Below, piece after piece: positions 1 through 64,000 of a stretch of DNA of 64,000 nt; positions within the stretch are counted from its first letter, which is position 1; every line of letters begins with the position of its first letter. The translations under genes and the position numbers were made by a program. The notes below the pieces were generated by a model. The model did not search any database, was not told where the DNA came from, and saw only the letters and a program-made list of their open reading frames with translations. The DNA comes from Brachyspira aalborgi (GTDB lineage Bacteria; Spirochaetota; Brachyspiria; Brachyspirales; Brachyspiraceae). Where the stretch lies: contig NZ_SAXU01000001.1 of the NCBI RefSeq assembly GCF_008016455.1, positions 1,054,001-1,118,000 of the forward strand. Direction: 5' to 3'.

Positions 1-934
1 AATCGCTCGGAGGATTTCCTAAAGATATTTCAATAGCGTTTTTAATTAGATTAACTCCCGTAGATAAAGGATAAGTATATGCGCTCATAAATCCGCCCGA
101 CAATCTTGCTGCAATTTCTCCAACCATAGCGCCATTTTTCGTCACTTTAATATCTCCTTTTGCCGCTCCGATTTTTAGATTAAGCGCTTTAATTCCGTCT
201 TTCATAACTTTAATAGCGTCTTCTATTTTATCTTTATCTAATGCGGAAGGCATAATATGTCCCGTTTCAATAAAAAATGGAGGATATTCTATTATTCTAT
301 CGGCGACTCCCGTAACATAAATTTCATTTTCGTAAATAAGCATATCAATCGAAAGCTCGGGACCGTCCATATATTCTTCAATTATAACCTCGCCCGAAGG
401 AGAAGAACTTTTTGCTCTGTTAAATGCTGCTAATATATCGCATTCGTTTTCAACTTTCATTACTCCGCGCGCTCCCATATTGTCGGCGGGTTTTAAAACT
501 ACAGGTTTATTTAAATGTTTGAATGCTTCCATTGTCTCTTCGTAATTCCAAACGGGGAAAAAATTCGGTTGAGGAACATTATTTTTTTTAAATCTCTCTC
601 GCATTCTTATTTTATTTGAGGCGGCGTAAGCATCTTCAAATCTATTTCCTGGAAGTCCAAGCGCGTTTGCAACTGCGGCTACAGTAGTAGAAGCGTCCGT
701 TCCAACAGTTATAACTCCGTTTATTTCCATTTGTTTGCTTAAATCTCTTGCAGCTCTAACGCTTCCGTCAACATCTCTAGTAGACACAACCATTGGCAAA
801 TCGGCTATTTTCATTCCATGCGCGTCTTTATTATAATCAAAAACTATTGCATATAATCCCATATCTTGAGCTATTTGTATTGCAGGAACTTGCAAAAGCC
901 CCGCTCCTATTATAATGATTTTTTTATTTTTCAT
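1..934 (-). CDS. ATP-grasp domain protein (3' end outside window)
   Basis: The gene reads from an ATG at 934 leftwards and is still open at base 1, so about 311 residues are visible. The N-terminus MKNKKIIIIGAGLLQVPA is a nucleotide-binding pre-ATP-grasp fold. The middle part (VVLKPADNMGARGV, then EVIIEEYMDGPELSIDM) is the ATP-grasp core with its Lys and Glu pairs, followed by GEIAARLSGGFMSAYTYP, which matches the metal-binding end of carboxylate-amine ligases of the PurD/PurK/CarB type. Such enzymes join a carboxylate to an amine using ATP. The substrate cannot be told, and no partner gene is visible. Confidence 0.8.
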   Translation of the reverse strand, partial: MKNKKIIIIGAGLLQVPAIQIAQDMGLYAIVFDYNKDAHGMKIADLPMVVSTRDVDGSVRAARDLSKQMEINGVITVGTDASTTVAAVANALGLPGNRFEDAYAASNKIRMRERFKKNNVPQPNFFPVWNYEETMEAFKHLNKPVVLKPADNMGARGVMKVENECDILAAFNRAKSSSPSGEVIIEEYMDGPELSIDMLIYENEIYVTGVADRIIEYPPFFIETGHIMPSALDKDKIEDAIKVMKDGIKALNLKIGAAKGDIKVTKNGAMVGEIAARLSGGFMSAYTYPLSTGVNLIKNAIEISLGNPPSD

Positions 935-1063
935 TAATCCGCCTTTTTTTATTAATTTTATATATGATAAGTCTATATAGCTAAAAAGTAAAGAATTATT
1001 TTTAAATTCTAATAAAATATTATATAATTTTTTTTAATAAATAATTTTAAAATAGGATAAAAA

Positions 1064-1411
1064 ATGAATAACATTAAAAACGAATGTTCTTTTGATAATT
1101 TTTTGGCTTTAGATATAAGAACGGGAACTATAATAGAAGTTGAAGATTTTCCTAAAGCTAAAAAACCCGCTTATAAATTAAAAATAGATTTTGGCGATAT
1201 CGGAATAAAATGCTCTTCCGCTCAAATTACGAAACTATACAAAAAAGAAAATTTGATTGGAAAAAGAATAGTCGCAATCGTAAACTTTCCTAAAAAACAA
1301 ATAGCGAATTTTTTCTCAGAGTGTTTAGTATTGGGAGCGGTAAAAGAAAACGGCGAAGTCGCTTTATTAAGCGTCAATGAAGATTGCGATAATGGAACTT
1401 CGATAGGTTAA
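1064..1411 (+). CDS. csaA: CsaA-like tRNA-binding domain protein
   Basis: This 115-residue protein is a single OB-fold of the EMAPII/MetRS-C/CsaA type. The visible family features are FLALDIRTGTIIEVEDFPKAKKPAYKLKIDFG near the N-terminus and the run SSAQITKLY, then GKRIVAIVNFPKKQI and ECLVLGA. The length fits CsaA (about 110 residues), which binds tRNA and has been called an export chaperone. It stands alone, divergent from the ATP-grasp gene and converging on a methyltransferase gene 18 bp away. The family call is firm and the cellular role is not. Confidence 0.88.
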   Translation: MNNIKNECSFDNFLALDIRTGTIIEVEDFPKAKKPAYKLKIDFGDIGIKCSSAQITKLYKKENLIGKRIVAIVNFPKKQIANFFSECLVLGAVKENGEVALLSVNEDCDNGTSIG

Positions 1412-1429
1412 TTAATTAAATATACTTAA

Positions 1430-2086
1430 TCAAAATTTTTTAAATAAAATTATATATTGAGTTAGTCCGATTAACCAATTTAATTTTACTTCTAATACAT
1501 TTCCATATTTTTTACACTCTGATAATACTTCTTGCTTTTTTAATGGACGCTCATCTGGAAATTCCCAAATCCCTATTATTTCGGAAATTTTTCTTAATAT
1601 TCTATATAAAATGGTAGGCGTTGGAAAAGTTATTAAAACTAATCCATTATCATTACAAAAATGAAAATGTTTCTGTATCATTTTAGAAGTATCGTCAATA
1701 TTAAAATGTTCTATTAAACCAGCGCTAAATACTAAATCAGATTTCAAATCAATTATATTTTCTAATAAAATATCTTGATATATAGCTTTAGTTTTATCAT
1801 CTTTATATTTTTCATTAAATATATCTATACCAACTTTGCTATTATCAATTACGGTATAATCGCAATTATTAAATTCTTTTCTTAAAGTTTCATAAAAACA
1901 ACTATCAGCTCCTCCAAGTTCTATAATAGAATTAATATTTAATTTAGTCTTTTTAAGCATATTAATAATTATATTATCCGTTATTTTTCTAGTATTTCTT
2001 GTTATAGCTAATATTATTTTTGAATTATTCTTTTTTCGTTCTTTATAATAGTTATTCCAATCTGTTTTTATATTATTATCATACAT
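1430..2086 (-). CDS. class I SAM-dependent methyltransferase
   Basis: The 218-residue protein has a Rossmann-type SAM site: IIELGGADSCFYETL (motif I, residues about 55-70), an acidic end of strand 2 (YTVIDNS), and a later SAGLIEHFN that fits motif IV/post-I in methyltransferase_11/12-type enzymes. The ATG at 2086 follows a good GAGGTGG ribosome site. The substrate is unknown. The C-terminus (GLTQYIILFKKF) is hydrophobic. The 219-bp gap upstream holds a heptamer repeat that separates it from the helicase gene. Confidence 0.8.
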   Translation of the reverse strand: MYDNNIKTDWNNYYKERKKNNSKIILAITRNTRKITDNIIINMLKKTKLNINSIIELGGADSCFYETLRKEFNNCDYTVIDNSKVGIDIFNEKYKDDKTKAIYQDILLENIIDLKSDLVFSAGLIEHFNIDDTSKMIQKHFHFCNDNGLVLITFPTPTILYRILRKISEIIGIWEFPDERPLKKQEVLSECKKYGNVLEVKLNWLIGLTQYIILFKKF

Positions 2087-2157
2087 AAAACCACCTCGTA
2101 AAATTAATATATTTTCACAAGTTATGGTTTTATGAAGTATCTGTTAAATAAAAATCC

Positions 2158-2223
2158 CGCCTATAAATTATAGGTAGGTTGAAGGTTGAAGGTTGAAGGT
2201 TGAAGGTTGAAGGTTGAAGGTTG
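2158..2223. repeat. heptanucleotide tandem repeat (AGGTTGA) next to a small hairpin
   Basis: Six full copies of AGGTTGA run from 2176 to 2217, with a seventh partial copy to 2223. Just before it, CCTATA (2160-2165) and TATAGG (2169-2174) form a short stem. Read on the minus strand, the stem is followed by a T-rich stretch, so it could be a weak terminator for the helicase transcript. The array lies in the gap between the helicase stop and the methyltransferase start. Copy number in such arrays often differs between strains. Confidence 0.9.
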
Positions 2224-2305
2224 TCAACCATAAATAATAATAACGATAATATCATTATAAAATAATACATTAATTATTAAATTTTGTCAACATAGAAAAT
2301 ATTTA

Positions 2306-4000
2306 TTAATTATTAAATTTTAACTCTTCAAAAGAATTTATATCCAATAATTCATAATGATAGCCTTGTTCCGTTAAAAATAATTGTCTTTTATGTGAAA
2401 AATCTTCTTCTTTCGTATCGCTTGTAATAATTGAAAAGAAATAACTTCTATTTTCGCCTTTTTTAGGACGCAAAACTCTTCCTAATCTTTGAGCTTCTTC
2501 CTGCCTTGAGCCGAAAGTTCCAGAAATCTGAATTAAAACATTAGCGTCAGGCAAATCAACCGCCAAATTGGCGACTTTGCTAACTATAAGCGTATTTATT
2601 TCGCCCGATTTAAATTTTTTATAAATAATATCTCTTTCTCTTTGCGGAGTTTTTCCCGTGATTATAGAAAAGCCCATTCTCTTTTGCATTTCTTCAAGCT
2701 GCGAAATATATTGTCCAATAATTAATATATTTTTTCCTTCAACTTTTTCAATTATTTTTTTTACTATATCGTATTTTAAGACATTTTCGCTTGCAATTCT
2801 AAATTTTCCTCTATCGCTTGAAATAATATAATCATCTCTATGGCTTTCGTCTAATGGAATTCTTATATCATAACAATAGGCTTCTGCAATAAATTTTTTC
2901 TCTTCAAGTTCTCGCCAAGGCATATCAAATTTTTTAGGTCCTATTAAACAAAATACATCTTTTTCAAGTCCGTCCTCTCTGACAAGAGTCGCCGTAAGTC
3001 CTAATCTTCGCATGCTTTGAATTTCGCTTGTAAGTTTTATTATAGGAGCTGGAAGCAAATGAACCTCGTCATATATTATAAGTCCCCAATTATGTTTAAA
3101 AAATATTTCAAAATGAACAAACGGAGATTCTTTATTTTTTCTATAAGTTAATATTTTATAAGTCGCTATTGTTATAGGTTTTATATCTTTATTTAATCCG
3201 TTATATTCTCCTATATCTTCTGGCGGAATATCCGTTTTATCTAAAATCTCGTCTCTCCATTGTCTGCAAGCCGTCACGCCCGTCACTATAATTAAAGTTT
3301 TATTTTGTATTCTATGCATAATTTCTAAACCGACTATTGTTTTTCCCGTTCCGCAAGGAAGCGCTATAACTCCCGCTCCGCCTTCTGGTCCGCCGTTTGA
3401 ATAAAAAGCGTCAACCGAATTTTTCTGATAATCTCTTAAAATAAAATCTTCTCCGTTTGATGCTAATTTTTCTCTCAAATTAAAACGATATTCTTCTCCC
3501 AATTTATAACCCGCCAAATCTTGAACGGGATAGCCAATATTTATTAATGCAAGTTTTATATGTCCTCTATAAATCGGCTCAATTTCAATTTTATTATCTT
3601 TTACTTTTTCTTTTAAATATTTCATTACGGCTTTATAATGCAATATCTCTTCTATAATATCTTTATCTTCGCTTGTTAAATAATATTTTTCTTCTTCTCT
3701 TATTATTTTTACTCTTCCGTATTTTTCTATGCTCGTTTCTATTTGCTTGATTATATTTTTAGGTATTTCATAAGAAGTATATTTTTTTAGAAAATCTATA
3801 ATAGACTCGGAAGTATAATTTAAACTCGCCGCATTCCATAAAGAAACTAAAGTTATTCTATAAGCATGTATATATTCTGGGCTTTTTATAAGTTCGGCAA
3901 AAACAAGCATAAAATTTCTGATTTCTTCAAAATCTTTTGCGCTTACATCCAAAAGAATTGTGCCATCGCCTTGAACTATAAGAGGAGCGTTTTTATTCAA
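2306..4000 (-). CDS. XPB/ERCC3-like superfamily 2 DNA helicase
   Basis: The 564-residue protein has an N-terminal domain with the XPB start pattern (PLIVQGDGTILLDV), then helicase motifs in order: Q-like RDYQ (189-192), Walker A ALPCGTGKT (213-221), motif II DEVH (311-314), motif III LTATLVREDG, and motif VI QEEAQRLGRVLRPK. This is the bacterial XPB-type helicase found in actinobacteria and spirochaetes, thought to remodel or unwind damaged DNA. The family is firm; the cellular role is inferred. The upstream TPR gene ends 43 bp before its start, so the two are probably co-transcribed. Confidence 0.9.
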   Translation of the reverse strand: MNKNAPLIVQGDGTILLDVSAKDFEEIRNFMLVFAELIKSPEYIHAYRITLVSLWNAASLNYTSESIIDFLKKYTSYEIPKNIIKQIETSIEKYGRVKIIREEEKYYLTSEDKDIIEEILHYKAVMKYLKEKVKDNKIEIEPIYRGHIKLALINIGYPVQDLAGYKLGEEYRFNLREKLASNGEDFILRDYQKNSVDAFYSNGGPEGGAGVIALPCGTGKTIVGLEIMHRIQNKTLIIVTGVTACRQWRDEILDKTDIPPEDIGEYNGLNKDIKPITIATYKILTYRKNKESPFVHFEIFFKHNWGLIIYDEVHLLPAPIIKLTSEIQSMRRLGLTATLVREDGLEKDVFCLIGPKKFDMPWRELEEKKFIAEAYCYDIRIPLDESHRDDYIISSDRGKFRIASENVLKYDIVKKIIEKVEGKNILIIGQYISQLEEMQKRMGFSIITGKTPQRERDIIYKKFKSGEINTLIVSKVANLAVDLPDANVLIQISGTFGSRQEEAQRLGRVLRPKKGENRSYFFSIITSDTKEEDFSHKRQLFLTEQGYHYELLDINSFEELKFNN

Positions 4001-4043
4001 ATTTTATTTCCTTAAAATATTCAATTCGTATTACAAAATTTTA

Positions 4044-4733
4044 TCAATAAATATTATTTTCTATAAGATTTATCGTTTCTGAAAATATATTTAAGTATTG
4101 ATTATTAGTATTATTATTCATCCAATTTTTCAAAACATTTATCGATTTAACTTTATCGTTTTGTTTTCTGTAAATGTCCGATAAAGTTAAAGTAGCTTGC
4201 GGATTCAAATAACTATTCGGATACGCTTTAATAAAATTTTCCAAAGTTTTAACCGCTTCGTTATAATTGGTTAACTCGATTTGAGAGCTTGCCAAATTAT
4301 AAATTGCGCTTTCTTGCAAATAAAAATTTCTATTATCCGAAACTTCTTTAAAATATTTTACCGCTTCCGTATAATTTCCTATATCGTAATAAACCGCGCC
4401 CAAAGAATAAGCCGCTCTTAATTTTAAAGTTTTTCCTTTAGCTTCTTTGTAAACTTTTTGCAATTTTGTAGTTATTTCCACTATAATTGTTGGGTCGTTC
4501 AACTGCTCTTTAGGTATTCTATTATTTTGAAGCATTCCATACAAAGCAAAAGCGGATTCAAACTCTGCGTTAACAGTTTTATCTTTGCTTTCTATATTCG
4601 CGTTATAAATTAAAATTCCCGCTATTATAACTATAATCAAAACGAAAATGGATGTAATTATCATTCTATTATTATAGATATATGTAAAAATTAATTCCGC
4701 ATTCTTTTGAAATTTTGAAATATTGTCAGACAT
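4044..4733 (-). CDS. membrane-anchored TPR protein (YfgM/BamD-like)
   Basis: A 229-residue protein with one N-terminal transmembrane segment (residues about 22-43, MIITSIFVLIIVIIAGILI) and a periplasmic-type tail of tetratricopeptide repeats. Repeats are visible at AAYSLGAVYYDIGNYTEA, ESAIYNLASSQIELTNYNEA, and PQATLTLSDIYRKQNDKVKS. The layout matches YfgM-type Sec-associated or BamD-like scaffolds. It sits upstream of the helicase gene in the same direction. The exact partner cannot be named from sequence. Confidence 0.8.
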   Translation of the reverse strand: MSDNISKFQKNAELIFTYIYNNRMIITSIFVLIIVIIAGILIYNANIESKDKTVNAEFESAFALYGMLQNNRIPKEQLNDPTIIVEITTKLQKVYKEAKGKTLKLRAAYSLGAVYYDIGNYTEAVKYFKEVSDNRNFYLQESAIYNLASSQIELTNYNEAVKTLENFIKAYPNSYLNPQATLTLSDIYRKQNDKVKSINVLKNWMNNNTNNQYLNIFSETINLIENNIY

Positions 4734-4890
4734 ATAAATCTCCGCTTATAAATATTATTTTTTAATGTTTTATTATATTAATTTAATTCAAAAAAATCAA
4801 GTGTTTATATATAATTATTTAATTTTATTTACATAATTTATAATATAAATTATAATAAACGATAATTTTCTGCAAATATTTGGAGTATTT

Positions 4891-5991
4891 ATGAATAAAA
4901 ATTTTGTGCATTATTTGGTATGGCTTATTCCAATAAGAAGTTTAAGAGATAAGGCAAGATGGAAATTATTAGATAATGTTTTTTCTAGAGATTTTTTCCA
5001 TTGGCTTAATTATCAAACTTATAAAAATAAAGTGAGAAATAAAAAAACTTTTTTCGTGCGAAACGATTGGATTATAGACGAAAAAGAATTTTATAACAAT
5101 TATTTTTATAATGTAATAAAAAATAATTATATAAACGATTTAGAAATAAGTTATAAACCCGATATAGAAATTTTTGGTCCCGTAGGAAAAAGATATTTTT
5201 TAAATAAATCGAAAGCTAAAATTAAAATTTTTTACACGGGAGAATGCGTTTCTAAAAATGCAATAGACAAAAGTTGGGCTGAATATTCTGATAATTGCGT
5301 CAATGATGTCGATTTGTCTTTAGGCTTTGATAGATTGGACGAAAATAAATTTAATAATTATGTGAGATTTCCTATTTGGATAAATTATCATTTTAATACT
5401 ATAGGGGGGGGTATTTTGAACCTTAATTATACAAAAAACGATATTAAAAAGGTAATAGACAATATTAATAATGCAAAATCTAAAAAGAATAAATTTGCAT
5501 CTCTCGTTGCAAGCCATGACATTCCGAAAATTAGAACGGAAATTTTTAATAAAATTAATAAAATTGGCGAAGTGAAATGCGCGGGAAAATTATTACACAA
5601 TGACGACACTTTGAAAAATGAATTTAATAATAACAAAATAGAATATTTGAGAGATTTTAAATTTAATATTTGTCCCGAAAATACAATTAGCGATGGATAC
5701 ATTACGGAAAAATTATTTGATTCTTTCAAAGCGGGATGCATTCCGATTTATTCGGGAGATGAAAATATTGAGTTAGATTTGATAAATAAAAATGCATTGT
5801 TATTTTATAGAGCATGCGAAGACAATTCGGAACTTTTAAAAGAAGTTGAAAGATTAAATAAAGACGATAAATTATTTGACGCTTTTCAAAATCAAATAAA
5901 AATTAACGATTCTATGGTTGATTATATTTGGGAGCGAAGAGAGAAAATTTTAAATAGATTAGAAGAACTTATAAACGAAAGATTGAAATAA
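4891..5991 (+). CDS. family 10 glycosyltransferase (alpha-1,3-fucosyltransferase-like), possible phase-variable gene
   Basis: The 366-residue protein carries the GT10 C-terminal signature: FNICPENTISDGYITEKL followed by FDSFKAGCIPIYSGD, which binds GDP-fucose in known members, and RFPIWINYHF earlier. No signal peptide or membrane anchor is clear. It would add fucose or a similar sugar to a surface glycan. A run of eight G (5404-5411) lies inside codons 172-174, in frame. The ATG at 4891 follows TGGAG. A DegT-type sugar gene starts 50 bp downstream, so both probably serve surface polysaccharide. Confidence 0.88.
   Translation: MNKNFVHYLVWLIPIRSLRDKARWKLLDNVFSRDFFHWLNYQTYKNKVRNKKTFFVRNDWIIDEKEFYNNYFYNVIKNNYINDLEISYKPDIEIFGPVGKRYFLNKSKAKIKIFYTGECVSKNAIDKSWAEYSDNCVNDVDLSLGFDRLDENKFNNYVRFPIWINYHFNTIGGGILNLNYTKNDIKKVIDNINNAKSKKNKFASLVASHDIPKIRTEIFNKINKIGEVKCAGKLLHNDDTLKNEFNNNKIEYLRDFKFNICPENTISDGYITEKLFDSFKAGCIPIYSGDENIELDLINKNALLFYRACEDNSELLKEVERLNKDDKLFDAFQNQIKINDSMVDYIWERREKILNRLEELINERLK
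5404..5411 (+). repeat. poly-G tract (G8) inside glycosyltransferase gene
   Basis: Eight consecutive G in a very AT-rich gene, encoding Gly-Gly-Gly. Loss of one G gives TGA five codons from the start of the tract. Gain of one G gives TAA eight codons from it. The gene reads full length in this copy. Confidence 0.95.
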
Positions 5992-6041
5992 ATTTAAATT
6001 AATATATTATAAATACAATTAATTAATAACGAGGAATAAAA

Positions 6042-7094
6042 TTGATAAGACATTCGAGACCTACAATAAGAAAAAAAGATTTGGAAAGCGCCTTAAAAGT
6101 AATGATTAGCGACAATTTGGCTACGGGCGATATTATAAAAGAATTTGAAAAAACATTTGCAAATTATTTCGGCAAAGGTTTTTCGGCAATATTTGTAAGC
6201 AGCGGAACTAGCGCTTTGGAAATTATATTAAGATATTTAAATATTGGCGAAGGAGACGAGATAATAATGTCTTCTTTTTTGAATGCCTCTCCTCTTCAAG
6301 CGGTTGTAAATTTAAAAGCGAAACCGATTTTAATAGATATTGACGAAGACAGTTTTCAAATATCGATGGATAATGTAATCGAAGCGATAAATGAAAAAAC
6401 AAAAGCTATTATAGTTTCGCATATGTTCGGAAATTGCGCTTTGATTGACGAACTTGCCGATATTAAAGTTCCCGTTATAGAGGACGCCTCGCATAGTTTG
6501 GGAGGAAAATATAGAAATATACTTTTGGGAAGTTTCGGAGATTTTGCATATTTTTCTTTTTCGGCTACTAGAATGATAACTTCGGGTGGCGCAGGCGGAA
6601 TGATATTAACGAAAAAAAAAGGAATGGACGCCATAAGAGATATTATTCATTATGACAAAAAAGAAAATTTTATTCCAAGATTCAATTATTGCGCTACAGA
6701 TTTGCAAGCTTCAATAGGAATGGAAGAGTTTAAACATATTGAAAGAATGATTGAAGTTAGAAAAGATATCGCATCGTTTTACGATTCTGCAATTTTGGAA
6801 AGTAAATTAAGCAAATTTTCAATGCATGATTCTGAAGAACCTTCTTATTATAGATATGTTTGTATGTTAAACGGAGAGATGAATATTTACGATACTATTT
6901 CAATGTTTGAAAGACATAAAGTGGAAGTTGCAAAACCGATATTTAAACCTTTGCATCAATATTTGAATCTGCCGAAAGATGATTTCCCAAATACTGAAAA
7001 AGCTTATTTAAATAGCATATCTTTGCCTATATATCCAACTTTGCAAAAAAACGAAGCGGATTTAATATGCAAACTTATAAAACAAATAAGATAA
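6042..7094 (+). CDS. DegT/DnrJ/EryC1-family PLP-fold protein, catalytic Lys replaced by Arg
   Basis: The 350-residue protein has the sugar aminotransferase fold: SSGTSALEI (phosphate binding), IEDASHSLGGKY (the Asp that contacts the pyridine nitrogen), and FSFSATRMITSGGAGGM. In relatives the last motif reads S-F-x-x-x-K, where Lys holds PLP. Here residue 177 is Arg (AGA, 6570-6572). The start is TTG at 6042 behind GAGG. It follows the GT10 gene and probably acts on nucleotide sugars for surface glycan. Without Lys it may be a dehydratase-like variant or inactive. Confidence 0.85.
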   Translation: MIRHSRPTIRKKDLESALKVMISDNLATGDIIKEFEKTFANYFGKGFSAIFVSSGTSALEIILRYLNIGEGDEIIMSSFLNASPLQAVVNLKAKPILIDIDEDSFQISMDNVIEAINEKTKAIIVSHMFGNCALIDELADIKVPVIEDASHSLGGKYRNILLGSFGDFAYFSFSATRMITSGGAGGMILTKKKGMDAIRDIIHYDKKENFIPRFNYCATDLQASIGMEEFKHIERMIEVRKDIASFYDSAILESKLSKFSMHDSEEPSYYRYVCMLNGEMNIYDTISMFERHKVEVAKPIFKPLHQYLNLPKDDFPNTEKAYLNSISLPIYPTLQKNEADLICKLIKQIR

Positions 7095-7946
7095 TTATAT
7101 TATTCTGAAAGTCATCATAGCGTTTATATCTAAATATAATCTCGCTCTAAACATTGGATGATATATATATTGTCCGATTTTTAAATTCGCTTCCGTGTAT
7201 ATTCTATTTATAAATTCCCATTCTAAATGAGCATAAGCGCCGATAGTTTGCCATAAATGTTTAGTATTATTCATATAAGCGAGCATATAATTTATTCCAA
7301 CCGACAAAGGATATAAATTAAATATAAGCATAGAATCAAGTTTATAAGAAATATCGTTTTTATCTCTTATAAGAAGTAAATCATAATCCAAATGATATTT
7401 TCCGTATTTAATAAATGCATATTTGAAAGTTAATCCCGCTTGTAAAATAATTCCTCTTCCTTCAAAAAGCATTTTTAAAAATTCTACTTTAAATGTCGGA
7501 GTAATTTCGGCTTCAAAAGATATATTTTCTGATTTATTAGCGTTGTTTAATTCGTTTGTATCAAAAGATTGATTTACGCTTTCAAAATTAACAAATCCTC
7601 TTTTTGCAAAAGTATAATAATTCAAAAAAGACAATTTAGCGTTTATATTAAAATATTCTACAATCGAAGTGTCTACAAAAATTGTTAATTTATTATTTTC
7701 GGCGGTAATATAATCGCTTATTCCTAAATCCGTTTTAATTCCTTCCCAAATATAACCAGGAAATACATCCGAAATAAATCTATAAAATAATTTTATCTCG
7801 CCGCCTCCGTCAAGATACGGGAAAAAATTTCCGTTTAATTTTGCTCCTATATAAAGCCCTGATTGAATATTGGTTTGAGCCGATAAACCTTTAAATATTG
7901 AAATAAATATTATAATAAATATTAACAAAAATCTTATTGACTTCAT
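7095..7946 (-). CDS. secreted/outer-membrane protein of unknown function
   Basis: A 283-residue protein with a clear signal peptide (hydrophobic residues 4-20, then GLSAQ as cleavage region). The mature part is rich in alternating aromatic and polar strands (for example YLDGGGEIKLFYRF, LQAGLTFKYAFI, RARLYLDINAMMTF) and ends in a short hydrophobic strand, as in outer-membrane barrels. I do not recognise the family. Its stop abuts the stop of the convergent DegT-type gene with no gap. There is no ribosome site ahead of the ATG; a 36-bp repeat begins two bases upstream. Confidence 0.65.
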   Translation of the reverse strand: MKSIRFLLIFIIIFISIFKGLSAQTNIQSGLYIGAKLNGNFFPYLDGGGEIKLFYRFISDVFPGYIWEGIKTDLGISDYITAENNKLTIFVDTSIVEYFNINAKLSFLNYYTFAKRGFVNFESVNQSFDTNELNNANKSENISFEAEITPTFKVEFLKMLFEGRGIILQAGLTFKYAFIKYGKYHLDYDLLLIRDKNDISYKLDSMLIFNLYPLSVGINYMLAYMNNTKHLWQTIGAYAHLEWEFINRIYTEANLKIGQYIYHPMFRARLYLDINAMMTFRII

Positions 7947-7947
7947 T

Positions 7948-7983
7948 TACAAAACATTAAAAATATGATTATATTATTATATA
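7948..7983 (-). repeat. 36-bp direct repeat, copy 1 (upstream of secreted protein gene)
   Basis: Identical to 8455-8490. Read on the minus strand it begins TATATAATAATATAATCATA and carries TATAAT-like -10 hexamers. It lies directly ahead of the start at 7946. Confidence 0.9.
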
Positions 7984-8017
7984 CCGTATTTATTATTATT
8001 TAAATTATTCTTATTTT

Positions 8018-8416
8018 TTAATAACCGAAAGAATTAATAGGTATTATAAATCTCTCGCTTTCTTCAAATGACCATTGAACTTGCCAAGTATCTCCGTCTA
8101 TTTGGTCAAGTAATATAAAAGTCCACATATTATCCGTAGAATGTAAAGTAAAGCGTCCAACGATAGATTTTTTATTTTCGGCAAGATTTTTATCATTAAT
8201 AACAACGCTTCCTCTACTGTCGCCCTTAATATCGTATTGAATTTGCCACATTCTTCCCGTTGCCGTCTCTAATTGAATAAAATTCCACATATTTGTCGTT
8301 TTAAAAAGTCTATAAGGAACTATAGCCTCTTGATTAGACGCTATTTTTTTAGTTTCTGCAAATACAAAAATAGAAAAAATAATTGCTATAAAAACGAAAA
8401 TAAATACTTTTTTCAT
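8018..8416 (-). CDS. small secreted protein with internal duplication
   Basis: A 132-residue protein with a signal peptide (KVFIFVFIAIIFSIFVFAET). The mature part contains two related halves: NMWNFIQLETATGRMWQIQY and NMWTFILLDQIDGDTWQVQW, each a W-x-F-I-x-L...G-x-x-W-Q-x-Q unit, separated by a basic linker. Similar two-unit proteins are known to me from Bacteroides and other gut bacteria, without an assigned function. The ribosome site is good (AAGGAG). It sits 71 bp upstream of the gene ending at 7095 and shares the 36-bp upstream repeat with it. Confidence 0.7.
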   Translation of the reverse strand: MKKVFIFVFIAIIFSIFVFAETKKIASNQEAIVPYRLFKTTNMWNFIQLETATGRMWQIQYDIKGDSRGSVVINDKNLAENKKSIVGRFTLHSTDNMWTFILLDQIDGDTWQVQWSFEESERFIIPINSFGY

Positions 8417-8454
8417 TTTTCTCTCCTTACAAAATAAAGTTATTATTTATAAAA

Positions 8455-8490
8455 TACAAAACATTAAAAATATGATTATATTATTATATA
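8455..8490 (-). repeat. 36-bp direct repeat, copy 2 (upstream of 8018-8416)
   Basis: Exact copy of 7948-7983, here 38 bp ahead of the start at 8416, with a proper ribosome site in between. This copy looks like the functional promoter. Confidence 0.9.
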
Positions 8491-8514
8491 TTATTTTAGA
8501 AAAAATATATATAA

Positions 8515-8835
8515 AATATTCGGATACTTTCTAAATTTATAACTATAATTTATGTTATAATATTAAATATAATAAAAATTATTAAAAATATTTTATCCGT
8601 TTTTCTTATAATATTTTTAATGTCTTGGGGGCAATTTCAAATACCTTTAATTTTTGCAAGTTCTATTCAAACTAAACCTATATCTATAGTAGCATCAGAA
8701 TTTGTCTCTAAAGATAGCATAAAATATGGAATAACTACCGCAGCTGGATTGCTTGCTATATTTCCGCCAGCATTATTATCTATTATATTTAGAAAATTTT
8801 TGGTTAGTAGCATAATCGGAGGTTTTTCAAAATAA
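8515..8835 (+). pseudogene. remnant of a sugar ABC transporter permease (MalG type), C-terminal end
   Basis: The frame is open from 8515 and, from an ATG at 8620, encodes a tail typical of carbohydrate ABC permeases: SWGQFQIPLIFAS (the W-N-E-F region), PISIVASEF, YGITTAAGLLAIFPPALL and FRKFLVSSIIGGFSK. Only about 100 residues of a 270-300-residue family remain. The EAA loop, the earlier membrane segments and any partner ATPase or binding protein are missing. The upstream part is degenerate Ile/Lys-rich sequence. It reads as a decayed gene, although a short membrane peptide could still be made. Confidence 0.6.
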
Positions 8836-8887
8836 TTATATAAATAAAACATTGTAATTTTATATTTTTAATTATACAATATAAACT

Positions 8888-9922
8888 ATGAATATTAAAA
8901 AAATTATAATTATTTCTATATTACTTTCTTTATTTGTAAATCTTTTAAATGCCGAGATAATATTATCATTTGTGGGCGATGTAATGACGGGAAGCGATTA
9001 TCCCGATAAAAGTTATTTGCCGTCAAACGAAGGCAAAGATATATTTAAAAGCGTAGAAAATTATTTTAAAAACTCAGATATTAATTTTGCAAATTTGGAA
9101 GGAGCGATAGCAAATACAAATACGCAGTCGTCAAAGAGAAGCAAAAATTCTTATTCTTTTCGTATGCCTCCTTATATGGCAAACAGAATAGCCGAAGCGG
9201 GTTTTAATATAGTCGCAGTCGCTAATAATCATTCGAGAGATTTTGGAGATAAAGGTTATAAACAGACTCAAGAATATCTAAAAAATGCGGAAATAAAAAT
9301 AGTCGGAAATATTTTAAATACCGCTACTATTATAGAAATTAAAAATAAAAAAATAGGATTTTTAGCTTTTTATTATTTTTCTTACGCGAATAATTCTATT
9401 CAAGATATAACTTCTGCAAAAACGTTGGTTGAAAAAACAAAAAAAGAATGCGATTTTCTTGTCGTGAGTTTTCATGGCGGAGCCGAAGGCGGAAATATGT
9501 ATAGAGTTCCAAAAACTACGGAAATGTTTTACGGAGAAAACAGGGGAGATGTTTATAAATTTGCAAGAGCGGTAAGCGATTCGGGGGCGGATTTAATAAT
9601 CGGGCATGGTCCTCATGTTTTAAGAGCTATGGAAATTTATAATAATTCTTTTATAGCGTATTCTCTTGGAAATTTTGTAGGCTATAAACAATTTTCTTTG
9701 GCGGGAAATAACGGAATAAGCGCGATATTGCAAATTACATTAAACGACAATTTAAAAATAAATTCGGCTAAAGTGATTCCGATTAAACTTATAAACGGAG
9801 GAATTCCAAGCGTTGATTCTTCAAACGAAGCGATAAAAAAATTAAATAATTATGCAGATTTGGATTTTCCAAACAGCGGAATAAAATTTAACTCCGAAGG
9901 CGAAGCGATTTTAAATAAATAA
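8888..9922 (+). CDS. CapA-family protein (poly-gamma-glutamate capsule type)
   Basis: The 344-residue protein has an N-terminal signal or anchor (residues 4-22) and the CapA/PGA_cap metallophosphatase-like fold: SFVGDVMTGSDYP, NFANLEGAI, VANNHSRDFGDKGYKQT, FHGGAEGG, IGHGPHVLRAMEIY and FIAYSLGNF. The paired Asp, Asn and His residues are the metal ligands in the family. CapA proteins act at the cell surface in capsule or poly-glutamate handling. No CapB or CapC partner is in the window, so the substrate is unknown. A VOC gene follows 16 bp downstream. Confidence 0.85.
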   Translation: MNIKKIIIISILLSLFVNLLNAEIILSFVGDVMTGSDYPDKSYLPSNEGKDIFKSVENYFKNSDINFANLEGAIANTNTQSSKRSKNSYSFRMPPYMANRIAEAGFNIVAVANNHSRDFGDKGYKQTQEYLKNAEIKIVGNILNTATIIEIKNKKIGFLAFYYFSYANNSIQDITSAKTLVEKTKKECDFLVVSFHGGAEGGNMYRVPKTTEMFYGENRGDVYKFARAVSDSGADLIIGHGPHVLRAMEIYNNSFIAYSLGNFVGYKQFSLAGNNGISAILQITLNDNLKINSAKVIPIKLINGGIPSVDSSNEAIKKLNNYADLDFPNSGIKFNSEGEAILNK

Positions 9923-9938
9923 TAATTAGGAGATTTTA

Positions 9939-10322
9939 ATGAATATTTCTCATATAGCTATTTGGGTTAAAGATATAGAAAATATAAAAAACTTTTATGT
10001 AAAATATTTTAATTGCAAATGCAACGATAAATATATTAATAATAAAAAAGGTTTTGAATCTTATTTTCTTTCATTTGAAAACGGTTCTAAAATAGAAATA
10101 ATGAATATAAAAGATATAAACGAATTGAATAAAGAAAATAATTTTTACGGTTTTGCTCATATTGCAATTTCGGTTGGAAGCAAATATAAAGTCGATAGTT
10201 TGACGGAAGAATTAAAAAATGACGGTTATATAATATCTTCAAATCCAAGAACTACAGGAGACGGATATTATGAAAGCGTTATATTAGACCCAGAAAATAA
10301 TAAAATAGAATTAACGATTTAA
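9939..10322 (+). CDS. VOC-family (glyoxalase-like) protein
   Basis: The 127-residue protein shows the two beta-alpha-beta-beta-beta modules of the vicinal oxygen chelate superfamily: ISHIAIWVKDIENIKNFY at the start, KIEIMN in the middle, FAHIAISVGSKYKVDSL, and SVILDPENNKIELTI at the end. His5, Glu53 and His74 (approximate numbering) and the C-terminal Glu are the expected metal ligands of lactoylglutathione lyase types. Substrate unknown. A ribosome site (AGGAG) precedes the ATG. Confidence 0.85.
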   Translation: MNISHIAIWVKDIENIKNFYVKYFNCKCNDKYINNKKGFESYFLSFENGSKIEIMNIKDINELNKENNFYGFAHIAISVGSKYKVDSLTEELKNDGYIISSNPRTTGDGYYESVILDPENNKIELTI

Positions 10323-10343
10323 TAATAGGAGCGAATAATAATT

Positions 10344-10799
10344 ATGGGAACTTTAGAAAATATGGATATTAATAATATTAAAAATTCCTGCGGAAGAATA
10401 AGCAAAGAAGAAGTTAGAGAAAAAATTTATAAAGATAAAAATATTGAGAAAGTTATTAAAGAAGGAGTTGAAAATTTTCTTGATAATACCGAATTAAAAA
10501 AATATTCTTTAGCTTCTGGAGCTTATGCTGAATACGAATATTTAAATAATTTTGTTTTGATAACTACTGAAATTTTAGAAGACGGTTATATTCTCTCCGA
10601 TATCCATATAGATGTTAATATGATAGTGAACGATTATTCTTTGAAAGCCGATAACAAAAAAGAAAGATTTATAGCTTTGAATAATAATTATTTAATCGGA
10701 CTTAACTTAAAATTCTTTTTAAAAGATATAGAAGACGATATTGAGGATATTCAAGTTAGATATTTTAGTGTTTACGGTTTTAGTAATAATAAAAAATAA
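10344..10799 (+). CDS. hypothetical protein, 151 aa
   Basis: I do not recognise a family. The protein is acidic and soluble, with an N-terminal helical part (SKEEVREKIYKDKNIEKVIKEGVENF) and a later part of short strands (NNFVLITTEILEDGYILSDIHIDVNM). It follows the VOC gene by 21 bp with AGGAG before the ATG and is closed off by a terminator at 10814-10843, so it is the last gene of the capA-VOC unit. Confidence 0.6.
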   Translation: MGTLENMDINNIKNSCGRISKEEVREKIYKDKNIEKVIKEGVENFLDNTELKKYSLASGAYAEYEYLNNFVLITTEILEDGYILSDIHIDVNMIVNDYSLKADNKKERFIALNNNYLIGLNLKFFLKDIEDDIEDIQVRYFSVYGFSNNKK

Positions 10800-10813
10800 T
10801 GCAATATAATATA

Positions 10814-10843
10814 AACTTAAACGGCATAAAAACCGCTTAAGTT
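10814..10843. terminator. bidirectional intrinsic terminator
   Basis: AACTTAA-A-CGG (10814-10824) pairs with CCG-C-TTAAGTT (10833-10843) with one A/C mismatch, and T-rich sequence follows on the plus strand. It separates the convergent genes ending at 10799 and 10859. Confidence 0.7.
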
Positions 10844-10858
10844 ATAATATTTAAATTT

Positions 10859-11563
10859 TTAAGATAAAACATCTTTCATGCCGTAAAGATTTGGTTTCTT
10901 TCCAATCAAAAATTTTGCAGCTTTTATAGCTCCATAAACAAATATTTTTTTCGACATAGCCGAATGTTTTATTTCAATAGATTCATCGTCTCCGTAAAAT
11001 ATAACTCTATGCTCGCCTACAACCGAACCGCCTCTAATAGAATGCATACCGATTTCGTTTTTATCTCTTTTATGATTTCCTTCCCGTCCGTTAATCAAAT
11101 TCATTTTATTTTCCAAAGTTTGATTTATCGCATTAAATAAAGTTTTAGCCGTTCCGCTTGGAGAATCGACTTTTTTATTATGATGCGTTTCTATAATCTC
11201 AATATCGAATCCATTAAGATTTTCCGCCATTTTTGAAACTAAATCATTCATTAAATTTATGCCGATAGAAGTATTTGACGAAAGCAAAATTGGAATTTTT
11301 GAAGACGCTTCTTTAATTTGACTCAATATTTTATCGTCATAACCCGTAGTGCAAATTACTATCGGAATATTATTATTAACTGCAAAATTAAGCATATTTG
11401 GAATTCTCGAAAAATGAGAAAAATCTATTATTATATCGCCTTTTTCATTAGTCAAATCGTCAGCAAAACCCGACACTTCTAAATCTTTTTCGGTTTCAAT
11501 TACATTCTTTAAAATAGAACTCATTGTTCCCGTTCCATGAATAATTATTTTAATCGTATTCAT
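10859..11563 (-). CDS. dapB: 4-hydroxy-tetrahydrodipicolinate reductase
   Basis: The 234-residue enzyme reduces the product of DapA with NAD(P)H in the lysine/diaminopimelate pathway. Seen: the nucleotide-binding start IKIIIHGTGTMSS, IDFSH, the loop VICTTGY, and the catalytic ETHHNKKVDSPSGTAKTL (His pair and Lys), with IEIKHSAMSK near the end. It overlaps dapA by 4 bp, giving translational coupling. Slightly shorter than E. coli DapB (273), as in other compact forms. Confidence 0.95.
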   Translation of the reverse strand: MNTIKIIIHGTGTMSSILKNVIETEKDLEVSGFADDLTNEKGDIIIDFSHFSRIPNMLNFAVNNNIPIVICTTGYDDKILSQIKEASSKIPILLSSNTSIGINLMNDLVSKMAENLNGFDIEIIETHHNKKVDSPSGTAKTLFNAINQTLENKMNLINGREGNHKRDKNEIGMHSIRGGSVVGEHRVIFYGDDESIEIKHSAMSKKIFVYGAIKAAKFLIGKKPNLYGMKDVLS

Positions 11564-12444
11564 TTTTTTACTCCGTATTTTTTTATTATCTCTTTTACAT
11601 GCTCTTTATTTTTTTCGCTTAAAGGTCCTAAAGGCGAACGACAATCTCCAACTTCAAAACCGATTATATTCATTGCATATTTTATAGGCACGGGATTAAC
11701 TTCTATAAACATAGCTCTTATTAAATCTATAAAATGTATTTGAGTTTTAATCGCTTCTTTAATGTTTCCGTTTAGATAATTCATAACCATATCATGATTT
11801 TCTCTAGGAACAATATTGCTTGTTACAGATATTACTCCTTTTCCTCCCAAAGCTAATATAGGAGTCACCATATCGTCATTTCCAGAATATAAATCTAAAT
11901 TAGGAACTTCGCTCGCTATATCAGCCGTATAACTTATATCTCCGCTCGCTTCTTTTATCGCTTCTATATTTGAAACTTCCGATAATTTTTTAATCACAGA
12001 AATTGGCAATTTAACTCCCGTTCTTGAAGGCACATTATACATTATAATCGGACATTTTGCGGCGTTTGCTATTTGAGTAAAATAATCTATAAGTCCGCTA
12101 TCGTTTCCTTTATTATAATAAGGAGTAACCGCCATAATCGCATCCGCTCCGTATTCGTAAGATTTTTTTGTAAGTTCTACCGCAGTTGCCGTGACATTCG
12201 TTCCCGTTCCAGCTATAAGCATAGTTCTTTTATTCGTCACTTCTATGCAGAATTTTATAACTTCAATTCTCTCTTCTCTCGTCAAAGTTGCGCTCTCTCC
12301 TGTCGTTCCAGCTGCAATTATAGCGTCAACTTTATTTGATATTTGAAACTCGATAAGCTCGGCTAATTTTTTATAATTAACCTGTCCGTCTTTTGTAAAT
12401 GGCGTTATAAGGGCTACGCCTGCTCCCTTAAATAGTGATGACAT
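11560..12444 (-). CDS. dapA: 4-hydroxy-tetrahydrodipicolinate synthase
   Basis: The 294-residue aldolase-fold enzyme condenses pyruvate and aspartate semialdehyde. Seen: AAGTTGESATL (threonine pair 47-48), MYNVPSRTG with Tyr136, and Schiff-base Lys164 in AIKEASGD. Length is standard. The ATG at 12444 follows AAGGAG. It lies between the upstream M20 amidohydrolase gene and dapB, forming a three-gene DAP unit read leftwards. Confidence 0.96.
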   Translation of the reverse strand: MSSLFKGAGVALITPFTKDGQVNYKKLAELIEFQISNKVDAIIAAGTTGESATLTREERIEVIKFCIEVTNKRTMLIAGTGTNVTATAVELTKKSYEYGADAIMAVTPYYNKGNDSGLIDYFTQIANAAKCPIIMYNVPSRTGVKLPISVIKKLSEVSNIEAIKEASGDISYTADIASEVPNLDLYSGNDDMVTPILALGGKGVISVTSNIVPRENHDMVMNYLNGNIKEAIKTQIHFIDLIRAMFIEVNPVPIKYAMNIIGFEVGDCRSPLGPLSEKNKEHVKEIIKKYGVKK

Positions 12445-12482
12445 ATTAATCTCCTTGTTTTAAAATATTTTATTTTAATTTT

Positions 12483-13682
12483 TTATTTCTTAATAAACAA
12501 ATCTTTTTTATTATAAGTTTTATATACATTAGCTATTTGCATATTAACTCCTATATTAATAGCTCTTTCGTCAATATCGAATAAACCGTTATGAATAGGA
12601 ATATTTATATTTTTATTTGAAACTCCCAAACTAAAAAAAGCTCCCGAAACTTTTTGAAGATAATAACTAAAATCTTCCGTTGTCATATTTGAATTTTCTT
12701 CTATAAAAACATTTTCTTTTCCCAATATATTAAAACCGTTTTCTTTAATAATATCTACCGCTTCGGTATGATTAATTAAAGCGGGATAAGAAGGCATATT
12801 TATAAACTCCGCTTTTGCATTAAAAGAGTCTGCGGTATTTAAAATAATTTTTTCTATCATTGATAATCTTTTATTTCTTGTTTCGTCATTGCATAACATT
12901 CTTATTATTCCTTCCATTTGAACGAAATCGGCTACTATGTTTCTCGCGCTTCCTCCTTTTATAGTTCCGATATGCAATCTCGTACTTCCATCGGTAAAAG
13001 CGGACACAAAATTATGCAATTGATTTAAAATATTTGAGGCAATTATTATAGCGTCTATTCCTTCGTAAGATTTTGCTCCGTGAGACGCTTTGCCATAAAT
13101 TTTAATATCGAACATATTTGAGCTTGCATACATAACGCCATATTTTACGCTTATTTGTCCTGCCATTATTTCGGGACGAACATGCAAACCGTAAATAATA
13201 TTAACATTATCTAAAGCGCCTTCGTCTATCATAGGTTTTGCTCCGCCTGTAGTTTCTTCGGCGGGCTGATAAATTAATCTAATATTGCATGGCGGTTTTA
13301 TTTTAGAAAAATATTTTGCAATTCCCGTTAAAATTGCAATATGAACATCATGTCCGCAGGCATGACATTTTCCTTTTTCTTCCGATGAATATTCGCATTT
13401 CAAATCTCTTTTCAAATCGTCCATTGGAAGAGCGTCCATATCCGTTCTAAAAGCTATTGTAAAATTTTTATCGATTCCTTCAATGTCGGCTATTATTCCC
13501 GTTTTGGCGATTTTAGTTTTATGTTGTATATTTAAAGAATTAAGAATAGAAGAAATTTTTTCCATAGTTCTTATTTCTTCAAAACCTAATTCGGGATGTT
13601 TATGTATATCTCTTCTTAAATCAATTAAAAATTCTCTCATTGAAATAAGCGAGGATTTTATCAAATCATTATCGTATATCAT
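12483..13682 (-). CDS. M20-family amidohydrolase (possible N-acetyl-diaminopimelate deacetylase)
   Basis: The 399-residue protein is an M20D peptidase/amidohydrolase: HPELGFEE at the N-terminus, metal site AFRTDMDALP, KCHACGHDVHIAILTG, QPAEETTGGAKPMI and a C-terminal MTTEDFSYYLQ. The family removes acyl groups from amino acids. Because dapA and dapB follow at once (38 bp to dapA), a role as N-acetyl-DAP deacetylase in the acetylase branch of lysine synthesis is likely but not proven. A general N-acyl amino acid hydrolase or hippurate hydrolase is the alternative. Confidence 0.85.
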   Translation of the reverse strand: MIYDNDLIKSSLISMREFLIDLRRDIHKHPELGFEEIRTMEKISSILNSLNIQHKTKIAKTGIIADIEGIDKNFTIAFRTDMDALPMDDLKRDLKCEYSSEEKGKCHACGHDVHIAILTGIAKYFSKIKPPCNIRLIYQPAEETTGGAKPMIDEGALDNVNIIYGLHVRPEIMAGQISVKYGVMYASSNMFDIKIYGKASHGAKSYEGIDAIIIASNILNQLHNFVSAFTDGSTRLHIGTIKGGSARNIVADFVQMEGIIRMLCNDETRNKRLSMIEKIILNTADSFNAKAEFINMPSYPALINHTEAVDIIKENGFNILGKENVFIEENSNMTTEDFSYYLQKVSGAFFSLGVSNKNINIPIHNGLFDIDERAINIGVNMQIANVYKTYNKKDLFIKK

Positions 13683-13771
13683 ATTTATTGAACCTTAATA
13701 ATTATAAATAGAATATATTATAATCGTTTTTATGTAAATATATTAAAATTTTACCACTATATTTTAACATA

Positions 13772-13800
13772 TTGACAAATATTATAAAATATAATATATT
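13772..13800 (+). promoter_or_regulatory. sigma-70-type promoter of the Fur-family gene
   Basis: TTGACA (13772-13777), a 17-bp spacer and TATATT (13795-13800), 50 bp ahead of the ATG at 13851. AT-rich imperfect palindromes around the -10 could be autoregulatory sites, but I cannot define a box. Confidence 0.65.
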
Positions 13801-13850
13801 ACTAAATAATATTAATTATCAATTATTATTTAACATAATTAAGGTTTGTT

Positions 13851-14234
13851 ATGAATAATACAAGAAATACGATACAGAAACAGGTTATATTAAACGCCGT
13901 TAGAGAATTAAAAAATCATCCTACTTCGGAAGAGGTTTATAATCATATAAAGCCAAATTTTCCTTCTATAAGTTTGGGAACGGTTTATAGAAATTTAAAT
14001 TTACTTTCTGAAAATAAAGATATACAAAAAATATCGATAATAGACGATGCCGTGAGATTCGACCATAAAACGGAAGAGCATTATCATTTTCAATGCGATA
14101 AATGTAAAAAATTATTCGATATGCCTATGAAATATCAAAATTTTTTAGACGAAACCGCTTCAAAAGAAAACGATATGGAAATTATAAAACATGATATTGT
14201 ATTTTTGGGAATTTGTCCGTCTTGCAAATCTTAA
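13851..14234 (+). CDS. Fur-family metalloregulator (PerR/Fur-like)
   Basis: The 127-residue protein has a winged-helix N-terminal part (NAVRELKNHPTSEEVYNHI, then SLGTVYRNLNLLSENK) and the dimerisation/metal part: RFDHKTEEHYHFQCDKCKKLFDM and GICPSCKS, giving two CxxC zinc pairs. DNA-binding repressors of this family sense iron, manganese or peroxide. Asp104-type and His residues suit PerR as well as Fur. It stands alone, upstream of the glucan gene, so its targets are not evident. Confidence 0.9.
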   Translation: MNNTRNTIQKQVILNAVRELKNHPTSEEVYNHIKPNFPSISLGTVYRNLNLLSENKDIQKISIIDDAVRFDHKTEEHYHFQCDKCKKLFDMPMKYQNFLDETASKENDMEIIKHDIVFLGICPSCKS

Positions 14235-14339
14235 AATTTTATCATAATAAAAAATTATAAAAATTATCTTATAAAGTATTGATTTAACTAATATATTTTA
14301 TTATAATAATATATATAAAATAATTTTTAAGGATAATAT

Positions 14340-15926
14340 ATGTCGAAAGGTTATTTCGCTTTAGTATTGCATGCACATTTGCCTTATGTGAGACATCCCG
14401 AGCATGAAAATTTTTTAGAGGAAGAATGGTTATACGAGGCAATTACGGAAACTTATATTCCTTTGCTTGACGCTTATGATAGATTGGTTAATGACGGAGT
14501 AAATTTTAAAATCACAATGAGCGTTACGCCTCCTCTTATGAATATGCTTGCAAATGAACTTCTTCAAAATAGATATGTCGAGCATATAGAGAAGTTAATA
14601 AAATTGGCGGAAATGGAATGCGAGAGAACTTCTTTAGACCCAAATTTTCATCATACTGCCGAAGTTTATAGAGATAAATTTTATAGAATAAGAGATATAT
14701 TCGTTTACAAATATAATAAAAATTTATTAAACGGATTTAGATATTTTTTAGAAAGAGGAAATTTAGAAATAATAACTTGCGGAGCTACGCATGGATTTTT
14801 TCCTTTTATGCAGGAATATCCTAACGCCATAGAAGCGCAATTAAGAATGGCGGTTAAAACTCATGAAAGACATTTAGGCAGAAAACCTACGGGAATATGG
14901 CTTGGAGAATGCGGATTTTTTCCAGGACTTGAAAAACATTTAGCAAATAACGGAATTAAATATTTCTTTGTCGACACGCATGGAATAATGCATGCTGATA
15001 AAGTGCCAAAATATGGAGTTTACGCTCCTTTATATTGTTCGAGAGAAAGTAGAGTCGCGGCATTTGGAAGAGATATTGAAAGTTCAAGAAGCGTTTGGAG
15101 CGCCGAAGTCGGTTATCCAGGCGATTTTAGATATAGAGAATTTTACAGAGATATAGGTTACGATTTGCCTTTTGAATATATTAAAGATTTTATTCAAAGT
15201 AACGGTTTAAGAAAAAATACGGGAATTAAATATTATAGAATTACGGGAAAAGATTGTCCGAAAGAACCTTATAATCCTGAAGCCGCTATGGACGCTGCGG
15301 GAGAGCATTCGGGCAATTTTATGTTTAATAGAGAAAAGCAGATTGAATATTTAGCTTCCGTTATGGATAGACCGCCAATTATAGTTTCGCCTTATGATGC
15401 GGAATTATTTGGGCATTGGTGGTATGAAGGACCTATGTTTATAGAATTCTTAATGAGAAAAATTCATTTCGACCAAAATATAATAGAAACTATAACGCCT
15501 AAAGAATATTTAGAAAGGCATCCTGTAAATCAAATATCTATGCCTTCAATGTCGAGTTGGGGAGCTAACGGATATGGAGAAGTTTGGCTTAACGGAACTA
15601 ACGGTTGGATATATAGGCATTTGCATAAAGCTGCAGAAAGAATGATTGAACTTGCTCATAATTATTATAATGAAACGGGACTTTATGAAAGAGCTTTAAA
15701 TCAAGCGGCGAGAGAACTTTTGCTTGCTCAAAGTAGCGATTGGGCTTTTATAATGCATACTGGAACTATGGTGGAATACGCCGTTAATACGACAAAATTA
15801 TATTTGAAAAGATTTACCGATTTATATTACGCTATTAAAAACAGAGATTTAAACGAAGAATGGTTAAGCAAATTAGAATGGCGAGACGATATATTTCCCG
15901 AAATGGATTTTAGAATTTATAATTAA
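14340..15926 (+). CDS. GH57 1,4-alpha-glucan branching enzyme-like protein
   Basis: The 528-residue protein begins GYFALVLHAHLPYVRHPEH, the GH57 conserved region 1. It has GATHGFFP, IWLGECGFFPGLE with nucleophile Glu190, and SPYDAELFGHWWYEGP with catalytic Asp353. The C-terminal helical domain (SDWAFIMHTGTMVEYA) is typical of GH57 branching enzymes of about 530 residues. It introduces alpha-1,6 branches into glycogen in the cytoplasm. It is monocistronic here, with no other glycogen genes in the window. Confidence 0.92.
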   Translation: MSKGYFALVLHAHLPYVRHPEHENFLEEEWLYEAITETYIPLLDAYDRLVNDGVNFKITMSVTPPLMNMLANELLQNRYVEHIEKLIKLAEMECERTSLDPNFHHTAEVYRDKFYRIRDIFVYKYNKNLLNGFRYFLERGNLEIITCGATHGFFPFMQEYPNAIEAQLRMAVKTHERHLGRKPTGIWLGECGFFPGLEKHLANNGIKYFFVDTHGIMHADKVPKYGVYAPLYCSRESRVAAFGRDIESSRSVWSAEVGYPGDFRYREFYRDIGYDLPFEYIKDFIQSNGLRKNTGIKYYRITGKDCPKEPYNPEAAMDAAGEHSGNFMFNREKQIEYLASVMDRPPIIVSPYDAELFGHWWYEGPMFIEFLMRKIHFDQNIIETITPKEYLERHPVNQISMPSMSSWGANGYGEVWLNGTNGWIYRHLHKAAERMIELAHNYYNETGLYERALNQAARELLLAQSSDWAFIMHTGTMVEYAVNTTKLYLKRFTDLYYAIKNRDLNEEWLSKLEWRDDIFPEMDFRIYN

Positions 15927-15967
15927 GCGTAAATAACAAAATTAATTTTTATATAATTTATAAATCA

Positions 15968-17122
15968 TTAGCTAGTTTTTCTATGTTTTATGTAATGCCT
16001 AAAATATAAAGTCAAAATAATCGCTATAATCATTATAATAGCCGCATATATCGATAAATTTTTATAAGCGATTCCATAATGTATGAGAAGTCCTCCGTAT
16101 TTCGCGCCGATTGCGTTTCCTAAATTAAAAGAACTTTGATTAAAAGTCGAAGCTAAATTTGGAGCGCCTTTTGCCTGTTCTACAACCAAAGCCTGAAGCA
16201 TAGGACAAATGGCAAATCCCGTTATGCTCCATGCAAATAGAGTCGCAATCATAGGCATAATTTTTGTATTAACGAATAGCATTATAATTTGTATAATAAC
16301 TATTAAAAACATAATTGATATTAAAGATTTTATTAAACTTTTATCTCCGAGTTTTCCTCCCGTTAAAGTTCCTATTGAAAGCCCCGCTCCTATCCAAAAT
16401 AATATTTTTACTACAGTGGCTTTATTAACCATAGTAACTTTTTGCAGAATTGGGTCGATATAAGTAAATATTGTAAATAAACTTGCGGAAGTTAGAACGG
16501 ATAAAATAAGAGGAATAAATACTCTTCTATGTCTTAAAATTTTAAACTCTCCTATAATGTCTCCGCTCGGCATTGGCAGATTTGATGGAATAAATTTTAA
16601 TAAAGCCAAAACCGATAAAACTCCTATAGCGCTAACAAGCCAAAATGTCGCTCTCCATCCAAATTGTTCGCCGATATGAGTGCCAACAGGAACTCCCAAA
16701 ATATTTGCCAAACTAACGCCCATAAAAACTAAAGCTATAGCTTGAGATTTTTTATTTTCGTCTACCATTCCCGCCGCTACAACGGAGGCTATTCCAAAAA
16801 AAGTTCCATGACATAAAGCAGCAAAAACTCTCGCAACCATTAAGAAATAATAACTTGTCGATAACGCGCATAAAATATTGCCTATTATAAACATAAACAT
16901 TAAAGATAGTAATGCAATTTTTCTTGAGAGTTTCATCGTAAGAATTGCAAGCAAAGGTCCTCCGACAACGACTCCCATTGCATACATTGTGACTAAAGAG
17001 CCAGCTTGAGGAATAGTAATATTTAAATCTTCCGCAATCTCCGACAATAAACCCATTATTATATATTCGCTTGTTCCTATTCCGAATGCTGAAAAAGTGA
17101 GCATAAATATTGCAAAAGGCAT
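15968..17122 (-). CDS. MFS efflux transporter (AraJ/YdhP type)
   Basis: The protein (384 residues from the ATG at 17122) has twelve predicted membrane segments and the DHA1-type pattern: GIGTSEYIIMGLL in TM1, MYAMGVVVGGP with LSRKIAL loop A, and GVSLANILGVPVGTHIGEQFGWR (motif C/drug antiporter). It would export sugars or small drugs by proton exchange. I chose 17122 because GGAG lies 7 bases ahead; a longer frame to 17185 lacks a ribosome site. It converges on the GH57 gene. Confidence 0.85.
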   Translation of the reverse strand: MPFAIFMLTFSAFGIGTSEYIIMGLLSEIAEDLNITIPQAGSLVTMYAMGVVVGGPLLAILTMKLSRKIALLSLMFMFIIGNILCALSTSYYFLMVARVFAALCHGTFFGIASVVAAGMVDENKKSQAIALVFMGVSLANILGVPVGTHIGEQFGWRATFWLVSAIGVLSVLALLKFIPSNLPMPSGDIIGEFKILRHRRVFIPLILSVLTSASLFTIFTYIDPILQKVTMVNKATVVKILFWIGAGLSIGTLTGGKLGDKSLIKSLISIMFLIVIIQIIMLFVNTKIMPMIATLFAWSITGFAICPMLQALVVEQAKGAPNLASTFNQSSFNLGNAIGAKYGGLLIHYGIAYKNLSIYAAIIMIIAIILTLYFRHYIKHRKTS

Positions 17123-17248
17123 TTTAATCTCCAAAATATTTTTATAATTCGACAAAGATTTTATAACTAATTTTATATATGTCAATATTTTTACTTTTAA
17201 TTAATATGAAATATGTTATAATTATAAAAATTAAAATAAAGGCTAAAA

Positions 17249-19075
17249 ATGAATAATCGAATTAATAACGAAGAAAGCAAAAAATTTGTTTTCAAAGTCG
17301 GAGTAATTGTCGCAGCTATAGTATTAGTTTTCTTAATAGGAGCGGGACTGCTTATTGGAATATTCTTATTTGTAGGCGGAAAATCGAGTTTAAATAAAAT
17401 GGCTGAAAATTACGAAGTCTACGATGCGGAAATTTACGCTAAAAAATACGGCGATAAAATAATTAAAGAATTAGTTTTAAATTACGGAAAAGATATAAAT
17501 CAAACGGGCGATGAAGATATAGGCGGATTATATCAAGCGATAAAACATAACAATATTAAAGCCGTAAAATTCTTTATAGAAAATAACGCCTATGTAGAAA
17601 TAGCGACTTTTGACGGAATTACGCCTCTCGTATTGGCAATAGAAGAAAATAAACCAAAAATTGTAGAGCTTCTAATTAAAGAAGGCAAAGCGAATATTTA
17701 CGGATATTATTATGGAGAAGATTTTGAAAAATATCCTATATATTGCGCCGTTAAAAATAAAAATCTAAATATGATAAAAATTCTTTTAGATAATAATTTT
17801 GACTTAAAGAGAGAATCTTATATTTTAAGTTATGCGATAGAAAATAGTGATGAAAATATTATTAAATATTTGGTTGAAAATGGAGCGAATATTAATTATG
17901 AAATTTTTTACGAAAACGAAGAAAGCAAAAGAACGATTTTATACGATGCCGTTTTATCTTTAAATCTTAAATTAGTTGAATATTTTTTAGATAAAGGAGC
18001 GAGTATAGAAAATGCGGGCAAAAGCGATATTTATGGAAATATTTTAATGGCGGCTTCGGGTTCAAAATTTAATAACAATAAAAATATTTCGGCGGTAGAT
18101 TTAAAACTTTTAGAAAGTCTTTCTCAAAATAGCGCTAAAATAATGCAAATGATTATAGACAAAGTCGATAAAAAACTTATAAACGATTCTTTGGAAGGAA
18201 AAACTCCTTTAATAATAGCCGTTGGAAATTCTTATATCGATACTGCAAAAATACTTATTGAAAACGGAGCGGATGTAAACGCTATAGATTTTGAAGGATG
18301 GAGCGCTTTAAGTTATGCGGTAAATAACGGAGATATTGAAATTGCAAAATTATTATTGGAAAATAAAGCGAAAATTAAAGACGAATTATTGATTGCAATT
18401 AAAAGCCCAATAGTCGAAAGTAGAATTAATATAATGAAACTATTAATCGACAATAAAGCAAATATTAATTATGCGGACGAAGACGAATTTACTCCTTTGA
18501 ATATAGCGATTGAAAGCGGAGATATGGAACTTACAAAATTTTTAATAACAAACGGAGCGAATGTAAATAGTTTAATGCAAGATGGAGTAAGTTTAATCGG
18601 ATATGCGATAGCTCAAAACAATATGGATTTGCTTCAAATTTTAATTGAAAATGGAGCGAATGTTAATTATACGAATGGAGATTCTTGGGCTGACACTCCT
18701 TTAAAGACGGCTTCAAGATTGGGGCTTGATAATGTAGTTAGAATTTTGCTTACAAGAAACGTCGATATAAACGCGGTAGATATAAACGGAAACACGGCTT
18801 TGCATACCGCTGCTTTAAATTCTCAACTTTCGGTAGTTAAATTATTATTAGAAAAAAATCCGAATTTAGATATTCAAAATAAAGTAGGAAACACGGCTTT
18901 GCATTTAGCGGTTATTTCGGGGAATATAGATATTGTAGGGGAGTTGGTATTGAAAGGAGCGAACACTAAAATAAGAAATAACGATGGAAAATACCCGAGA
19001 GATATAGCGAGAGCGAATAATAGCGCCGCAATATTTGAAGTATTGAGAGAAGCAGAAAATAAATTATCAGAATAG
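17249..19075 (+). CDS. ankyrin-repeat membrane protein
   Basis: The 608-residue protein starts with a cytoplasmic basic stretch and one transmembrane segment (residues about 19-45, VGVIVAAIVLVFLIGAGLLIG), then about 14 ankyrin repeats, for example GKTPLIIAVGNSYIDTAKIL and GNTALHTAALNSQLSVVKLL. Ankyrin repeats bind other proteins; the anchor would place them outside the inner membrane. Brachyspira genomes carry many such genes. No partner is evident from position. Confidence 0.88.
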   Translation: MNNRINNEESKKFVFKVGVIVAAIVLVFLIGAGLLIGIFLFVGGKSSLNKMAENYEVYDAEIYAKKYGDKIIKELVLNYGKDINQTGDEDIGGLYQAIKHNNIKAVKFFIENNAYVEIATFDGITPLVLAIEENKPKIVELLIKEGKANIYGYYYGEDFEKYPIYCAVKNKNLNMIKILLDNNFDLKRESYILSYAIENSDENIIKYLVENGANINYEIFYENEESKRTILYDAVLSLNLKLVEYFLDKGASIENAGKSDIYGNILMAASGSKFNNNKNISAVDLKLLESLSQNSAKIMQMIIDKVDKKLINDSLEGKTPLIIAVGNSYIDTAKILIENGADVNAIDFEGWSALSYAVNNGDIEIAKLLLENKAKIKDELLIAIKSPIVESRINIMKLLIDNKANINYADEDEFTPLNIAIESGDMELTKFLITNGANVNSLMQDGVSLIGYAIAQNNMDLLQILIENGANVNYTNGDSWADTPLKTASRLGLDNVVRILLTRNVDINAVDINGNTALHTAALNSQLSVVKLLLEKNPNLDIQNKVGNTALHLAVISGNIDIVGELVLKGANTKIRNNDGKYPRDIARANNSAAIFEVLREAENKLSE

Positions 19076-19176
19076 TTTATATTATTTTTCATAAGAATTA
19101 AAATTTATAAATTAACAATCCGATAAATAAATAAAGTTATCAATTAATACAATAAAAATTAAGCTTAAAAAAATGC

Positions 19177-19210
19177 TTGACTTTTTAAAAAAGTTTGTTA
19201 AATTAAGGAT
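19177..19210 (+). promoter_or_regulatory. promoter-like element with no gene behind it
   Basis: TTGACT (19177-19182) followed by TTTTT-A-run-GTTTGTTAAATTAAGGAT. A TAAATT at spacer 16 could be the -10. Nearly the same sequence lies upstream of the lipoprotein cluster (42500-42535, minus strand). It points to the 3' end of rpoC, and only a 21-codon frame (ATG 19213) and hairpins follow. Confidence 0.45.
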
Positions 19211-19247
19211 GTATGATAAGTAGAATTATTAATAAACAAAACATAAT

Positions 19248-19313
19248 AGTTGCATTCTGCAACTCAACTCTAATTTAAATTCATTTAAAATTTTTGCATC
19301 GTTCTTTGATGCA
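19248..19313 (+). other. two consecutive hairpins, possible small RNA
   Basis: AGTTGCA-TTC-TGCAACT (19248-19264) is a perfect 7-bp stem. TGCATC (19295-19300) and GATGCA (19308-19313) form a second stem. Both lie 40-110 bp downstream of the promoter-like element at 19177 in a 338-bp stretch (19076-19413) with no real gene. Confidence 0.4.
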
Positions 19314-19323
19314 TTAAATAAAC

Positions 19324-19371
19324 ACTGTCATTGCGAGCCGAACGAAGTGAAGGTGTAACAATCCGCAATTA
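19324..19371. repeat. interspersed-repeat-like sequence (CATTGCGAG... type)
   Basis: Starts CACTGTCATTGCGAGCCGAA and runs to AACAATCCGCAATT. Its ends (ATTGCG and CGCAAT) can pair. I know this sequence type as an intergenic repeat in many bacterial genomes; only one copy is in this window. It lies 43 bp beyond the rpoC stop and may help end that transcript. Confidence 0.55.
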
Positions 19372-19413
19372 AAAAGGTCAATTTTAAAAATTTAGTCGAA
19401 TTTATACAAAATA

Positions 19414-22400
19414 TTAAACAGTTATCTGTATAATATCCTCTTCTTTAGGGGCGGATAAATCTACGCTTTCGACTTTCTCTAAATCTCCGCTTTTCTTATT
19501 ATATACATGAAGTTTATTATAAAGTTTAACTCCCGTTCCTGCAGGTATCAAATGCCCTATTATAACATTTTCTTTTAATCCAAGCAATTTATCAATTTTG
19601 CCTTTAATTGCTGCGTTAGTTAAAACTTTCGTAGTCTCTTGGAAAGACGCCGAAGATATAAAACTTTCCGTATTAAGTGCAGCTTTAGTAAGTCCTAAAA
19701 GAACGGGTTTACCGCTTGCAGGCGAACCTCCCGCTTCTTCATATCTTTTATTTTCTTCTTCAAATTCGTATTTATCGACATACTGCCCTACAATATATTT
19801 AGTATCGCCTGGGTCTGTAATTTCAAGTCTTCTTAACATTTGCCTAATTATAAGCGCAAAATGTTTATCGTTAATTCCAACTCCTTGTTGTTTATAAACG
19901 CTTTGTATTTCATCAAGCAAATAAGTTTGAAGAGCCAAATCTCCTTTAGTCTCCAAAATATCATGAGGATTTATTTTACCCGCGCATAACTGAGCGCCTG
20001 TTTCCACATGGTCTCCATTTCTAACCAAAAGCATTTTTCCATGAGGCACTAAATGTTTAGTCTCGTCAAATTCGTTTATAATTTTTACTACTTTTTTACC
20101 TTTATGAGAGCCTCCGATTTCAACCTCTCCGTCAATTCCCGCTATAATCGCGGCATCTTTAGGTTTTTGAGCCTCGAGTAATTCTGTAACTCTTGGAAGT
20201 CCTCCAGTAATATCCCTACTCTTTTGTTGAACTCTCGTTATTTTCGCTATTACCTCTCCCGCTTCAACTTTAGCGTTATTATCAACCATAAGTTGAGCGC
20301 CGTTTGGAATATCGGTTTCAAAAGTGTCGCCTTCGCTTACTATAAGTATTTTAGGCTGCATTTTTTCGTCTTTAAACTCTTGAATTATATGAGTTTTATT
20401 TCCCGTCTGCTCGTCTATCTCTTCAACCATAGTTCTGCCTAAAATAATATCTTGATACCTTACGATTCCGCCTTTTTCGGCGATTATCGGCTCGTTATAA
20501 GCGTCAAAACTTGCCAAAATTGTATTCGCTTCAATAAATGTATGCTCATCAACTCTATATTCGCTTCCGACTTTAATGCCGACATTATGCTCTATTCCCG
20601 TTATCATTATATATTTATTATCGTCAGTTATCTTAAATGTTCCGTTATAAGTAGATTTTATCTCATCGCCGTTTTTTGTATTGGCTATAACATCGCCTAT
20701 AAGAACTTTAGAATTGTTTTCAAATAATATATCTTTTATGTTACTTATTTCCCATTTATCTAAAACTCTTCTAATTTTCAAATCGCCTTTTCTTGCCGTA
20801 ATTTTAACTCCGTTAGGCTGTAAAACATATCCCGATAATTGCTCTATATAAATAGGATAATTAACTTTAACCTCATTCTCTTCAACCGACTGCGTAGCGA
20901 CTCCTCCAATGTGGAAAGTTCTCATTGTAAGCTGAGTTCCTGGCTGTCCTATACTTTGAGCGGCGACTACTCCAACCGCTTCTCCTATAGCCGCAAGGTT
21001 ATTTGTCGATAAACTTCTTCCATAGCATTTTTGACAAACTCCCATTCTGCTTTCGCATGTTAGAGGATGCCTTATATTTATTTTTTCAATTCCCGCTTTT
21101 TCTATTATATCGCCAATCTCTTCGGTTATCTCCGTATTTGCAGAACATATAAGCTCTTTAGTAATCGGATGATAAATATGTTCGTTGCTAAAAAATCCTA
21201 CTACTCTATTTTTTAAAGGGTCTATAACTTCATCTCCCGATTTTATAGCTTCAACTACAATACCTTTAACCGTTCCGCAATCTGGCTCTGAAACGACAAC
21301 TCCAATAGCCACATCGACTAATTTTCTCGTCAAATATCCCGCGCTTGAAGTTTTTAAAGCAGTATCGGCAAGTCCTTTTCTCGCTCCATGTGTTGAAATA
21401 AAATATTCTTGAACCGTAAGCCCTTCTTTGAAGTTGGATATAATAGGAAGTTCTATAATATCTCCCGAAGGTTTAGCCATAAGTCCTCGCATACCTGCAA
21501 GCTGTCTTATTTGCTGTTTACTTCCTCTCGCTCCCGAATCCGCCATTATATAAACGGGGTTAAATCCGTCTTGGTCTTTTCTTAAATTATCCATCATAGC
21601 GTCAGAAATTTTATCCGAAACAGAAGACCATAAGTCAATAACTTTTTGGCTTCTTTCGTCATTTGTAATAATACCGTCCATATATTGAGATTGAAGAGAT
21701 TCTAATTTTTTAGTCGCCTCTTCAATTTCATTTTTCTTCATTGGAGGAATTACAATATCCTCTATAGAAATCGTAGAACCGAATACAGTAGCGCTCTTAT
21801 AACCAAGCTCTTTAATATCGTCAAGCATATTTACCGTAGTGGAAGTTCCATGTTTTAAATAAACTTCATGAATAAATTTTGTCAAATCCTTACTGTTGAA
21901 ATCTCTATTTTGATATCTAAAATCTTCAGGAATTACATTATTAAATTTTAATCTACCAACCGAAGTTTCAATAAATTCTTCCTCGCCCGTTTTATTATTT
22001 TTCATTAAAACTTTTATTCTCGCTTCAAGCTTTACTAAATTATTATCGTAAGCAAGCAAAGCGTCTTTTGAAGAAGAAAATATTTTATTCTCGCCTTTAA
22101 CTCCCGCTCTTAATTTTGTTAAATAATTTATTCCAAGAACTATATCTTGCGTAGGATTTACGATAGGCTCTCCATTAGCGGGATTAAGTATATTATGAGG
22201 AGCGAGCATTAAAGTCCAAGCCTCGATTTGAGATTCTGCAGAAAGCGGAGTATGAACTGCCATTTGGTCGCCGTCAAAATCCGCATTATAAGCATGACAA
22301 ACTAAAGGATGCAACTGAATCGCTTTACCTTCGACAAGCACTGGCTCAAAAGCCTGAATTCCCAATCTATGAAGAGTAGGCGCTCTGTTTAATAAAACGG

Positions 22401-23622
22401 GATGCTCTTTAGCTATCTCTTCCAATACGCCCCAAACTTCCTCTCTGCCTTCTTCGACAAATCTTTTTGCGCTTTTAATATTATGAGCGCTGTTTATTTC
22501 AACCAATTTTTTCATTATAAAAGGTTTAAATAATTCAACCGCCATTTTTTTAGGAAGTCCGCATTGATGCATTTTTAAACTCGGTCCAGCAACGATAACA
22601 GAACGCCCAGAATAATCGACTCTTTTACCTAATAAGTTTTGACGAAATCGTCCTTGCTTTCCTTTAAGCATATCGGATAAAGATTTTAAAGCTCTGTTTC
22701 CAGGTCCTTTTACGACTTTCTTTCTTCTGCTATTGTCAAATAAAGCGTCAACGGCTTCTTGCAACATTCTCTTTTCGTTTCTTATTATAATATCGGGCGC
22801 TCTTAATACCAATAATCTTCTTAAGCGAATATTTCTATTTATAACTCTTCTGTATAAATCGTTCAAATCGCTTGTTGCAAATCTTCCGCCATCAAGTTGA
22901 ACCATAGGTCTTAATTCTGGCGGAATAACGGGAACAACATCTAAAATCATCCAAGAAGGGTCGTTTCCGCTCGATTTAAAATCCTCAAAAATTTCTAATC
23001 TTTTTCTTAATCTTCTATCGCTCTTTTCTCCCTTTTTAATCATCTCCGCTCTGAGCTTTTTTATCTCTTCGTCCAAATCGATATCTCTAAGCATATCTCT
23101 TATGCCTTCCGCCCCGATTCCTATTTTTATATTGTCTCCGAATCTATCTAAACATTCGTTATATTCGTCTTCGGTAAGAAGGTCTCCTCTAGAGTAAGTG
23201 CTTTCGCCAGGCTCTATAACTATATATCTTTCAAAATAAAGAACGCTTCTTAAATGAGACATATTTATATTTAGAAGAAGCCCGATTCTTGAAGGCGTAT
23301 TTCTATAATACCATATATGAGCCACAGGCGCAGCCAATTCTATATGCCCCATTCTCTCTCTTCTAACCTTAAAGTGAGTAACTTCAACTCCGCATTTATC
23401 GCAAACTACGCCTTTATAACGAATGCTTTTAAATTTTCCGCAATAACATTCGTATTCTTTTGTAGTTCCGAATATTTTTTCGCAAAAAAGCCCGTCTCTT
23501 TCTGGGCGTAAAGTTCTATAATTAATAGTTTCTGGTTTTTTAACCTCTCCATAGCTCCATTCTCTCATAACTTGAGGACTTGCCACGCTAATTTTTATTT
23601 GGTCAAAGTTTGTGAATTGCAT
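19414..23622 (-). CDS. rpoC: RNA polymerase beta' subunit
   Basis: The 1402-residue protein is the catalytic clamp subunit. Seen: the N-terminal zinc site [20 protein letters not shown], the active-site loop [12 protein letters not shown] with three Asp that bind magnesium, the second Cys set [15 protein letters not shown], and the C-terminal [19 protein letters not shown]. Length is normal for a bacterium without a large insertion. It is the last gene of the rpmG-to-rpoC operon, 20 bp after rpoB. Confidence 0.99.
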
Positions 23623-23642
23623 ATAATTAAACTTCTCCTATT

Positions 23643-26600
23643 TTATTTAAAAATTTTAGTTTGTTTTTTCGATTTTTGTTTTAATTCTTTTTCGGTTGAA
23701 GGCAATTTATTTCCTTTCTCATCGTGAATTGTGATATTTAATCCCAATCCTCTTAATTCTTGAACCAAAACATTAAAACTTTCTGGTATTCCAGGCGAGG
23801 ATATAACATCGCCTTTAACGATAGATTCGTATATTCTTGCTCTTCCCGTCATATCGTCCGATTTAACGGTTAAAAACTCTTGAAGCATATTAGCAGCTCC
23901 ATAAGCTTCTAAAGCCCAAACTTCCATTTCTCCGAGTCTCTGTCCGCCGAATTGAGATTTTCCTCCCAAAGGCTGCTGAGTAACCAAAGAATAAGGTCCA
24001 GTGCTTCTTGCATGAACTTTATCTTCTACAAGGTGATTTAATTTAAGCATATACATATAACCTACGGCAACTTCATTTTTGAAAGGCTCTCCCGTTCTTC
24101 CATCATAAAGCTTAACCTTACCGCTTGGATTCATTCCGCTTGCAATCATAGCCTCTTTTAAAGCGTCTTCTTTAGGTCCTTCAAATACGGGACAAGCGTA
24201 TTTTAATCCCATTTTATAACCCGACCATCCGAGCAACATCTCTATAACCTGCCCTATATTCATACGAGAAGGAACGCCTAAAGGATTTAAACATATATCT
24301 ACAGGAGTTCCGTCTTCTAAAAAAGGCATATCTTCTATAGGCATTATTCTTGCAACGACTCCTTTATTTCCATGACGCCCTGCCATTTTATCGCCTTCTT
24401 GTATTATTCGTTTTTTAGCTAAAAATACTTTTACAACCTCTTCTACTCCAGGCTTTAATTCGTCTCCGTTTTCTCTGCTATAAACTCTAACATCTATAAC
24501 AGTTCCGTCTTTTCCATGAGGCACTCTCAAAGAAGTATCTTTAACATCTCTCGCCTTTTCGCCGAATATAGAATGAAGAAGTCTATATTCTGGAGTAATT
24601 TCCGTCTCGCCTTTGGGAGTCACTTTTCCAACTAAAATATCTCCCGCTTTAACTTTAGCTCCGATTCTAACTATTCCTCTTTCATCCAAATTCTTAAATG
24701 CGGAATCCGAAACATTAGGAATATCTCTCGTAATATTTTCTTTATCTAATTTCGTCTCTCTCGCTTCAACCGAAAACTCTTCTATATGAATCGAAGTAAA
24801 TACATCTTCCTGAACTAATCTTTTGCTTAAAAGAATAGCGTCCTCAAAATTATATCCTTCAAATATCATGAAAGCGGCTAAAACATTTCTTCCCAAAGCA
24901 AGCTCTCCGTTATCGGTAGCCGGTCCATCCGCAAGAAGTCCTCCTGCTTTAACGGAATCTCCGACATTAACTACTGGTCTTTGATGAAAATTAGTGTCTT
25001 GGTTTGTTCTTTGATATTTTATAAGTTCGTAAATATCGAAATCGTCTTTATCGTTTTGTTTATTCGGCTTAATAACTATTTCATTATTAACTACTTTTAT
25101 AACCTTTCCCGCTCTTTTAGCATGCAAAGCTATTCCCGTTCCAGGCTGACATATTTTAGCTTCGACTCCCGTTCCGACTATCGGAGCTTCTGGAAATAAA
25201 AGAGGAACGCTCTGCCTTTGCATGTTGCTTCCCATTAAAGCTCTGTTTGCGTCATCATGCTCTAAAAACGGTATTAAAGAACTTGAAAGCGAAACTATCT
25301 GTTGAGGCGAAACATCCATATATTGAACTTGCTCGGGAGACGAATAAGGAAATTCGGACCTGTATCTTGTAGAAATAAGATTTTCCTTAAAAGTTCCGTC
25401 TTCGTTTATAGGAGCGTTCGCGTCTGCAATATGAAATCTCTCTTCGTCATGAGCCGTCAAATATTCTATCTCGTCCGTCACTTTGCCTTTAATAACTTTT
25501 CTATAAGGAGCTTCTAAAAATCCATGCTTATTTATTCTCGCGTAAGTTGCAAGCGAAACTATAAGCCCAATATTCGGACCTTCTGGAGTTTCAATAGGAC
25601 ATATTTTGCCGTAATGAGTATGATGAACATCGCGCACTTCAAATCCCGCTCTATCTCTCGTAAGTCCGCCAGGTCCTAAAGCGTTTAATCTTCTTTTATG
25701 CGTAATTTCGGCTAAAGGATTATTTTGGTCCATAAATTGCGATAATTGACTCGTTCCGTAAAATTCTTTCAAAACCGACTGCACTAATTTAATGCTTACC
25801 AAAGATTGAGGAGTAATAGCTCCGCTTTCGGATTGTTGCATTTGCATTCTCTCTTTTGCTATTCTTTCCAATCTCGTAAATCCCGTTTTCATTTGAATAG
25901 CCAAAAGCTCCCCAACGCTTCTTATTCTTCTGTTTCCCAAATGGTCTATATCGTCAAGCTGTTCTTCGTTTATGAAAACTTTTATTAAAAAGCGAATCGT
26001 TTCAATTATATCTTCATGTCTTAAAACTTTGCTCTGTTCGTTTTCAGGAAAATTAAGTCTCTTATTTATTTTATATCTTCCGACATCTCCCAAAGCGTAA
26101 GATTTAGAATCAAATACCAAATCATTGCATATTTTAACCACAGTGTCTAATAAAGCAGGCTCTCCAGGTCTTATTACATTATATATTTTTGCGCAGGCTT
26201 CTTTTTGATTTCTTGTAGCGTCTTTATCTAAAGTATTGATTATAGTTACATTATCTTTAATGGCTTCCATATTCAAAACTTCAACTTCTTTAATTCCGCT
26301 CATTAAAAGCCTTTCGGCAAGGTTTGTATTTATAAGCTCGCCTGGATTTAATATAATCTCTTCTGGATTTTCCGTATCGTAAACCGTTGAATATGAGCGT
26401 CTTCCTATCAAAGCTTCTTTTTTAGCTTCATCCGACATTTTAGTTAATGAAATTTTATCAACCGTATAGAATAATTTTAAAATTTCTTCGTTGGTTGTAA
26501 TTCCTATAGCTCTTAAAAATACCGTAACGGGAAGTTTTTTCTTTCTGTCTATTCTTACATACATTATATCTTTTTTAGTATCAAGTTCAAACTCAAGCCA

Positions 26601-27170
26601 AGTTCCTCTTTCGGGTATTATTTTTGCTACAAACATAGCGTCTCTATCGCTTCTATTAAATACTACGCCTGGCGACCTGTGAATTTGAGAAACTACGACT
26701 CTTTCCGCTCCGTTTATTATAAAAGTGCCTCTATCCGTCATAGCTGGAATATCGCCTACAAAAATTTCCTGTTCGACTATCATTTCAGGGTCTCTAACCG
26801 TTAATTGAACTTTTATCTTAAAAGGATAAGCGTAAGTTTTATCTCTTCTTCTCGCCTCTTTTTCGGATATTTTAGGCTCTCCTATAGAATATGAAATAAA
26901 TTCTATTTGCATTTTTTCATTTGTAGCGACTATAGGAAATATAGAGTTTAAAACTTCTTGCAATCCTTCGTTTTTTCTTTTGTTTTCAGGAACATCCTTT
27001 TGAAGAAAACTATTGTATGACTCTTTTTGTATAGCAAGAAAATCGGGAGGTTCTAAAACCGATGCCGAATGTGAAAAATTTACTCGTCCGTTTTCAATTC
27101 TGTATTTTTTAGCGAACTCTATTCCTCTTTCTTTATATACTTTATTGTCTATTTGAATGTTATTAGCCAT
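23643..27170 (-). CDS. rpoB: RNA polymerase beta subunit
   Basis: The 1175-residue protein has the usual order of beta regions: the rifampicin cluster (GTSQLSQFMDQNNPLAEITH, then KRRLNALGPGG), VCPIETPEGPN-like ICPIETPEGPNIGL, GDKMAGRHGNKGVV, and the C-terminal QPLGGKSQFGGQRLGEMEVWAL. The residue matching E. coli Ser531 is Asn496 (codon 25685-25683). A 105-bp gap upstream separates it from rplL and holds a hairpin plus a short frame. Confidence 0.99.
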   Translation of the reverse strand: MANNIQIDNKVYKERGIEFAKKYRIENGRVNFSHSASVLEPPDFLAIQKESYNSFLQKDVPENKRKNEGLQEVLNSIFPIVATNEKMQIEFISYSIGEPKISEKEARRRDKTYAYPFKIKVQLTVRDPEMIVEQEIFVGDIPAMTDRGTFIINGAERVVVSQIHRSPGVVFNRSDRDAMFVAKIIPERGTWLEFELDTKKDIMYVRIDRKKKLPVTVFLRAIGITTNEEILKLFYTVDKISLTKMSDEAKKEALIGRRSYSTVYDTENPEEIILNPGELINTNLAERLLMSGIKEVEVLNMEAIKDNVTIINTLDKDATRNQKEACAKIYNVIRPGEPALLDTVVKICNDLVFDSKSYALGDVGRYKINKRLNFPENEQSKVLRHEDIIETIRFLIKVFINEEQLDDIDHLGNRRIRSVGELLAIQMKTGFTRLERIAKERMQMQQSESGAITPQSLVSIKLVQSVLKEFYGTSQLSQFMDQNNPLAEITHKRRLNALGPGGLTRDRAGFEVRDVHHTHYGKICPIETPEGPNIGLIVSLATYARINKHGFLEAPYRKVIKGKVTDEIEYLTAHDEERFHIADANAPINEDGTFKENLISTRYRSEFPYSSPEQVQYMDVSPQQIVSLSSSLIPFLEHDDANRALMGSNMQRQSVPLLFPEAPIVGTGVEAKICQPGTGIALHAKRAGKVIKVVNNEIVIKPNKQNDKDDFDIYELIKYQRTNQDTNFHQRPVVNVGDSVKAGGLLADGPATDNGELALGRNVLAAFMIFEGYNFEDAILLSKRLVQEDVFTSIHIEEFSVEARETKLDKENITRDIPNVSDSAFKNLDERGIVRIGAKVKAGDILVGKVTPKGETEITPEYRLLHSIFGEKARDVKDTSLRVPHGKDGTVIDVRVYSRENGDELKPGVEEVVKVFLAKKRIIQEGDKMAGRHGNKGVVARIMPIEDMPFLEDGTPVDICLNPLGVPSRMNIGQVIEMLLGWSGYKMGLKYACPVFEGPKEDALKEAMIASGMNPSGKVKLYDGRTGEPFKNEVAVGYMYMLKLNHLVEDKVHARSTGPYSLVTQQPLGGKSQFGGQRLGEMEVWALEAYGAANMLQEFLTVKSDDMTGRARIYESIVKGDVISSPGIPESFNVLVQELRGLGLNITIHDEKGNKLPSTEKELKQKSKKQTKIFK

Positions 27171-27196
27171 ATTAAAAATGTCTCCGCATTGTAGCT

Positions 27197-27244
27197 TTAA
27201 TTAGTTTGTATTTTAATATAAGAATTAAGAAGGGTAAAAGCCAT
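27197..27244 (-). CDS. possible 15-residue leader peptide before rpoB
   Basis: An ATG at 27244 follows AAGGAGGG at 5-base spacing and encodes MAFTLLNSYIKIQTN before TAA, 26 bp ahead of rpoB. The ribosome site forms the 5' arm of a hairpin, so translation and folding would compete. It may be chance. Confidence 0.3.
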   Translation of the reverse strand: MAFTLLNSYIKIQTN

Positions 27245-27258
27245 AATACCCTCCTTAA
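27225..27258 (-). other. 12-bp hairpin in the rplL-rpoB gap
   Basis: TTAAGAAGGGTA (27225-27236) pairs with TACCCTCCTTAA (27247-27258) with one G/T wobble. It sits where other bacteria have an attenuator or RNase III site between ribosomal protein and polymerase genes. Confidence 0.6.
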
Positions 27259-27275
27259 ATTTTAATCGTTTTTTA

Positions 27276-27665
27276 TTATTTAACTTCAACTTTACCGCCA
27301 GCAGCTTCTAATTGTTTTTTGATAGCGGCAGCTTCGTCTTTAGAAACTCCAGACTTAATTGTCTCTCCGCCTTTTTCAACGGCGTCTTTAGCTTCTTTTA
27401 AACCTAAACCACTAACCGCTCTAACCTCTTTAATAAGCGCTATTTTTTGAGCCGCGTCAAATCCCGTAAGAATTATATCGAATTCGTTTTTCTCTTCTTC
27501 CGCAGGAGCCGCAGCGCCACCGCCAGCCGCAGGAGCCGCTACAGCCGCAACGGGCATAGCAGCGGTTACATTAAATTTTTCTTTAATAGCTTCAACCAAT
27601 TCATGAAGCTCTATAACTTTCATCTCTTCTATCGCTTGTAGTATCTCTTCTTTACTTAAAGCCAT
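27276..27665 (-). CDS. rplL: 50S ribosomal protein L7/L12
   Basis: 129 residues: an N-terminal dimerisation helix ([21 protein letters not shown]), an Ala/Gly-rich hinge at residues about 36-56, and the factor-binding C-terminal domain ([24 protein letters not shown]). It forms the stalk that recruits elongation factors. Downstream of rplJ by 51 bp. Confidence 0.98.
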
Positions 27666-27716
27666 TTTTTTACTCCTTAATTTTTTTAATTTTTAATTTA
27701 ATTATTTTTTCAGCTA

Positions 27717-28241
27717 TTAAGCCGATTTCTTTTTTTCTTCTTCCACAGAATCAAGCGTATAAGCAAGTTCCGATATAACGCTTTGTAGAGAATTTGCCAA
27801 ACTTGATATAGGCGATTGTAAAGCCGTAACCAAATGAGAAAGCAAAACTTCTCTTGGCGGAATATTAGCTACAACTTCGACATTAGCCGAGTCAAGCAAA
27901 TCCGCTCCCATATAACCGCCTTTGATTTTTATTTTATCGTTCTTTTTAGCGGCTTCGCTAATCACTTTAGCAGCTGCAGGCATATCTTCTTTTGCAAAAA
28001 CAACCGCCGTAGGATTGATAAACATCTCGTCTTTTACTTCTCTGCCTAAATTTTTTAAGGCAATATCTACCAAAGAGTTTTTACATATTTTTATAGAGGA
28101 AGAAGTTTTTGACAGTTCGCGTCTTAAATCGGTAAGTTGAGCCACATTTACTCCTCTATAATCGAAGAATACAAGCCCAGCGCAAGAATCAATTCTCTCT
28201 TTAAGATGCGCAACCGTTTCAATATTTTTCTTATTAGGCAT
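27717..28241 (-). CDS. rplJ: 50S ribosomal protein L10
   Basis: 174 residues: an rRNA-binding N-terminal domain (LKERIDSCAGLVFFDYRGVN, then LRRELSKTSSSIKICKNSL) and a C-terminal helix that carries L7/L12 dimers. The 104-bp leader ahead of it can fold and probably holds the autogenous L10 control site, though I could not define the element. Confidence 0.97.
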   Translation of the reverse strand: MPNKKNIETVAHLKERIDSCAGLVFFDYRGVNVAQLTDLRRELSKTSSSIKICKNSLVDIALKNLGREVKDEMFINPTAVVFAKEDMPAAAKVISEAAKKNDKIKIKGGYMGADLLDSANVEVVANIPPREVLLSHLVTALQSPISSLANSLQSVISELAYTLDSVEEEKKKSA

Positions 28242-28345
28242 ATTATCACCTCTCTATATTAAACCGTTTCTTTAATCTATTCGTATAATGGGATCACAAA
28301 ATACGACTTCGCTTATAAAAACAGGTTTATTCAAATATACATTTT

Positions 28346-29047
28346 TTATAATTTTATTTTCTTATAATCTATACTTATACCAACGCCCATAGTGGATGTA
28401 ACGCTTATTCCTTTAATGTACTCTCCCTTTAGGTCCGAAGGTTTCTTTCTTAAAATCTCGTCATAAAACGCTCTAAAATTTTCATTTAATTTATTAGCGT
28501 CCATTGAAGCTTTACCTATTCCCATTCTAACGACTCCGAATTTATCCGCTCTGTATTCCATTCTTCCGCCTTTAAAACTTTTAACGGTTTGAGCGATATC
28601 TAAAGTTACAGTTCCCGTTTTTGGGTTAGGCATAAGTCCCTTTCTTCCAAGTATCTGTCCCAATTTGCCGACTTCTTTCATTAAATCTGGGGTAGATATT
28701 GCAACATCGAAATCGGTATAACCGCCTTTAATTTTGCTTATTAAATCTTCAAAACCGACTTCAATAGCGCCCGCGTTCTTTGCTTCGTCAGCTTTTTCGC
28801 CTTGAGCAAAAACTACAACTCTTTTTTCCTTTCCGAAAGAATTAGGAAAAGATAAAGTATCTCTTATCGAATGTTTAGGCAAGATATTAAGGTTTATAGT
28901 AGCCTCAATAGTCTCGTCAAATTTACAGGTGGCATTTTTCTTCGCTAATTCTATAGCTTCATCTACGGCATAAAGTTTTGACTTTTCTACCGTCTTAAAT
29001 ATAGCGTCGTAACGTTTGCCGCCTATCTTTTTTTGTTTTGTAGCCAT
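28346..29047 (-). CDS. rplA: 50S ribosomal protein L1
   Basis: 233 residues, standard length. Seen: [14 protein letters not shown] near the start, [15 protein letters not shown] in the rRNA-binding region, and [21 protein letters not shown] near the end. L1 forms the E-site stalk and represses its own mRNA in other bacteria. It follows rplK by 89 bp. Confidence 0.98.
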
Positions 29048-29136
29048 TTTACAATCCTTTTTATAATCTATTTTTCAAACTGTTACTTCCATTTATTCTT
29101 AAAATTATTAATCTAATAAATGGTGTTGCTTATAAT

Positions 29137-29559
29137 TTACTCCACTTTTATACCCATAGTGCGAGCCGTTCCCGCAACTATTTTTTTAGCCGCGTCTATA
29201 TCGTTTGCCGACATATAAGTCATTTTTTCTTGAGCTATCTCTTCAAGCTGTTTTTGATTTATAGAAGCGACTTTAGTTTTATTAGGTTCTCCCGAACCTT
29301 TCTCTATTCCCAATTTCTTTTTAATCAAGGTAGAAGTAGAAGTTCCTTTAGTTACAAAAGTATAAGTTTTATCTTCATAAACCGTTATATATGTATTTAA
29401 TAATTGTCCTTTAAGTTTAGAAGTTTTAGCGTTAAAATCTTTAACAAATGCAGCTATTTGAATTTGCTTCTGTCCTAAAGCTGGACCCAATGGAGGCGCT
29501 GGCGTAGCTTCTCCTCCTGGAATTCTAACCTTTACAATACCAACTATTTTTTTAGCCAT
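29137..29559 (-). CDS. rplK: 50S ribosomal protein L11
   Basis: 140 residues: the proline-rich N-terminal domain (IPGGEATPAPPLGPALGQ) that contacts the factor-binding centre and thiostrepton in relatives, and the rRNA-binding C-terminal domain (IAQEKMTYMSANDIDAAKKI, ARTMGI). It follows nusG by 20 bp. Confidence 0.98.
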   Translation of the reverse strand: MAKKIVGIVKVRIPGGEATPAPPLGPALGQKQIQIAAFVKDFNAKTSKLKGQLLNTYITVYEDKTYTFVTKGTSTSTLIKKKLGIEKGSGEPNKTKVASINQKQLEEIAQEKMTYMSANDIDAAKKIVAGTARTMGIKVE

Positions 29560-29579
29560 TTTATACCTCTTTAATTATT

Positions 29580-30155
29580 TTATAATTTCTTAACTTTATT
29601 AAAATCTAATTCCGTAGGCGTGCTTCTTCCGAAAATTTCTATTTCAACGGTAATTTTGCCTTTATCGGTATTAACATTTTTAATTACTCCATTCAAACCG
29701 TTAAAAGGTCCGTCAATAACTTGAACTTTTTCGCCTACATCAAAATCTAATCCTATAATTTCGTTTATTTGATTCTTATCTTTGCTTTCCATATCCTCAA
29801 ATATGCGAGATACATCCGCTTCGCTTAAAGGATTTGGAATTATTTGCCCTTCTTCTTTAGTCGTTGCATGGCTTCCTATAAAACCCGAAACGCCAGGAGT
29901 TCTTCTAATCATAGATTGCGTGGCATCGTTCATTATCATTTTAACAAAAACATATCCAGGATAAGAAAATTCTTCTTTATTTACTTTCTTTCCGTTTTTA
30001 GTAACAGAAACCATTTGAGAAGGAATATATATATCGACAATCAAATCTTCCATTCCGTTTTCTTTAACTCTCTTGTCTATTCTTTCTCTAATTTTCTTTT
30101 CATAGCCGTTTTGAGTATGAACTATATACCATTTATAATCTTTCGTATCGGACAT
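29580..30155 (-). CDS. nusG: transcription termination/antitermination factor NusG
   Basis: 191 residues from the ATG at 30155: NGN domain (KWYIVHTQNGYEKKIRERI, EFSYPGYVFVKM, RRTPGVSGFIG) and C-terminal KOW domain (GEKVQVIDGPFNGLNGVIKNV). The chosen ATG has AGGTGA just ahead; a GTG at 30164 in frame overlaps that site and is less likely. NusG binds RNA polymerase and links it to Rho or the ribosome. It starts a few bases after secE ends. Confidence 0.97.
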   Translation of the reverse strand: MSDTKDYKWYIVHTQNGYEKKIRERIDKRVKENGMEDLIVDIYIPSQMVSVTKNGKKVNKEEFSYPGYVFVKMIMNDATQSMIRRTPGVSGFIGSHATTKEEGQIIPNPLSEADVSRIFEDMESKDKNQINEIIGLDFDVGEKVQVIDGPFNGLNGVIKNVNTDKGKITVEIEIFGRSTPTELDFNKVKKL

Positions 30156-30160
30156 ATTTA

Positions 30161-30487
30161 TCACCTGTTATATCTATTCTTCCTTACATATCGTATAGCA
30201 AAATAAATTACGACTAAAACTATTACTATCGCTATTAAAAATAAAATCATTCTCGAAGACATTATAGACGACATAATAGAACCGTCCAATAAAGTTCTAG
30301 TTAAAAGAGTTACCACATAATCCGCAGCTCCCAAAAAAGCCGAAGCTATAATAAGCAAAATAATAACCACAACCGTTTGATTAATAACCTCTTGACGAGT
30401 GGGCCATACGCTTCTTTCAAAAAGTTCTTTTTTAATTTCATCTAAAGAACTAAATAATTTGTTTTTTCTTTTTTTATTATCTGCCAT
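30161..30487 (-). CDS. secE: preprotein translocase subunit SecE with an extra C-terminal helix
   Basis: 108 residues. The core is standard SecE: amphipathic ELFERSVWPTRQEVINQT followed by a membrane segment (residues 39-61). A second strong membrane segment lies at residues about 80-100 and ends in a basic tail. Single-helix SecE proteins usually stop after the first one, and the three-helix E. coli form has its extra helices at the N-terminus. Position between rpmG/tRNA and nusG supports the call. Confidence 0.93.
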   Translation of the reverse strand: MADNKKRKNKLFSSLDEIKKELFERSVWPTRQEVINQTVVVIILLIIASAFLGAADYVVTLLTRTLLDGSIMSSIMSSRMILFLIAIVIVLVVIYFAIRYVRKNRYNR

Positions 30488-30523
30488 AAAATCACCCTAA
30501 AATTAAAATATCAGCAAAACAAT

Positions 30524-30596
30524 CAGGTCAGACAGGAGTCGAACCTGCAACACCCAGTTTTGGAGACTGGTGCTCTACCAATTGAACTACTGACCC
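30524..30596 (-). tRNA. tRNA-Trp (anticodon CCA)
   Basis: A 73-nt cloverleaf read on the minus strand: acceptor GGGTCAG with CTGACCT, D arm GTTC...GAGC, anticodon arm CCAGT-CTCCAAA-ACTGG with CCA at 30563-30561, and T arm with TTCGACT. The first pair is G1-U72, an uncommon wobble. CCA is not encoded. It lies between rpmG and secE, as in many bacteria. Confidence 0.96.
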
Positions 30597-30606
30597 ATAA
30601 CAAAAT

Positions 30607-30783
30607 CTATCTTGAAACCTTCAACTCTTTATGAATAGTATGTTTCCTATCATGCGGACAATATTTTTTCAATTCAAGTTTCTCCTGAACATTCTGTTTG
30701 TTTTTTGTCGTAATATAATTTTTCCTTTTACATTCCGTGCATTGCAAATGTATCTGCTCGGTTTTTATTTTAGCTCCCGCCAT
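30607..30783 (-). CDS. rpmG: 50S ribosomal protein L33
   Basis: 58 residues, [20 protein letters not shown] then [10 protein letters not shown] and [14 protein letters not shown]. It is the zinc-type L33: Cys15, Cys18 and Cys42 are present, but the fourth ligand position reads Asp45 instead of Cys. AAGGAG precedes the ATG. It is the first gene of the operon. Confidence 0.95.
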
Positions 30784-31127
30784 TTTTTTACTCCTTAATT
30801 AGACTTAAATAGAGTCTATAATTTACAAGGTAATCAATTATATAATTAAATTAAATTTATGTCAAGCAAAAAATTTAATAATTATTAATATTTTTTATAA
30901 AAATTAATTAAATTATATGAATTTATCATAATTTTACTATAATATAAACGATTATTAAGTCAAAAAACATTATAATTACATTTTTATTGCATTCGTAAAC
31001 TTTAAAATCATTTAAATATTTTTATTTGAATAAATAATTAATTTTCATTTTATATTGACTTTTAATTTTTATTATGTAAACTAAAAAAATATAAATTATA
31101 TAAATTCTAAAAGGCATGCAATTATAA
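30784..31127. other. divergent promoter region between rpmG and the Ldh-family gene
   Basis: 344 bp, very AT-rich, with no gene on either strand. It holds the rpmG promoter, a small leader hairpin AGACT...AGTCT (30801-30817), and a promoter-like TTGACT (31055-31060) with TAAACT (31077-31082) ahead of the plus-strand gene. Confidence 0.7.
30837..30865 (-). promoter_or_regulatory. strong sigma-70 promoter of the rpmG-rpoC operon
   Basis: On the minus strand TTGACA (30865-30860), a 17-bp spacer and TATAAT (30842-30837): both hexamers match the consensus exactly. Start of transcription would be near 30830, about 47 bp before the rpmG ATG. Confidence 0.9.
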
Positions 31128-32132
31128 ATGATAAAAGTAAAATACGAAGACTTAAAAAAAGCGACTTTCGACAAATTAAAAAATTCGGGCATTGACGAAA
31201 AACAAGCCAATATAATAACCGAAGTTCTTTTATATTCCGACATAAGAGGAATTCATTCTCATGGCGTTTTGAGAGTGGAGCATTATATTAACAGAATGAA
31301 AAACGGAGGAATAAATTTAAATTCAGATTTTAAAATAAATGTTTTAAAACCTTCTTTTGCTTCTATGGATGCGGACGGCGGATTTGGACATGTCGCCACA
31401 AAATATGCAATGGAATGGGCTATAAAAACGTCAAACGAACAGGGAATAGCTTTAATAGGAATAAAAAACAACAGCCATTGCGGAGCTTTGGGATATTATA
31501 ATAAAATGGCTATAGACGATAAAAAAGTTTCTCTCATAATGGTTAATACCGACCCTTGCGTTATTCCTTTCGGCGGAAAAAAATCTTTCTTCGGCACTAA
31601 TCCTATAAGCTACGGTTTTCCAGCAAAAAAAGATTTTATATTAGGCGATATGGCGACAAGCAAAGTTTCGCTCGGAAGAATATTTACGGCAAGAGACAAT
31701 AACGAAATTGTGCCATTGGATTGGGGAGTAGACGAAGACGGAAATCCTTCTTCCAACCCGAATAAAATAAAATATGTCGTTCCTTTTGGAGGAGTCAAAG
31801 GCTATTTAATAATGACTATGGTCGAAGCTTTTACGGGACTTTTAATTGGAAATGTTTATTGCAATAATTTGGTAAAAATGTATGGCGATATGGATAAAAA
31901 AAGAAATCTCTCGACTTTTATACTTGTTATAGAACCTTCGCTTTTCAACGATATGGAAACTTTTTTAAATAGCGTTCAATCTTTTATAGACGATATAAAA
32001 AAAGAACCCGCTATGAATAAAAATGAAACCATCTCAATACCAGGAGAAAGAAAAGAAGCCTGCGCAGAAAATTATATAAAAAATGGAATTCCCTTGTCGG
32101 AGAATGTTTATAAATATATTTTTGATAAATAA
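31128..32132 (+). CDS. Ldh-family oxidoreductase (malate/L-lactate/ureidoglycolate dehydrogenase type)
   Basis: The 334-residue protein matches the type-2 malate/lactate dehydrogenase fold, not the classical Rossmann LDH: SDIRGIHSHGVLRVEHYINR, SMDADGGFGHVATKYAM, NNSHCGALGYY (catalytic His region), FGTNPISYGFPA and ILGDMATSKVSLGRI. Such enzymes use NAD(P)H on 2-keto or 2-hydroxy acids. The substrate is open; malate, lactate, ureidoglycolate and diketogulonate are all used by relatives. Monocistronic. Confidence 0.88.
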   Translation: MIKVKYEDLKKATFDKLKNSGIDEKQANIITEVLLYSDIRGIHSHGVLRVEHYINRMKNGGINLNSDFKINVLKPSFASMDADGGFGHVATKYAMEWAIKTSNEQGIALIGIKNNSHCGALGYYNKMAIDDKKVSLIMVNTDPCVIPFGGKKSFFGTNPISYGFPAKKDFILGDMATSKVSLGRIFTARDNNEIVPLDWGVDEDGNPSSNPNKIKYVVPFGGVKGYLIMTMVEAFTGLLIGNVYCNNLVKMYGDMDKKRNLSTFILVIEPSLFNDMETFLNSVQSFIDDIKKEPAMNKNETISIPGERKEACAENYIKNGIPLSENVYKYIFDK

Positions 32133-32231
32133 AAAATATCTTATTATAAATTAGTTTTTTAAATTATGCTTGAAACAATATAATAAATAAAATATACTAT
32201 CAATATAAAATTCTAAAGGTTTTTAATTTCA

Positions 32232-33377
32232 ATGAAAAAAATAAATTTAAATAATATAAACAGAATAGTTTTCAAATTCGGAACTAATGTTTTAAGAGGC
32301 GAAGACGGATATATTTCAATGGCAAGAATATATTCTTTTATTGAAGCTATCGCCAAATTTCATAGAATGGGGAAAGAAATTCTTATTGTCACTTCTGGCG
32401 CCGTTGGACTCGGAGCTAAAAAAATTAACGCTGTTGATTTAAGTGAAAATTCTCTAAAGCAAGCTTGCGCCGCAATCGGACAGTCTCAACTTATGTCGAC
32501 TTACGAAGACGGATTTTCAAAATACGATATAATTACCGCTCAAATATTATTAACAGAAGAAGATTTTTCAAACCGAAGAAGATATTTAAACTTGCGTTCA
32601 ACTTTAGATACTCTTTTGAAATATAAAGTAATTCCAATAATAAACGAAAACGATACCGTATCGAGCGATGAAGTGCAATTTTTAGGAAATATAACTCAAA
32701 TAAGTTTTTCAGAAAACGATAAACTTTCCGCATTGGTAGCAAGCGAACTTGACGCCGATTTGCTTATAATACTTTCGGATATTAACGGACTTTATGACGA
32801 TAATCCAAAAACAAACAAAAATGCAAAATTTATTCATGAAGTATTTGAAATTACAAAAGAAATAGAAAATTTAGGGCTTGACGCTTCAAAAGGAGGAAGA
32901 GGCGGAATGAAAACTAAACTTCAAGCGGCTAAAATAGTTACAAGATGCGGATGCGCTTTATTTATAGCAAACGGAAAAAAGCCCGATGTTCTTAAATATA
33001 TATTTGAAACTAAAGACAAAACGATTTTTTATCCCGTTGAAGAAGTTGACGAACTTAATACAAAAAAAAGATGGATTGCCTACGCAACGACTATAATAGG
33101 AAAAGTTATTGTAAACTCTGGCGCTAAAAAAGCGATATTGGAAAAAGAATCGAGCCTTCTTCCTGTAGGAGTTATAGAGATTATTAACGAATTCAAAAGA
33201 GGCGATATAGTGAGTATTGCAGATGAAAATGGAGAAGAGTTTGCAAGAGGAATAATAAATTATAATTCTGAAGACGCTAAAAAAATAATCGGACATCATT
33301 CTGACGATATATTAAAAATATTGGGTTATAAAAATTATGACGCTATAATAACAAGAGATTATATAGTTATTTTATAA
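32232..33377 (+). CDS. proB: glutamate 5-kinase with PUA domain
   Basis: 381 residues: an amino acid kinase domain (VFKFGTNVLRG, LIVTSGAVGLGAKKI, IPIINENDTVSSDE, LIILSDINGLYDDNP, KGGRGGMKTKLQAA) and a C-terminal PUA domain (residues about 285-370, with FKRGDIVSIADENGEEFARGI). It starts proline synthesis by phosphorylating glutamate. proA is not adjacent in this window. Confidence 0.95.
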   Translation: MKKINLNNINRIVFKFGTNVLRGEDGYISMARIYSFIEAIAKFHRMGKEILIVTSGAVGLGAKKINAVDLSENSLKQACAAIGQSQLMSTYEDGFSKYDIITAQILLTEEDFSNRRRYLNLRSTLDTLLKYKVIPIINENDTVSSDEVQFLGNITQISFSENDKLSALVASELDADLLIILSDINGLYDDNPKTNKNAKFIHEVFEITKEIENLGLDASKGGRGGMKTKLQAAKIVTRCGCALFIANGKKPDVLKYIFETKDKTIFYPVEEVDELNTKKRWIAYATTIIGKVIVNSGAKKAILEKESSLLPVGVIEIINEFKRGDIVSIADENGEEFARGIINYNSEDAKKIIGHHSDDILKILGYKNYDAIITRDYIVIL

Positions 33378-33443
33378 TTTGTTAATAATAAAAATTAAAA
33401 AATAAAATAGCATAGCAAATACTACTTTAAAATTAAATTTTCA

Positions 33444-33472
33444 TTGACAAAAAATAAATATGTAATAGTATA
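33444..33472 (+). promoter_or_regulatory. probable mraY promoter
   Basis: TTGACA at 33444-33449, then TAGTAT (33466-33471, spacer 16) with TG upstream. It is 110 bp before the mraY ATG. Confidence 0.45.
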
Positions 33473-33586
33473 TATAAAATAATTTTAAAATTGTTTTAAC
33501 GCTTATATTTTTAATAATATTTTCGATTTGAAATAAACTTTATGGAAATAGATTTTAAATAAATTAAAACGAAAGGTTTTTATAAT

Positions 33587-34735
33587 ATGCTTTATCAAAT
33601 TTTTTATCCTTTAAGAGAATCATTTTTTGGATTTAATATATTTAGATATATTACTTTCAGAACGGCTGGAGCTGTCGCAACCGCTTTGATTTTGGTTTTT
33701 ATGTTTGCGCCGAATATAATAGAAAAATTAAAAAAATTAAACTTCGGGCAGATAGTGAGAGATGACGGTCCCGAAAGTCATTTGGCAAAAACGGGAACGC
33801 CTACAATGGGCGGTTTATTTATAATCGGAAGCGTATTGATAAGCGTTTTATTATGGGGAAAATTAGATAATGTTAAAATAATACTTTTGACGATTTCATT
33901 AATAATACTTTCAATAGCTGGATTTTTGGACGATTTTTTGAAAATAAAATATAAAAACTCAAAAGGACTTTCGGGAAAATATAAAATATTCTTTCAAATT
34001 TTTGTAGGAGCTATAATCGGAATATATTTATATTATTTCGACAAATCCACTTTTTTAATGTCTTTTGAATTAAATCAATTGGCTGGAATATTTGAAACCG
34101 TGAAAGTCGCTCAAGTTCCTTCTTCTACTTTATTTTTACCTTTTTTTGATACTTTTTATATAGACTTAAAAATTTTTTATATACCTTTTGCAATTTTTGT
34201 TGTAGTTAGCATGAGTAATGCCGTAAATTTAACTGACGGTTTGGACGGACTTGCGATTGGGCTTTTAATAATAATGTCTGTGGCTTTGGCTGTTTTATGT
34301 TATGTATCGGGAAACTCTCTCGTGGCTACTTATTTAAAAATTCCTTTTATATCCGATGCTGGAGAGGTAACGGTTTTTGTAGGAGCTTTAATCGGAGCGG
34401 GACTCGGATTTTTATGGTTCAACGCTCATCCCGCTCAAGTATTTATGGGAGATGTAGGAAGTTTATCTCTCGGCGGAGTTTTGGGAATTATAGCTTTATT
34501 CATTAAGCATGAACTTCTTTTAGTTATAATTGGAGCGGTTTATGTAGCCGAAGCTTTCAGCGTAGTTCTTCAAGTATTTTATTATAAAATGTTTAAGAAA
34601 AGAATTTTTAAAATGGCGCCTTTGCATCATCATTTTGAAAAATCGGGTTGGAAAGAAACTCAAGTAGTTTTTAGATTTTATATATTAGGAATAATCGCTG
34701 CAATAATCGGAATAGCGACTTTAAAAATAAGATAA
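33587..34735 (+). CDS. mraY: phospho-N-acetylmuramoyl-pentapeptide-transferase
   Basis: The 382-residue integral membrane enzyme makes lipid I from UDP-MurNAc-pentapeptide and undecaprenyl phosphate. Seen: DDGPESHLAKTGTPTMGGL, LDDFLKIKYKNSKGLSGKYK (catalytic Asp pair), NAVNLTDGLDGLAIG, FMGDVGSLSLGG and MAPLHHHFEKSGWKE. About ten membrane segments are visible. It is not in a dcw cluster here; tmk follows 44 bp downstream. Confidence 0.98.
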   Translation: MLYQIFYPLRESFFGFNIFRYITFRTAGAVATALILVFMFAPNIIEKLKKLNFGQIVRDDGPESHLAKTGTPTMGGLFIIGSVLISVLLWGKLDNVKIILLTISLIILSIAGFLDDFLKIKYKNSKGLSGKYKIFFQIFVGAIIGIYLYYFDKSTFLMSFELNQLAGIFETVKVAQVPSSTLFLPFFDTFYIDLKIFYIPFAIFVVVSMSNAVNLTDGLDGLAIGLLIIMSVALAVLCYVSGNSLVATYLKIPFISDAGEVTVFVGALIGAGLGFLWFNAHPAQVFMGDVGSLSLGGVLGIIALFIKHELLLVIIGAVYVAEAFSVVLQVFYYKMFKKRIFKMAPLHHHFEKSGWKETQVVFRFYILGIIAAIIGIATLKIR

Positions 34736-34779
34736 TTTATAAAAAAGATTTTATTTAAAAGAATTTAGGAAATATAAAA

Positions 34780-35391
34780 ATGAAAGGCAAATTAATAGTT
34801 ATAGAAGGAATTGACGGCTCGGGAAAATCTACATGCGCAAAAAATCTTACTGAAAAATTAAATTCTATTAATATAAAAACAATTTATACTTTTGAGCCTA
34901 CGCATTCGCATTACGGGGCTAAATTAAGAGAAAGCATGCTGTCGGAAAATTTGGACGCCGAAGAAGAATTAACTTTATTTATCGAAGACAGAAAAGAACA
35001 TATAGAATGTATGATAAAGCCCGCTTTGGAAGAAGGCTATTTTATAATTTTAGACAGATATTTTTATTCTTCAATTGCCTATCAAGGAGCTAAAGGAATA
35101 GATATTAATCGAATAATAAATATGCATAAAGATTTTATTATCAAACCCGACATAGTTTTTATTTTTCATCTTCCGATAGACATTGCCTTAAACAGAATAA
35201 TATCCAAAAGAGGAATCGCCGACAGATTTGAAAACGAAACCTATTTAAAAAAAGTCGATAAAATATTTCATTCCTTTAACGAACCTTTTATTTATCATAT
35301 AGACACCAATAAAGATATAAAAATCATTAACGATGAATTATTTAATATTTTAGAAAAATCTAAAATGCTTGTTCCATATTCTCTTCAATAA
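34780..35391 (+). CDS. tmk: thymidylate kinase
   Basis: 203 residues: P-loop IEGIDGSGKSTCAKNL, FEPTHSHYG, DRYFYSSIAYQGA with the DRY/F motif, and lid region ISKRGIADRFENE. It phosphorylates dTMP to dTDP. The last 32 bp overlap the convergent ssb gene. Confidence 0.94.
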   Translation: MKGKLIVIEGIDGSGKSTCAKNLTEKLNSINIKTIYTFEPTHSHYGAKLRESMLSENLDAEEELTLFIEDRKEHIECMIKPALEEGYFIILDRYFYSSIAYQGAKGIDINRIINMHKDFIIKPDIVFIFHLPIDIALNRIISKRGIADRFENETYLKKVDKIFHSFNEPFIYHIDTNKDIKIINDELFNILEKSKMLVPYSLQ

Positions 35392-35776
35392 TATTCGATA
35401 TCTCTTGATTATTTGCAAGTTCGTTTGAAGAATTATTATCCAAAGTTTTTTTGCTCAAACTCTTAATTTCTAAAGCGAGTATATAAATTGAATTTTTTCT
35501 GTTTCCTTCTTTAGTAAAATAAGAATTCTGTCTTAATTCTCCGCTTACTAAAACATGACTTCCTTTACTTAAACTTGACGCGGCTTTTTCGGCGTTATAT
35601 CCCCAAGTTATAAAATCAAAAAAATAAACTTCTTTTTGCAAACTTCCATTGGTATAATAATATCTGTTATTTGCCATACTAAATTTGCATAAAGATTTTC
35701 CATTTTTAGTTTTAGTAAAATTTGGGTCTCTTGTAAGTCTTCCTTCTATTACTATTATATTAGCGTTTCCTGACAT
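35360..35776 (-). CDS. ssb: single-stranded DNA-binding protein
   Basis: 138 residues: OB-fold start NANIIVIEGRLTRDPNF, KSLCKFSMANNRYYY, FFDFITWGYNAEKAASSLSKG and HVLVSGELRQNSY. The tail is short and acidic-hydrophobic (ENMEQAF), less classic than DDDIPF. It may be a second SSB paralogue; the window cannot tell. It overlaps tmk by 32 bp. Confidence 0.9.
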   Translation of the reverse strand: MSGNANIIVIEGRLTRDPNFTKTKNGKSLCKFSMANNRYYYTNGSLQKEVYFFDFITWGYNAEKAASSLSKGSHVLVSGELRQNSYFTKEGNRKNSIYILALEIKSLSKKTLDNNSSNELANNQEISNIIEENMEQAF

Positions 35777-35939
35777 AATAACTCCTCTTTGTTTAATTAT
35801 TTATTAATAATAGTTAAACAAATTTTTTTGAAAAATATGCCTTTAAAATAATTAAGCTATCACAATATAAAAAATAACCTATTGAATAAAATTTAAAATA
35901 TATTATAATAATAAAATACAAAAATTAAGGAGTCTCAAA

Positions 35940-37118
35940 ATGAAAAAGATTGGACTTTTCCCAAAAATCATAATCGGCATTATACTTGGCATATTGGTTG
36001 GTTTATATTTGCCCGCTCCGATTGTAAGAATATTCGTAACTATAAGCTCAATATTTAGTTTATTCTTAAACTTTATAATTCCTTTAATGATAGTAGCGTT
36101 TATAGGATACGGTATAGCGAGCCTTACGGAAGGAGCTTCAAAATTAATAGGCGTGACGGTTTTAATAGCATACGCTTCAACTTTGCTTGCGGGAAGTATA
36201 GCTTTTTTAACGGCATCAAATTTATTCCCGATTCTTTTAAATATTACTCAATTAGGAGCTGTAAAAATTGAATCTGGACTTGAAACTTATTTTACTATTC
36301 CGTTAAAACCTCTATTTGATGTTACTTCAGCGGTTATATTTGCATTTATACTTGGAGTAGGAATTACAATGTTGCGTCCGAAAGGACAAGGAGCGGAACT
36401 TTTCGCTATAGTAAAGGATGCCGAAGAGGTTATACAATCTATACTTCAAAAAATAATTATTCCAATATTGCCAATTCATATTTTAGGAACTTTTGCCAAT
36501 TTGTCTTATGCGGGAAGCATACAAAATATTTTGGTTATATTCGGCAAAGTTTTTGTAGTAGTTATAATTCTTCATTTATTATATATTACGGCATTATTTA
36601 TAATATCTGGATTAATAGCTAAAAAGTCTCCTTTAATGCTTATTAAAAATCAAATTCCCGCTTATTTTACGGCTGTAGGAACTCAAAGCAGCGCCGCTAC
36701 TATACCCGTTAATTTAATATCGGCAGAGAAAGACGGAGTTTCAGAACAGATTAGAAATTTTGTAGTGCCTCTTTGCGCGACTATTCACTTGGCTGGCTCT
36801 ATGATAACAATAACAAGCTGTTCAACGGCGGTTATACTGATATTAGGGCAAAATCCAAATTACGGCTCAATGCTTCCATTTATACTTATGCTTGGCGTTG
36901 CAATGGTAGCGGCTCCTGGCGCGCCTGGCGGAGCTATAATGAGCGCTTTGCCTTTTCTTTATATGGTTGGAATAACGGGAGAAGAATTGCAAGGTTTAAT
37001 GATAGCCTTGTATTTAACTCAAGATTCTTTTGGAACTGCGGCTAATGTTTCAGGCGATAACGCTATAGCTGTTTTTGTAGATTGGTTATATAAAACAAAA
37101 ATTAAAAAAGAAGCTTAA
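35940..37118 (+). CDS. dicarboxylate/amino acid:cation symporter (DAACS family)
   Basis: 392 residues with eight membrane segments and two re-entrant loops: FINFIIPLMIV-type start, the serine-rich hairpin AVGTQSSAATIPVNL, and GSMITITSCSTAVIL with APGAPGGAIMSALPF, then DSFGTAANVSGDNAIAVFVDWLY. It takes up glutamate, aspartate, serine or a C4-dicarboxylate with Na+ or H+. An intrinsic terminator follows at 37157. Confidence 0.9.
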   Translation: MKKIGLFPKIIIGIILGILVGLYLPAPIVRIFVTISSIFSLFLNFIIPLMIVAFIGYGIASLTEGASKLIGVTVLIAYASTLLAGSIAFLTASNLFPILLNITQLGAVKIESGLETYFTIPLKPLFDVTSAVIFAFILGVGITMLRPKGQGAELFAIVKDAEEVIQSILQKIIIPILPIHILGTFANLSYAGSIQNILVIFGKVFVVVIILHLLYITALFIISGLIAKKSPLMLIKNQIPAYFTAVGTQSSAATIPVNLISAEKDGVSEQIRNFVVPLCATIHLAGSMITITSCSTAVILILGQNPNYGSMLPFILMLGVAMVAAPGAPGGAIMSALPFLYMVGITGEELQGLMIALYLTQDSFGTAANVSGDNAIAVFVDWLYKTKIKKEA

Positions 37119-37156
37119 TTAAATAAATTGAAATCTTGCATAATTAATTCCTAAAG

Positions 37157-37183
37157 AAAAGGAGGCTTTTAAAGTCTCCTTTT
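37157..37183 (+). terminator. intrinsic terminator after the symporter gene
   Basis: AAAAGGAG (37157-37164) pairs with CTCCTTTT (37176-37183) with further inner pairs, followed by T-rich sequence. It works in both directions between 37118 and 37209. Confidence 0.85.
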
Positions 37184-37208
37184 TTATTATAAAAATTTGA
37201 TTTTAATC

Positions 37209-37850
37209 TCAATCTTTTTCTTTAACTAAATAAATCATAGGAACGCTAATAATCGTGACAGCATATTTAACAAAGAAATTAAAAATAAATATTCCTATTA
37301 AAGCGTTAATTGGCAAAACCTTAAAAAAAGCAATCGCTACAAATAAAAAATTATCTACGGGAATACTGAAAGCGTTACTTATTAAAACTCTTAACCATTG
37401 ATATTTTTTAGTTATTTTACTTACAAAAAAATGATAAATTTCCGTATCGACAAATTCCGATAAAGTAGATGCGATTATTGAAGCTATAGAAATTCTAATA
37501 ACGGGACTTAAAGTCATCTTAAAAGCTTCGTTAAATTCCCAACTTGAATCCGCGGGTATTTGAGATATTATATAAAAATAAATTGGCGTAAATATATTTA
37601 TAATAGACGAAACGATTATAAGTTTTTGAGTATTTTTTTTACCTATAGTTTTATGAGCCATATCTCTTATTGTAAAAGCCAAAGGATAAAGAAAGGTTCC
37701 GCCGTCAACAGCCAAACTTAAAACATTTGCGATTTTTACGCTTGATATATTTGAAATCATTTGACAAGCTATATAAGAGCAGATTATTAATATAGTCAAA
37801 AAAGATAAATTATTTTTTTCGTTATAATTATTTTCAAAATTATTTTCCAT
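37209..37850 (-). CDS. queuosine-precursor transporter (YhhQ/VUT family)
   Basis: 213 residues with about six membrane segments. The family signature is visible: CQMISNISSVKIANV, DGGTFLYPLAFTIRDM, and the C-terminal FVDTEIYHFFVSK with VDNFLFVAIAF. Relatives import preQ0/preQ1 or queuine. I looked upstream for a preQ1 riboswitch and did not find one. Confidence 0.87.
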   Translation of the reverse strand: MENNFENNYNEKNNLSFLTILIICSYIACQMISNISSVKIANVLSLAVDGGTFLYPLAFTIRDMAHKTIGKKNTQKLIIVSSIINIFTPIYFYIISQIPADSSWEFNEAFKMTLSPVIRISIASIIASTLSEFVDTEIYHFFVSKITKKYQWLRVLISNAFSIPVDNFLFVAIAFFKVLPINALIGIFIFNFFVKYAVTIISVPMIYLVKEKD

Positions 37851-37984
37851 AAATTAAAAACTCTTTTATAAATATAAAACTAAAATTTAAGAAATATATT
37901 ATATTAGAAAGTAAATTAAATCTACTTTATTTAATATAATTTAGAATATAGTTATTGCAAGATATTTATAAACCGAAGTTAATA

Positions 37985-38020
37985 CAAATAAAAAGGACTT
38001 GCCATTTCTGACAAGCCCCA
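37985..38020 (-). terminator. intrinsic terminator of the lipoprotein cluster
   Basis: On the minus strand GGGCTTG (38018-38012) pairs with CAAGTCC (38001-37995), with one G/U pair, then TTTTTATTT. It lies 54 bp past the stop of the last lipoprotein gene. Confidence 0.8.
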
Positions 38021-38073
38021 AGTTTGCAAAACAAATTATAAGCTTCTTAAATAAATTTAAAATTTATATTTTT

Positions 38074-39057
38074 TTATTTATCCCACCAATCGTAAGCTTC
38101 CGCTATAGTAAATCTAAAGTTATATCTATCTAAATAGTGAGAGTGATTAACTCTTACATTTAACTTTTCATGCCAATAGTTTTTCCATTCAACTCCCAAA
38201 TAATTAGTAGGATTTTGTCCTAAGAAATATGTAGGGTCTTTTCTATAGTTGCCGTCTACTGTGCAGTAATATTCATCAACTCCAAATTCATAACTGAATG
38301 GGAATGACATATTATATCTGAAATCAATAGTCGCATAACCTACATTCATGAGTAGAACCGTCAAGTCGCCTTCGCCCCAATGATGTATCTCGCGCATAAA
38401 CTCATTAAGAGGGCTATTGTCATATTTAGTATAGCCTTTTTCTCCTTTAGAGTTATCTGATTCTCTATTTAAGGTATTTCTGTAAAGTCCGCCTATAGTA
38501 TAAACTGGAGGGTCTGGAACTTTTCCCGTAAAATCTATACTATATCTTACTATTACTCCGCCAAGGAATTCTTTAACTTTTATTTGATACTTATTATTAT
38601 CTGTTTGATGCATATAAACTATATCCATATTCTTATCAAAATAATAATAGTTTCCGTCTCTTGGGTCGGTGCGTCTATTATCTCCGTCTCTTATAATCCA
38701 TTGAGTGTTGTCGTTACTACCAGCTCTCTTTATATGCTTTCTCCAATATTCGCTCAAAGTATTGGTATCCAAATAGCTCACTGGAAGAGTATTGTCCCAA
38801 GTAACAAAAGGAGCGTATAACTCCCAATATGTGTTTTCGGGATAAGCGCATGGTCGTCCGCTAGTTCCTGGCGTTTCTGTAGGTCCAGTGCTACCAGTGC
38901 TATCGGACTTATCTGGATTTACTACAAAACCTTCGCCATTACTAGCGCTAATGTCTTGTGCTCCACCGCAGGCAACTATACCTACGATACTAAATATAGC
39001 TATCAATAGAATAACAGCTATTCGATTTGAAACTTTAATTGTTTTTAATCTTGTCAT
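38074..39057 (-). CDS. paralogous lipoprotein 4 of 4 (unknown function)
   Basis: 327 residues with a lipoprotein signal (VILLIAIFSIVGIVAC, Cys30 as the lipid site) and a Ser/Thr/Gly/Pro-rich linker. It shares with its neighbours the pattern YWELYAPF, LPVSYLDTNTLSEYWRKHI, then DGNYYYFDKNMDIVYMHQ, YTIGGLYRNTLNRE and VDEYYCTVDGNYR. It is the most divergent of the four and lacks the shared C-terminal WWxxLxxPGxKY end (it ends AYDWWDK). Family unknown to me; surface location inferred from the lipobox. Confidence 0.7.
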   Translation of the reverse strand: MTRLKTIKVSNRIAVILLIAIFSIVGIVACGGAQDISASNGEGFVVNPDKSDSTGSTGPTETPGTSGRPCAYPENTYWELYAPFVTWDNTLPVSYLDTNTLSEYWRKHIKRAGSNDNTQWIIRDGDNRRTDPRDGNYYYFDKNMDIVYMHQTDNNKYQIKVKEFLGGVIVRYSIDFTGKVPDPPVYTIGGLYRNTLNRESDNSKGEKGYTKYDNSPLNEFMREIHHWGEGDLTVLLMNVGYATIDFRYNMSFPFSYEFGVDEYYCTVDGNYRKDPTYFLGQNPTNYLGVEWKNYWHEKLNVRVNHSHYLDRYNFRFTIAEAYDWWDK

Positions 39058-39103
39058 AATTAACTCCTTAATTTTTATTAAATATATTTAAATTTATATA
39101 TTT

Positions 39104-40165
39104 TTAATACTTATGTCCTGGCAAAGCCAAGAAACTCCACCAACGACTTGCATCGGTAAATGTAGTCGTATGATTAAGCAACGGAATTATAGTTTCTGGT
39201 CTTTGAGCTAAATACAATTTTTCATCCGTCATATAAGGATAATTTTGAGCCGTAAAACCGTCAATAGGCGGAGTCGCTCCTTCGCCAACTCTATAATTTC
39301 CATAATACGCATAATAAGAATCAACTCCCAAACAATAAGTATTTCCTTCATTAGCGTAAGGATTCAAAACTAAAACCTCCATAAAATTCGTGTTATAAAA
39401 CTGTCTAACAAATAGAGATGTATCCTGAGTAAATCCTCCAGCAAAAAACCAAATCATTTTGCGAGCTGCTACAAATTCATAAGCTCCATCTGTAGGTCCG
39501 CCTCCAGCATCCGCGAATAATCTTCTAGCTTCGTTTACATTTATAGCCATTTTATAAATAGCGCCAACCGTATATTCTCCCGTATGATGTATTACATCCT
39601 GATGAGTAACGCCCGCGTCAGGCTCCGTTCTCTCCTTTACGGTTCTATAATCTACTATAACAGCTCCGACAAATGTTTTAATTAAGTGTTCTTTTGCATA
39701 ATAGGTTTTATCTCCGCCTTTATAAACTATATCTCCGTTATCTTTAAAGTAATAATAATCGTATCTTGACTGACTTCCATGCTGTTTTTGAAAATTATTC
39801 ATATCTCTATCATTTGCTCTATTTCTAATGGCGAATACTTTTCCATCGCTTCTTCCTTTTCTCTGAATTTGGTCGAGCCATAATTGTTTTAATTTATTAG
39901 TATCTTTATAATTTACAGTATGATAACCGCTTCCTTTAGAATAAGGAACGAATATTCTATAGTATTCTGTAGCGTCAAATGGTAATTCAGGCGCAACATA
40001 ACCGCTATTAGTATAAGTAAAATTCGATACAATATCACCATTTTGGTCTAACAATCCTGTCTTCTGCGAATAAGAAACTTTCATAGGCTGATTATCGCAA
40101 GAAGCCATTAACATAGACATAATACATATAACGATAATCAAAAATAAATAAATCGATTTTCTCAT
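39104..40165 (-). CDS. paralogous lipoprotein 3 of 4 (unknown function)
   Basis: 353 residues from the ATG at 40165, which has GAGGGGG 9 bases upstream; a TTG frame to 40183 overlaps that site. Lipobox ...LMASC with the Cys at residue 22. Conserved blocks: YYRIFVPYSKG, KVFAIRNRANDRDMNNFQ, YYYFKDNGDIVYKGGDKT, FVGAVIVDYRTV, TGEYTVGAIYKMA, FIEVLVLNPYANEG-like block, and the C-terminus SRWWSFLALPGHKY. Its 3' end is nearly identical in DNA to that of paralogue 1. Confidence 0.72.
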   Translation of the reverse strand: MRKSIYLFLIIVICIMSMLMASCDNQPMKVSYSQKTGLLDQNGDIVSNFTYTNSGYVAPELPFDATEYYRIFVPYSKGSGYHTVNYKDTNKLKQLWLDQIQRKGRSDGKVFAIRNRANDRDMNNFQKQHGSQSRYDYYYFKDNGDIVYKGGDKTYYAKEHLIKTFVGAVIVDYRTVKERTEPDAGVTHQDVIHHTGEYTVGAIYKMAINVNEARRLFADAGGGPTDGAYEFVAARKMIWFFAGGFTQDTSLFVRQFYNTNFMEVLVLNPYANEGNTYCLGVDSYYAYYGNYRVGEGATPPIDGFTAQNYPYMTDEKLYLAQRPETIIPLLNHTTTFTDASRWWSFLALPGHKY

Positions 40166-40200
40166 TTTTAATTTCCCCCTCAATTCGAGTTATAACCTAA

Positions 40201-40235
40201 TTATGAAGCAATCCATTTTGTAGATTGCCTCATAA
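40201..40235 (-). other. 13-bp hairpin between two lipoprotein genes
   Basis: TTATGAAGCAATC (40201-40213) pairs with GATTGCCTCATAA (40223-40235) with one mismatch. No U-run follows on the minus strand, so it is more likely an RNA-processing or stability element than a terminator. Confidence 0.65.
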
Positions 40236-40246
40236 CTATAAATCTA

Positions 40247-41422
40247 TTAATATTTTTCCCCAGGCATTACCAAATAGGACCACCAGCGGCTTGCATCCGT
40301 ATAAGTAGTCGTATGACTAAGTAATGGAACTATCCACTCTGGTCTTTTACCCAAATATAATTTTTCATCCGTCATATAATGGATATTTTCCTCCGTAAAT
40401 CCGCTTACAGGCATCTCTCCTTCTCCGCTTCTATAATCTCCATAATAAGCGTAATAACCGTCTAATCCCATGCAATTTTCATTTCCTTCGTTAGCATAAG
40501 GATTTAAAACGAGAACCTCTATAAAGTCTGTAGAATAAAATTGTCTTATAAACATGCCTTTATCTTCTTGAATTCCATTATACCAAAACCATACTTGTTT
40601 ACGCGCCGCAATAAAATCGTAAACTCCGTCTAAAGCGCCTCCGCTTGCATCGGCAAATCTTTCTCTAGCATCGTTTACATCAATAGCCATTTTATAAATA
40701 CCGCCTACAGTATATTCGCCCGTATTAATTATTTGGTCTAATCCTCTTTTTGGAAGCTGACTCGTTCTTTTCTGCACAGTTCTATAATCTACTATAGTAG
40801 CGCCGACAAATTTTTTCACTAAAATCTCTTTATTTTTATCTATCTTATCTCCGCCTTTATAATATATATCGCCGTTATCCGCAAAATAGTAATAATCTTG
40901 TCTTCCTTCGTGAGACTTTTGGAAATTCATATTCTCATACCATTGTCCTCTATCATTCGCTCTATTTCTAATGGCGAATACTTTGCCATCTCCCGCACCT
41001 TTTCTCTGAATTTGGTCGAGCCATAATTGTTTTAATTTGTCCATATCTCTATAACTTACTGTAGCATAGTCGTTTCCATTTCCAGAATAAGGAACGCGAA
41101 GCCTGTAATAATCGGTAGGACTTTCAGGCAAATTTGGAAGAAAATAATTAGTCTCATATACAATATGGTAAACTGTAGTCGAACCATCCGTATTAGTTTT
41201 AATTATTGTAGCTCCAATTTTTTCATTAGTAGCCCAAATCGGAATATCATTAGTAAACCATGCGCTATTGGTATAACTCAATGAATTAGTTACCAAATTT
41301 CCGTTTGCATCCAACAATCCCGTTTGAGATAAACTTTCAATATTATCCTTGTCAGAACAAGAAATCGCTAAAAGTGCCATCGTAATAGTGGCGATTAAGA
41401 ATGAATAAACTGTTTTTATCAT
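40247..41422 (-). CDS. paralogous lipoprotein 2 of 4 (unknown function)
   Basis: 391 residues, the longest of the set because of about 50 extra residues after the signal (WFTNDIPIWATNEKIGATI). Lipobox ALLAISC with the Cys at residue 22. The shared blocks are present: YYRLRVPYSGNG, KVFAIRNRANDRGQWYENM, YYYFADNGDIYYKGGDK, FVGATIVDYRTV, TGEYTVGGIYKMAI, VLVLNPYANEGNE and SRWWSYLVMPGEKY. GGAGG precedes the ATG. Same direction as its neighbours, 15 bp after paralogue 1. Confidence 0.72.
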   Translation of the reverse strand: MIKTVYSFLIATITMALLAISCSDKDNIESLSQTGLLDANGNLVTNSLSYTNSAWFTNDIPIWATNEKIGATIIKTNTDGSTTVYHIVYETNYFLPNLPESPTDYYRLRVPYSGNGNDYATVSYRDMDKLKQLWLDQIQRKGAGDGKVFAIRNRANDRGQWYENMNFQKSHEGRQDYYYFADNGDIYYKGGDKIDKNKEILVKKFVGATIVDYRTVQKRTSQLPKRGLDQIINTGEYTVGGIYKMAIDVNDARERFADASGGALDGVYDFIAARKQVWFWYNGIQEDKGMFIRQFYSTDFIEVLVLNPYANEGNENCMGLDGYYAYYGDYRSGEGEMPVSGFTEENIHYMTDEKLYLGKRPEWIVPLLSHTTTYTDASRWWSYLVMPGEKY

Positions 41423-41437
41423 TTTTATCCTCCGTTT

Positions 41438-42427
41438 TTAATATTTATGTCCAGGCAAAGCCAAGAAACTCCACCAACGACTTGCATCAGTAAATGTAGT
41501 CGTGCGATTCAACAATGGAATTATATGTTCAGGTCTCTCGCCCAAATATACCTTTTCATCTGTCATAGGAGCTAATCCGCGCGGGCTATCGTATGCATAA
41601 TACGCATCAACTCCCAAACAATGTTCATTTCCTTCATTAGCATAAGGATTCAAAACAAGAACTTCAATAAATGTATCGTTATGATAATATCTTTTAAACA
41701 ATACAGATTTTGCGACAAATGCATCGCGATAGGTATATAGTTTTCTACGAGCCGCTATGAATTCATAAGTTCCGTCCGTAGGCGCTCCGCTTTCATCTGC
41801 AAATCTAGCTTGCGCTTGCCCTTCTGACATTCCCATTTTATAAATAGCTCCGATAGTAAACTCTCCCGTATTGTATATTTCATCATCCGACCAGTTTGCC
41901 GTTTGATAAACTCTTTTATGCACTCTTCTATAATCGACTATAACAGCTCCGACAAATCTCTTTATTAAAATTGAGCCTGTTGTATTAGTTTTATCTCCAC
42001 CTTTGTAATATATATCGCCATTATCCGCGAAATAGTAATAATCTTCTCTTCCATTATGAGAGTTTTGAAAATTATTCATATCTCTATCATTCGCTCTATT
42101 TCTAATAGCGAATACTTTTCCATCGTTTTCGCCTTTTCTTTGAATTTGGGCGAACCATATTTTGTTTAATCTGTTGGTGTCTTTATAGCTTACATTAAAA
42201 TAACCGTTCATTCCTCCAGCGTAAGGAACATAAATGTTGTAATAATCTAAAACATTATATGTGGTGTTCGCTGTATCATTTGTCTTATATACCGTATTTG
42301 TTTCGTATTTAATTATTGTTTCCGATTGCGATAACCTTACTGGATTTTCATTGCTTGTGCAAGAAATCACGCTAATAGCCGCCGCCATAATAACGGCAAT
42401 TAAAGACAAATAAATTACTTTTTTCAT
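41438..42427 (-). CDS. paralogous lipoprotein 1 of 4 (unknown function)
   Basis: 329 residues from the ATG at 42427; a TTG at 42442 in frame is part of the ribosome site (AAGGAGG). Lipobox AAAISVISC. It is the first gene of the cluster. Blocks: YYNIYVPYAGGMNG, KVFAIRNRANDRDMNNFQ, YYYFADNGDIYYKGGDKT, FVGAVIVDYRRV, TGEFTIGAIYKMGM, VLVLNPYANEGNEHC and SRWWSFLALPGHKY. I do not recognise the family; repeated Arg/Asn/Asp-rich and aromatic blocks suggest a binding surface. Confidence 0.72.
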   Translation of the reverse strand: MKKVIYLSLIAVIMAAAISVISCTSNENPVRLSQSETIIKYETNTVYKTNDTANTTYNVLDYYNIYVPYAGGMNGYFNVSYKDTNRLNKIWFAQIQRKGENDGKVFAIRNRANDRDMNNFQNSHNGREDYYYFADNGDIYYKGGDKTNTTGSILIKRFVGAVIVDYRRVHKRVYQTANWSDDEIYNTGEFTIGAIYKMGMSEGQAQARFADESGAPTDGTYEFIAARRKLYTYRDAFVAKSVLFKRYYHNDTFIEVLVLNPYANEGNEHCLGVDAYYAYDSPRGLAPMTDEKVYLGERPEHIIPLLNRTTTFTDASRWWSFLALPGHKY

Positions 42428-42770
42428 TTTATCCTCCTTCAAAAAGAACTAAATTTTTTTTTATTTAACAGTAATTATAAAAAACATTTATCCTCACTGT
42501 CTATCCTTAATTAACAATTTTTTAATAAAAGTCAAGAAAAAAATTCTATTTATTTAAAAAAAATTTACAAAAAATAAAATTATGAAGTAGTTTGATATAG
42601 TAAAATATCATTATAAGACATATCCTCAACAAAGCCAAGCTATCGATTTTTTACCGTAATTGTAAGCTATTAATGAAGCAATTCTAAATCAATTATTAAA
42701 TCTATTGATTAAAAAAAATAATATAATATAATAACTACTCTAATATTTAATATCAAAAAAAGAGTAGTAT
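42428..42770. other. divergent region between the lipoprotein cluster and purE
   Basis: 343 bp without a gene. On the minus strand TTGACT (42535-42530) with an A-run and TTGTTAATTAAGGAT (ending 42503) repeats the element at 19177 and probably drives the lipoprotein genes. AATCAAT...ATTGATT forms a weak hairpin near 42687-42711. I see no purine riboswitch. Confidence 0.6.
42734..42768 (+). promoter_or_regulatory. hairpin over the purE ribosome-binding region
   Basis: ACTACTCT (42734-42741) pairs perfectly with AGAGTAGT (42761-42768), two bases before the purE ATG. The only Shine-Dalgarno-like GAG is inside the stem. Confidence 0.55.
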
Positions 42771-43262
42771 ATGAAAAAAGTCGGAATAATAATTGGAAGC
42801 GATAGCGATTTGCCAATAATAGAAAAAGCTATTGATATATTAAAAGATTTTTCTATTCCTTTTGAAGTTCATATATATTCCGCTCATAGAACGCCCGAAA
42901 AAGCGATTGAATTTTCAAAAAATGCCGAAAAAAACGGTTTTGGAGTTATAATAGCGGCTGCTGGAATGGCGGCTCATCTTGCGGGAGTTATTGCTGCAAA
43001 TACTATTCTTCCCGTTATAGGAATTCCTTGCAAATCTCAAAATTTGGAAGGAATTGACGCTCTTTTATCAACCGTTCAAATGCCTTCGGGAATTCCTGTC
43101 GCTACAGTTGCGATAAACGGAGGAGTTAATGCGGCTTTGCTTTCAATAGAAATTTTAGCCGTTAATGATAAAGAATTATCTAAAAAATTAAAAGAAAAAA
43201 GAATTAAAGACAGCGAAGCAGTTCTTAAAAAAGACATTGCTATAAATGAAAAATTTCAATAA
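42771..43262 (+). CDS. purE: N5-carboxyaminoimidazole ribonucleotide mutase
   Basis: 163 residues: IIIGSDSDLPIIEKA, VHIYSAHRTPEKA (catalytic Ser/His), AAAGMAAHLAGVIAA, PVIGIPCKSQNLEGIDALLS and MPSGIPVATVAINGG. Class I PurE length. It is first in a five-gene purine operon read rightwards. Confidence 0.97.
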   Translation: MKKVGIIIGSDSDLPIIEKAIDILKDFSIPFEVHIYSAHRTPEKAIEFSKNAEKNGFGVIIAAAGMAAHLAGVIAANTILPVIGIPCKSQNLEGIDALLSTVQMPSGIPVATVAINGGVNAALLSIEILAVNDKELSKKLKEKRIKDSEAVLKKDIAINEKFQ

Positions 43263-43285
43263 AAAATTATAAAGGAGTTTATAAA

Positions 43286-43993
43286 ATGACAAAAGGAAAA
43301 CAACTTTACGAAGGCAAAGCGAAAAAAATATTTGAAACCGATAAACCAGAAATTTTACTCGTTTCATATAAGGATGACGCCACCGCTTTTAATGGAATAA
43401 AAAAAGGAACTATATTAGGAAAAGGAATAATAAATAATAAAGTTACAAATTATATGATGCGACTTCTTGAAAAAGCGGGAATTCCTACGCATTATATTGA
43501 AGAAATTTCAGAGAGAGAAACTTTAGTTAAAAAGGTTTCGATAATTCCGCTTGAAGTTATTATTAGAAATGTTTCGGCTGGCTCTTTTGCAAAAAATTAC
43601 GGAGTGGAAGAGGGAATAATTTTTGACGAACCGACAATAGAATTTTCTTATAAAAACGATAATCTCGGCGACCCTTTAATCAATTCCTATCATGCAATCG
43701 CTTTGAAACTTGCAACAAAAGAAGAAATTGAAATTATAAAAAAATACGCTTTCAAAATAAACGAAGAGATGAAAAAATTTTTTATTTCAATAAATGTAAA
43801 ACTCATTGATTTTAAACTTGAATTTGGAAAACTTGCAGATAATAAAATAGTTCTTGCCGATGAAATCTCTCCCGATACATGTCGTTTTTGGGATGCGACT
43901 ACAAACGAAAAACTTGATAAAGATAGATTTCGTAGAGATTTGGGAAATGTAGAAGGCGCTTATAAAGAAATGATGAAAAGAATACTCGGATAA
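43286..43993 (+). CDS. purC: SAICAR synthase
   Basis: 235 residues: LYEGKAKKIFETD, FNGIKKGTILGKG, PLEVIIRNVSAGSF, LADEISPDTCRFWD and KDRFRRDLGN. It joins aspartate to CAIR with ATP. It starts 23 bp after purE. Confidence 0.97.
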   Translation: MTKGKQLYEGKAKKIFETDKPEILLVSYKDDATAFNGIKKGTILGKGIINNKVTNYMMRLLEKAGIPTHYIEEISERETLVKKVSIIPLEVIIRNVSAGSFAKNYGVEEGIIFDEPTIEFSYKNDNLGDPLINSYHAIALKLATKEEIEIIKKYAFKINEEMKKFFISINVKLIDFKLEFGKLADNKIVLADEISPDTCRFWDATTNEKLDKDRFRRDLGNVEGAYKEMMKRILG

Positions 43994-44010
43994 TTTTTTG
44001 GAGAAATTAT

Positions 44011-45456
44011 ATGTCTGAAATAAGAGAAGAATGCGGAGTTTTTGGAATTTATAGCCCTAAAAAAGAAAATTTATCTCAAATCGTATATTTCGGATTATTT
44101 TCTTTGCAACATAGAGGACAAGAATCTTGCGGAATAGCCGTTAATAACGAAGGAATTTTTAGCTCTTATAAAGATTTAGGATTGGTAAACGATGTTATAA
44201 CTCCTAGCGTTATTGATAAACTTGGCGAAGGAAATATTGCGGTTGGACATGTTCGATACGGCACTACGGGAGGAAACGAAAGAAGCAACGCTCAACCTAT
44301 AGTTGTAAATCATATAAAAGGAAGTATGGCTTTAGCTCATAACGGAAATCTTATAAACTCTTACGAATTGCGTTCTGAATTTGAAGCGAAAGGCTCTATT
44401 TTTCACACGACTTCGGATACGGAAGTAATAGCTCATACGATTATAGAAGAAAGATTAAAAGCGGATACTATAGAAGAAGCGGTTTGCGAGGCTATGAATA
44501 GAATAAAAGGCGCTTATTCAATGGTAATAATGTCGCCTCAAAAACTTATAGCTGCAAGAGACGAAAACGGTTTTAGACCTCTTTGTTATGGAAAAACTGC
44601 AAACGGAGAATATGTAGTAGCTTCTGAAAGTTGTTCTTTAGATTCTGTCGGAGCGGAGTTTATAAGAGATATAGAAAAAGGAGAGATTGTAGTTTTTGGT
44701 AAGGACGGAATAACTTCTATAAAAAAACATTGTAATAAAGCGAAACAAACTTTATGCGTTTTTGAATATATTTATTTTGCGCGTCCCGATTCTATAATAG
44801 ACGGAAAAAATGTTTATGAGGCGAGAATTAAAGCGGGAGAGATACTTGCAAAAGAGAATCCTGTAAATGCAGATATTGTAGTCGGAGTTCCCGATTCTGG
44901 ATTGGATGCGGCTTTAGGATATTCAAAAGCTTCGGGAATACCTTACGGAATAGGATTAATAAAAAATAAATATATCGGAAGAACTTTTATACATCCCGAA
45001 GTAAAGAGTCGTATGGATAGAGTTAAAATAAAATTAAATCCTATGGCAAATGTCGTTAAAGGAAAAAGAGTTATTCTTATAGACGATTCTATAGTTAGAG
45101 GAACGACAAGCGGAAGAATAGTTAAACTTTTAAGAGAAGCGGGAGCTATTGAAGTGCATATGAGAGTTTCGGCGCCGCCTTTTGTAAACCCTTGCTATTA
45201 TGGAATCGATATAGATTCAAAAGATAATTTAATCGCTTGCAAATATATGATTGAAGAGATAGCAAAAAAAATCGGAGCGGATACTCTTGGATATTTAAGT
45301 TTGGAAGGAGTTAAAAAAATAGGTTATGTCAATGAAAAAAGCGGATTCTGTATAGCTTGTTTTGACGGAAATTATCCTACAAAAATTCCAACCGAAAAAT
45401 TTAAAAATCGTTTTGAAAGAAAGATAAATAATATAGACGAGGAAAAATCAAAATGA
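44011..45456 (+). CDS. purF: amidophosphoribosyltransferase
   Basis: 481 residues: Ntn glutaminase start [10 protein letters not shown] (Cys8, so a short propeptide is removed), [19 protein letters not shown], and the phosphoribosyltransferase loop [17 protein letters not shown]. Cys residues in ARPDSI-region and [15 protein letters not shown] suit the Bacillus-type iron-sulphur form. It makes phosphoribosylamine from PRPP and glutamine. purM overlaps its end by 4 bp. Confidence 0.97.
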
Positions 45457-46496
45457 ATAATTCCAAATCCGATATTTACGCGAAAGCGGGAGTCGATATA
45501 ACGGCGGGATATAAATCTGTAGAGCTTATAAAAAAGCATATAGCTAAAACTAATATTAAAGGCGTTATTTCAAGTATCGGAGGATTCGGCGGATTATTTG
45601 AACTTGATTTAAAAGGAATAAAGAAACCCATTTTGGTAAGCGGAACTGACGGAGTTGGGACAAAATTAAAGATAGCGTTTTCAATGAATAAACATGACAC
45701 TATAGGAATAGACTGCGTTGCTATGTGCGTAAACGATATAATATGCGTTGGAGCGAAACCTCTTATATTTTTAGATTATATTGCTTGCGGAAAAAATTAT
45801 CCCGAAAAAATTTCTGAAATAGTAAAAGGAATAGCAAAAGGATGCGTTCAATCTAATTGCGCTTTGATAGGCGGAGAAACTGCTGAGATGCCCGATTTTT
45901 ACGCTAAAGACGAATACGATTTGGCGGGATATTCTACGGGAATAGTTGACAAATCAAAAATAATAAATAATAGTTTGATAAAAAAAGGAGATATTATAAT
46001 CGCTTTATCTTCGAGCGGAATTCATTCAAATGGATTTTCGCTTGTTAGAAAAATTTTAAATATTGATAATTCAAATATAAATAATGTAGTTAAAGAACTT
46101 GGGAAAAAATCTATTGGCGAGATATTATTAACGCCGACAAAAATTTATGTTAAACCGATTTTAAAATTATTAAAAAAAATTAAAGTAAAAGGAATATCGC
46201 ATATAACGGGCGGCGGTTTTTACGAGAATATTCCAAGATGCATTCCAAACGGACTTTGCGCAGAGATAGAAAAAAATAAAATTAAAATTTTGCCAATATT
46301 TAAATATATTCAAAAAATTGGAAATATAGAAGAGCGAGATATGTTTAATACTTTTAATATGGGAGTCGGAATGTGCATAATCGTTTCAAAAAAAGACGCT
46401 GAAAAAACTATTGAAATTTTAAGCTCCTGCAAAGAGGACGCTTATATTATTGGCAAAATAATTGAGAATAAAGAAAAAATTATTTTTAAGGAATGA
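45453..46496 (+). CDS. purM: phosphoribosylformylglycinamidine cyclo-ligase
   Basis: 347 residues: [83 protein letters not shown]-like [15 protein letters not shown] and [15 protein letters not shown]. It closes the imidazole ring with ATP. Translationally coupled to purF. Confidence 0.97.
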
Positions 46497-46497
46497 T

Positions 46498-47103
46498 ATG
46501 AATAAAAAAATAAGAATCGCCGTATTGGTTTCGGGAAACGGAACTAATTTGCAATCTTTAATAAACGCTCAAAAAAATAAAATAATAAAAAGCGGAAAAA
46601 TAGAATTGGTTATTTCAAATAATTCTAACGCTTTCGCTTTGAAACGAGCCGAAAAATCAAAAATTCCTTTTGAAATTATTTCTAAAAAAGAATGCAAGAA
46701 AATAGAGGAATTTGAAAGAAAATTAAAAGAAATTTTGAAATCTTATAAAATCGAGCTTATAGTTTTGGCGGGATTTATGTCGGTTTTGTCTAAAAATTTT
46801 GTAAAAGATTATCCTAAAAAAATTATCAATATTCACCCTTCGCTTATTCCTTCTTTTTGCGGAAAAAATTTTTACGGAATAAAAGTTCATGAAGAAGCTA
46901 TAAAAAGAGGAGTTAAAATTACGGGTGCTACAACGCATTTTGTAAACGAAATTGTTGACGGCGGAGAGATTATAATGCAAAAAGCCGTTAAAGTTTTAGA
47001 TAACGATACGGCGGAAAAATTGCAAAAAAGAGTTATGGAATCTGCCGAATGGATTATACTTCCAAAGACTGTGGAAAAAGTTTGTAAAAGCCTTATTTTA
47101 TAA
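46498..47103 (+). CDS. purN: phosphoribosylglycinamide formyltransferase
   Basis: 201 residues from the ATG at 46498, one base after the purM stop with AAGGA inside the end of purM. Seen: RIAVLVSGNGTNLQSLI, LAGFMSVLSKNF, NIHPSLIPSF and GATTHFVNEIVDGGEII. It transfers a formyl group from 10-formyl-THF to GAR. A frame starting at 46462 inside purM is not needed. Confidence 0.95.
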   Translation: MNKKIRIAVLVSGNGTNLQSLINAQKNKIIKSGKIELVISNNSNAFALKRAEKSKIPFEIISKKECKKIEEFERKLKEILKSYKIELIVLAGFMSVLSKNFVKDYPKKIINIHPSLIPSFCGKNFYGIKVHEEAIKRGVKITGATTHFVNEIVDGGEIIMQKAVKVLDNDTAEKLQKRVMESAEWIILPKTVEKVCKSLIL

Positions 47104-47159
47104 TTATTTTTAAAATAAATTGATATTTATAAAAAATTTAAAAAGCAATTTGAAAAAAA

Positions 47160-48243
47160 TTATCCTTTCTTTGTTTTATTTATATTTTTCTTTATTTTAT
47201 TTTTGGCTTTTTCAATTTTATATTCTCTTCCAACCGATTTATAAATGAATCCCAATTTTTTTATTTCTATAAATTTAAGTTTTTCAAAATTAAGAATTTC
47301 GTTAGGCAATTCTTTTGCATATCCGTCCCAAATTATATCAATTCTTTCAAGATTAACCAAATTTTTAATTTCTTTTGGTAGTTCTTTTAAGTTTGCGCTT
47401 TTAATATGAAGGCTTTTAAGATTAATTAAATTTCCTATTTCTCTTGGAAGCTCTTTCATTTTATAACATTCTATTGTTAAATGTATTAATTTAGTAAAAT
47501 TTGCAAGCTCTTTTGGAAATTCCTTTAAGCTATAAGATGAATATATCTTAAAATATTCAAGGTTAATTAAATTCCCAAACTCTTTAGGAAATTTTTTTAA
47601 ATTACTTTCCCATAAAGTGAAATATTTTAGTTTTTTTAAATTTCCTATTTCATGAGGCAATTCTTTTAAATTTTCGCAAGCTATTTCTATATCTTCAAGT
47701 TTTGAAAAATTGCATATTTCTTTAGGCAGTTTTACTAATTTATCGCAACTTATTATAAGACTTTTAAGGTTAACAAAATTGGCAATTTCATTAGGAAGTT
47801 TTTCTAAATTTTCGCTTCTTAATTTCAAATTCTTTAAGATTAGTAAGATTAAATAATTCTTTCGGAAGTTCGTTTAATTTTTTACAACTTATTTCAAGTT
47901 TTTTAAGGTTAGTTAACTTCCCAATTTCTTTTGGCAATTTCTTTAATTTGCAACCGCGAAAACCTCCGATAGTAAGCTCTTCAAGATTAATTAAATTTCC
48001 AATATCTTTTGGCAACACTTTTAAGTTTATGGATTTTATATATAGTTCTTTAAGATTTACAAGTTTAAAAATTTCATTTGGAATATAAGAAAAATTTTTT
48101 TCCGCTCTAGATAATTCGCCAAGCGTAAGTTCTTTAATATCCAATAGCTTATTTTTATCTTTGGTTTTCAATTCTTTAATATCATATTTTTTAGCCCATT
48201 TGTTTAATTTTTCAATATCTTTTTTGGTTAAATTGTTTTGCAT
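47160..48243 (-). pseudogene. leucine-rich repeat protein split by a +1 frameshift
   Basis: Two overlapping frames, 48243-47791 (150 aa) and 47828-47160 (222 aa), make one LRR protein if one base is removed near 47825. The first frame runs NLTNLKEFEI and then leaves the repeat pattern (KKRKFRKTS, stop). The second continues it as SENLEKLPNEI. The restored protein would be 360 residues: a cap MQNNLTKKDIEKLNKWAKKY shared with its neighbours, then about 13 repeats of 23 residues. Without correction, the first product has only about four repeats, and the second would start at a TTG. It lies downstream of the nuclease gene. Confidence 0.75.
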
Positions 48244-48302
48244 TTTAATTTATCCTGTTTAATAAAATTATTTATATATTTTGAAAATTAAAGAATTATA
48301 AT

Positions 48303-49640
48303 TTATGCATTATCTAATTTTATATTATCTCTTAAAAATTCATATAATTCAATTATCTTATCGGCTATATCTTCAGCTTCATCTTTTTTAGTAGTATCAA
48401 TAAATTTGAGATAAACCCAACTACTTCCATATTCTGAACTTTCACCTTCTATACAATTATTAAGGATTTTAGTAATTTTATTTTTAATTTTATCAATATA
48501 TTTTAATTGATTAATAATATCAGGTTTTTCAGAAAAAACGCTTATGCATAAATGATAATCGAGACGCTGGTCTAATATTATATGAATATCATTATTTTTT
48601 CCTATTGGAATATCTATATTTAAAGAATATGAATCTCCAGAAGAAAACCTATAACTAACAAGTTCTTTAGATATAATATTAGCATAAATGCCTTTATTTG
48701 TTTTATATTCTTCCACAATTTTTCTTATATATGAATAATATTCTATATCTCTCGATACAAGATTAAGTCTTTTATTTGAAATTACTTTTTGGGCATTTTC
48801 CAATAACTCGTAAAATTTATTTAATTTATCAAAACTATCTTTTATTGGTTCGCCCTCGTTTATTAATGATTTAAGATTTAAAAAATCTTCAGTTATTTTT
48901 TGTTCCACTTTATTTTCCTCCGTTTCTTTACTTATAAATTTTTCGTTATCTCTTATTTGAATTAAAGCCGAATAAATCGACTGATATTTTTGTTCTTTTA
49001 AGAATTCGTATTCTTTATTATTTAAAATTTTATCTTCAATCCAATTTGACATATCGTCATGCGATAAATAATATATTTTATTTTCTTTTTCTAAATCTGA
49101 AATTAATTTTTTATCAATACTAAATTCTGACGGTTTATAACCGTATCGGGTTAAATAAACTACAAATATATTATCTTTAATAATTTTATTTTCATTAATT
49201 CTATTACTATAATAATCTTGCAATTGGTTTGGTTGGTCGCCAGCTCCAATTTTATTTTCAATTATTATTTCAAAATTATCGGACTGTATAAATAAATCCA
49301 TTCTACGCTTACTTTCGATTGAAGGATGCTCTTCGCTATAAACACTTATATTGGAAGAATTAATATTTACGCTATCGTTTCCTAATTTTTCTTTAATAAT
49401 ATATTCCGAAAAATCTTTTGCAAAATTTATTTCTTTATTATCATATTTAAATTTTATTTTAAGAATATTATATAATAGCGAACTATTTGAAACTTCATAA
49501 TATGTATTGCCCAAAATATTTATTATATTAACTATAGGAATTAATTTTTCTTTTGCCTCGTTTATACTTTCAAATATTTTGTCTCTATTTTCAATAATAT
49601 TTTTTAATAAATTAAGAGTTTGATTTTCTACTTCTGTCAT
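48303..49640 (-). CDS. PD-(D/E)XK nuclease-family protein A (PDDEXK_4 type)
   Basis: 445 residues. The nuclease core is visible: Asp115 in RRMDLFIQ, then Glu128-x-Lys130 in FEIIIENKIGAGDQ, with QLQDYY, which is the D...ExK plus Q-L-x-x-Y pattern of this superfamily. An N-terminal SSLLYNILKIKFKYDNKE and long helical parts surround it. Paralogue of the protein at 54413. Such proteins are common in defence and mobile islands, but their substrate is unknown. GGAGG precedes the ATG, and a candidate promoter lies at 49662-49687. Confidence 0.8.
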   Translation of the reverse strand: MTEVENQTLNLLKNIIENRDKIFESINEAKEKLIPIVNIINILGNTYYEVSNSSLLYNILKIKFKYDNKEINFAKDFSEYIIKEKLGNDSVNINSSNISVYSEEHPSIESKRRMDLFIQSDNFEIIIENKIGAGDQPNQLQDYYSNRINENKIIKDNIFVVYLTRYGYKPSEFSIDKKLISDLEKENKIYYLSHDDMSNWIEDKILNNKEYEFLKEQKYQSIYSALIQIRDNEKFISKETEENKVEQKITEDFLNLKSLINEGEPIKDSFDKLNKFYELLENAQKVISNKRLNLVSRDIEYYSYIRKIVEEYKTNKGIYANIISKELVSYRFSSGDSYSLNIDIPIGKNNDIHIILDQRLDYHLCISVFSEKPDIINQLKYIDKIKNKITKILNNCIEGESSEYGSSWVYLKFIDTTKKDEAEDIADKIIELYEFLRDNIKLDNA

Positions 49641-49661
49641 AAAAATTCCTCCTATTTTTAT

Positions 49662-49687
49662 ATTATACTTATATTTTAAATTGTCAA
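49662..49687 (-). promoter_or_regulatory. candidate promoter of nuclease gene A
   Basis: On the minus strand TTGACA (49687-49682) and TATAAT (49667-49662). The 14-bp spacer is shorter than normal, so the call is tentative; AATATA at spacer 17 is an alternative -10. Confidence 0.35.
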
Positions 49688-49715
49688 TTATTTATATTAA
49701 ATATTTAAATTTTAT

Positions 49716-50510
49716 TTATTTAAAAATTTTACTTAAACTTAACCTTTTAATTCTAAATCTTTTAAATTTAGTTAAATTTTCAATTTCTTTTGGTAGATTT
49801 TTTATTTTATTACAATGACTTATCTCTAAATCTTTTAATTTAACTAAATTTATAATCTCTTTTGGAAATTCTTTTAAGTTATCTCCACGATTTATTTCTA
49901 AACGCTCAAGCCTAACTAAATTTACAATTTCTTTAGGAAATTTTGTTAAATTATTTAGCCATAAAGTAAAATCTTTAAGTTTTTTTAAATTTCCTATCTC
50001 TTTAGGCAATACTTTTAAACTTTTAGAACCTATAAGAATATATTCAAGTTTGATAAAATTACCAATTTCTTTTGGCAGTCTATCTAATTTATCGCACCTT
50101 ATTGTAAGTCTTTTAAGTTTAGTCAAATTTCCAATGTCTTTAGGCAATTCTTCTAAATTATTGCAGTTTATTAATAATTCTTTAAGATTAGTGAGATTGC
50201 ATATTTCTTTAGGTAATTCTTTTAATTTGTGGCAACTTATTTCAAGCCTTTTAAGATTAGTCAAATTTCCAATTTCTTTTGGTAGTTTTTTAATTGTGCC
50301 TCCGACAATATAATCTCCAATAATAAGCTCTTCAAGATTAATCAAATTTTCTATCTCTTTAGGCAATACTTTTAAATTTCTCGAAAATATATAGAGTTTT
50401 TTAATATTTAATAATTTATTTCTATCTTTTGTTTGCAATTCTTTAATATCATATTTTTTAGCCCAATTATATAAATTATTAATTTCTTTTTTTGTTAAAT
50501 TATTTTGCAT
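49716..50510 (-). CDS. leucine-rich repeat protein
   Basis: 264 residues from the ATG at 50510, with AAGGAG 7 bases ahead; a longer frame to 50540 overlaps the previous gene. Cap MQNNLTKKEINNLYNWAKKY, then about nine LRRs of 23 residues with consensus LPKEIGNLxxLKxLxIxCxxL. No signal peptide or membrane segment, so cytoplasmic. The gene upstream (sigma-LRR fusion) ends 12 bp before it, so they are co-transcribed. Confidence 0.85.
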   Translation of the reverse strand: MQNNLTKKEINNLYNWAKKYDIKELQTKDRNKLLNIKKLYIFSRNLKVLPKEIENLINLEELIIGDYIVGGTIKKLPKEIGNLTNLKRLEISCHKLKELPKEICNLTNLKELLINCNNLEELPKDIGNLTKLKRLTIRCDKLDRLPKEIGNFIKLEYILIGSKSLKVLPKEIGNLKKLKDFTLWLNNLTKFPKEIVNLVRLERLEINRGDNLKEFPKEIINLVKLKDLEISHCNKIKNLPKEIENLTKFKRFRIKRLSLSKIFK

Positions 50511-50521
50511 TTTATTTCTCC

Positions 50522-53182
50522 TTAAAAATTCCACCAGCATTTAATTTTAGATTCTCTAATCAGATTGCCTATTTTTTTCGGAGTTTTCTTCAAGTTAGCG
50601 CAATATTGCATATCCAATTTTTCAAGTTTAGTCAAATTAATAATTTCTTTTGGTATCTCTTTTATTCCGTTTCCATGTAAATCAATCCGTTCAAGTTTAG
50701 GCATGCTTAATATTTCTTTAGGAAATTCTTTTAACTTATCGCTTCTTATATCGATTCCTTTAATTATTTTCAAATTTTCTATCTCTTTAGGAAGTCTTTC
50801 TAAATTAGAACAGTCTAATCCAAGACTGCGAAGTTTAGTAAAATTTCCTATACTTTTTGGCAATTCTTTTAAAACTTCAGAATCCATACTAAAATATTCC
50901 ATTTTTAATAAATTGCCTATTTCTTCTGGAAGTTCTTTTAATTTATCGCAATACATTCTAACGCTATTAAGATTAATCAAGTTTCCAATCTCATGCGGTA
51001 ATTCTTCTAAACTATCGCAATCTATTTCAAATCTTTTAAGATTAACCAAATCGCCAATTTCTTTGGGCAACTCTTTTAAGTTGGAAGAGAAAATATCAAA
51101 TTCTTTGAGACTAATTAATTTCCCAATCTCTTTTGGTATTATTTTTAAATTTGAATTTTCGTTGAACGAATACTTTCCTAAACTAAATATTTTAAGATTG
51201 GCTAAATTTCCAATCTCGTTTGGTAAGTCTTTTAAATTTTCGCAATGTATATCAAGTTCTTGAAGGTTAGTTAAATTTCCAATTTCTTCAGGAATTTTTT
51301 CTAATTTCTCACACCATTCTATATTAAGTTTTTCGAGATTAACTAAATCGCCGATTTCTTTGGGGATATATTTCAAGTTTTTACAATGGTATATATTAAG
51401 ATTTTTGAGTTTAGTTAAACCATTAATTTCTTTTGGAATATATTTTAAGTTTGCGCACCATATATTAAGAGTCTCGAGATTAATTAAACATTTAATTTCT
51501 TTTGGAATATTTTTTAATTTATTTAGAGCTATTTCTAATTCTTTAAGATTGATTAAATTTCCTATTTCTTTGGGAATATGTTTTAAGCTTTCGCACCAAC
51601 TTATCTGAAGTTTTTCAAGATTAATTAAATCGAATAACTCTTTTGGAAGTTTCTTTGATTTGCGACAACAAATTGATAAATTTTTAAGATTGATTAATTT
51701 ATATATATTTTTTGGCAAATATTTCATATTATCGCATGATATATGAAGTTCCTCAAGTTTTGTCAAATTAGATATTTCATTTGGCAATTCCGTTAAACTA
51801 GCTCGCCATATATTAAAATTTTTAAGATTAACTAAATTTTTTATATCTTTTGGAATTTCCGTTATTTCACAATTTATTTCAAGGTTTTCGAGATTTGGCA
51901 AATAAAATATTTCTTTAGGCAATTCTTTTAAACCTTTGCATCGCACTATTTTAAGAGTTTTAAGATTTTTTAAATTTCCAATTTCTTTAGGAATTCCGTT
52001 AAAATCTTCAAATTCGCTATCTATTTCTAAATATTCGAGATTAATTAAATTTCCGATTTCTTTAGGCAAACATTTTAAAATTTCAACGGCTATAGAAAGT
52101 TTTTTTAAGTTAATTAAGTTTTCTATTTCTGCTGGCAATTCTTTCATGTATCCGTTATCGCCATACATCTCTAGAGTCCTTAATTTAGATAGTTTTAATA
52201 TTTCTTTTTGGAATTCAAATCCATCAAAATCAAATATTTCTAATTCGATATTTTTTATATTGTCTAAATCGTTTATTTTTTTATAATAACCTTTAAACTT
52301 ATTAAAATAGATTAAACGAATATTTTCAAGATTTTTTAAGTTAAATATTTCTTTAGGAAATTCTATTAACTCCTCGCAATATATAAAATTAAGAGTTTTA
52401 AGTTTTGTTAAATTGCTTATTCCATCGGTAAATTCTGCCAAAGAATAGCAGTCTATATTAAGAGTTTCAAGATTAACCAAGTTGAAAATTTCTTTTGGCA
52501 GAGTTTTTATATCGGAAAATTCTATCGTAAGTTTTTTAAGATTAATTAATTTTTCAATATCTTTAGGAAATTCTTCCAAAGAATAGCAGTCTATATAAAA
52601 ACTCTCGAGATTTGTAAGTTTGAAAATTTCGTTTGGCAAATAATCTATTTCATCAGAAACTATTTTAAGTTCTTTAATATCCAATATAATACTCAATATT
52701 TTTTCTTCTGTATCCAAATCTTCAATATTATACTTTTTCGCCCATTTGCATAAATTGTCGATTTCTTTTTTGGTTAAATTATTTATCATTTTATTTTCTA
52801 CCATTTCTAATTTTTTTATCTCTCTACGAACTGACTTTGGCAACCCATCCATTGCTCTGAATTCCTCAAATATAGCGCCTTGTATGCTCATGCTGGCATA
52901 AATTTCAAATTTTATATCGCTTTCGTTGTTTGGGTTATATCTATCTATCGCTTCCAAAAGTCCGAAAGAACCTAAATATACTAAATCCTCATAATCCAAA
53001 TTCTTAAAGCGTCCTTTTCCAATATTTCCTTTAATCTTATTAGCCGTATCTTCCAACAAATATTTATATTTAGTAATCAATGCTTCTCTTATTTGCGGAG
53101 ATAAAGTTTTTTTATATTCTATCCAATATTCTTTTTCGTTTTCGTTAGTAATAATAATTTTATTTATATTATTGTTTTTCAC
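50522..53182 (-). CDS. sigma-70 region 2 (FliA/WhiG-like) fused to a large LRR domain
   Basis: 886 residues. Residues about 18-128 match flagellar/WhiG sigma factors: EYWIEYKKTLSPQIREALI, LDYEDLVYLGSFGLLEAIDR, KFEIYASMSIQGAIFEEFRA and MDGLPKSVRREIKKLE, that is regions 1.2 to 2.4 and the start of 3. Regions 3 and 4 are absent. From Met132 (INNLTKKEIDNLCKWAKKY) it turns into the cap of the neighbouring LRR proteins and about 28 LRRs of 23-25 residues. The start is GTG at 53182 with AAGGA upstream. An internal ATG at 52789 lacks a ribosome site. Confidence 0.8.
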   Translation of the reverse strand: MKNNNINKIIITNENEKEYWIEYKKTLSPQIREALITKYKYLLEDTANKIKGNIGKGRFKNLDYEDLVYLGSFGLLEAIDRYNPNNESDIKFEIYASMSIQGAIFEEFRAMDGLPKSVRREIKKLEMVENKMINNLTKKEIDNLCKWAKKYNIEDLDTEEKILSIILDIKELKIVSDEIDYLPNEIFKLTNLESFYIDCYSLEEFPKDIEKLINLKKLTIEFSDIKTLPKEIFNLVNLETLNIDCYSLAEFTDGISNLTKLKTLNFIYCEELIEFPKEIFNLKNLENIRLIYFNKFKGYYKKINDLDNIKNIELEIFDFDGFEFQKEILKLSKLRTLEMYGDNGYMKELPAEIENLINLKKLSIAVEILKCLPKEIGNLINLEYLEIDSEFEDFNGIPKEIGNLKNLKTLKIVRCKGLKELPKEIFYLPNLENLEINCEITEIPKDIKNLVNLKNFNIWRASLTELPNEISNLTKLEELHISCDNMKYLPKNIYKLINLKNLSICCRKSKKLPKELFDLINLEKLQISWCESLKHIPKEIGNLINLKELEIALNKLKNIPKEIKCLINLETLNIWCANLKYIPKEINGLTKLKNLNIYHCKNLKYIPKEIGDLVNLEKLNIEWCEKLEKIPEEIGNLTNLQELDIHCENLKDLPNEIGNLANLKIFSLGKYSFNENSNLKIIPKEIGKLISLKEFDIFSSNLKELPKEIGDLVNLKRFEIDCDSLEELPHEIGNLINLNSVRMYCDKLKELPEEIGNLLKMEYFSMDSEVLKELPKSIGNFTKLRSLGLDCSNLERLPKEIENLKIIKGIDIRSDKLKEFPKEILSMPKLERIDLHGNGIKEIPKEIINLTKLEKLDMQYCANLKKTPKKIGNLIRESKIKCWWNF

Positions 53183-53221
53183 TTTACTTTTCCTTTTATT
53201 TAATAAAAATTGTTTATATTA

Positions 53222-53260
53222 ATTATAACATATAACTAGTATTATATAATGATACTAGTT
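53222..53260 (-). promoter_or_regulatory. extended -10 promoter with 27-bp palindromic operator, copy 1
   Basis: On the minus strand TGT-TATAAT (53230-53222) lies just after a palindrome at 53260-53234: AACTAGTATCA, five bases, TAATACTAGTT (one arm mismatch). The palindrome covers the -35 region. It drives the sigma-LRR gene and those behind it. Confidence 0.75.
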
Positions 53261-53286
53261 ATTTATATATTTTAAAAATTATAAAA

Positions 53287-53559
53287 TTATTTTCTCATAA
53301 ATTTTTTATACCATAAAGCTAATTCTTCATTGTTTAATAATTCTTTTTTAGTATAAAAGAAATGAATTTTGCCATCGCATTGCCAAGTCCACCAACCTTC
53401 TCCGTCTCTTTTATGCATTTGCAAAACGGTATTGTCGTCATAGTATTTCAAAATTAATCTATCTTTACGGCGAAAACATCTATTATAAGCTATTTTATCT
53501 TTTTTAGATGTATTGCCGCATACCCAATGAATAGGATTTTTTCTATAACTTTTTGACAT
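53287..53559 (-). CDS. small basic protein of unknown function, 90 aa
   Basis: I do not recognise it. It is rich in Lys, Arg, Trp and Tyr (KNPIHWVCGN, GEGWWTWQCDGKIHFFY) with three Cys (positions 14, 28 and 61, approximate), and could bind nucleic acid or metal. It is the last gene of the 57338-to-53287 unit and lies just behind the operator of the sigma-LRR gene. Weak ribosome site (AAGGG). Confidence 0.55.
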   Translation of the reverse strand: MSKSYRKNPIHWVCGNTSKKDKIAYNRCFRRKDRLILKYYDDNTVLQMHKRDGEGWWTWQCDGKIHFFYTKKELLNNEELALWYKKFMRK

Positions 53560-53660
53560 AATAAACCCTTTATAATTTTAAACCCGCTTAATATTAATTA
53601 AACGAAGGGTATTATAAAAACTAAAATTAAATAGCCTATATTTATAATATATGCCATTTT

Positions 53661-54383
53661 TTAATCTTTTTTTTCTTTTATCACAATTTTTAATTCTACA
53701 TCCTTATTTTCATTATTAGGACTATCGACAATATACTTTAATAGTTCCTTATTATTATTATTTTTAATATCAAATTCAACTTTAAATTCTGATAAATTCC
53801 ATATCTCTTTAGGAAGCTCTTTTAAGTTAGAACATTTTATTTCTAACTTTTCAAGATTATTTAAATTCCCAATTTCTTTTGGAAGTTCATTTAAGTTGGG
53901 GCATGTTATATATAAATTTGTAAGATTATTTAAATTCCCAATCTCTTTAGGAAGTTCATTTAAGTTAGGGCATTCTATTTCTAACCTTCCAAGATTATTT
54001 AAATTCCCTATTTCTTTAGGAAGCTCTTTTAAGTTAGGACGTGTTATATGTAAATATTCAAGATTATTTAAATTCCCTATTTCTTTTGGAAGCTCTTTTA
54101 AGTTAGGACATCTTATTGTCAAACCTTCAAGATTATTTAAATTCCCTATTTCTTTAGGCAATTCAGTCAAGTCTTCTACCTCTATTCCGAGAAATTTAAG
54201 CCGATTAAGTTTAAAAACTTCCTTCGGAAGAGAATTTCTAGCAGCAATACCAGTAAGGTTTAAAATATCCTCTTTACTTTCTATATTTTCTTCATACACA
54301 TAACGAGAATTTTGCTTTTCTTCAAGTTTTGTAGCCCAAAAATATAAATTATTAACATCTTCAAGCGTTAAATTATTTGCCAT
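53661..54383 (-). CDS. leucine-rich repeat protein with near-identical repeats
   Basis: 240 residues: an N-terminal cap (MANNLTLEDVNNLYFWATKL) and about seven LRRs, five of which read ELPKEIGNLNNLExLxIxCPNLK with very little change, followed by an acidic/basic tail (VIKEKKD). The DNA units are 69 bp and almost the same, showing recent expansion. AGGAGAAATAAA precedes the ATG, the same leader as the other LRR genes. It follows nuclease gene B by 29 bp. Confidence 0.87.
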   Translation of the reverse strand: MANNLTLEDVNNLYFWATKLEEKQNSRYVYEENIESKEDILNLTGIAARNSLPKEVFKLNRLKFLGIEVEDLTELPKEIGNLNNLEGLTIRCPNLKELPKEIGNLNNLEYLHITRPNLKELPKEIGNLNNLGRLEIECPNLNELPKEIGNLNNLTNLYITCPNLNELPKEIGNLNNLEKLEIKCSNLKELPKEIWNLSEFKVEFDIKNNNNKELLKYIVDSPNNENKDVELKIVIKEKKD

Positions 54384-54412
54384 TTTATTTCTCCTGTTTT
54401 TAAGTTTAAATT

Positions 54413-55720
54413 TTATTGAGTTATTTTTTCTTTTAATAAATTATATAAATCAATTATTTTCTGTCCTATTTCTTCGGGTTTGTCTTTTTCAATATCTATA
54501 TATAAAGTATAAATATATCCTCTATCTTCGTCTTCTTTATATTTATTGCTATCTTTACCAAGTATTTTTCCTATTTCGGTTTTAATCGGCTCTTCTCTTA
54601 ACTTATTTGCAATGTTATTATTCGCAATTATATTTATAAATAAATGATAATCAACGATATAAATATTCTGTTCTAAAGTTATGCATAAATCCAAGTAGCC
54701 TATTATTGAAATAAGTATATTCCTTGACCATATACCGTTAAATTGTCCTTTAATACCTTCTTCATTATATAAGAGAGCGCCTTTCATATAATCTTCGCCT
54801 TTATCAGATTGAACTTTTTTAATAAATTCGCTTACCTTCGATGAATATTTTATATTGCCAGATATAAGCTCGAATTTTTTATCTATAATTACTCTTTGAG
54901 CATTTTCTAACAATTCATAAAATTTGTTTAATTTATCAAAGCTATCCTTTATCGTTTCTTCCTTATTTAATAAATTTTCAAAATATTTATTCTCTTCAAA
55001 AAAATTTTTAATTTTTTCTTTTTTCATGTTGTTCTCCTCGTTTGGATTAGTTATAATTTTTTCGTTATCTCTTATTTGAATTAATGCGGAATAAATCGAT
55101 TGATATTTTTTATCGAATTTCAAAAACTCGTATTTATTTAAAATATCGTTTTCAATCCATTCGGCTATATCGCCGTGTGATAAATAATATATTTTATCTT
55201 TTAACTCTTCTTTTGTTTCTTTTGATATGCTATATTCTGACGCTTCATATTTCCATCTGGTTAAGTAAACTAAAAATATTTCTTTTTCTCCGTTATATCT
55301 ATCGTTATAATAATCTAATAATTGATTTTCTTGGTCGCCCGCATTTATTTTGTTTTCAATTATTATTTCAAATTTATCGAATACGATTAATATGTCAATT
55401 CTTCTGCCGTCTTTAGTTTGAAATTCTCTATATACATTTTTAAATTTAGCGTTTTTAATTTTATCTTTATATTCATCGCCAACAATATATAAAGAAAAAT
55501 CTTTTGCAAAATTTATTTCTTTATTATCATATTTAAATTTTATTTTAAGAATATTATGAAGTAAAGAACTATTTTTTACTTCGTCATAGGCGCAACCTAA
55601 AATATTTATTATATTAACCGTTGGAATAATTCTTTTCTTTGCCTCTTCAATATCTTTTTCAATTTTTTCTTTGTTTTCAATTAAACTTTTTAGCAAATCG
55701 ATTTGTTTATCTTCTGCCAT
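54413..55720 (-). CDS. PD-(D/E)XK nuclease-family protein B (PDDEXK_4 type)
   Basis: 435 residues, paralogue of the gene at 48303 over its length: SSLLHNILKIKFKYDNKE, Asp109 in GRRIDILI, Glu122-x-Lys124 in FEIIIENKINAGDQ, QLLDYY, then EFLKFDKKYQSIYSALIQIRDNEK. The C-terminal half (IGQKIIDLYNLLKEKI) is also shared. GGAGG precedes the ATG. It is paired with the LRR gene directly downstream, as nuclease A is with the split LRR gene. Confidence 0.8.
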   Translation of the reverse strand: MAEDKQIDLLKSLIENKEKIEKDIEEAKKRIIPTVNIINILGCAYDEVKNSSLLHNILKIKFKYDNKEINFAKDFSLYIVGDEYKDKIKNAKFKNVYREFQTKDGRRIDILIVFDKFEIIIENKINAGDQENQLLDYYNDRYNGEKEIFLVYLTRWKYEASEYSISKETKEELKDKIYYLSHGDIAEWIENDILNKYEFLKFDKKYQSIYSALIQIRDNEKIITNPNEENNMKKEKIKNFFEENKYFENLLNKEETIKDSFDKLNKFYELLENAQRVIIDKKFELISGNIKYSSKVSEFIKKVQSDKGEDYMKGALLYNEEGIKGQFNGIWSRNILISIIGYLDLCITLEQNIYIVDYHLFINIIANNNIANKLREEPIKTEIGKILGKDSNKYKEDEDRGYIYTLYIDIEKDKPEEIGQKIIDLYNLLKEKITQ

Positions 55721-55799
55721 ATAGCATACCTCCTTTATTAGATTTTAAACATTTGTAAAATTTTTTATGCATTTTTTACTCCTTAATAAAAATTTAAAT

Positions 55800-57011
55800 T
55801 TATAAATATTCTTTAGTTTTTTCAATACAAAACATTGCTTTATAAGCATCCATTTCATCATCTACTTCTAAAAGAATGTCATCTTCTGTATTTGTTTTAC
55901 TAATTCTTAATTTTAATAAATAATTGAAATCATGGAACTTTTTATATATTTCTAATATATCGGTAAGAGGCGCTAATACCATTATAGGATTTGTTTTTTG
56001 GTATGATTTTATCCATAATTTTTTATTAGTTATATATAATGTTCCTCTATACATTTCTCTAAATCTTCTATGTTCTTTATTGTCATAATATTCTGTAAGT
56101 CTTCTTATATCATCTATAATCAAAAAACAACCTTCGTCTTCTCCAAAAATATGGTCTAAATCGGTTTCTACAAAATATTTATTTTCTACATAGCCTACAA
56201 TTTCATTATAAATTTCATCCACTTTTTCTTCTTCTGCACGTCTTCTTTCTTCATCATTTTCTATACGCTCTCTATTAATATCAAAATATCTAATTTTTTC
56301 TTCTAAAATTTTTCTTAATACATTATCTTTTTCCGCCCATTTTTCAATTCCATTTTTTAGAAATAAGATTTTATCGTCTATTCCATCGATTTTATTTAAA
56401 TGAACTTCTATTACATTAGTATATAAAACTTTTATTTTTTCTCTATCTTTTCTTGACAATTTGCCAAATTCGTTTTGTAAATATAAAATTTCATCATCTA
56501 TTCCTTCAATTTTTGCTAAATTATATTTAATTAAATTCATATATAAAAAATTTGTTTTTTCTCTATCTTTTCCTGATAATTTTGAAATTTCATTTTGTAA
56601 ATATAAAATTTTGTCGTCTATTCCATCGATTTTATAAAAAATTAGATTAAATTTTCTTTCAAAATTAATCATTTTAATTTTTTTAATAGTTTTTATAAAA
56701 TATAAAATAGATAATATAATGGTAATAAGACATATTGTTAATAAAAATATGCCAAATTCTTTCATATCTTCATCGCTATGTTTTAATAATGAGAAAGCTT
56801 CATAAGTTATTGGTAAAACTATTGAATATGTAATAAGCACAAAAGCAAATTTCTTCTCATAAGTGTCTTTTCTACGAAGTATAATTCTAAGAAATGTTAA
56901 ATCAATTATAGCAAAAAGTATCATTTTAAATTCTGACTTCATACCAGATATTGCCCCTATATAAATTAACAAAGCGGCATATATTATTGACATTTTAGTA
57001 AATCCACGCAT
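55800..57011 (-). CDS. membrane protein with three helical repeats and PH/GRAM-like tail
   Basis: 403 residues. Four hydrophobic segments (about 8-25, 29-46, 54-72, 87-108) come first. Then three copies of a 38-residue unit centred on KIDGIDDKILYLQNEISKLSGKDREK follow, then a charged coil and a C-terminal beta-rich part (MYRGTLYITNKKLWIKSY, LLKLRISKT) that looks like a PH or GRAM domain, ending in a helix. No family known to me. It lies between the zinc-finger and nuclease B genes in one unit. Confidence 0.65.
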   Translation of the reverse strand: MRGFTKMSIIYAALLIYIGAISGMKSEFKMILFAIIDLTFLRIILRRKDTYEKKFAFVLITYSIVLPITYEAFSLLKHSDEDMKEFGIFLLTICLITIILSILYFIKTIKKIKMINFERKFNLIFYKIDGIDDKILYLQNEISKLSGKDREKTNFLYMNLIKYNLAKIEGIDDEILYLQNEFGKLSRKDREKIKVLYTNVIEVHLNKIDGIDDKILFLKNGIEKWAEKDNVLRKILEEKIRYFDINRERIENDEERRRAEEEKVDEIYNEIVGYVENKYFVETDLDHIFGEDEGCFLIIDDIRRLTEYYDNKEHRRFREMYRGTLYITNKKLWIKSYQKTNPIMVLAPLTDILEIYKKFHDFNYLLKLRISKTNTEDDILLEVDDEMDAYKAMFCIEKTKEYL

Positions 57012-57086
57012 TTTAATTCTCCTTTTTTATTTATTAAAGTAGGTAAAAATTATTAATTTCTACCTACCGCATCCATTCAACTTTAC

Positions 57087-57338
57087 TTATAAAGCTGGGG
57101 CATGTTTGCCTTTACTCGGTCCATCTGGATGTCTTGAGCAACTGCTGGCAGTTAAATTCCTCAAATCTGAGTATTTCTGTCCGCAATATTTGCAAATATA
57201 TTGAGATTTCTCTCCTCCCTCGTAAAGCTTGTGTTTTCCCTTACTCGGTCCATCTGGATGTCTTGAGCAACTGTTAGCAGTCAAATTCCTAACATCGGAA
57301 TATTTTTGCCCACAGTATTCGCAATAATAATTTGCCAT
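57087..57338 (-). CDS. tandem zinc-finger-like small protein
   Basis: 83 residues made of two copies of YxCxYCGQKYSDxRNLTxxSCSRHPDG-PSKGKH. Each has C-x2-C and C-x2-H in C2H2-like order, so each should bind one zinc. Similar one- or two-unit proteins occur in gut bacteria, role unknown. AAGGAG precedes the ATG at 57338. It is the first gene of the operator-controlled unit, a place often held by a regulator or small immunity-like factor. Confidence 0.75.
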   Translation of the reverse strand: MANYYCEYCGQKYSDVRNLTANSCSRHPDGPSKGKHKLYEGGEKSQYICKYCGQKYSDLRNLTASSCSRHPDGPSKGKHAPAL

Positions 57339-57372
57339 TTTTTGTCTCCTTTTAATTTAAATTTTTTATTAT

Positions 57373-57411
57373 ATTATAACATATAACTAGTATCATACAG
57401 TGATACTTGTT
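57373..57411 (-). promoter_or_regulatory. extended -10 promoter with 27-bp palindromic operator, copy 2
   Basis: On the minus strand TGT-TATAAT (57381-57373) sits beside a palindrome at 57411-57385: AACAAGTATCA, five bases, TGATACTAGTT (one arm mismatch). Geometry and most bases equal copy 1 at 53222-53260. It drives the zinc-finger gene and those behind it. Confidence 0.75.
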
Positions 57412-57551
57412 TTTATTTTTCCCAAAAATATTTTGTATATAAAAATATGAATAAAAACATTTAATTGAATAAACGATTTTATTAAATATGAACTCAAAAT
57501 AAATATAATAGTTTTTATAATTAATAAGTAAACATAAAATTTTAAAATGAT

Positions 57552-57575
57552 GCTGAGCTGAGCTGAGCTGAGCTG
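57552..57575. repeat. GCTGA pentanucleotide tandem repeat
   Basis: Four full copies and one partial of GCTGA. It is GC-rich compared with everything around it, ends in CTGCAG, and lies in an intergenic region. Confidence 0.9.
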
Positions 57576-57790
57576 CAGAATTTATTATTTTTTAGTATTT
57601 CATTTTTCTTTAACATAGTTAAAATTATACAATATCTTAAAAATAAGTCAAGCGTTTTATATAATTTATAATATTTTTATTCGCTTTAACGATTGTAATT
57701 ATAATATTTTTAAAAATAAATTTCAACCGTTTTTATTGACTAATTAAGGTTTATAATTAATATATAAAGTCAAATTATTTATTCCGATAA

Positions 57791-57835
57791 CGGCAAAAAA
57801 ATTAATAAAATGCATTCTTTATTGATATTTTGCCG
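57791..57835. other. long hairpin upstream of the Fic gene
   Basis: CGGCAAAA (57791-57798) pairs with TTTTGCCG (57828-57835), and the inner arms ATTAATAAA / TTTATTGAT extend it to about 18 bp with few mismatches around an 8-base loop. It ends 21 bp before the chosen Fic start. Confidence 0.7.
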
Positions 57836-57856
57836 ATAAAATATATAATAATTTAT

Positions 57857-58675
57857 ATGAATTATTTATTAGTATCTCAAATATCAAAAAAATGGAATAT
57901 ACCAGAAGACGCTAAAAAACCAAATCGTATAAATAAAAAATATTCTAAACCAAAAACATTGCTTGAAATACTTCAATTTGAAAAGAAAAATAAAATCGCA
58001 GGCGGAATATATCATAAAATTCAAATAGATTTAACATTTAATTCAAATCATATTGAAGGCAGTAAATTAACTATAGAGCAGACAAGATATATTTTTGAAA
58101 CAAATACCATAGAAATTGGAAATCAAATATTAAACTCTGACGATATAATCGAAACGGCTAATCATTTTAAATGTATAGATGTAATAATAGAATCTGCCAA
58201 AAAAACTATATCGGAACAATTTATAAAAGAATTGCATAAAATATTAAAAAGCGGAACAAGTAGCGATAGACTTGATTGGTTTAAAGTAGGAGATTATAAA
58301 AAACTTCCAAACGAGGTTGGAGGCAAGGAAACTACAAAACCTAAAATTGTGGCGAAAGAAATAAAAAAACTTATCGATTGGTATAATTCGCTTTCGTTAA
58401 TAACATTTGACGATATTTTAAATTTTCATTATAAATTTGAAATGATTCATCCTTTTCAAGACGGAAACGGACGCGTTGGAAGATTAATTATGTTTAAAGA
58501 ATGTTTAAAACATAATATAGTTCCTTTCATTATAGACGATAATTTGAAACTATTTTATTATCGCGGTTTAAATGAATGGAAAAATGAGAAAGGTTATTTA
58601 AGAGATACATGTTTAACGGCTCAAGATAAATTTAAAACTTGGCTTGATTATTTTCAAATACCTTACAAGAATTAA
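57857..58675 (+). CDS. Fic-family protein (AMP transferase type, class II)
   Basis: 272 residues from the ATG at 57857. The Fic core motif is complete: HPFQDGNGRVGR (His198 to Arg209). An N-terminal SNHIEG (63-68) fits the inhibitory [S/T]xxxE[G/N] motif that blocks the ATP site, so this is probably a self-inhibited AMP transferase acting on a cell protein. A TTG at 57830 in frame lies in a hairpin and is less likely to be the start. No separate antitoxin is seen next to it. Confidence 0.88.
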   Translation: MNYLLVSQISKKWNIPEDAKKPNRINKKYSKPKTLLEILQFEKKNKIAGGIYHKIQIDLTFNSNHIEGSKLTIEQTRYIFETNTIEIGNQILNSDDIIETANHFKCIDVIIESAKKTISEQFIKELHKILKSGTSSDRLDWFKVGDYKKLPNEVGGKETTKPKIVAKEIKKLIDWYNSLSLITFDDILNFHYKFEMIHPFQDGNGRVGRLIMFKECLKHNIVPFIIDDNLKLFYYRGLNEWKNEKGYLRDTCLTAQDKFKTWLDYFQIPYKN

Positions 58676-58711
58676 AAATATTATAGATTAAAAAATTAAA
58701 ATTTAGCGAGG
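58671..58711. repeat. 41-bp direct repeat, copy 1 (left of the acetyltransferase gene)
   Basis: 38 of 41 bases equal 59331-59371, exactly 660 bp away. It contains the stop of the Fic gene and the ribosome-site region of the next gene. Confidence 0.85.
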
Positions 58712-58718
58712 TTATGAT

Positions 58719-59351
58719 ATGGGACCTAATCCGAATGAAATTTTTCCTAATCCGAAAATACCGAGTTTATGCTTTATCAAAAATGTTATTAAAAATCCAA
58801 ATATAATTGTCGGAGAATATACTTATTATGACGACATTAACGGAGCGGAGAATTTTGAAAGTCATGTGACGCATCATTATGATTTTATAGGAGACAAACT
58901 TATCATAGGAAAATTTTGCGCTATTGCAAAAGGAATTGAATTTATAATGAATGGAGCAAATCATAGAATTAACGCAATTACCACATATCCTTTTAATATT
59001 ATGGAAAACGGTTGGGAAAAAAGCGCGCCTTCTTTATCTGATTTAAAATTAAAAGGAGACACTATTATAGGCAACGATGTTTGGATAGGGCAAAATGTCA
59101 CCGTCCTGCCCGCAGTTCATATAGGAGACGGTGCGATAATCGGAGCAAATTCAGTTGTGGCAAAAGATATTCCGCCTTATTCCGTTGCCGTTGGTAATCC
59201 TTGCGAAGTTAAAAGAAAAAGATTTGACGAAGATTTAATTGAATATTTGCTTAAAATTAAATGGTGGGATTGGAGCGCTGAAAAGATTTTTAAGAATATG
59301 GAAGCTTTATGCAGCGGAGATTTATCAAAAATTAAAAATATTATAGATTAA
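58719..59351 (+). CDS. xenobiotic acetyltransferase (Vat/CatB-like, left-handed beta helix)
   Basis: 210 residues of the hexapeptide-repeat acyltransferase group: KLIIGKFCAIAKGIEF, MNGANHRINAITTYPF (His82 as the catalytic base in relatives), DTIIGNDVWIGQNVTVLPAVHIGDGAIIGANSVV and VGNPCEVKRKRF, then the C-terminal helix with IKWWDWSAEKI. Known members acetylate streptogramin A or chloramphenicol with acetyl-CoA. Whether this one gives resistance or acts on another acceptor cannot be told. Confidence 0.87.
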   Translation: MGPNPNEIFPNPKIPSLCFIKNVIKNPNIIVGEYTYYDDINGAENFESHVTHHYDFIGDKLIIGKFCAIAKGIEFIMNGANHRINAITTYPFNIMENGWEKSAPSLSDLKLKGDTIIGNDVWIGQNVTVLPAVHIGDGAIIGANSVVAKDIPPYSVAVGNPCEVKRKRFDEDLIEYLLKIKWWDWSAEKIFKNMEALCSGDLSKIKNIID

Positions 59352-59371
59352 CAAATTAAAATTTATCAAGG
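59331..59371. repeat. 41-bp direct repeat, copy 2 (right of the acetyltransferase gene)
   Basis: It covers the last seven codons of the acetyltransferase gene and the leader of the next gene. It differs from 58671-58711 at three bases. Confidence 0.85.
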
Positions 59372-59378
59372 AAAAATA

Positions 59379-59600
59379 ATGAGTAAATACGGACATTTAT
59401 GGATGTATATTGATTTAATTTTTAAACAAACGAATAAAGAAAAAATTGAATTATCTTTTAATCAAATAAAAGACGCTACAGGTTTTGATATTGACCATTC
59501 TTTTTTAACTTATAAAAAAGAGCTTTTAGATTACGGTTATAAAGTTGAAAAAATAAAATTGAAAGATAAAATAATTATATTTTCAAAGTATAGATATTAA
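59379..59600 (+). CDS. small protein, DUF7662-like
   Basis: 73 residues: SKYGHLWMYIDLIFKQTNKE, LSFNQIKDATGFDIDHSFL and LLDYGYKVEKIKLKDKIIIF. This order (Y-x-x-L-W-x-Y, then L-F-x-x-I-x-x-x-x-G, then a strand ending in I-x-F) fits a small domain I know as DUF7662, function unknown. AAGGA precedes the ATG, and it lies 27 bp after the acetyltransferase gene. Confidence 0.6.
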   Translation: MSKYGHLWMYIDLIFKQTNKEKIELSFNQIKDATGFDIDHSFLTYKKELLDYGYKVEKIKLKDKIIIFSKYRY

Positions 59601-59619
59601 TTTGTAAAGGAAAATTATT

Positions 59620-60012
59620 ATGGATAATAAATGGGAAGAAATGTATATAGCCGCGAAAACCGTTCAAAATGAAAGAAAAATATCTAAATATGTAGAAGCG
59701 GGAACTGTCGCAGCTGCAATTCTATCGACAAAGAATAAAATATATACGGGAGTTTGTATAGATACATGCTCTACATTGGGAATATGCGCGGAAAGAAATG
59801 CGATTTTCAATATGATAACAAACGGAGAATATAAAATTAAAAGAGTTATTGCGATTATGCCAAACGAAGAAACGGGCGCGCCTTGTGGGGCTTGTCGAGA
59901 ATTAATGGTTCAATTAATGCCTGACGATTATAAAGATATTGAAATTATGCTTGACTATAAAAATAAAAAAATTTTAAAGCTCGGAGAAATTACGCCAGAA
60001 TGGTGGATATAA
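59620..60012 (+). CDS. cytidine deaminase-family protein
   Basis: 130 residues: zinc site CAERNAIFN and PCGACRELM (one Cys-Ala-Glu and the PCxxC pair), with TAAAILSTKNKIYTGVCIDTCST before it. The short length and CAE in place of HAE are typical of cytidine deaminase tetramers and blasticidin-S deaminase. Substrate not certain. It is the last gene of the fic-to-deaminase run, closed by a terminator. Confidence 0.87.
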   Translation: MDNKWEEMYIAAKTVQNERKISKYVEAGTVAAAILSTKNKIYTGVCIDTCSTLGICAERNAIFNMITNGEYKIKRVIAIMPNEETGAPCGACRELMVQLMPDDYKDIEIMLDYKNKKILKLGEITPEWWI

Positions 60013-60078
60013 ATAATAAGTAAATTATAAAATGAATTAGTTTATAATATTAATTAAAACTATGTAAAGTTTATATAA

Positions 60079-60115
60079 AAAAGGAGATGCAATTTTTAAT
60101 ATTGTATCTCCTTTA
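60079..60115. terminator. bidirectional intrinsic terminator
   Basis: AAGGAGAT-G-CAAT pairs with ATTG-T-ATCTCCTT, with A-rich and T-rich flanks, between the convergent deaminase and htpG genes. Confidence 0.85.
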
Positions 60116-60134
60116 ATTAATTATAAATCTATTT

Positions 60135-62048
60135 TTATAATTTAAGCATTAATTTACTCATTCTTGAAGCAAAAAGTTTTGTATCTTCCAAAGGCAGATT
60201 TTCAAGTATGCAAGCTTCATCGTATAAAAGCTCGCTATATTCTTTAAATAAATCCGATTTTTTATTTGTTTGATATTCTTTTTCCATAGCTTTAAAAACT
60301 TCATGCGAAGTATTTATTTCTAAAACTCGCTCCGCTTTCATGCCAAACATATTGTTTCCCGTTTCGGCAAGAACTTTAGCCATATTAAAACTAATCGAAT
60401 CTTCTTTATTTACAAGACAAACCAAACTTTCTTTTAATCTGTCGCTTTCTCTAACATCCGCCACTTTATTATCGCCCAAAATTTCTTTAACGGCTTTAAG
60501 TATATCTTTCACTTCTTTATTTTCTTCTTTTGAAAAATCTTTATCCGTTTTTTCATTGTCGGCTTGAAGTATAGAATGAAGTTTTATTTCTTCATAATCT
60601 CTCATTATTCCAACCATAAACTCGTCAACTCTATCGGTAAAATAAAGAACTTCAAAACCTTTATCTTTCATGCCTTCCATGTGAGGAAGTTTTTCTATAG
60701 AGGCTTTATCTTTTCCCGCCGCATAATAAATAAATTCTTGTCCTTCTTTCATTCTCGCTTTATATTCCGCTAAAGTCGTATATTCGTTTTCCGACATTTC
60801 TGAAGATTGAAATAATAAAAGATTTGATAATTTTTCTTTTTTAGTGAAATCGCTATAAATTCCTATTTTTATCGACTCTCCAAATTCTTTAAAAAACTCT
60901 TCGTATTTTTTTCTGTCGTTTTTTAAAATATTTTCCAAAGTTTCCAAAATTTTCTTTTCGATATTTGAAGCGATTCTTTTTAATTGAGCCGTATGTTGTA
61001 AAATCTCTCTCGAAATATTAAGCGAAAAATCTTGAGAATCAACCAAGCCTCGAACAAATTTTAAATATTCGGGAATCAATTCTTTGCATTTATCCATTAT
61101 AAAAACATTTTTTGAATATAATTCTAAACCTCTTTCAAAATTAGGATACAAAAAATTGAAAGGAGCTTTTGAAGGAATAAAAAGTAAAGCCGTATATTCC
61201 AAAGTTCCTTCCGCTTTAGTATGAATAATATCGAAAGGTTCGGCGTAATCATGAAAATGTTCTTTATAAAATTCGTTATATTCTTCTGTTTTGACATCGC
61301 TTTTATTTTTCTGCCAAATGCTAATCATTGAGTTTATAGTTTTCTCTTCGTATTGCTGAATCTCTTTTTCATCTTTTTTAGGAATCGGCATATCCATAAT
61401 AATCGGATAATGAACATAATTTGAATATTTTTGAATCAATCTTTCTAAAGTATATCTATTTGAATAATCTTCTTCGTTTTCTTCATTTTCATTTTTAGGT
61501 TTTAATTTCAATATTATATTAGTTCCTCTATCCGCTTTATCAATATCTTCTATAGAATAAGAACCGTCTCCCGAGCTTTCCCATTTAACGCCTTTGTCGG
61601 ATTCTACATTTTTAGTTTCTATTATAATATTATCCGCAACCATAAAAGCCGAATAAAAACCTACTCCAAATTGTCCGATTAAATCGATTCCGCTTTCTTT
61701 TTTATTTTCCGCTTCTTGTTTAATTTTCTCTAAAAAAGCTTTAGTTCCGCTTCTTGCGATAGAGCCAATATTTTGTATAACATCTTCTTTTGTCATACCA
61801 ATTCCATTGTCTTTTATCGTTAGAATTCTATTTTGTTCGTCTATTTCTATTTTTATTCTCAAATTATCCATTCCCGTATATTTATCGCTTTTAGTTATGG
61901 ATTCAAATCTCGCCTTATCCAAAGCGTCGCTCGCGTTTGAAATAAGTTCTCTTAAAAATATCTCTTTATGAGTATAAATAGAATGAACCATTAAATTTAA
62001 AATTTGTTTAGTTTCGGCTTCAAAATTAAGTATTTGTTTTTCTGCCAT
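60135..62048 (-). CDS. htpG: HSP90-family chaperone
   Basis: 637 residues: GHKL ATPase domain with FLRELISNASDALDKARF, LTIKDNGIGMTKEDV, GTKAFLEKI and IGQFGVGFYSAFMVADN; the middle domain with LFIPSKAPFNFL and GLVDSQDFSLNISREILQ; and the C-terminal dimer domain without an MEEVD tail. ATP-driven folding of client proteins in the cytoplasm. AAGGAG precedes the ATG. Monocistronic. Confidence 0.98.
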   Translation of the reverse strand: MAEKQILNFEAETKQILNLMVHSIYTHKEIFLRELISNASDALDKARFESITKSDKYTGMDNLRIKIEIDEQNRILTIKDNGIGMTKEDVIQNIGSIARSGTKAFLEKIKQEAENKKESGIDLIGQFGVGFYSAFMVADNIIIETKNVESDKGVKWESSGDGSYSIEDIDKADRGTNIILKLKPKNENEENEEDYSNRYTLERLIQKYSNYVHYPIIMDMPIPKKDEKEIQQYEEKTINSMISIWQKNKSDVKTEEYNEFYKEHFHDYAEPFDIIHTKAEGTLEYTALLFIPSKAPFNFLYPNFERGLELYSKNVFIMDKCKELIPEYLKFVRGLVDSQDFSLNISREILQHTAQLKRIASNIEKKILETLENILKNDRKKYEEFFKEFGESIKIGIYSDFTKKEKLSNLLLFQSSEMSENEYTTLAEYKARMKEGQEFIYYAAGKDKASIEKLPHMEGMKDKGFEVLYFTDRVDEFMVGIMRDYEEIKLHSILQADNEKTDKDFSKEENKEVKDILKAVKEILGDNKVADVRESDRLKESLVCLVNKEDSISFNMAKVLAETGNNMFGMKAERVLEINTSHEVFKAMEKEYQTNKKSDLFKEYSELLYDEACILENLPLEDTKLFASRMSKLMLKL

Positions 62049-62173
62049 TTTTAACTCCTTATTATTTATATATTATAAAAAATAAAAGTTGAAATATAAA
62101 GCCTTAAATTAAGTAAAAGTTATAAAGTGAAAATATTATAATTTAAATTAAATAAAAAATCAATTCTTTTTAT

Positions 62174-62950
62174 TTATTTATTTGCATAACAATATATGCA
62201 TCCGTTTGGGCAAGTATTATAAGTTCCTATATCTACGCTTTTTATACAATTGCAAAGTTTTCTCTGCCCTTTATCTTTATTTTCTTTTATTTTATATCCT
62301 AAAATATTTTCTATTCTGTTTTTATCTATGCAAGAAGAATTTTCTATATTATCAAAACTCTGCGAACAGTTTTTTAATATTATATTATTTCTACTAGCGA
62401 TTTCTTTTAAATCGTTAATTAAATTTTTACGCTCTTCGATATCGTTATTTATATCTTTAAATACATTTTTTATTTTTGAATATATTTGAACAAAACTAAA
62501 TATGCATTCGTCCGTATAATTTTTAAGAGCGTTTGAAATATAAGAAAAATTTTTAATATGATAATTTGAATTAAATTCTTTATTTAAAATAATCGGGTCG
62601 TATCTCCAAACTATTTTATCTTTTTTGAATCTATCGCTTATATTAATAAATTTTTTTATTAATAATTCTTTATTTGGAATATTTTTTTCTATATTTTTAT
62701 CATAAGCCGTGATAGTGAAATGAATATAAAATTTATATCCCATATTTCTAACTTCTTCCAAAAAATCTATATTCGGATTTTTGCTCCAAAAAACTATTAT
62801 ATCTACATTTTCTTTACTCAAATCTACTTTATAGAATTTATTTTTATTAAAAGGATTTTGAACTAAAACATATTTATCCTTTAATTTTTCTAAAAACCAT
62901 TTGCAATGAGTCGATGGTATATCGGTTCTTCTGCTTGCGCTTATCATCAT
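62174..62950 (-). CDS. DUF1848-family protein (radical-SAM-like cysteine cluster)
   Basis: 258 residues: ISASRRTDIPSTHCKWFLEKL at the start, VDIIVFWSKNPN, IWRYDPI-type VWRYDPIIL, and the C-terminal CNCIKSVDIGTYNTCPNGCIYCYANK with a cluster of Cys. This pattern is DUF1848, found widely in anaerobes. The Cys could hold an iron-sulphur cluster. The reaction is unknown to me. Confidence 0.88.
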   Translation of the reverse strand: MMISASRRTDIPSTHCKWFLEKLKDKYVLVQNPFNKNKFYKVDLSKENVDIIVFWSKNPNIDFLEEVRNMGYKFYIHFTITAYDKNIEKNIPNKELLIKKFINISDRFKKDKIVWRYDPIILNKEFNSNYHIKNFSYISNALKNYTDECIFSFVQIYSKIKNVFKDINNDIEERKNLINDLKEIASRNNIILKNCSQSFDNIENSSCIDKNRIENILGYKIKENKDKGQRKLCNCIKSVDIGTYNTCPNGCIYCYANK

Positions 62951-63035
62951 ATTTTTAATTATAATGCAAATAATTTTTTTGACAATTTTTATTTGTTTTG
63001 TATAATTTAAGAATTATTTTATTTGGAGGAAATAA

Positions 63036-63452
63036 ATGAAATCTTACAGAAAAGTATTGGATATTAATTATCCGAAAAGAAGAGGATATTTAAACATAAC
63101 TCCCGAAGTTCAAAAATGTTTGGAAGAAAGCGGAATTAAGGAAGGATTAATTTTATGCAATGCAATGAATATAACTGCAAGCGTATTTATAAACGATGAC
63201 GAAAGCGGATTACATAGCGATTTTGAAATTTGGCTTGAAAAATTAGCTCCCGAAAAACCGCATAGTCAATATAAACATAACGGATACGAAGATAACGCTG
63301 ACGCTCACATGAAAAGACAAATTATGGGACGCGAGGTAGTCGTTGCAATTACGAATGGCAAACTTGATTTTGGAACTTGGGAACAAATTTTTTACGGAGA
63401 ATATGACGGAAAAAGAAATAAAAGAGTTTTGATAAAAATTATAGGCGAATAA
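63036..63452 (+). CDS. YjbQ/UPF0047-family protein
   Basis: 138 residues: [86 protein letters not shown] and [10 protein letters not shown], which is the complete UPF0047 fold with its His and Asp residues. Relatives have weak thiamine-phosphate synthase activity; the true role is open. AGGAGG-like GGAGG precedes the ATG. A terminator follows. Confidence 0.93.
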
Positions 63453-63456
63453 AAAA

Positions 63457-63478
63457 GGCAAGGATTTAATCCCTGCCT
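63457..63478. terminator. bidirectional intrinsic terminator
   Basis: GGCA-A-GGATT pairs with AATCC-C-TGCC, with A-rich DNA before and TAAAAATAG after, between the convergent YjbQ-type and symporter genes. Confidence 0.8.
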
Positions 63479-63497
63479 AAAAATAGTTTTCAATAAT

Positions 63498-64000
63498 TTA
63501 TATATTTTCAGAATAGGATGTATATTTAGCGTTAAATTTATCCATATCTACTTCTTTACAAATCTTTCCCGTAACCGCCGCAGTTATCATGCCGTCATTA
63601 ACATTAAGCATAGTTCTTCCCATATCTATAATAGGCTCTATTCCCAAAAGAACGGCAACCAAACCTACGGGAAAATTCAAAGCGGAAAGCGTAATTAAAG
63701 CGGCGTTTGTAGCTCCTCCGCCGACTCCCGCTATTCCAAAACTTCCGATAGCTATTATTATTATAACCTTTATTAAAAAATAAGGCTCAAAAATATTTAT
63801 TCCCAAAGTAGGCGCTATCATAGCGACAACCATAGCGGGATAAATTCCCGCGCATCCGTTTTGTCCTATTGTAACCGCTAGCGAAGCCGATAAATTTGAT
63901 ACTCCTTCGGAAATTCCCATTCCATTTGTTAAAGTAGAAGTAGTTAAAGGCAAAGTTCCCGCACTCGTTCTTGAAGAAAAAGCAAAAGTAAGAACTGCAA
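63498..64000 (-). CDS. cystine/dicarboxylate:cation symporter (TcyP-like), 5' end outside window
   Basis: About 166 C-terminal residues are visible and the frame is open at base 64000. The family core is clear: TFAFSSRTSAGTLPLTTSTL, SASLAVTIGQNGCAGIYPAM, then IAIGSFGIAGVGGGATNAALI and PVGLVAVLLGIEPIIDMGRTMLNV. The IGQNGCAG run matches cystine carriers of the TcyP type within the DAACS family. It differs from the symporter at 35940. Confidence 0.9.
   Translation of the reverse strand, partial: AVLTFAFSSRTSAGTLPLTTSTLTNGMGISEGVSNLSASLAVTIGQNGCAGIYPAMVVAMIAPTLGINIFEPYFLIKVIIIIAIGSFGIAGVGGGATNAALITLSALNFPVGLVAVLLGIEPIIDMGRTMLNVNDGMITAAVTGKICKEVDMDKFNAKYTSYSENI

Follow-up and report, generated by a model that had tools for sequence, protein, structure and literature searches.

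Sigma homology limited to domain 2 is known from the SigO-RsoA and gp55/gp33 systems, in which the domain-2-only protein (RsoA of B. subtilis, PMC8103513; gp55 of phage T4, PMC2988020) works with a partner that takes the role of domain 4. In ECF sigma factors of the ECF41/SnoaL type a further domain comes after the sigma module within a single chain, although these proteins with C-terminal regulatory extensions retain both domains 2 and 4. Repeats of 23 residues with the pattern LPKEI..L..L build the LRR proteins LIC11098 and LIC12759 of Leptospira (PDB 4u08 and 4u09). Here we describe an open reading frame of Brachyspira aalborgi in which homology to the FliA/WhiG (sigma-28) family, extending across region 2 to the first residues of region 3.0, is joined to repeats of this kind. 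Unlike SigO-RsoA and gp55/gp33, which have a domain-4 partner and no LRR, it carries an LRR array, and no such partner was found at its locus; relative to the Leptospira proteins it adds an N-terminal sigma region 2 and an M-x-NNLT-type cap found in this lineage. A first-pass annotation of the DNA knew of no described sigma-LRR fusion, and our search of open-access papers likewise returned no description of one; going by that literature, the domain combination was not found described.

Results and discussion

A sigma region 2 is joined in frame to a complete LRR protein

The fusion is encoded at positions 53182-50522 on the minus strand of the window, the whole 64,000-nucleotide stretch that was analysed, and comprises 886 codons from a GTG start codon, ahead of which lies a plausible ribosome-binding site, with no internal stop. 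Profile and structure matches recovered both halves, confirming the in-frame fusion of sigma region 2 and LRRs proposed in the first-pass annotation. The sigma part and linker (Table 1) precede an LRR protein that is complete in itself (residues 132-886).

Table 1. Features of the fusion gene and its surroundings, in window coordinates
Feature	Position	Strand	Basis
Second PDDEXK_4 nuclease, PDC-S26-like	54413..55720	-	Pfam 1.5e-16, PADLOC 1.1e-22
Upstream LRR gene (MANNLTLEDV..)	53661..54383	-	Pfam
Operator/promoter-like element	53222..53257	-	39 nt upstream of the fusion GTG; pattern search
Sigma part, residues 1-126: region 2 (1.2/2.1-2.4) and first residues of region 3.0	52805..53182	-	NCBIfam WhiG, PDB, tree
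Linker MVENK, residues 127-131	52790..52804	-	Leader alignment with nine LRR genes
LRR N-terminal cap (MINNLTKKEIDNLCKWAKKY..), from internal ATG	52643..52789	-	B. catarrhinii cap identity, omega
LRR solenoid, about 29 repeats of 22-25 residues	50570..52642	-	LRR_14, AlphaFold2, Foldseek
C-terminal tail and stop of the fusion ORF	50522..50569	-	ORF; next LRR gene starts 11 bases after the stop
Downstream stand-alone LRR gene, same family, strong ribosome-binding site	49716..50510	-	ORF, Pfam
PD-(D/E)XK nuclease (PDDEXK_4), PDC-S26-like	48303..49640	-	Pfam 7.5e-22, PADLOC 1.7e-23
LRR gene in two frames (47791-48243, 47160-47828), probably broken	47160..48243	-	ORFs

Residues 1-131 match the NCBIfam models NF004935 (WhiG, 1.3e-33) and TIGR02479 (FliA_WhiG, 1.8e-20), at scores below the curated full-length cut-offs (116.7 versus 343 bits; 73.7 versus 189.6). 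The sigma part also matches solved WhiG/FliA structures (6pfj, 6.5e-16; 1rp3, 2.8e-8) and the two full-length FliA proteins of the same genome (3e-37 and 3e-30; 54% and 49% identity). The check suggested earlier, Pfam Sigma70_r2, gives 19.7 bits for the fusion protein and so formally falls under its 24-bit cut-off, an outcome that the first pass had listed as refuting, but the sigma homology is beyond doubt because the WhiG/FliA models, the structures and the organism's own FliA proteins all match. The homology had been assigned to the N-terminal 130 residues through region 2.4; region 2 is present as stated, and the match extends slightly further, taking in the first residues of region 3.0 (..LPKSVRREIKKLE, which includes LPKSVRR). 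It stops at residue 126 and LRR sequence follows, leaving the protein with neither region 3 nor region 4, and the missing region 4 noted in the first pass is real. A search of the genome with regions 3-4 returned both complete FliA proteins and, away from this locus, weak matches within frames of 195-594 aa. No region 3/4 remnant survives beside the fusion locus, and a split sigma factor with a separate domain-4 partner encoded there was set aside.

Conserved FliA positions are retained at 14/18 sites in regions 1.2-2.1, at 9/13 in region 2.2, at 9/16 in regions 2.3-2.4 and at 6/10 beyond, and by this alignment erosion is even across the sigma part, with region 2.2 no better kept. Residues R74, D81, R84 and R91 of E. 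coli FliA, which we take to be conserved -10-recognition residues, correspond in the alignment to S, E, R and K in the fusion, i.e. one is retained, two are changed conservatively and one is lost. By the same numbering, the R76 equivalent is Q, the D112 equivalent is kept, and the position of R74, serine in the fusion, is isoleucine in the paralogue from B. catarrhinii described below. AlphaFold2 was uninformative for the sigma part (pLDDT below 50, with only two alignment rows covering it). A weak MzaA hit (0.16) was also seen.

The LRR half matches LRR_14 at 1e-102. By motif it holds 26 strict repeats plus degenerate ones, and the AlphaFold2 model shows about 29, so the earlier count of 28 was a fair one. 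Most repeats of the modelled solenoid have pLDDT values of 85-97, and Foldseek matches it to LIC11098 of Leptospira (4u08). LIC11098 and LIC12759 are the best bacterial matches by both sequence and fold, with LIC11098 the closest solved structure. Tandem LRRs forming a solenoid place the fusion among the bacterial LRR proteins.

The linker is probably a translated ribosome-binding leader

Nine stand-alone LRR genes of this genome and B. catarrhinii start at M-x-NNLT and carry the leader (A)GGAGAAA(A)TAAA directly before that start. The fusion's internal ATG (52789) is the homologous start codon, and the DNA in front of it, ATGGTAGAAAATAAA, aligns with the nine leaders and is read as MVENK before M-INNLT. 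The first-pass annotation had put the junction at 52789; that position is the first base of the internal ATG, and the exact junction falls in residues 127-131. From this alignment the linker appears to be the LRR gene's old ribosome-binding leader, now translated, and since the junction DNA aligns with the nine leaders, the LRR and its leader would have been captured as a unit, the leader having weakened since. The cap that follows is 69% identical to that of a stand-alone B. catarrhinii LRR gene.

The predicted ribosome-binding energy is -5.6 kcal/mol at the GTG and -3.6 kcal/mol at the internal ATG. One alternative is that a single frame yields two products, with the LRR protein still started at the old internal ATG and the sigma piece a non-functional read-through leader. 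The homology of that ATG to the starts of nine relatives and its weak ribosome-binding match fit this alternative, but the match is weaker than that of the GTG and those of the neighbouring LRR starts (-4.1 to -9.2 kcal/mol), and the frame upstream of the ATG has stayed open; we consider it quite unlikely. With this ribosome-binding site of the LRR weakened, translation as a single chain is the likelier outcome.

An assembly or base-call artefact joining two genes would account for a fusion confined to one genome, and LRR arrays are repetitive. The sequence around the junction, however, is not repetitive and belongs to a contig of 2.49 Mb; with the leader merged to the exact codon and no break anywhere in the frame, an artefact is very unlikely.

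Both halves persist as separate genes in B. catarrhinii

The fusion is present in 1/26 Brachyspira genomes, namely this one, so that the conservation across the genus proposed as a check was not borne out. Among 296 spirochaete genomes there was no other FliA-type match with a comparable frame among the matches listed. A FliA-type match in a frame of 485-501 aa, with one TAG reported, was seen in two spirochaetes of one family (G193:C1:1719348 and G262:C42:39122). A contig scan for relatives gave no match, its repetition with the B. catarrhinii protein matched only B. catarrhinii, and a scan of viral contigs found no relative.

In B. catarrhinii each half has homologues that stand as genes of their own: strain Z12 has a sister sigma gene (NZ_SJDU01000011.1; sigma paralogue on contig 19) and stand-alone LRR genes that closely resemble the LRR half of the fusion. 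The two sigma sequences are 80.7% identical in DNA over the promoter and region 2, and the tree pairs the sigma part of the fusion with the B. catarrhinii paralogue (support 100/99). This paralogue encodes 218 aa with a scrambled tail that holds region-4-like pieces without region 3. It adjoins an LRR gene that is the counterpart of the upstream LRR gene in Table 1, a PDDEXK gene, a GRAM-like gene and mraY; in the window mraY lies about 13 kb away from the LRR/PDDEXK island, and the region has therefore been rearranged.

In several Brachyspira a degenerate tandem fliA copy stands directly beside intact fliA (loci L035, L036 and L037; genomes G004, G013, G014 and G021). Some of these copies are open (302-312 aa, with region 3 moved behind region 4) and others contain stops, and the pattern appears to be one of repeated birth and decay of fliA paralogues. 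The second complete FliA (L003/L055, G000:C1:1388938-1389732) is 68% identical to the first and adjoins a thioredoxin gene; it was not seen in the other Brachyspira genomes searched.

The sigma half keeps its frame under almost no amino-acid constraint

When the sigma half is compared with its B. catarrhinii counterpart, omega is 0.63 (bootstrap 0.29-2.3), a value that is based on 105 codons of one species pair and covers mostly pre-fusion time. In likelihood tests 2dlnL is 1.3 against an omega of 1 and 19.5 against 0.106, the value that true fliA gives between these two species. Substitutions are evenly spread across the codon positions of the sigma pair (18/17/21). The LRR half, over its first 106 codons, has an omega of about 0.20, and fliA and other core genes fall at 0.014-0.12, with several dS values saturated. 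By these estimates there is seemingly almost no amino-acid constraint on the sigma half, its omega being indistinguishable from 1 and clearly unlike that of fliA.

The sigma frame is open in both species, for which a neutral simulation expects a probability of about 0.001-0.002 at the estimated dS of 0.34, and of 0.03-0.045 at a dS of 0.15. Frame conservation indicates that the sigma half matters somehow, if only for keeping the LRR translated; a frame that is kept while its amino acids drift is as expected if the frame serves mainly protein making and not sigma chemistry. A dead pseudogene was rejected, as both frames are open beyond neutrality and the promoter element is conserved. Horizontal transfer, considered in view of the low dS of the sigma pair, was dropped because local core genes have similar values (tmk 0.31, mraY 0.50).

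These data also bear on the first-pass reading of the protein as a ligand-gated sigma factor, in which LRR-bound ligand steers RNA polymerase and transcription is initiated without -35 contact. Such a factor could build on region 2, the start of region 3.0 and the retained equivalents of R84 and D112. Regions 3 and 4 are nevertheless lacking, region 2 is eroded at the equivalents of R74, R76, D81 and R91, no separate region-4-only partner lies near the locus, and evolution is near-neutral (omega about 0.63, versus 0.11 for true fliA) in a gene found in one species only. The fusion departs from the FliA/WhiG family in the absence of regions 3 and 4, in its partly changed -10-contacting residues and in its lack of fliA-like constraint, and on regions 3-4 and constraint it falls outside that family. 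Of the earlier interpretation, the genuine fusion without region 4 stands, whereas a working ligand-steered sigma factor is extremely improbable.

A 36-bp element links the fusion to LRR and nuclease loci

The operator/promoter-like element upstream of the fusion has the 36-bp sequence AAGTATCAnTGTATGATACTAGTTATATGTTATAAT, an inverted repeat around GTATCA..TGATAC followed by an extended -10 (TGTTATAAT). At up to 3 mismatches it occurs five times in this genome (in the window at the position in Table 1 and at 57373-57408; elsewhere at G000:C1:2157114, 1691055 and 1668830) and four times in B. catarrhinii (positions include L034:12994 and L090:1038), with no occurrence in 24 other Brachyspira and none for a reversed control pattern. 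Besides the fusion, copies stand ahead of the upstream zinc-finger/GRAM/PDDEXK/LRR run, of two more LRR or PDDEXK loci and of a TM2-protein gene; the genes that they precede in B. catarrhinii include the unfused sigma gene and an LRR gene. Because the element is common to these loci, the fused gene belongs to a lineage-specific, apparently co-regulated set, which looks like a small unnoticed regulon.

Upstream of the fusion follow a small zinc-finger-like ORF, the LRR gene, the second PDDEXK_4 nuclease and a GRAM-like gene. The two neighbouring PDDEXK_4 genes match PDC-S26 candidates, which the fusion itself does not, and PADLOC had no model match for the LRR proteins or the fusion. By way of this candidate family, the co-regulated LRR/PDDEXK loci look like anti-phage defence. 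An LRR-PDDEXK pairing across the genus was rejected, as in other Brachyspira no LRR genes adjoin the nuclease.

Compared between the two species (window 54413-57011 with L034:13849-16393), the island is a mosaic, in that flanking genes have a dS of 0.22-0.34, the LRR and PDDEXK genes in between have reached saturation and B. catarrhinii has a split GRAM-like gene. A frameshift divides the LRR gene at 47160-48243 into frames of 150 aa and 222 aa, suggesting turnover of the LRR cluster.

A model for the origin and role of the fusion

We consider it reasonably probable that this is a young, species-restricted fusion whose product is an LRR binding protein of a defence-like regulon, with the sigma half a passenger or, at most, a weak docking tag. 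The history began with a duplication of fliA followed by decay of the paralogue, which, as the relatives show, was present in the lineage shared by this species and B. catarrhinii and lay in an LRR/PDDEXK island under its own operator/promoter-like element. A deletion, as the leader DNA suggests, may then have taken away the half of the paralogue that carried regions 3-4 and placed region 2 in frame with the LRR leader. Transcription of the joined gene would start from the conserved promoter element and translation from the GTG, giving a single cytoplasmic protein of 886 aa, which is probably a repeat protein preceded by a sigma remnant and not a working sigma factor. The solenoid and the selection on it are consistent with the LRR doing the biochemical work, as a binding scaffold among the co-regulated LRR/PDDEXK loci, and sigma region 2 may be a tolerated passenger with possible residual affinity for core RNA polymerase and without promoter selection.

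A different role would be docking on RNA polymerase, or acting as a decoy, with region 2 gripping the beta' coiled-coil of the core and the LRR bringing or sensing a partner, e.g. a phage factor. Such a protein would block or tag polymerase without promoter choice, like T4 gp55 without gp33 or a sigma mimic, and region-2-only precedents exist in gp55 (PMC2988020) and in RsoA and PhyR (PMC8103513). The 9/13 positions kept in region 2.2, the frame open in both species beyond neutral expectation and the location in a PDC-S26-like island with a common regulatory element are compatible with it. Retention in region 2.2 is nonetheless no better than the 14/18, 9/16 and 6/10 of the other segments, omega is not below 1 and the fusion is absent in other Brachyspira. 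The decoy proposed in the first-pass annotation gains nothing from core-binding region 2.2, which is no better preserved than the rest, and a docking or decoy role is unlikely. Distinctly doubtful is the fuller version, an anti-phage or stress sensor in which the captured region 2 tethers the LRR to core RNA polymerase, recognition of a ligand or phage protein by the LRR blocks or redirects transcription, and a dedicated operator co-regulates the gene with PD-(D/E)XK nuclease/LRR loci.

Under the favoured reading of a young fusion, a new bacterial domain architecture has been caught early, through fliA duplication, decay, deletion and LRR capture via the LRR gene's own ribosome-binding leader, and these steps can be read directly because homologues of both parental genes persist unfused in the sister species. 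If the sigma half still binds polymerase, the fusion would be a new way to tether a recognition domain to transcription; if it does not, the protein cautions against taking every long open frame with two recognisable domains for a designed two-domain protein. The 36-bp element offers a testable handle on the previously unnoticed LRR/nuclease regulon.

Elsewhere in the window, at 39104-42442 on the minus strand, stand three tandem paralogous lipoprotein-like genes of 334-391 aa.
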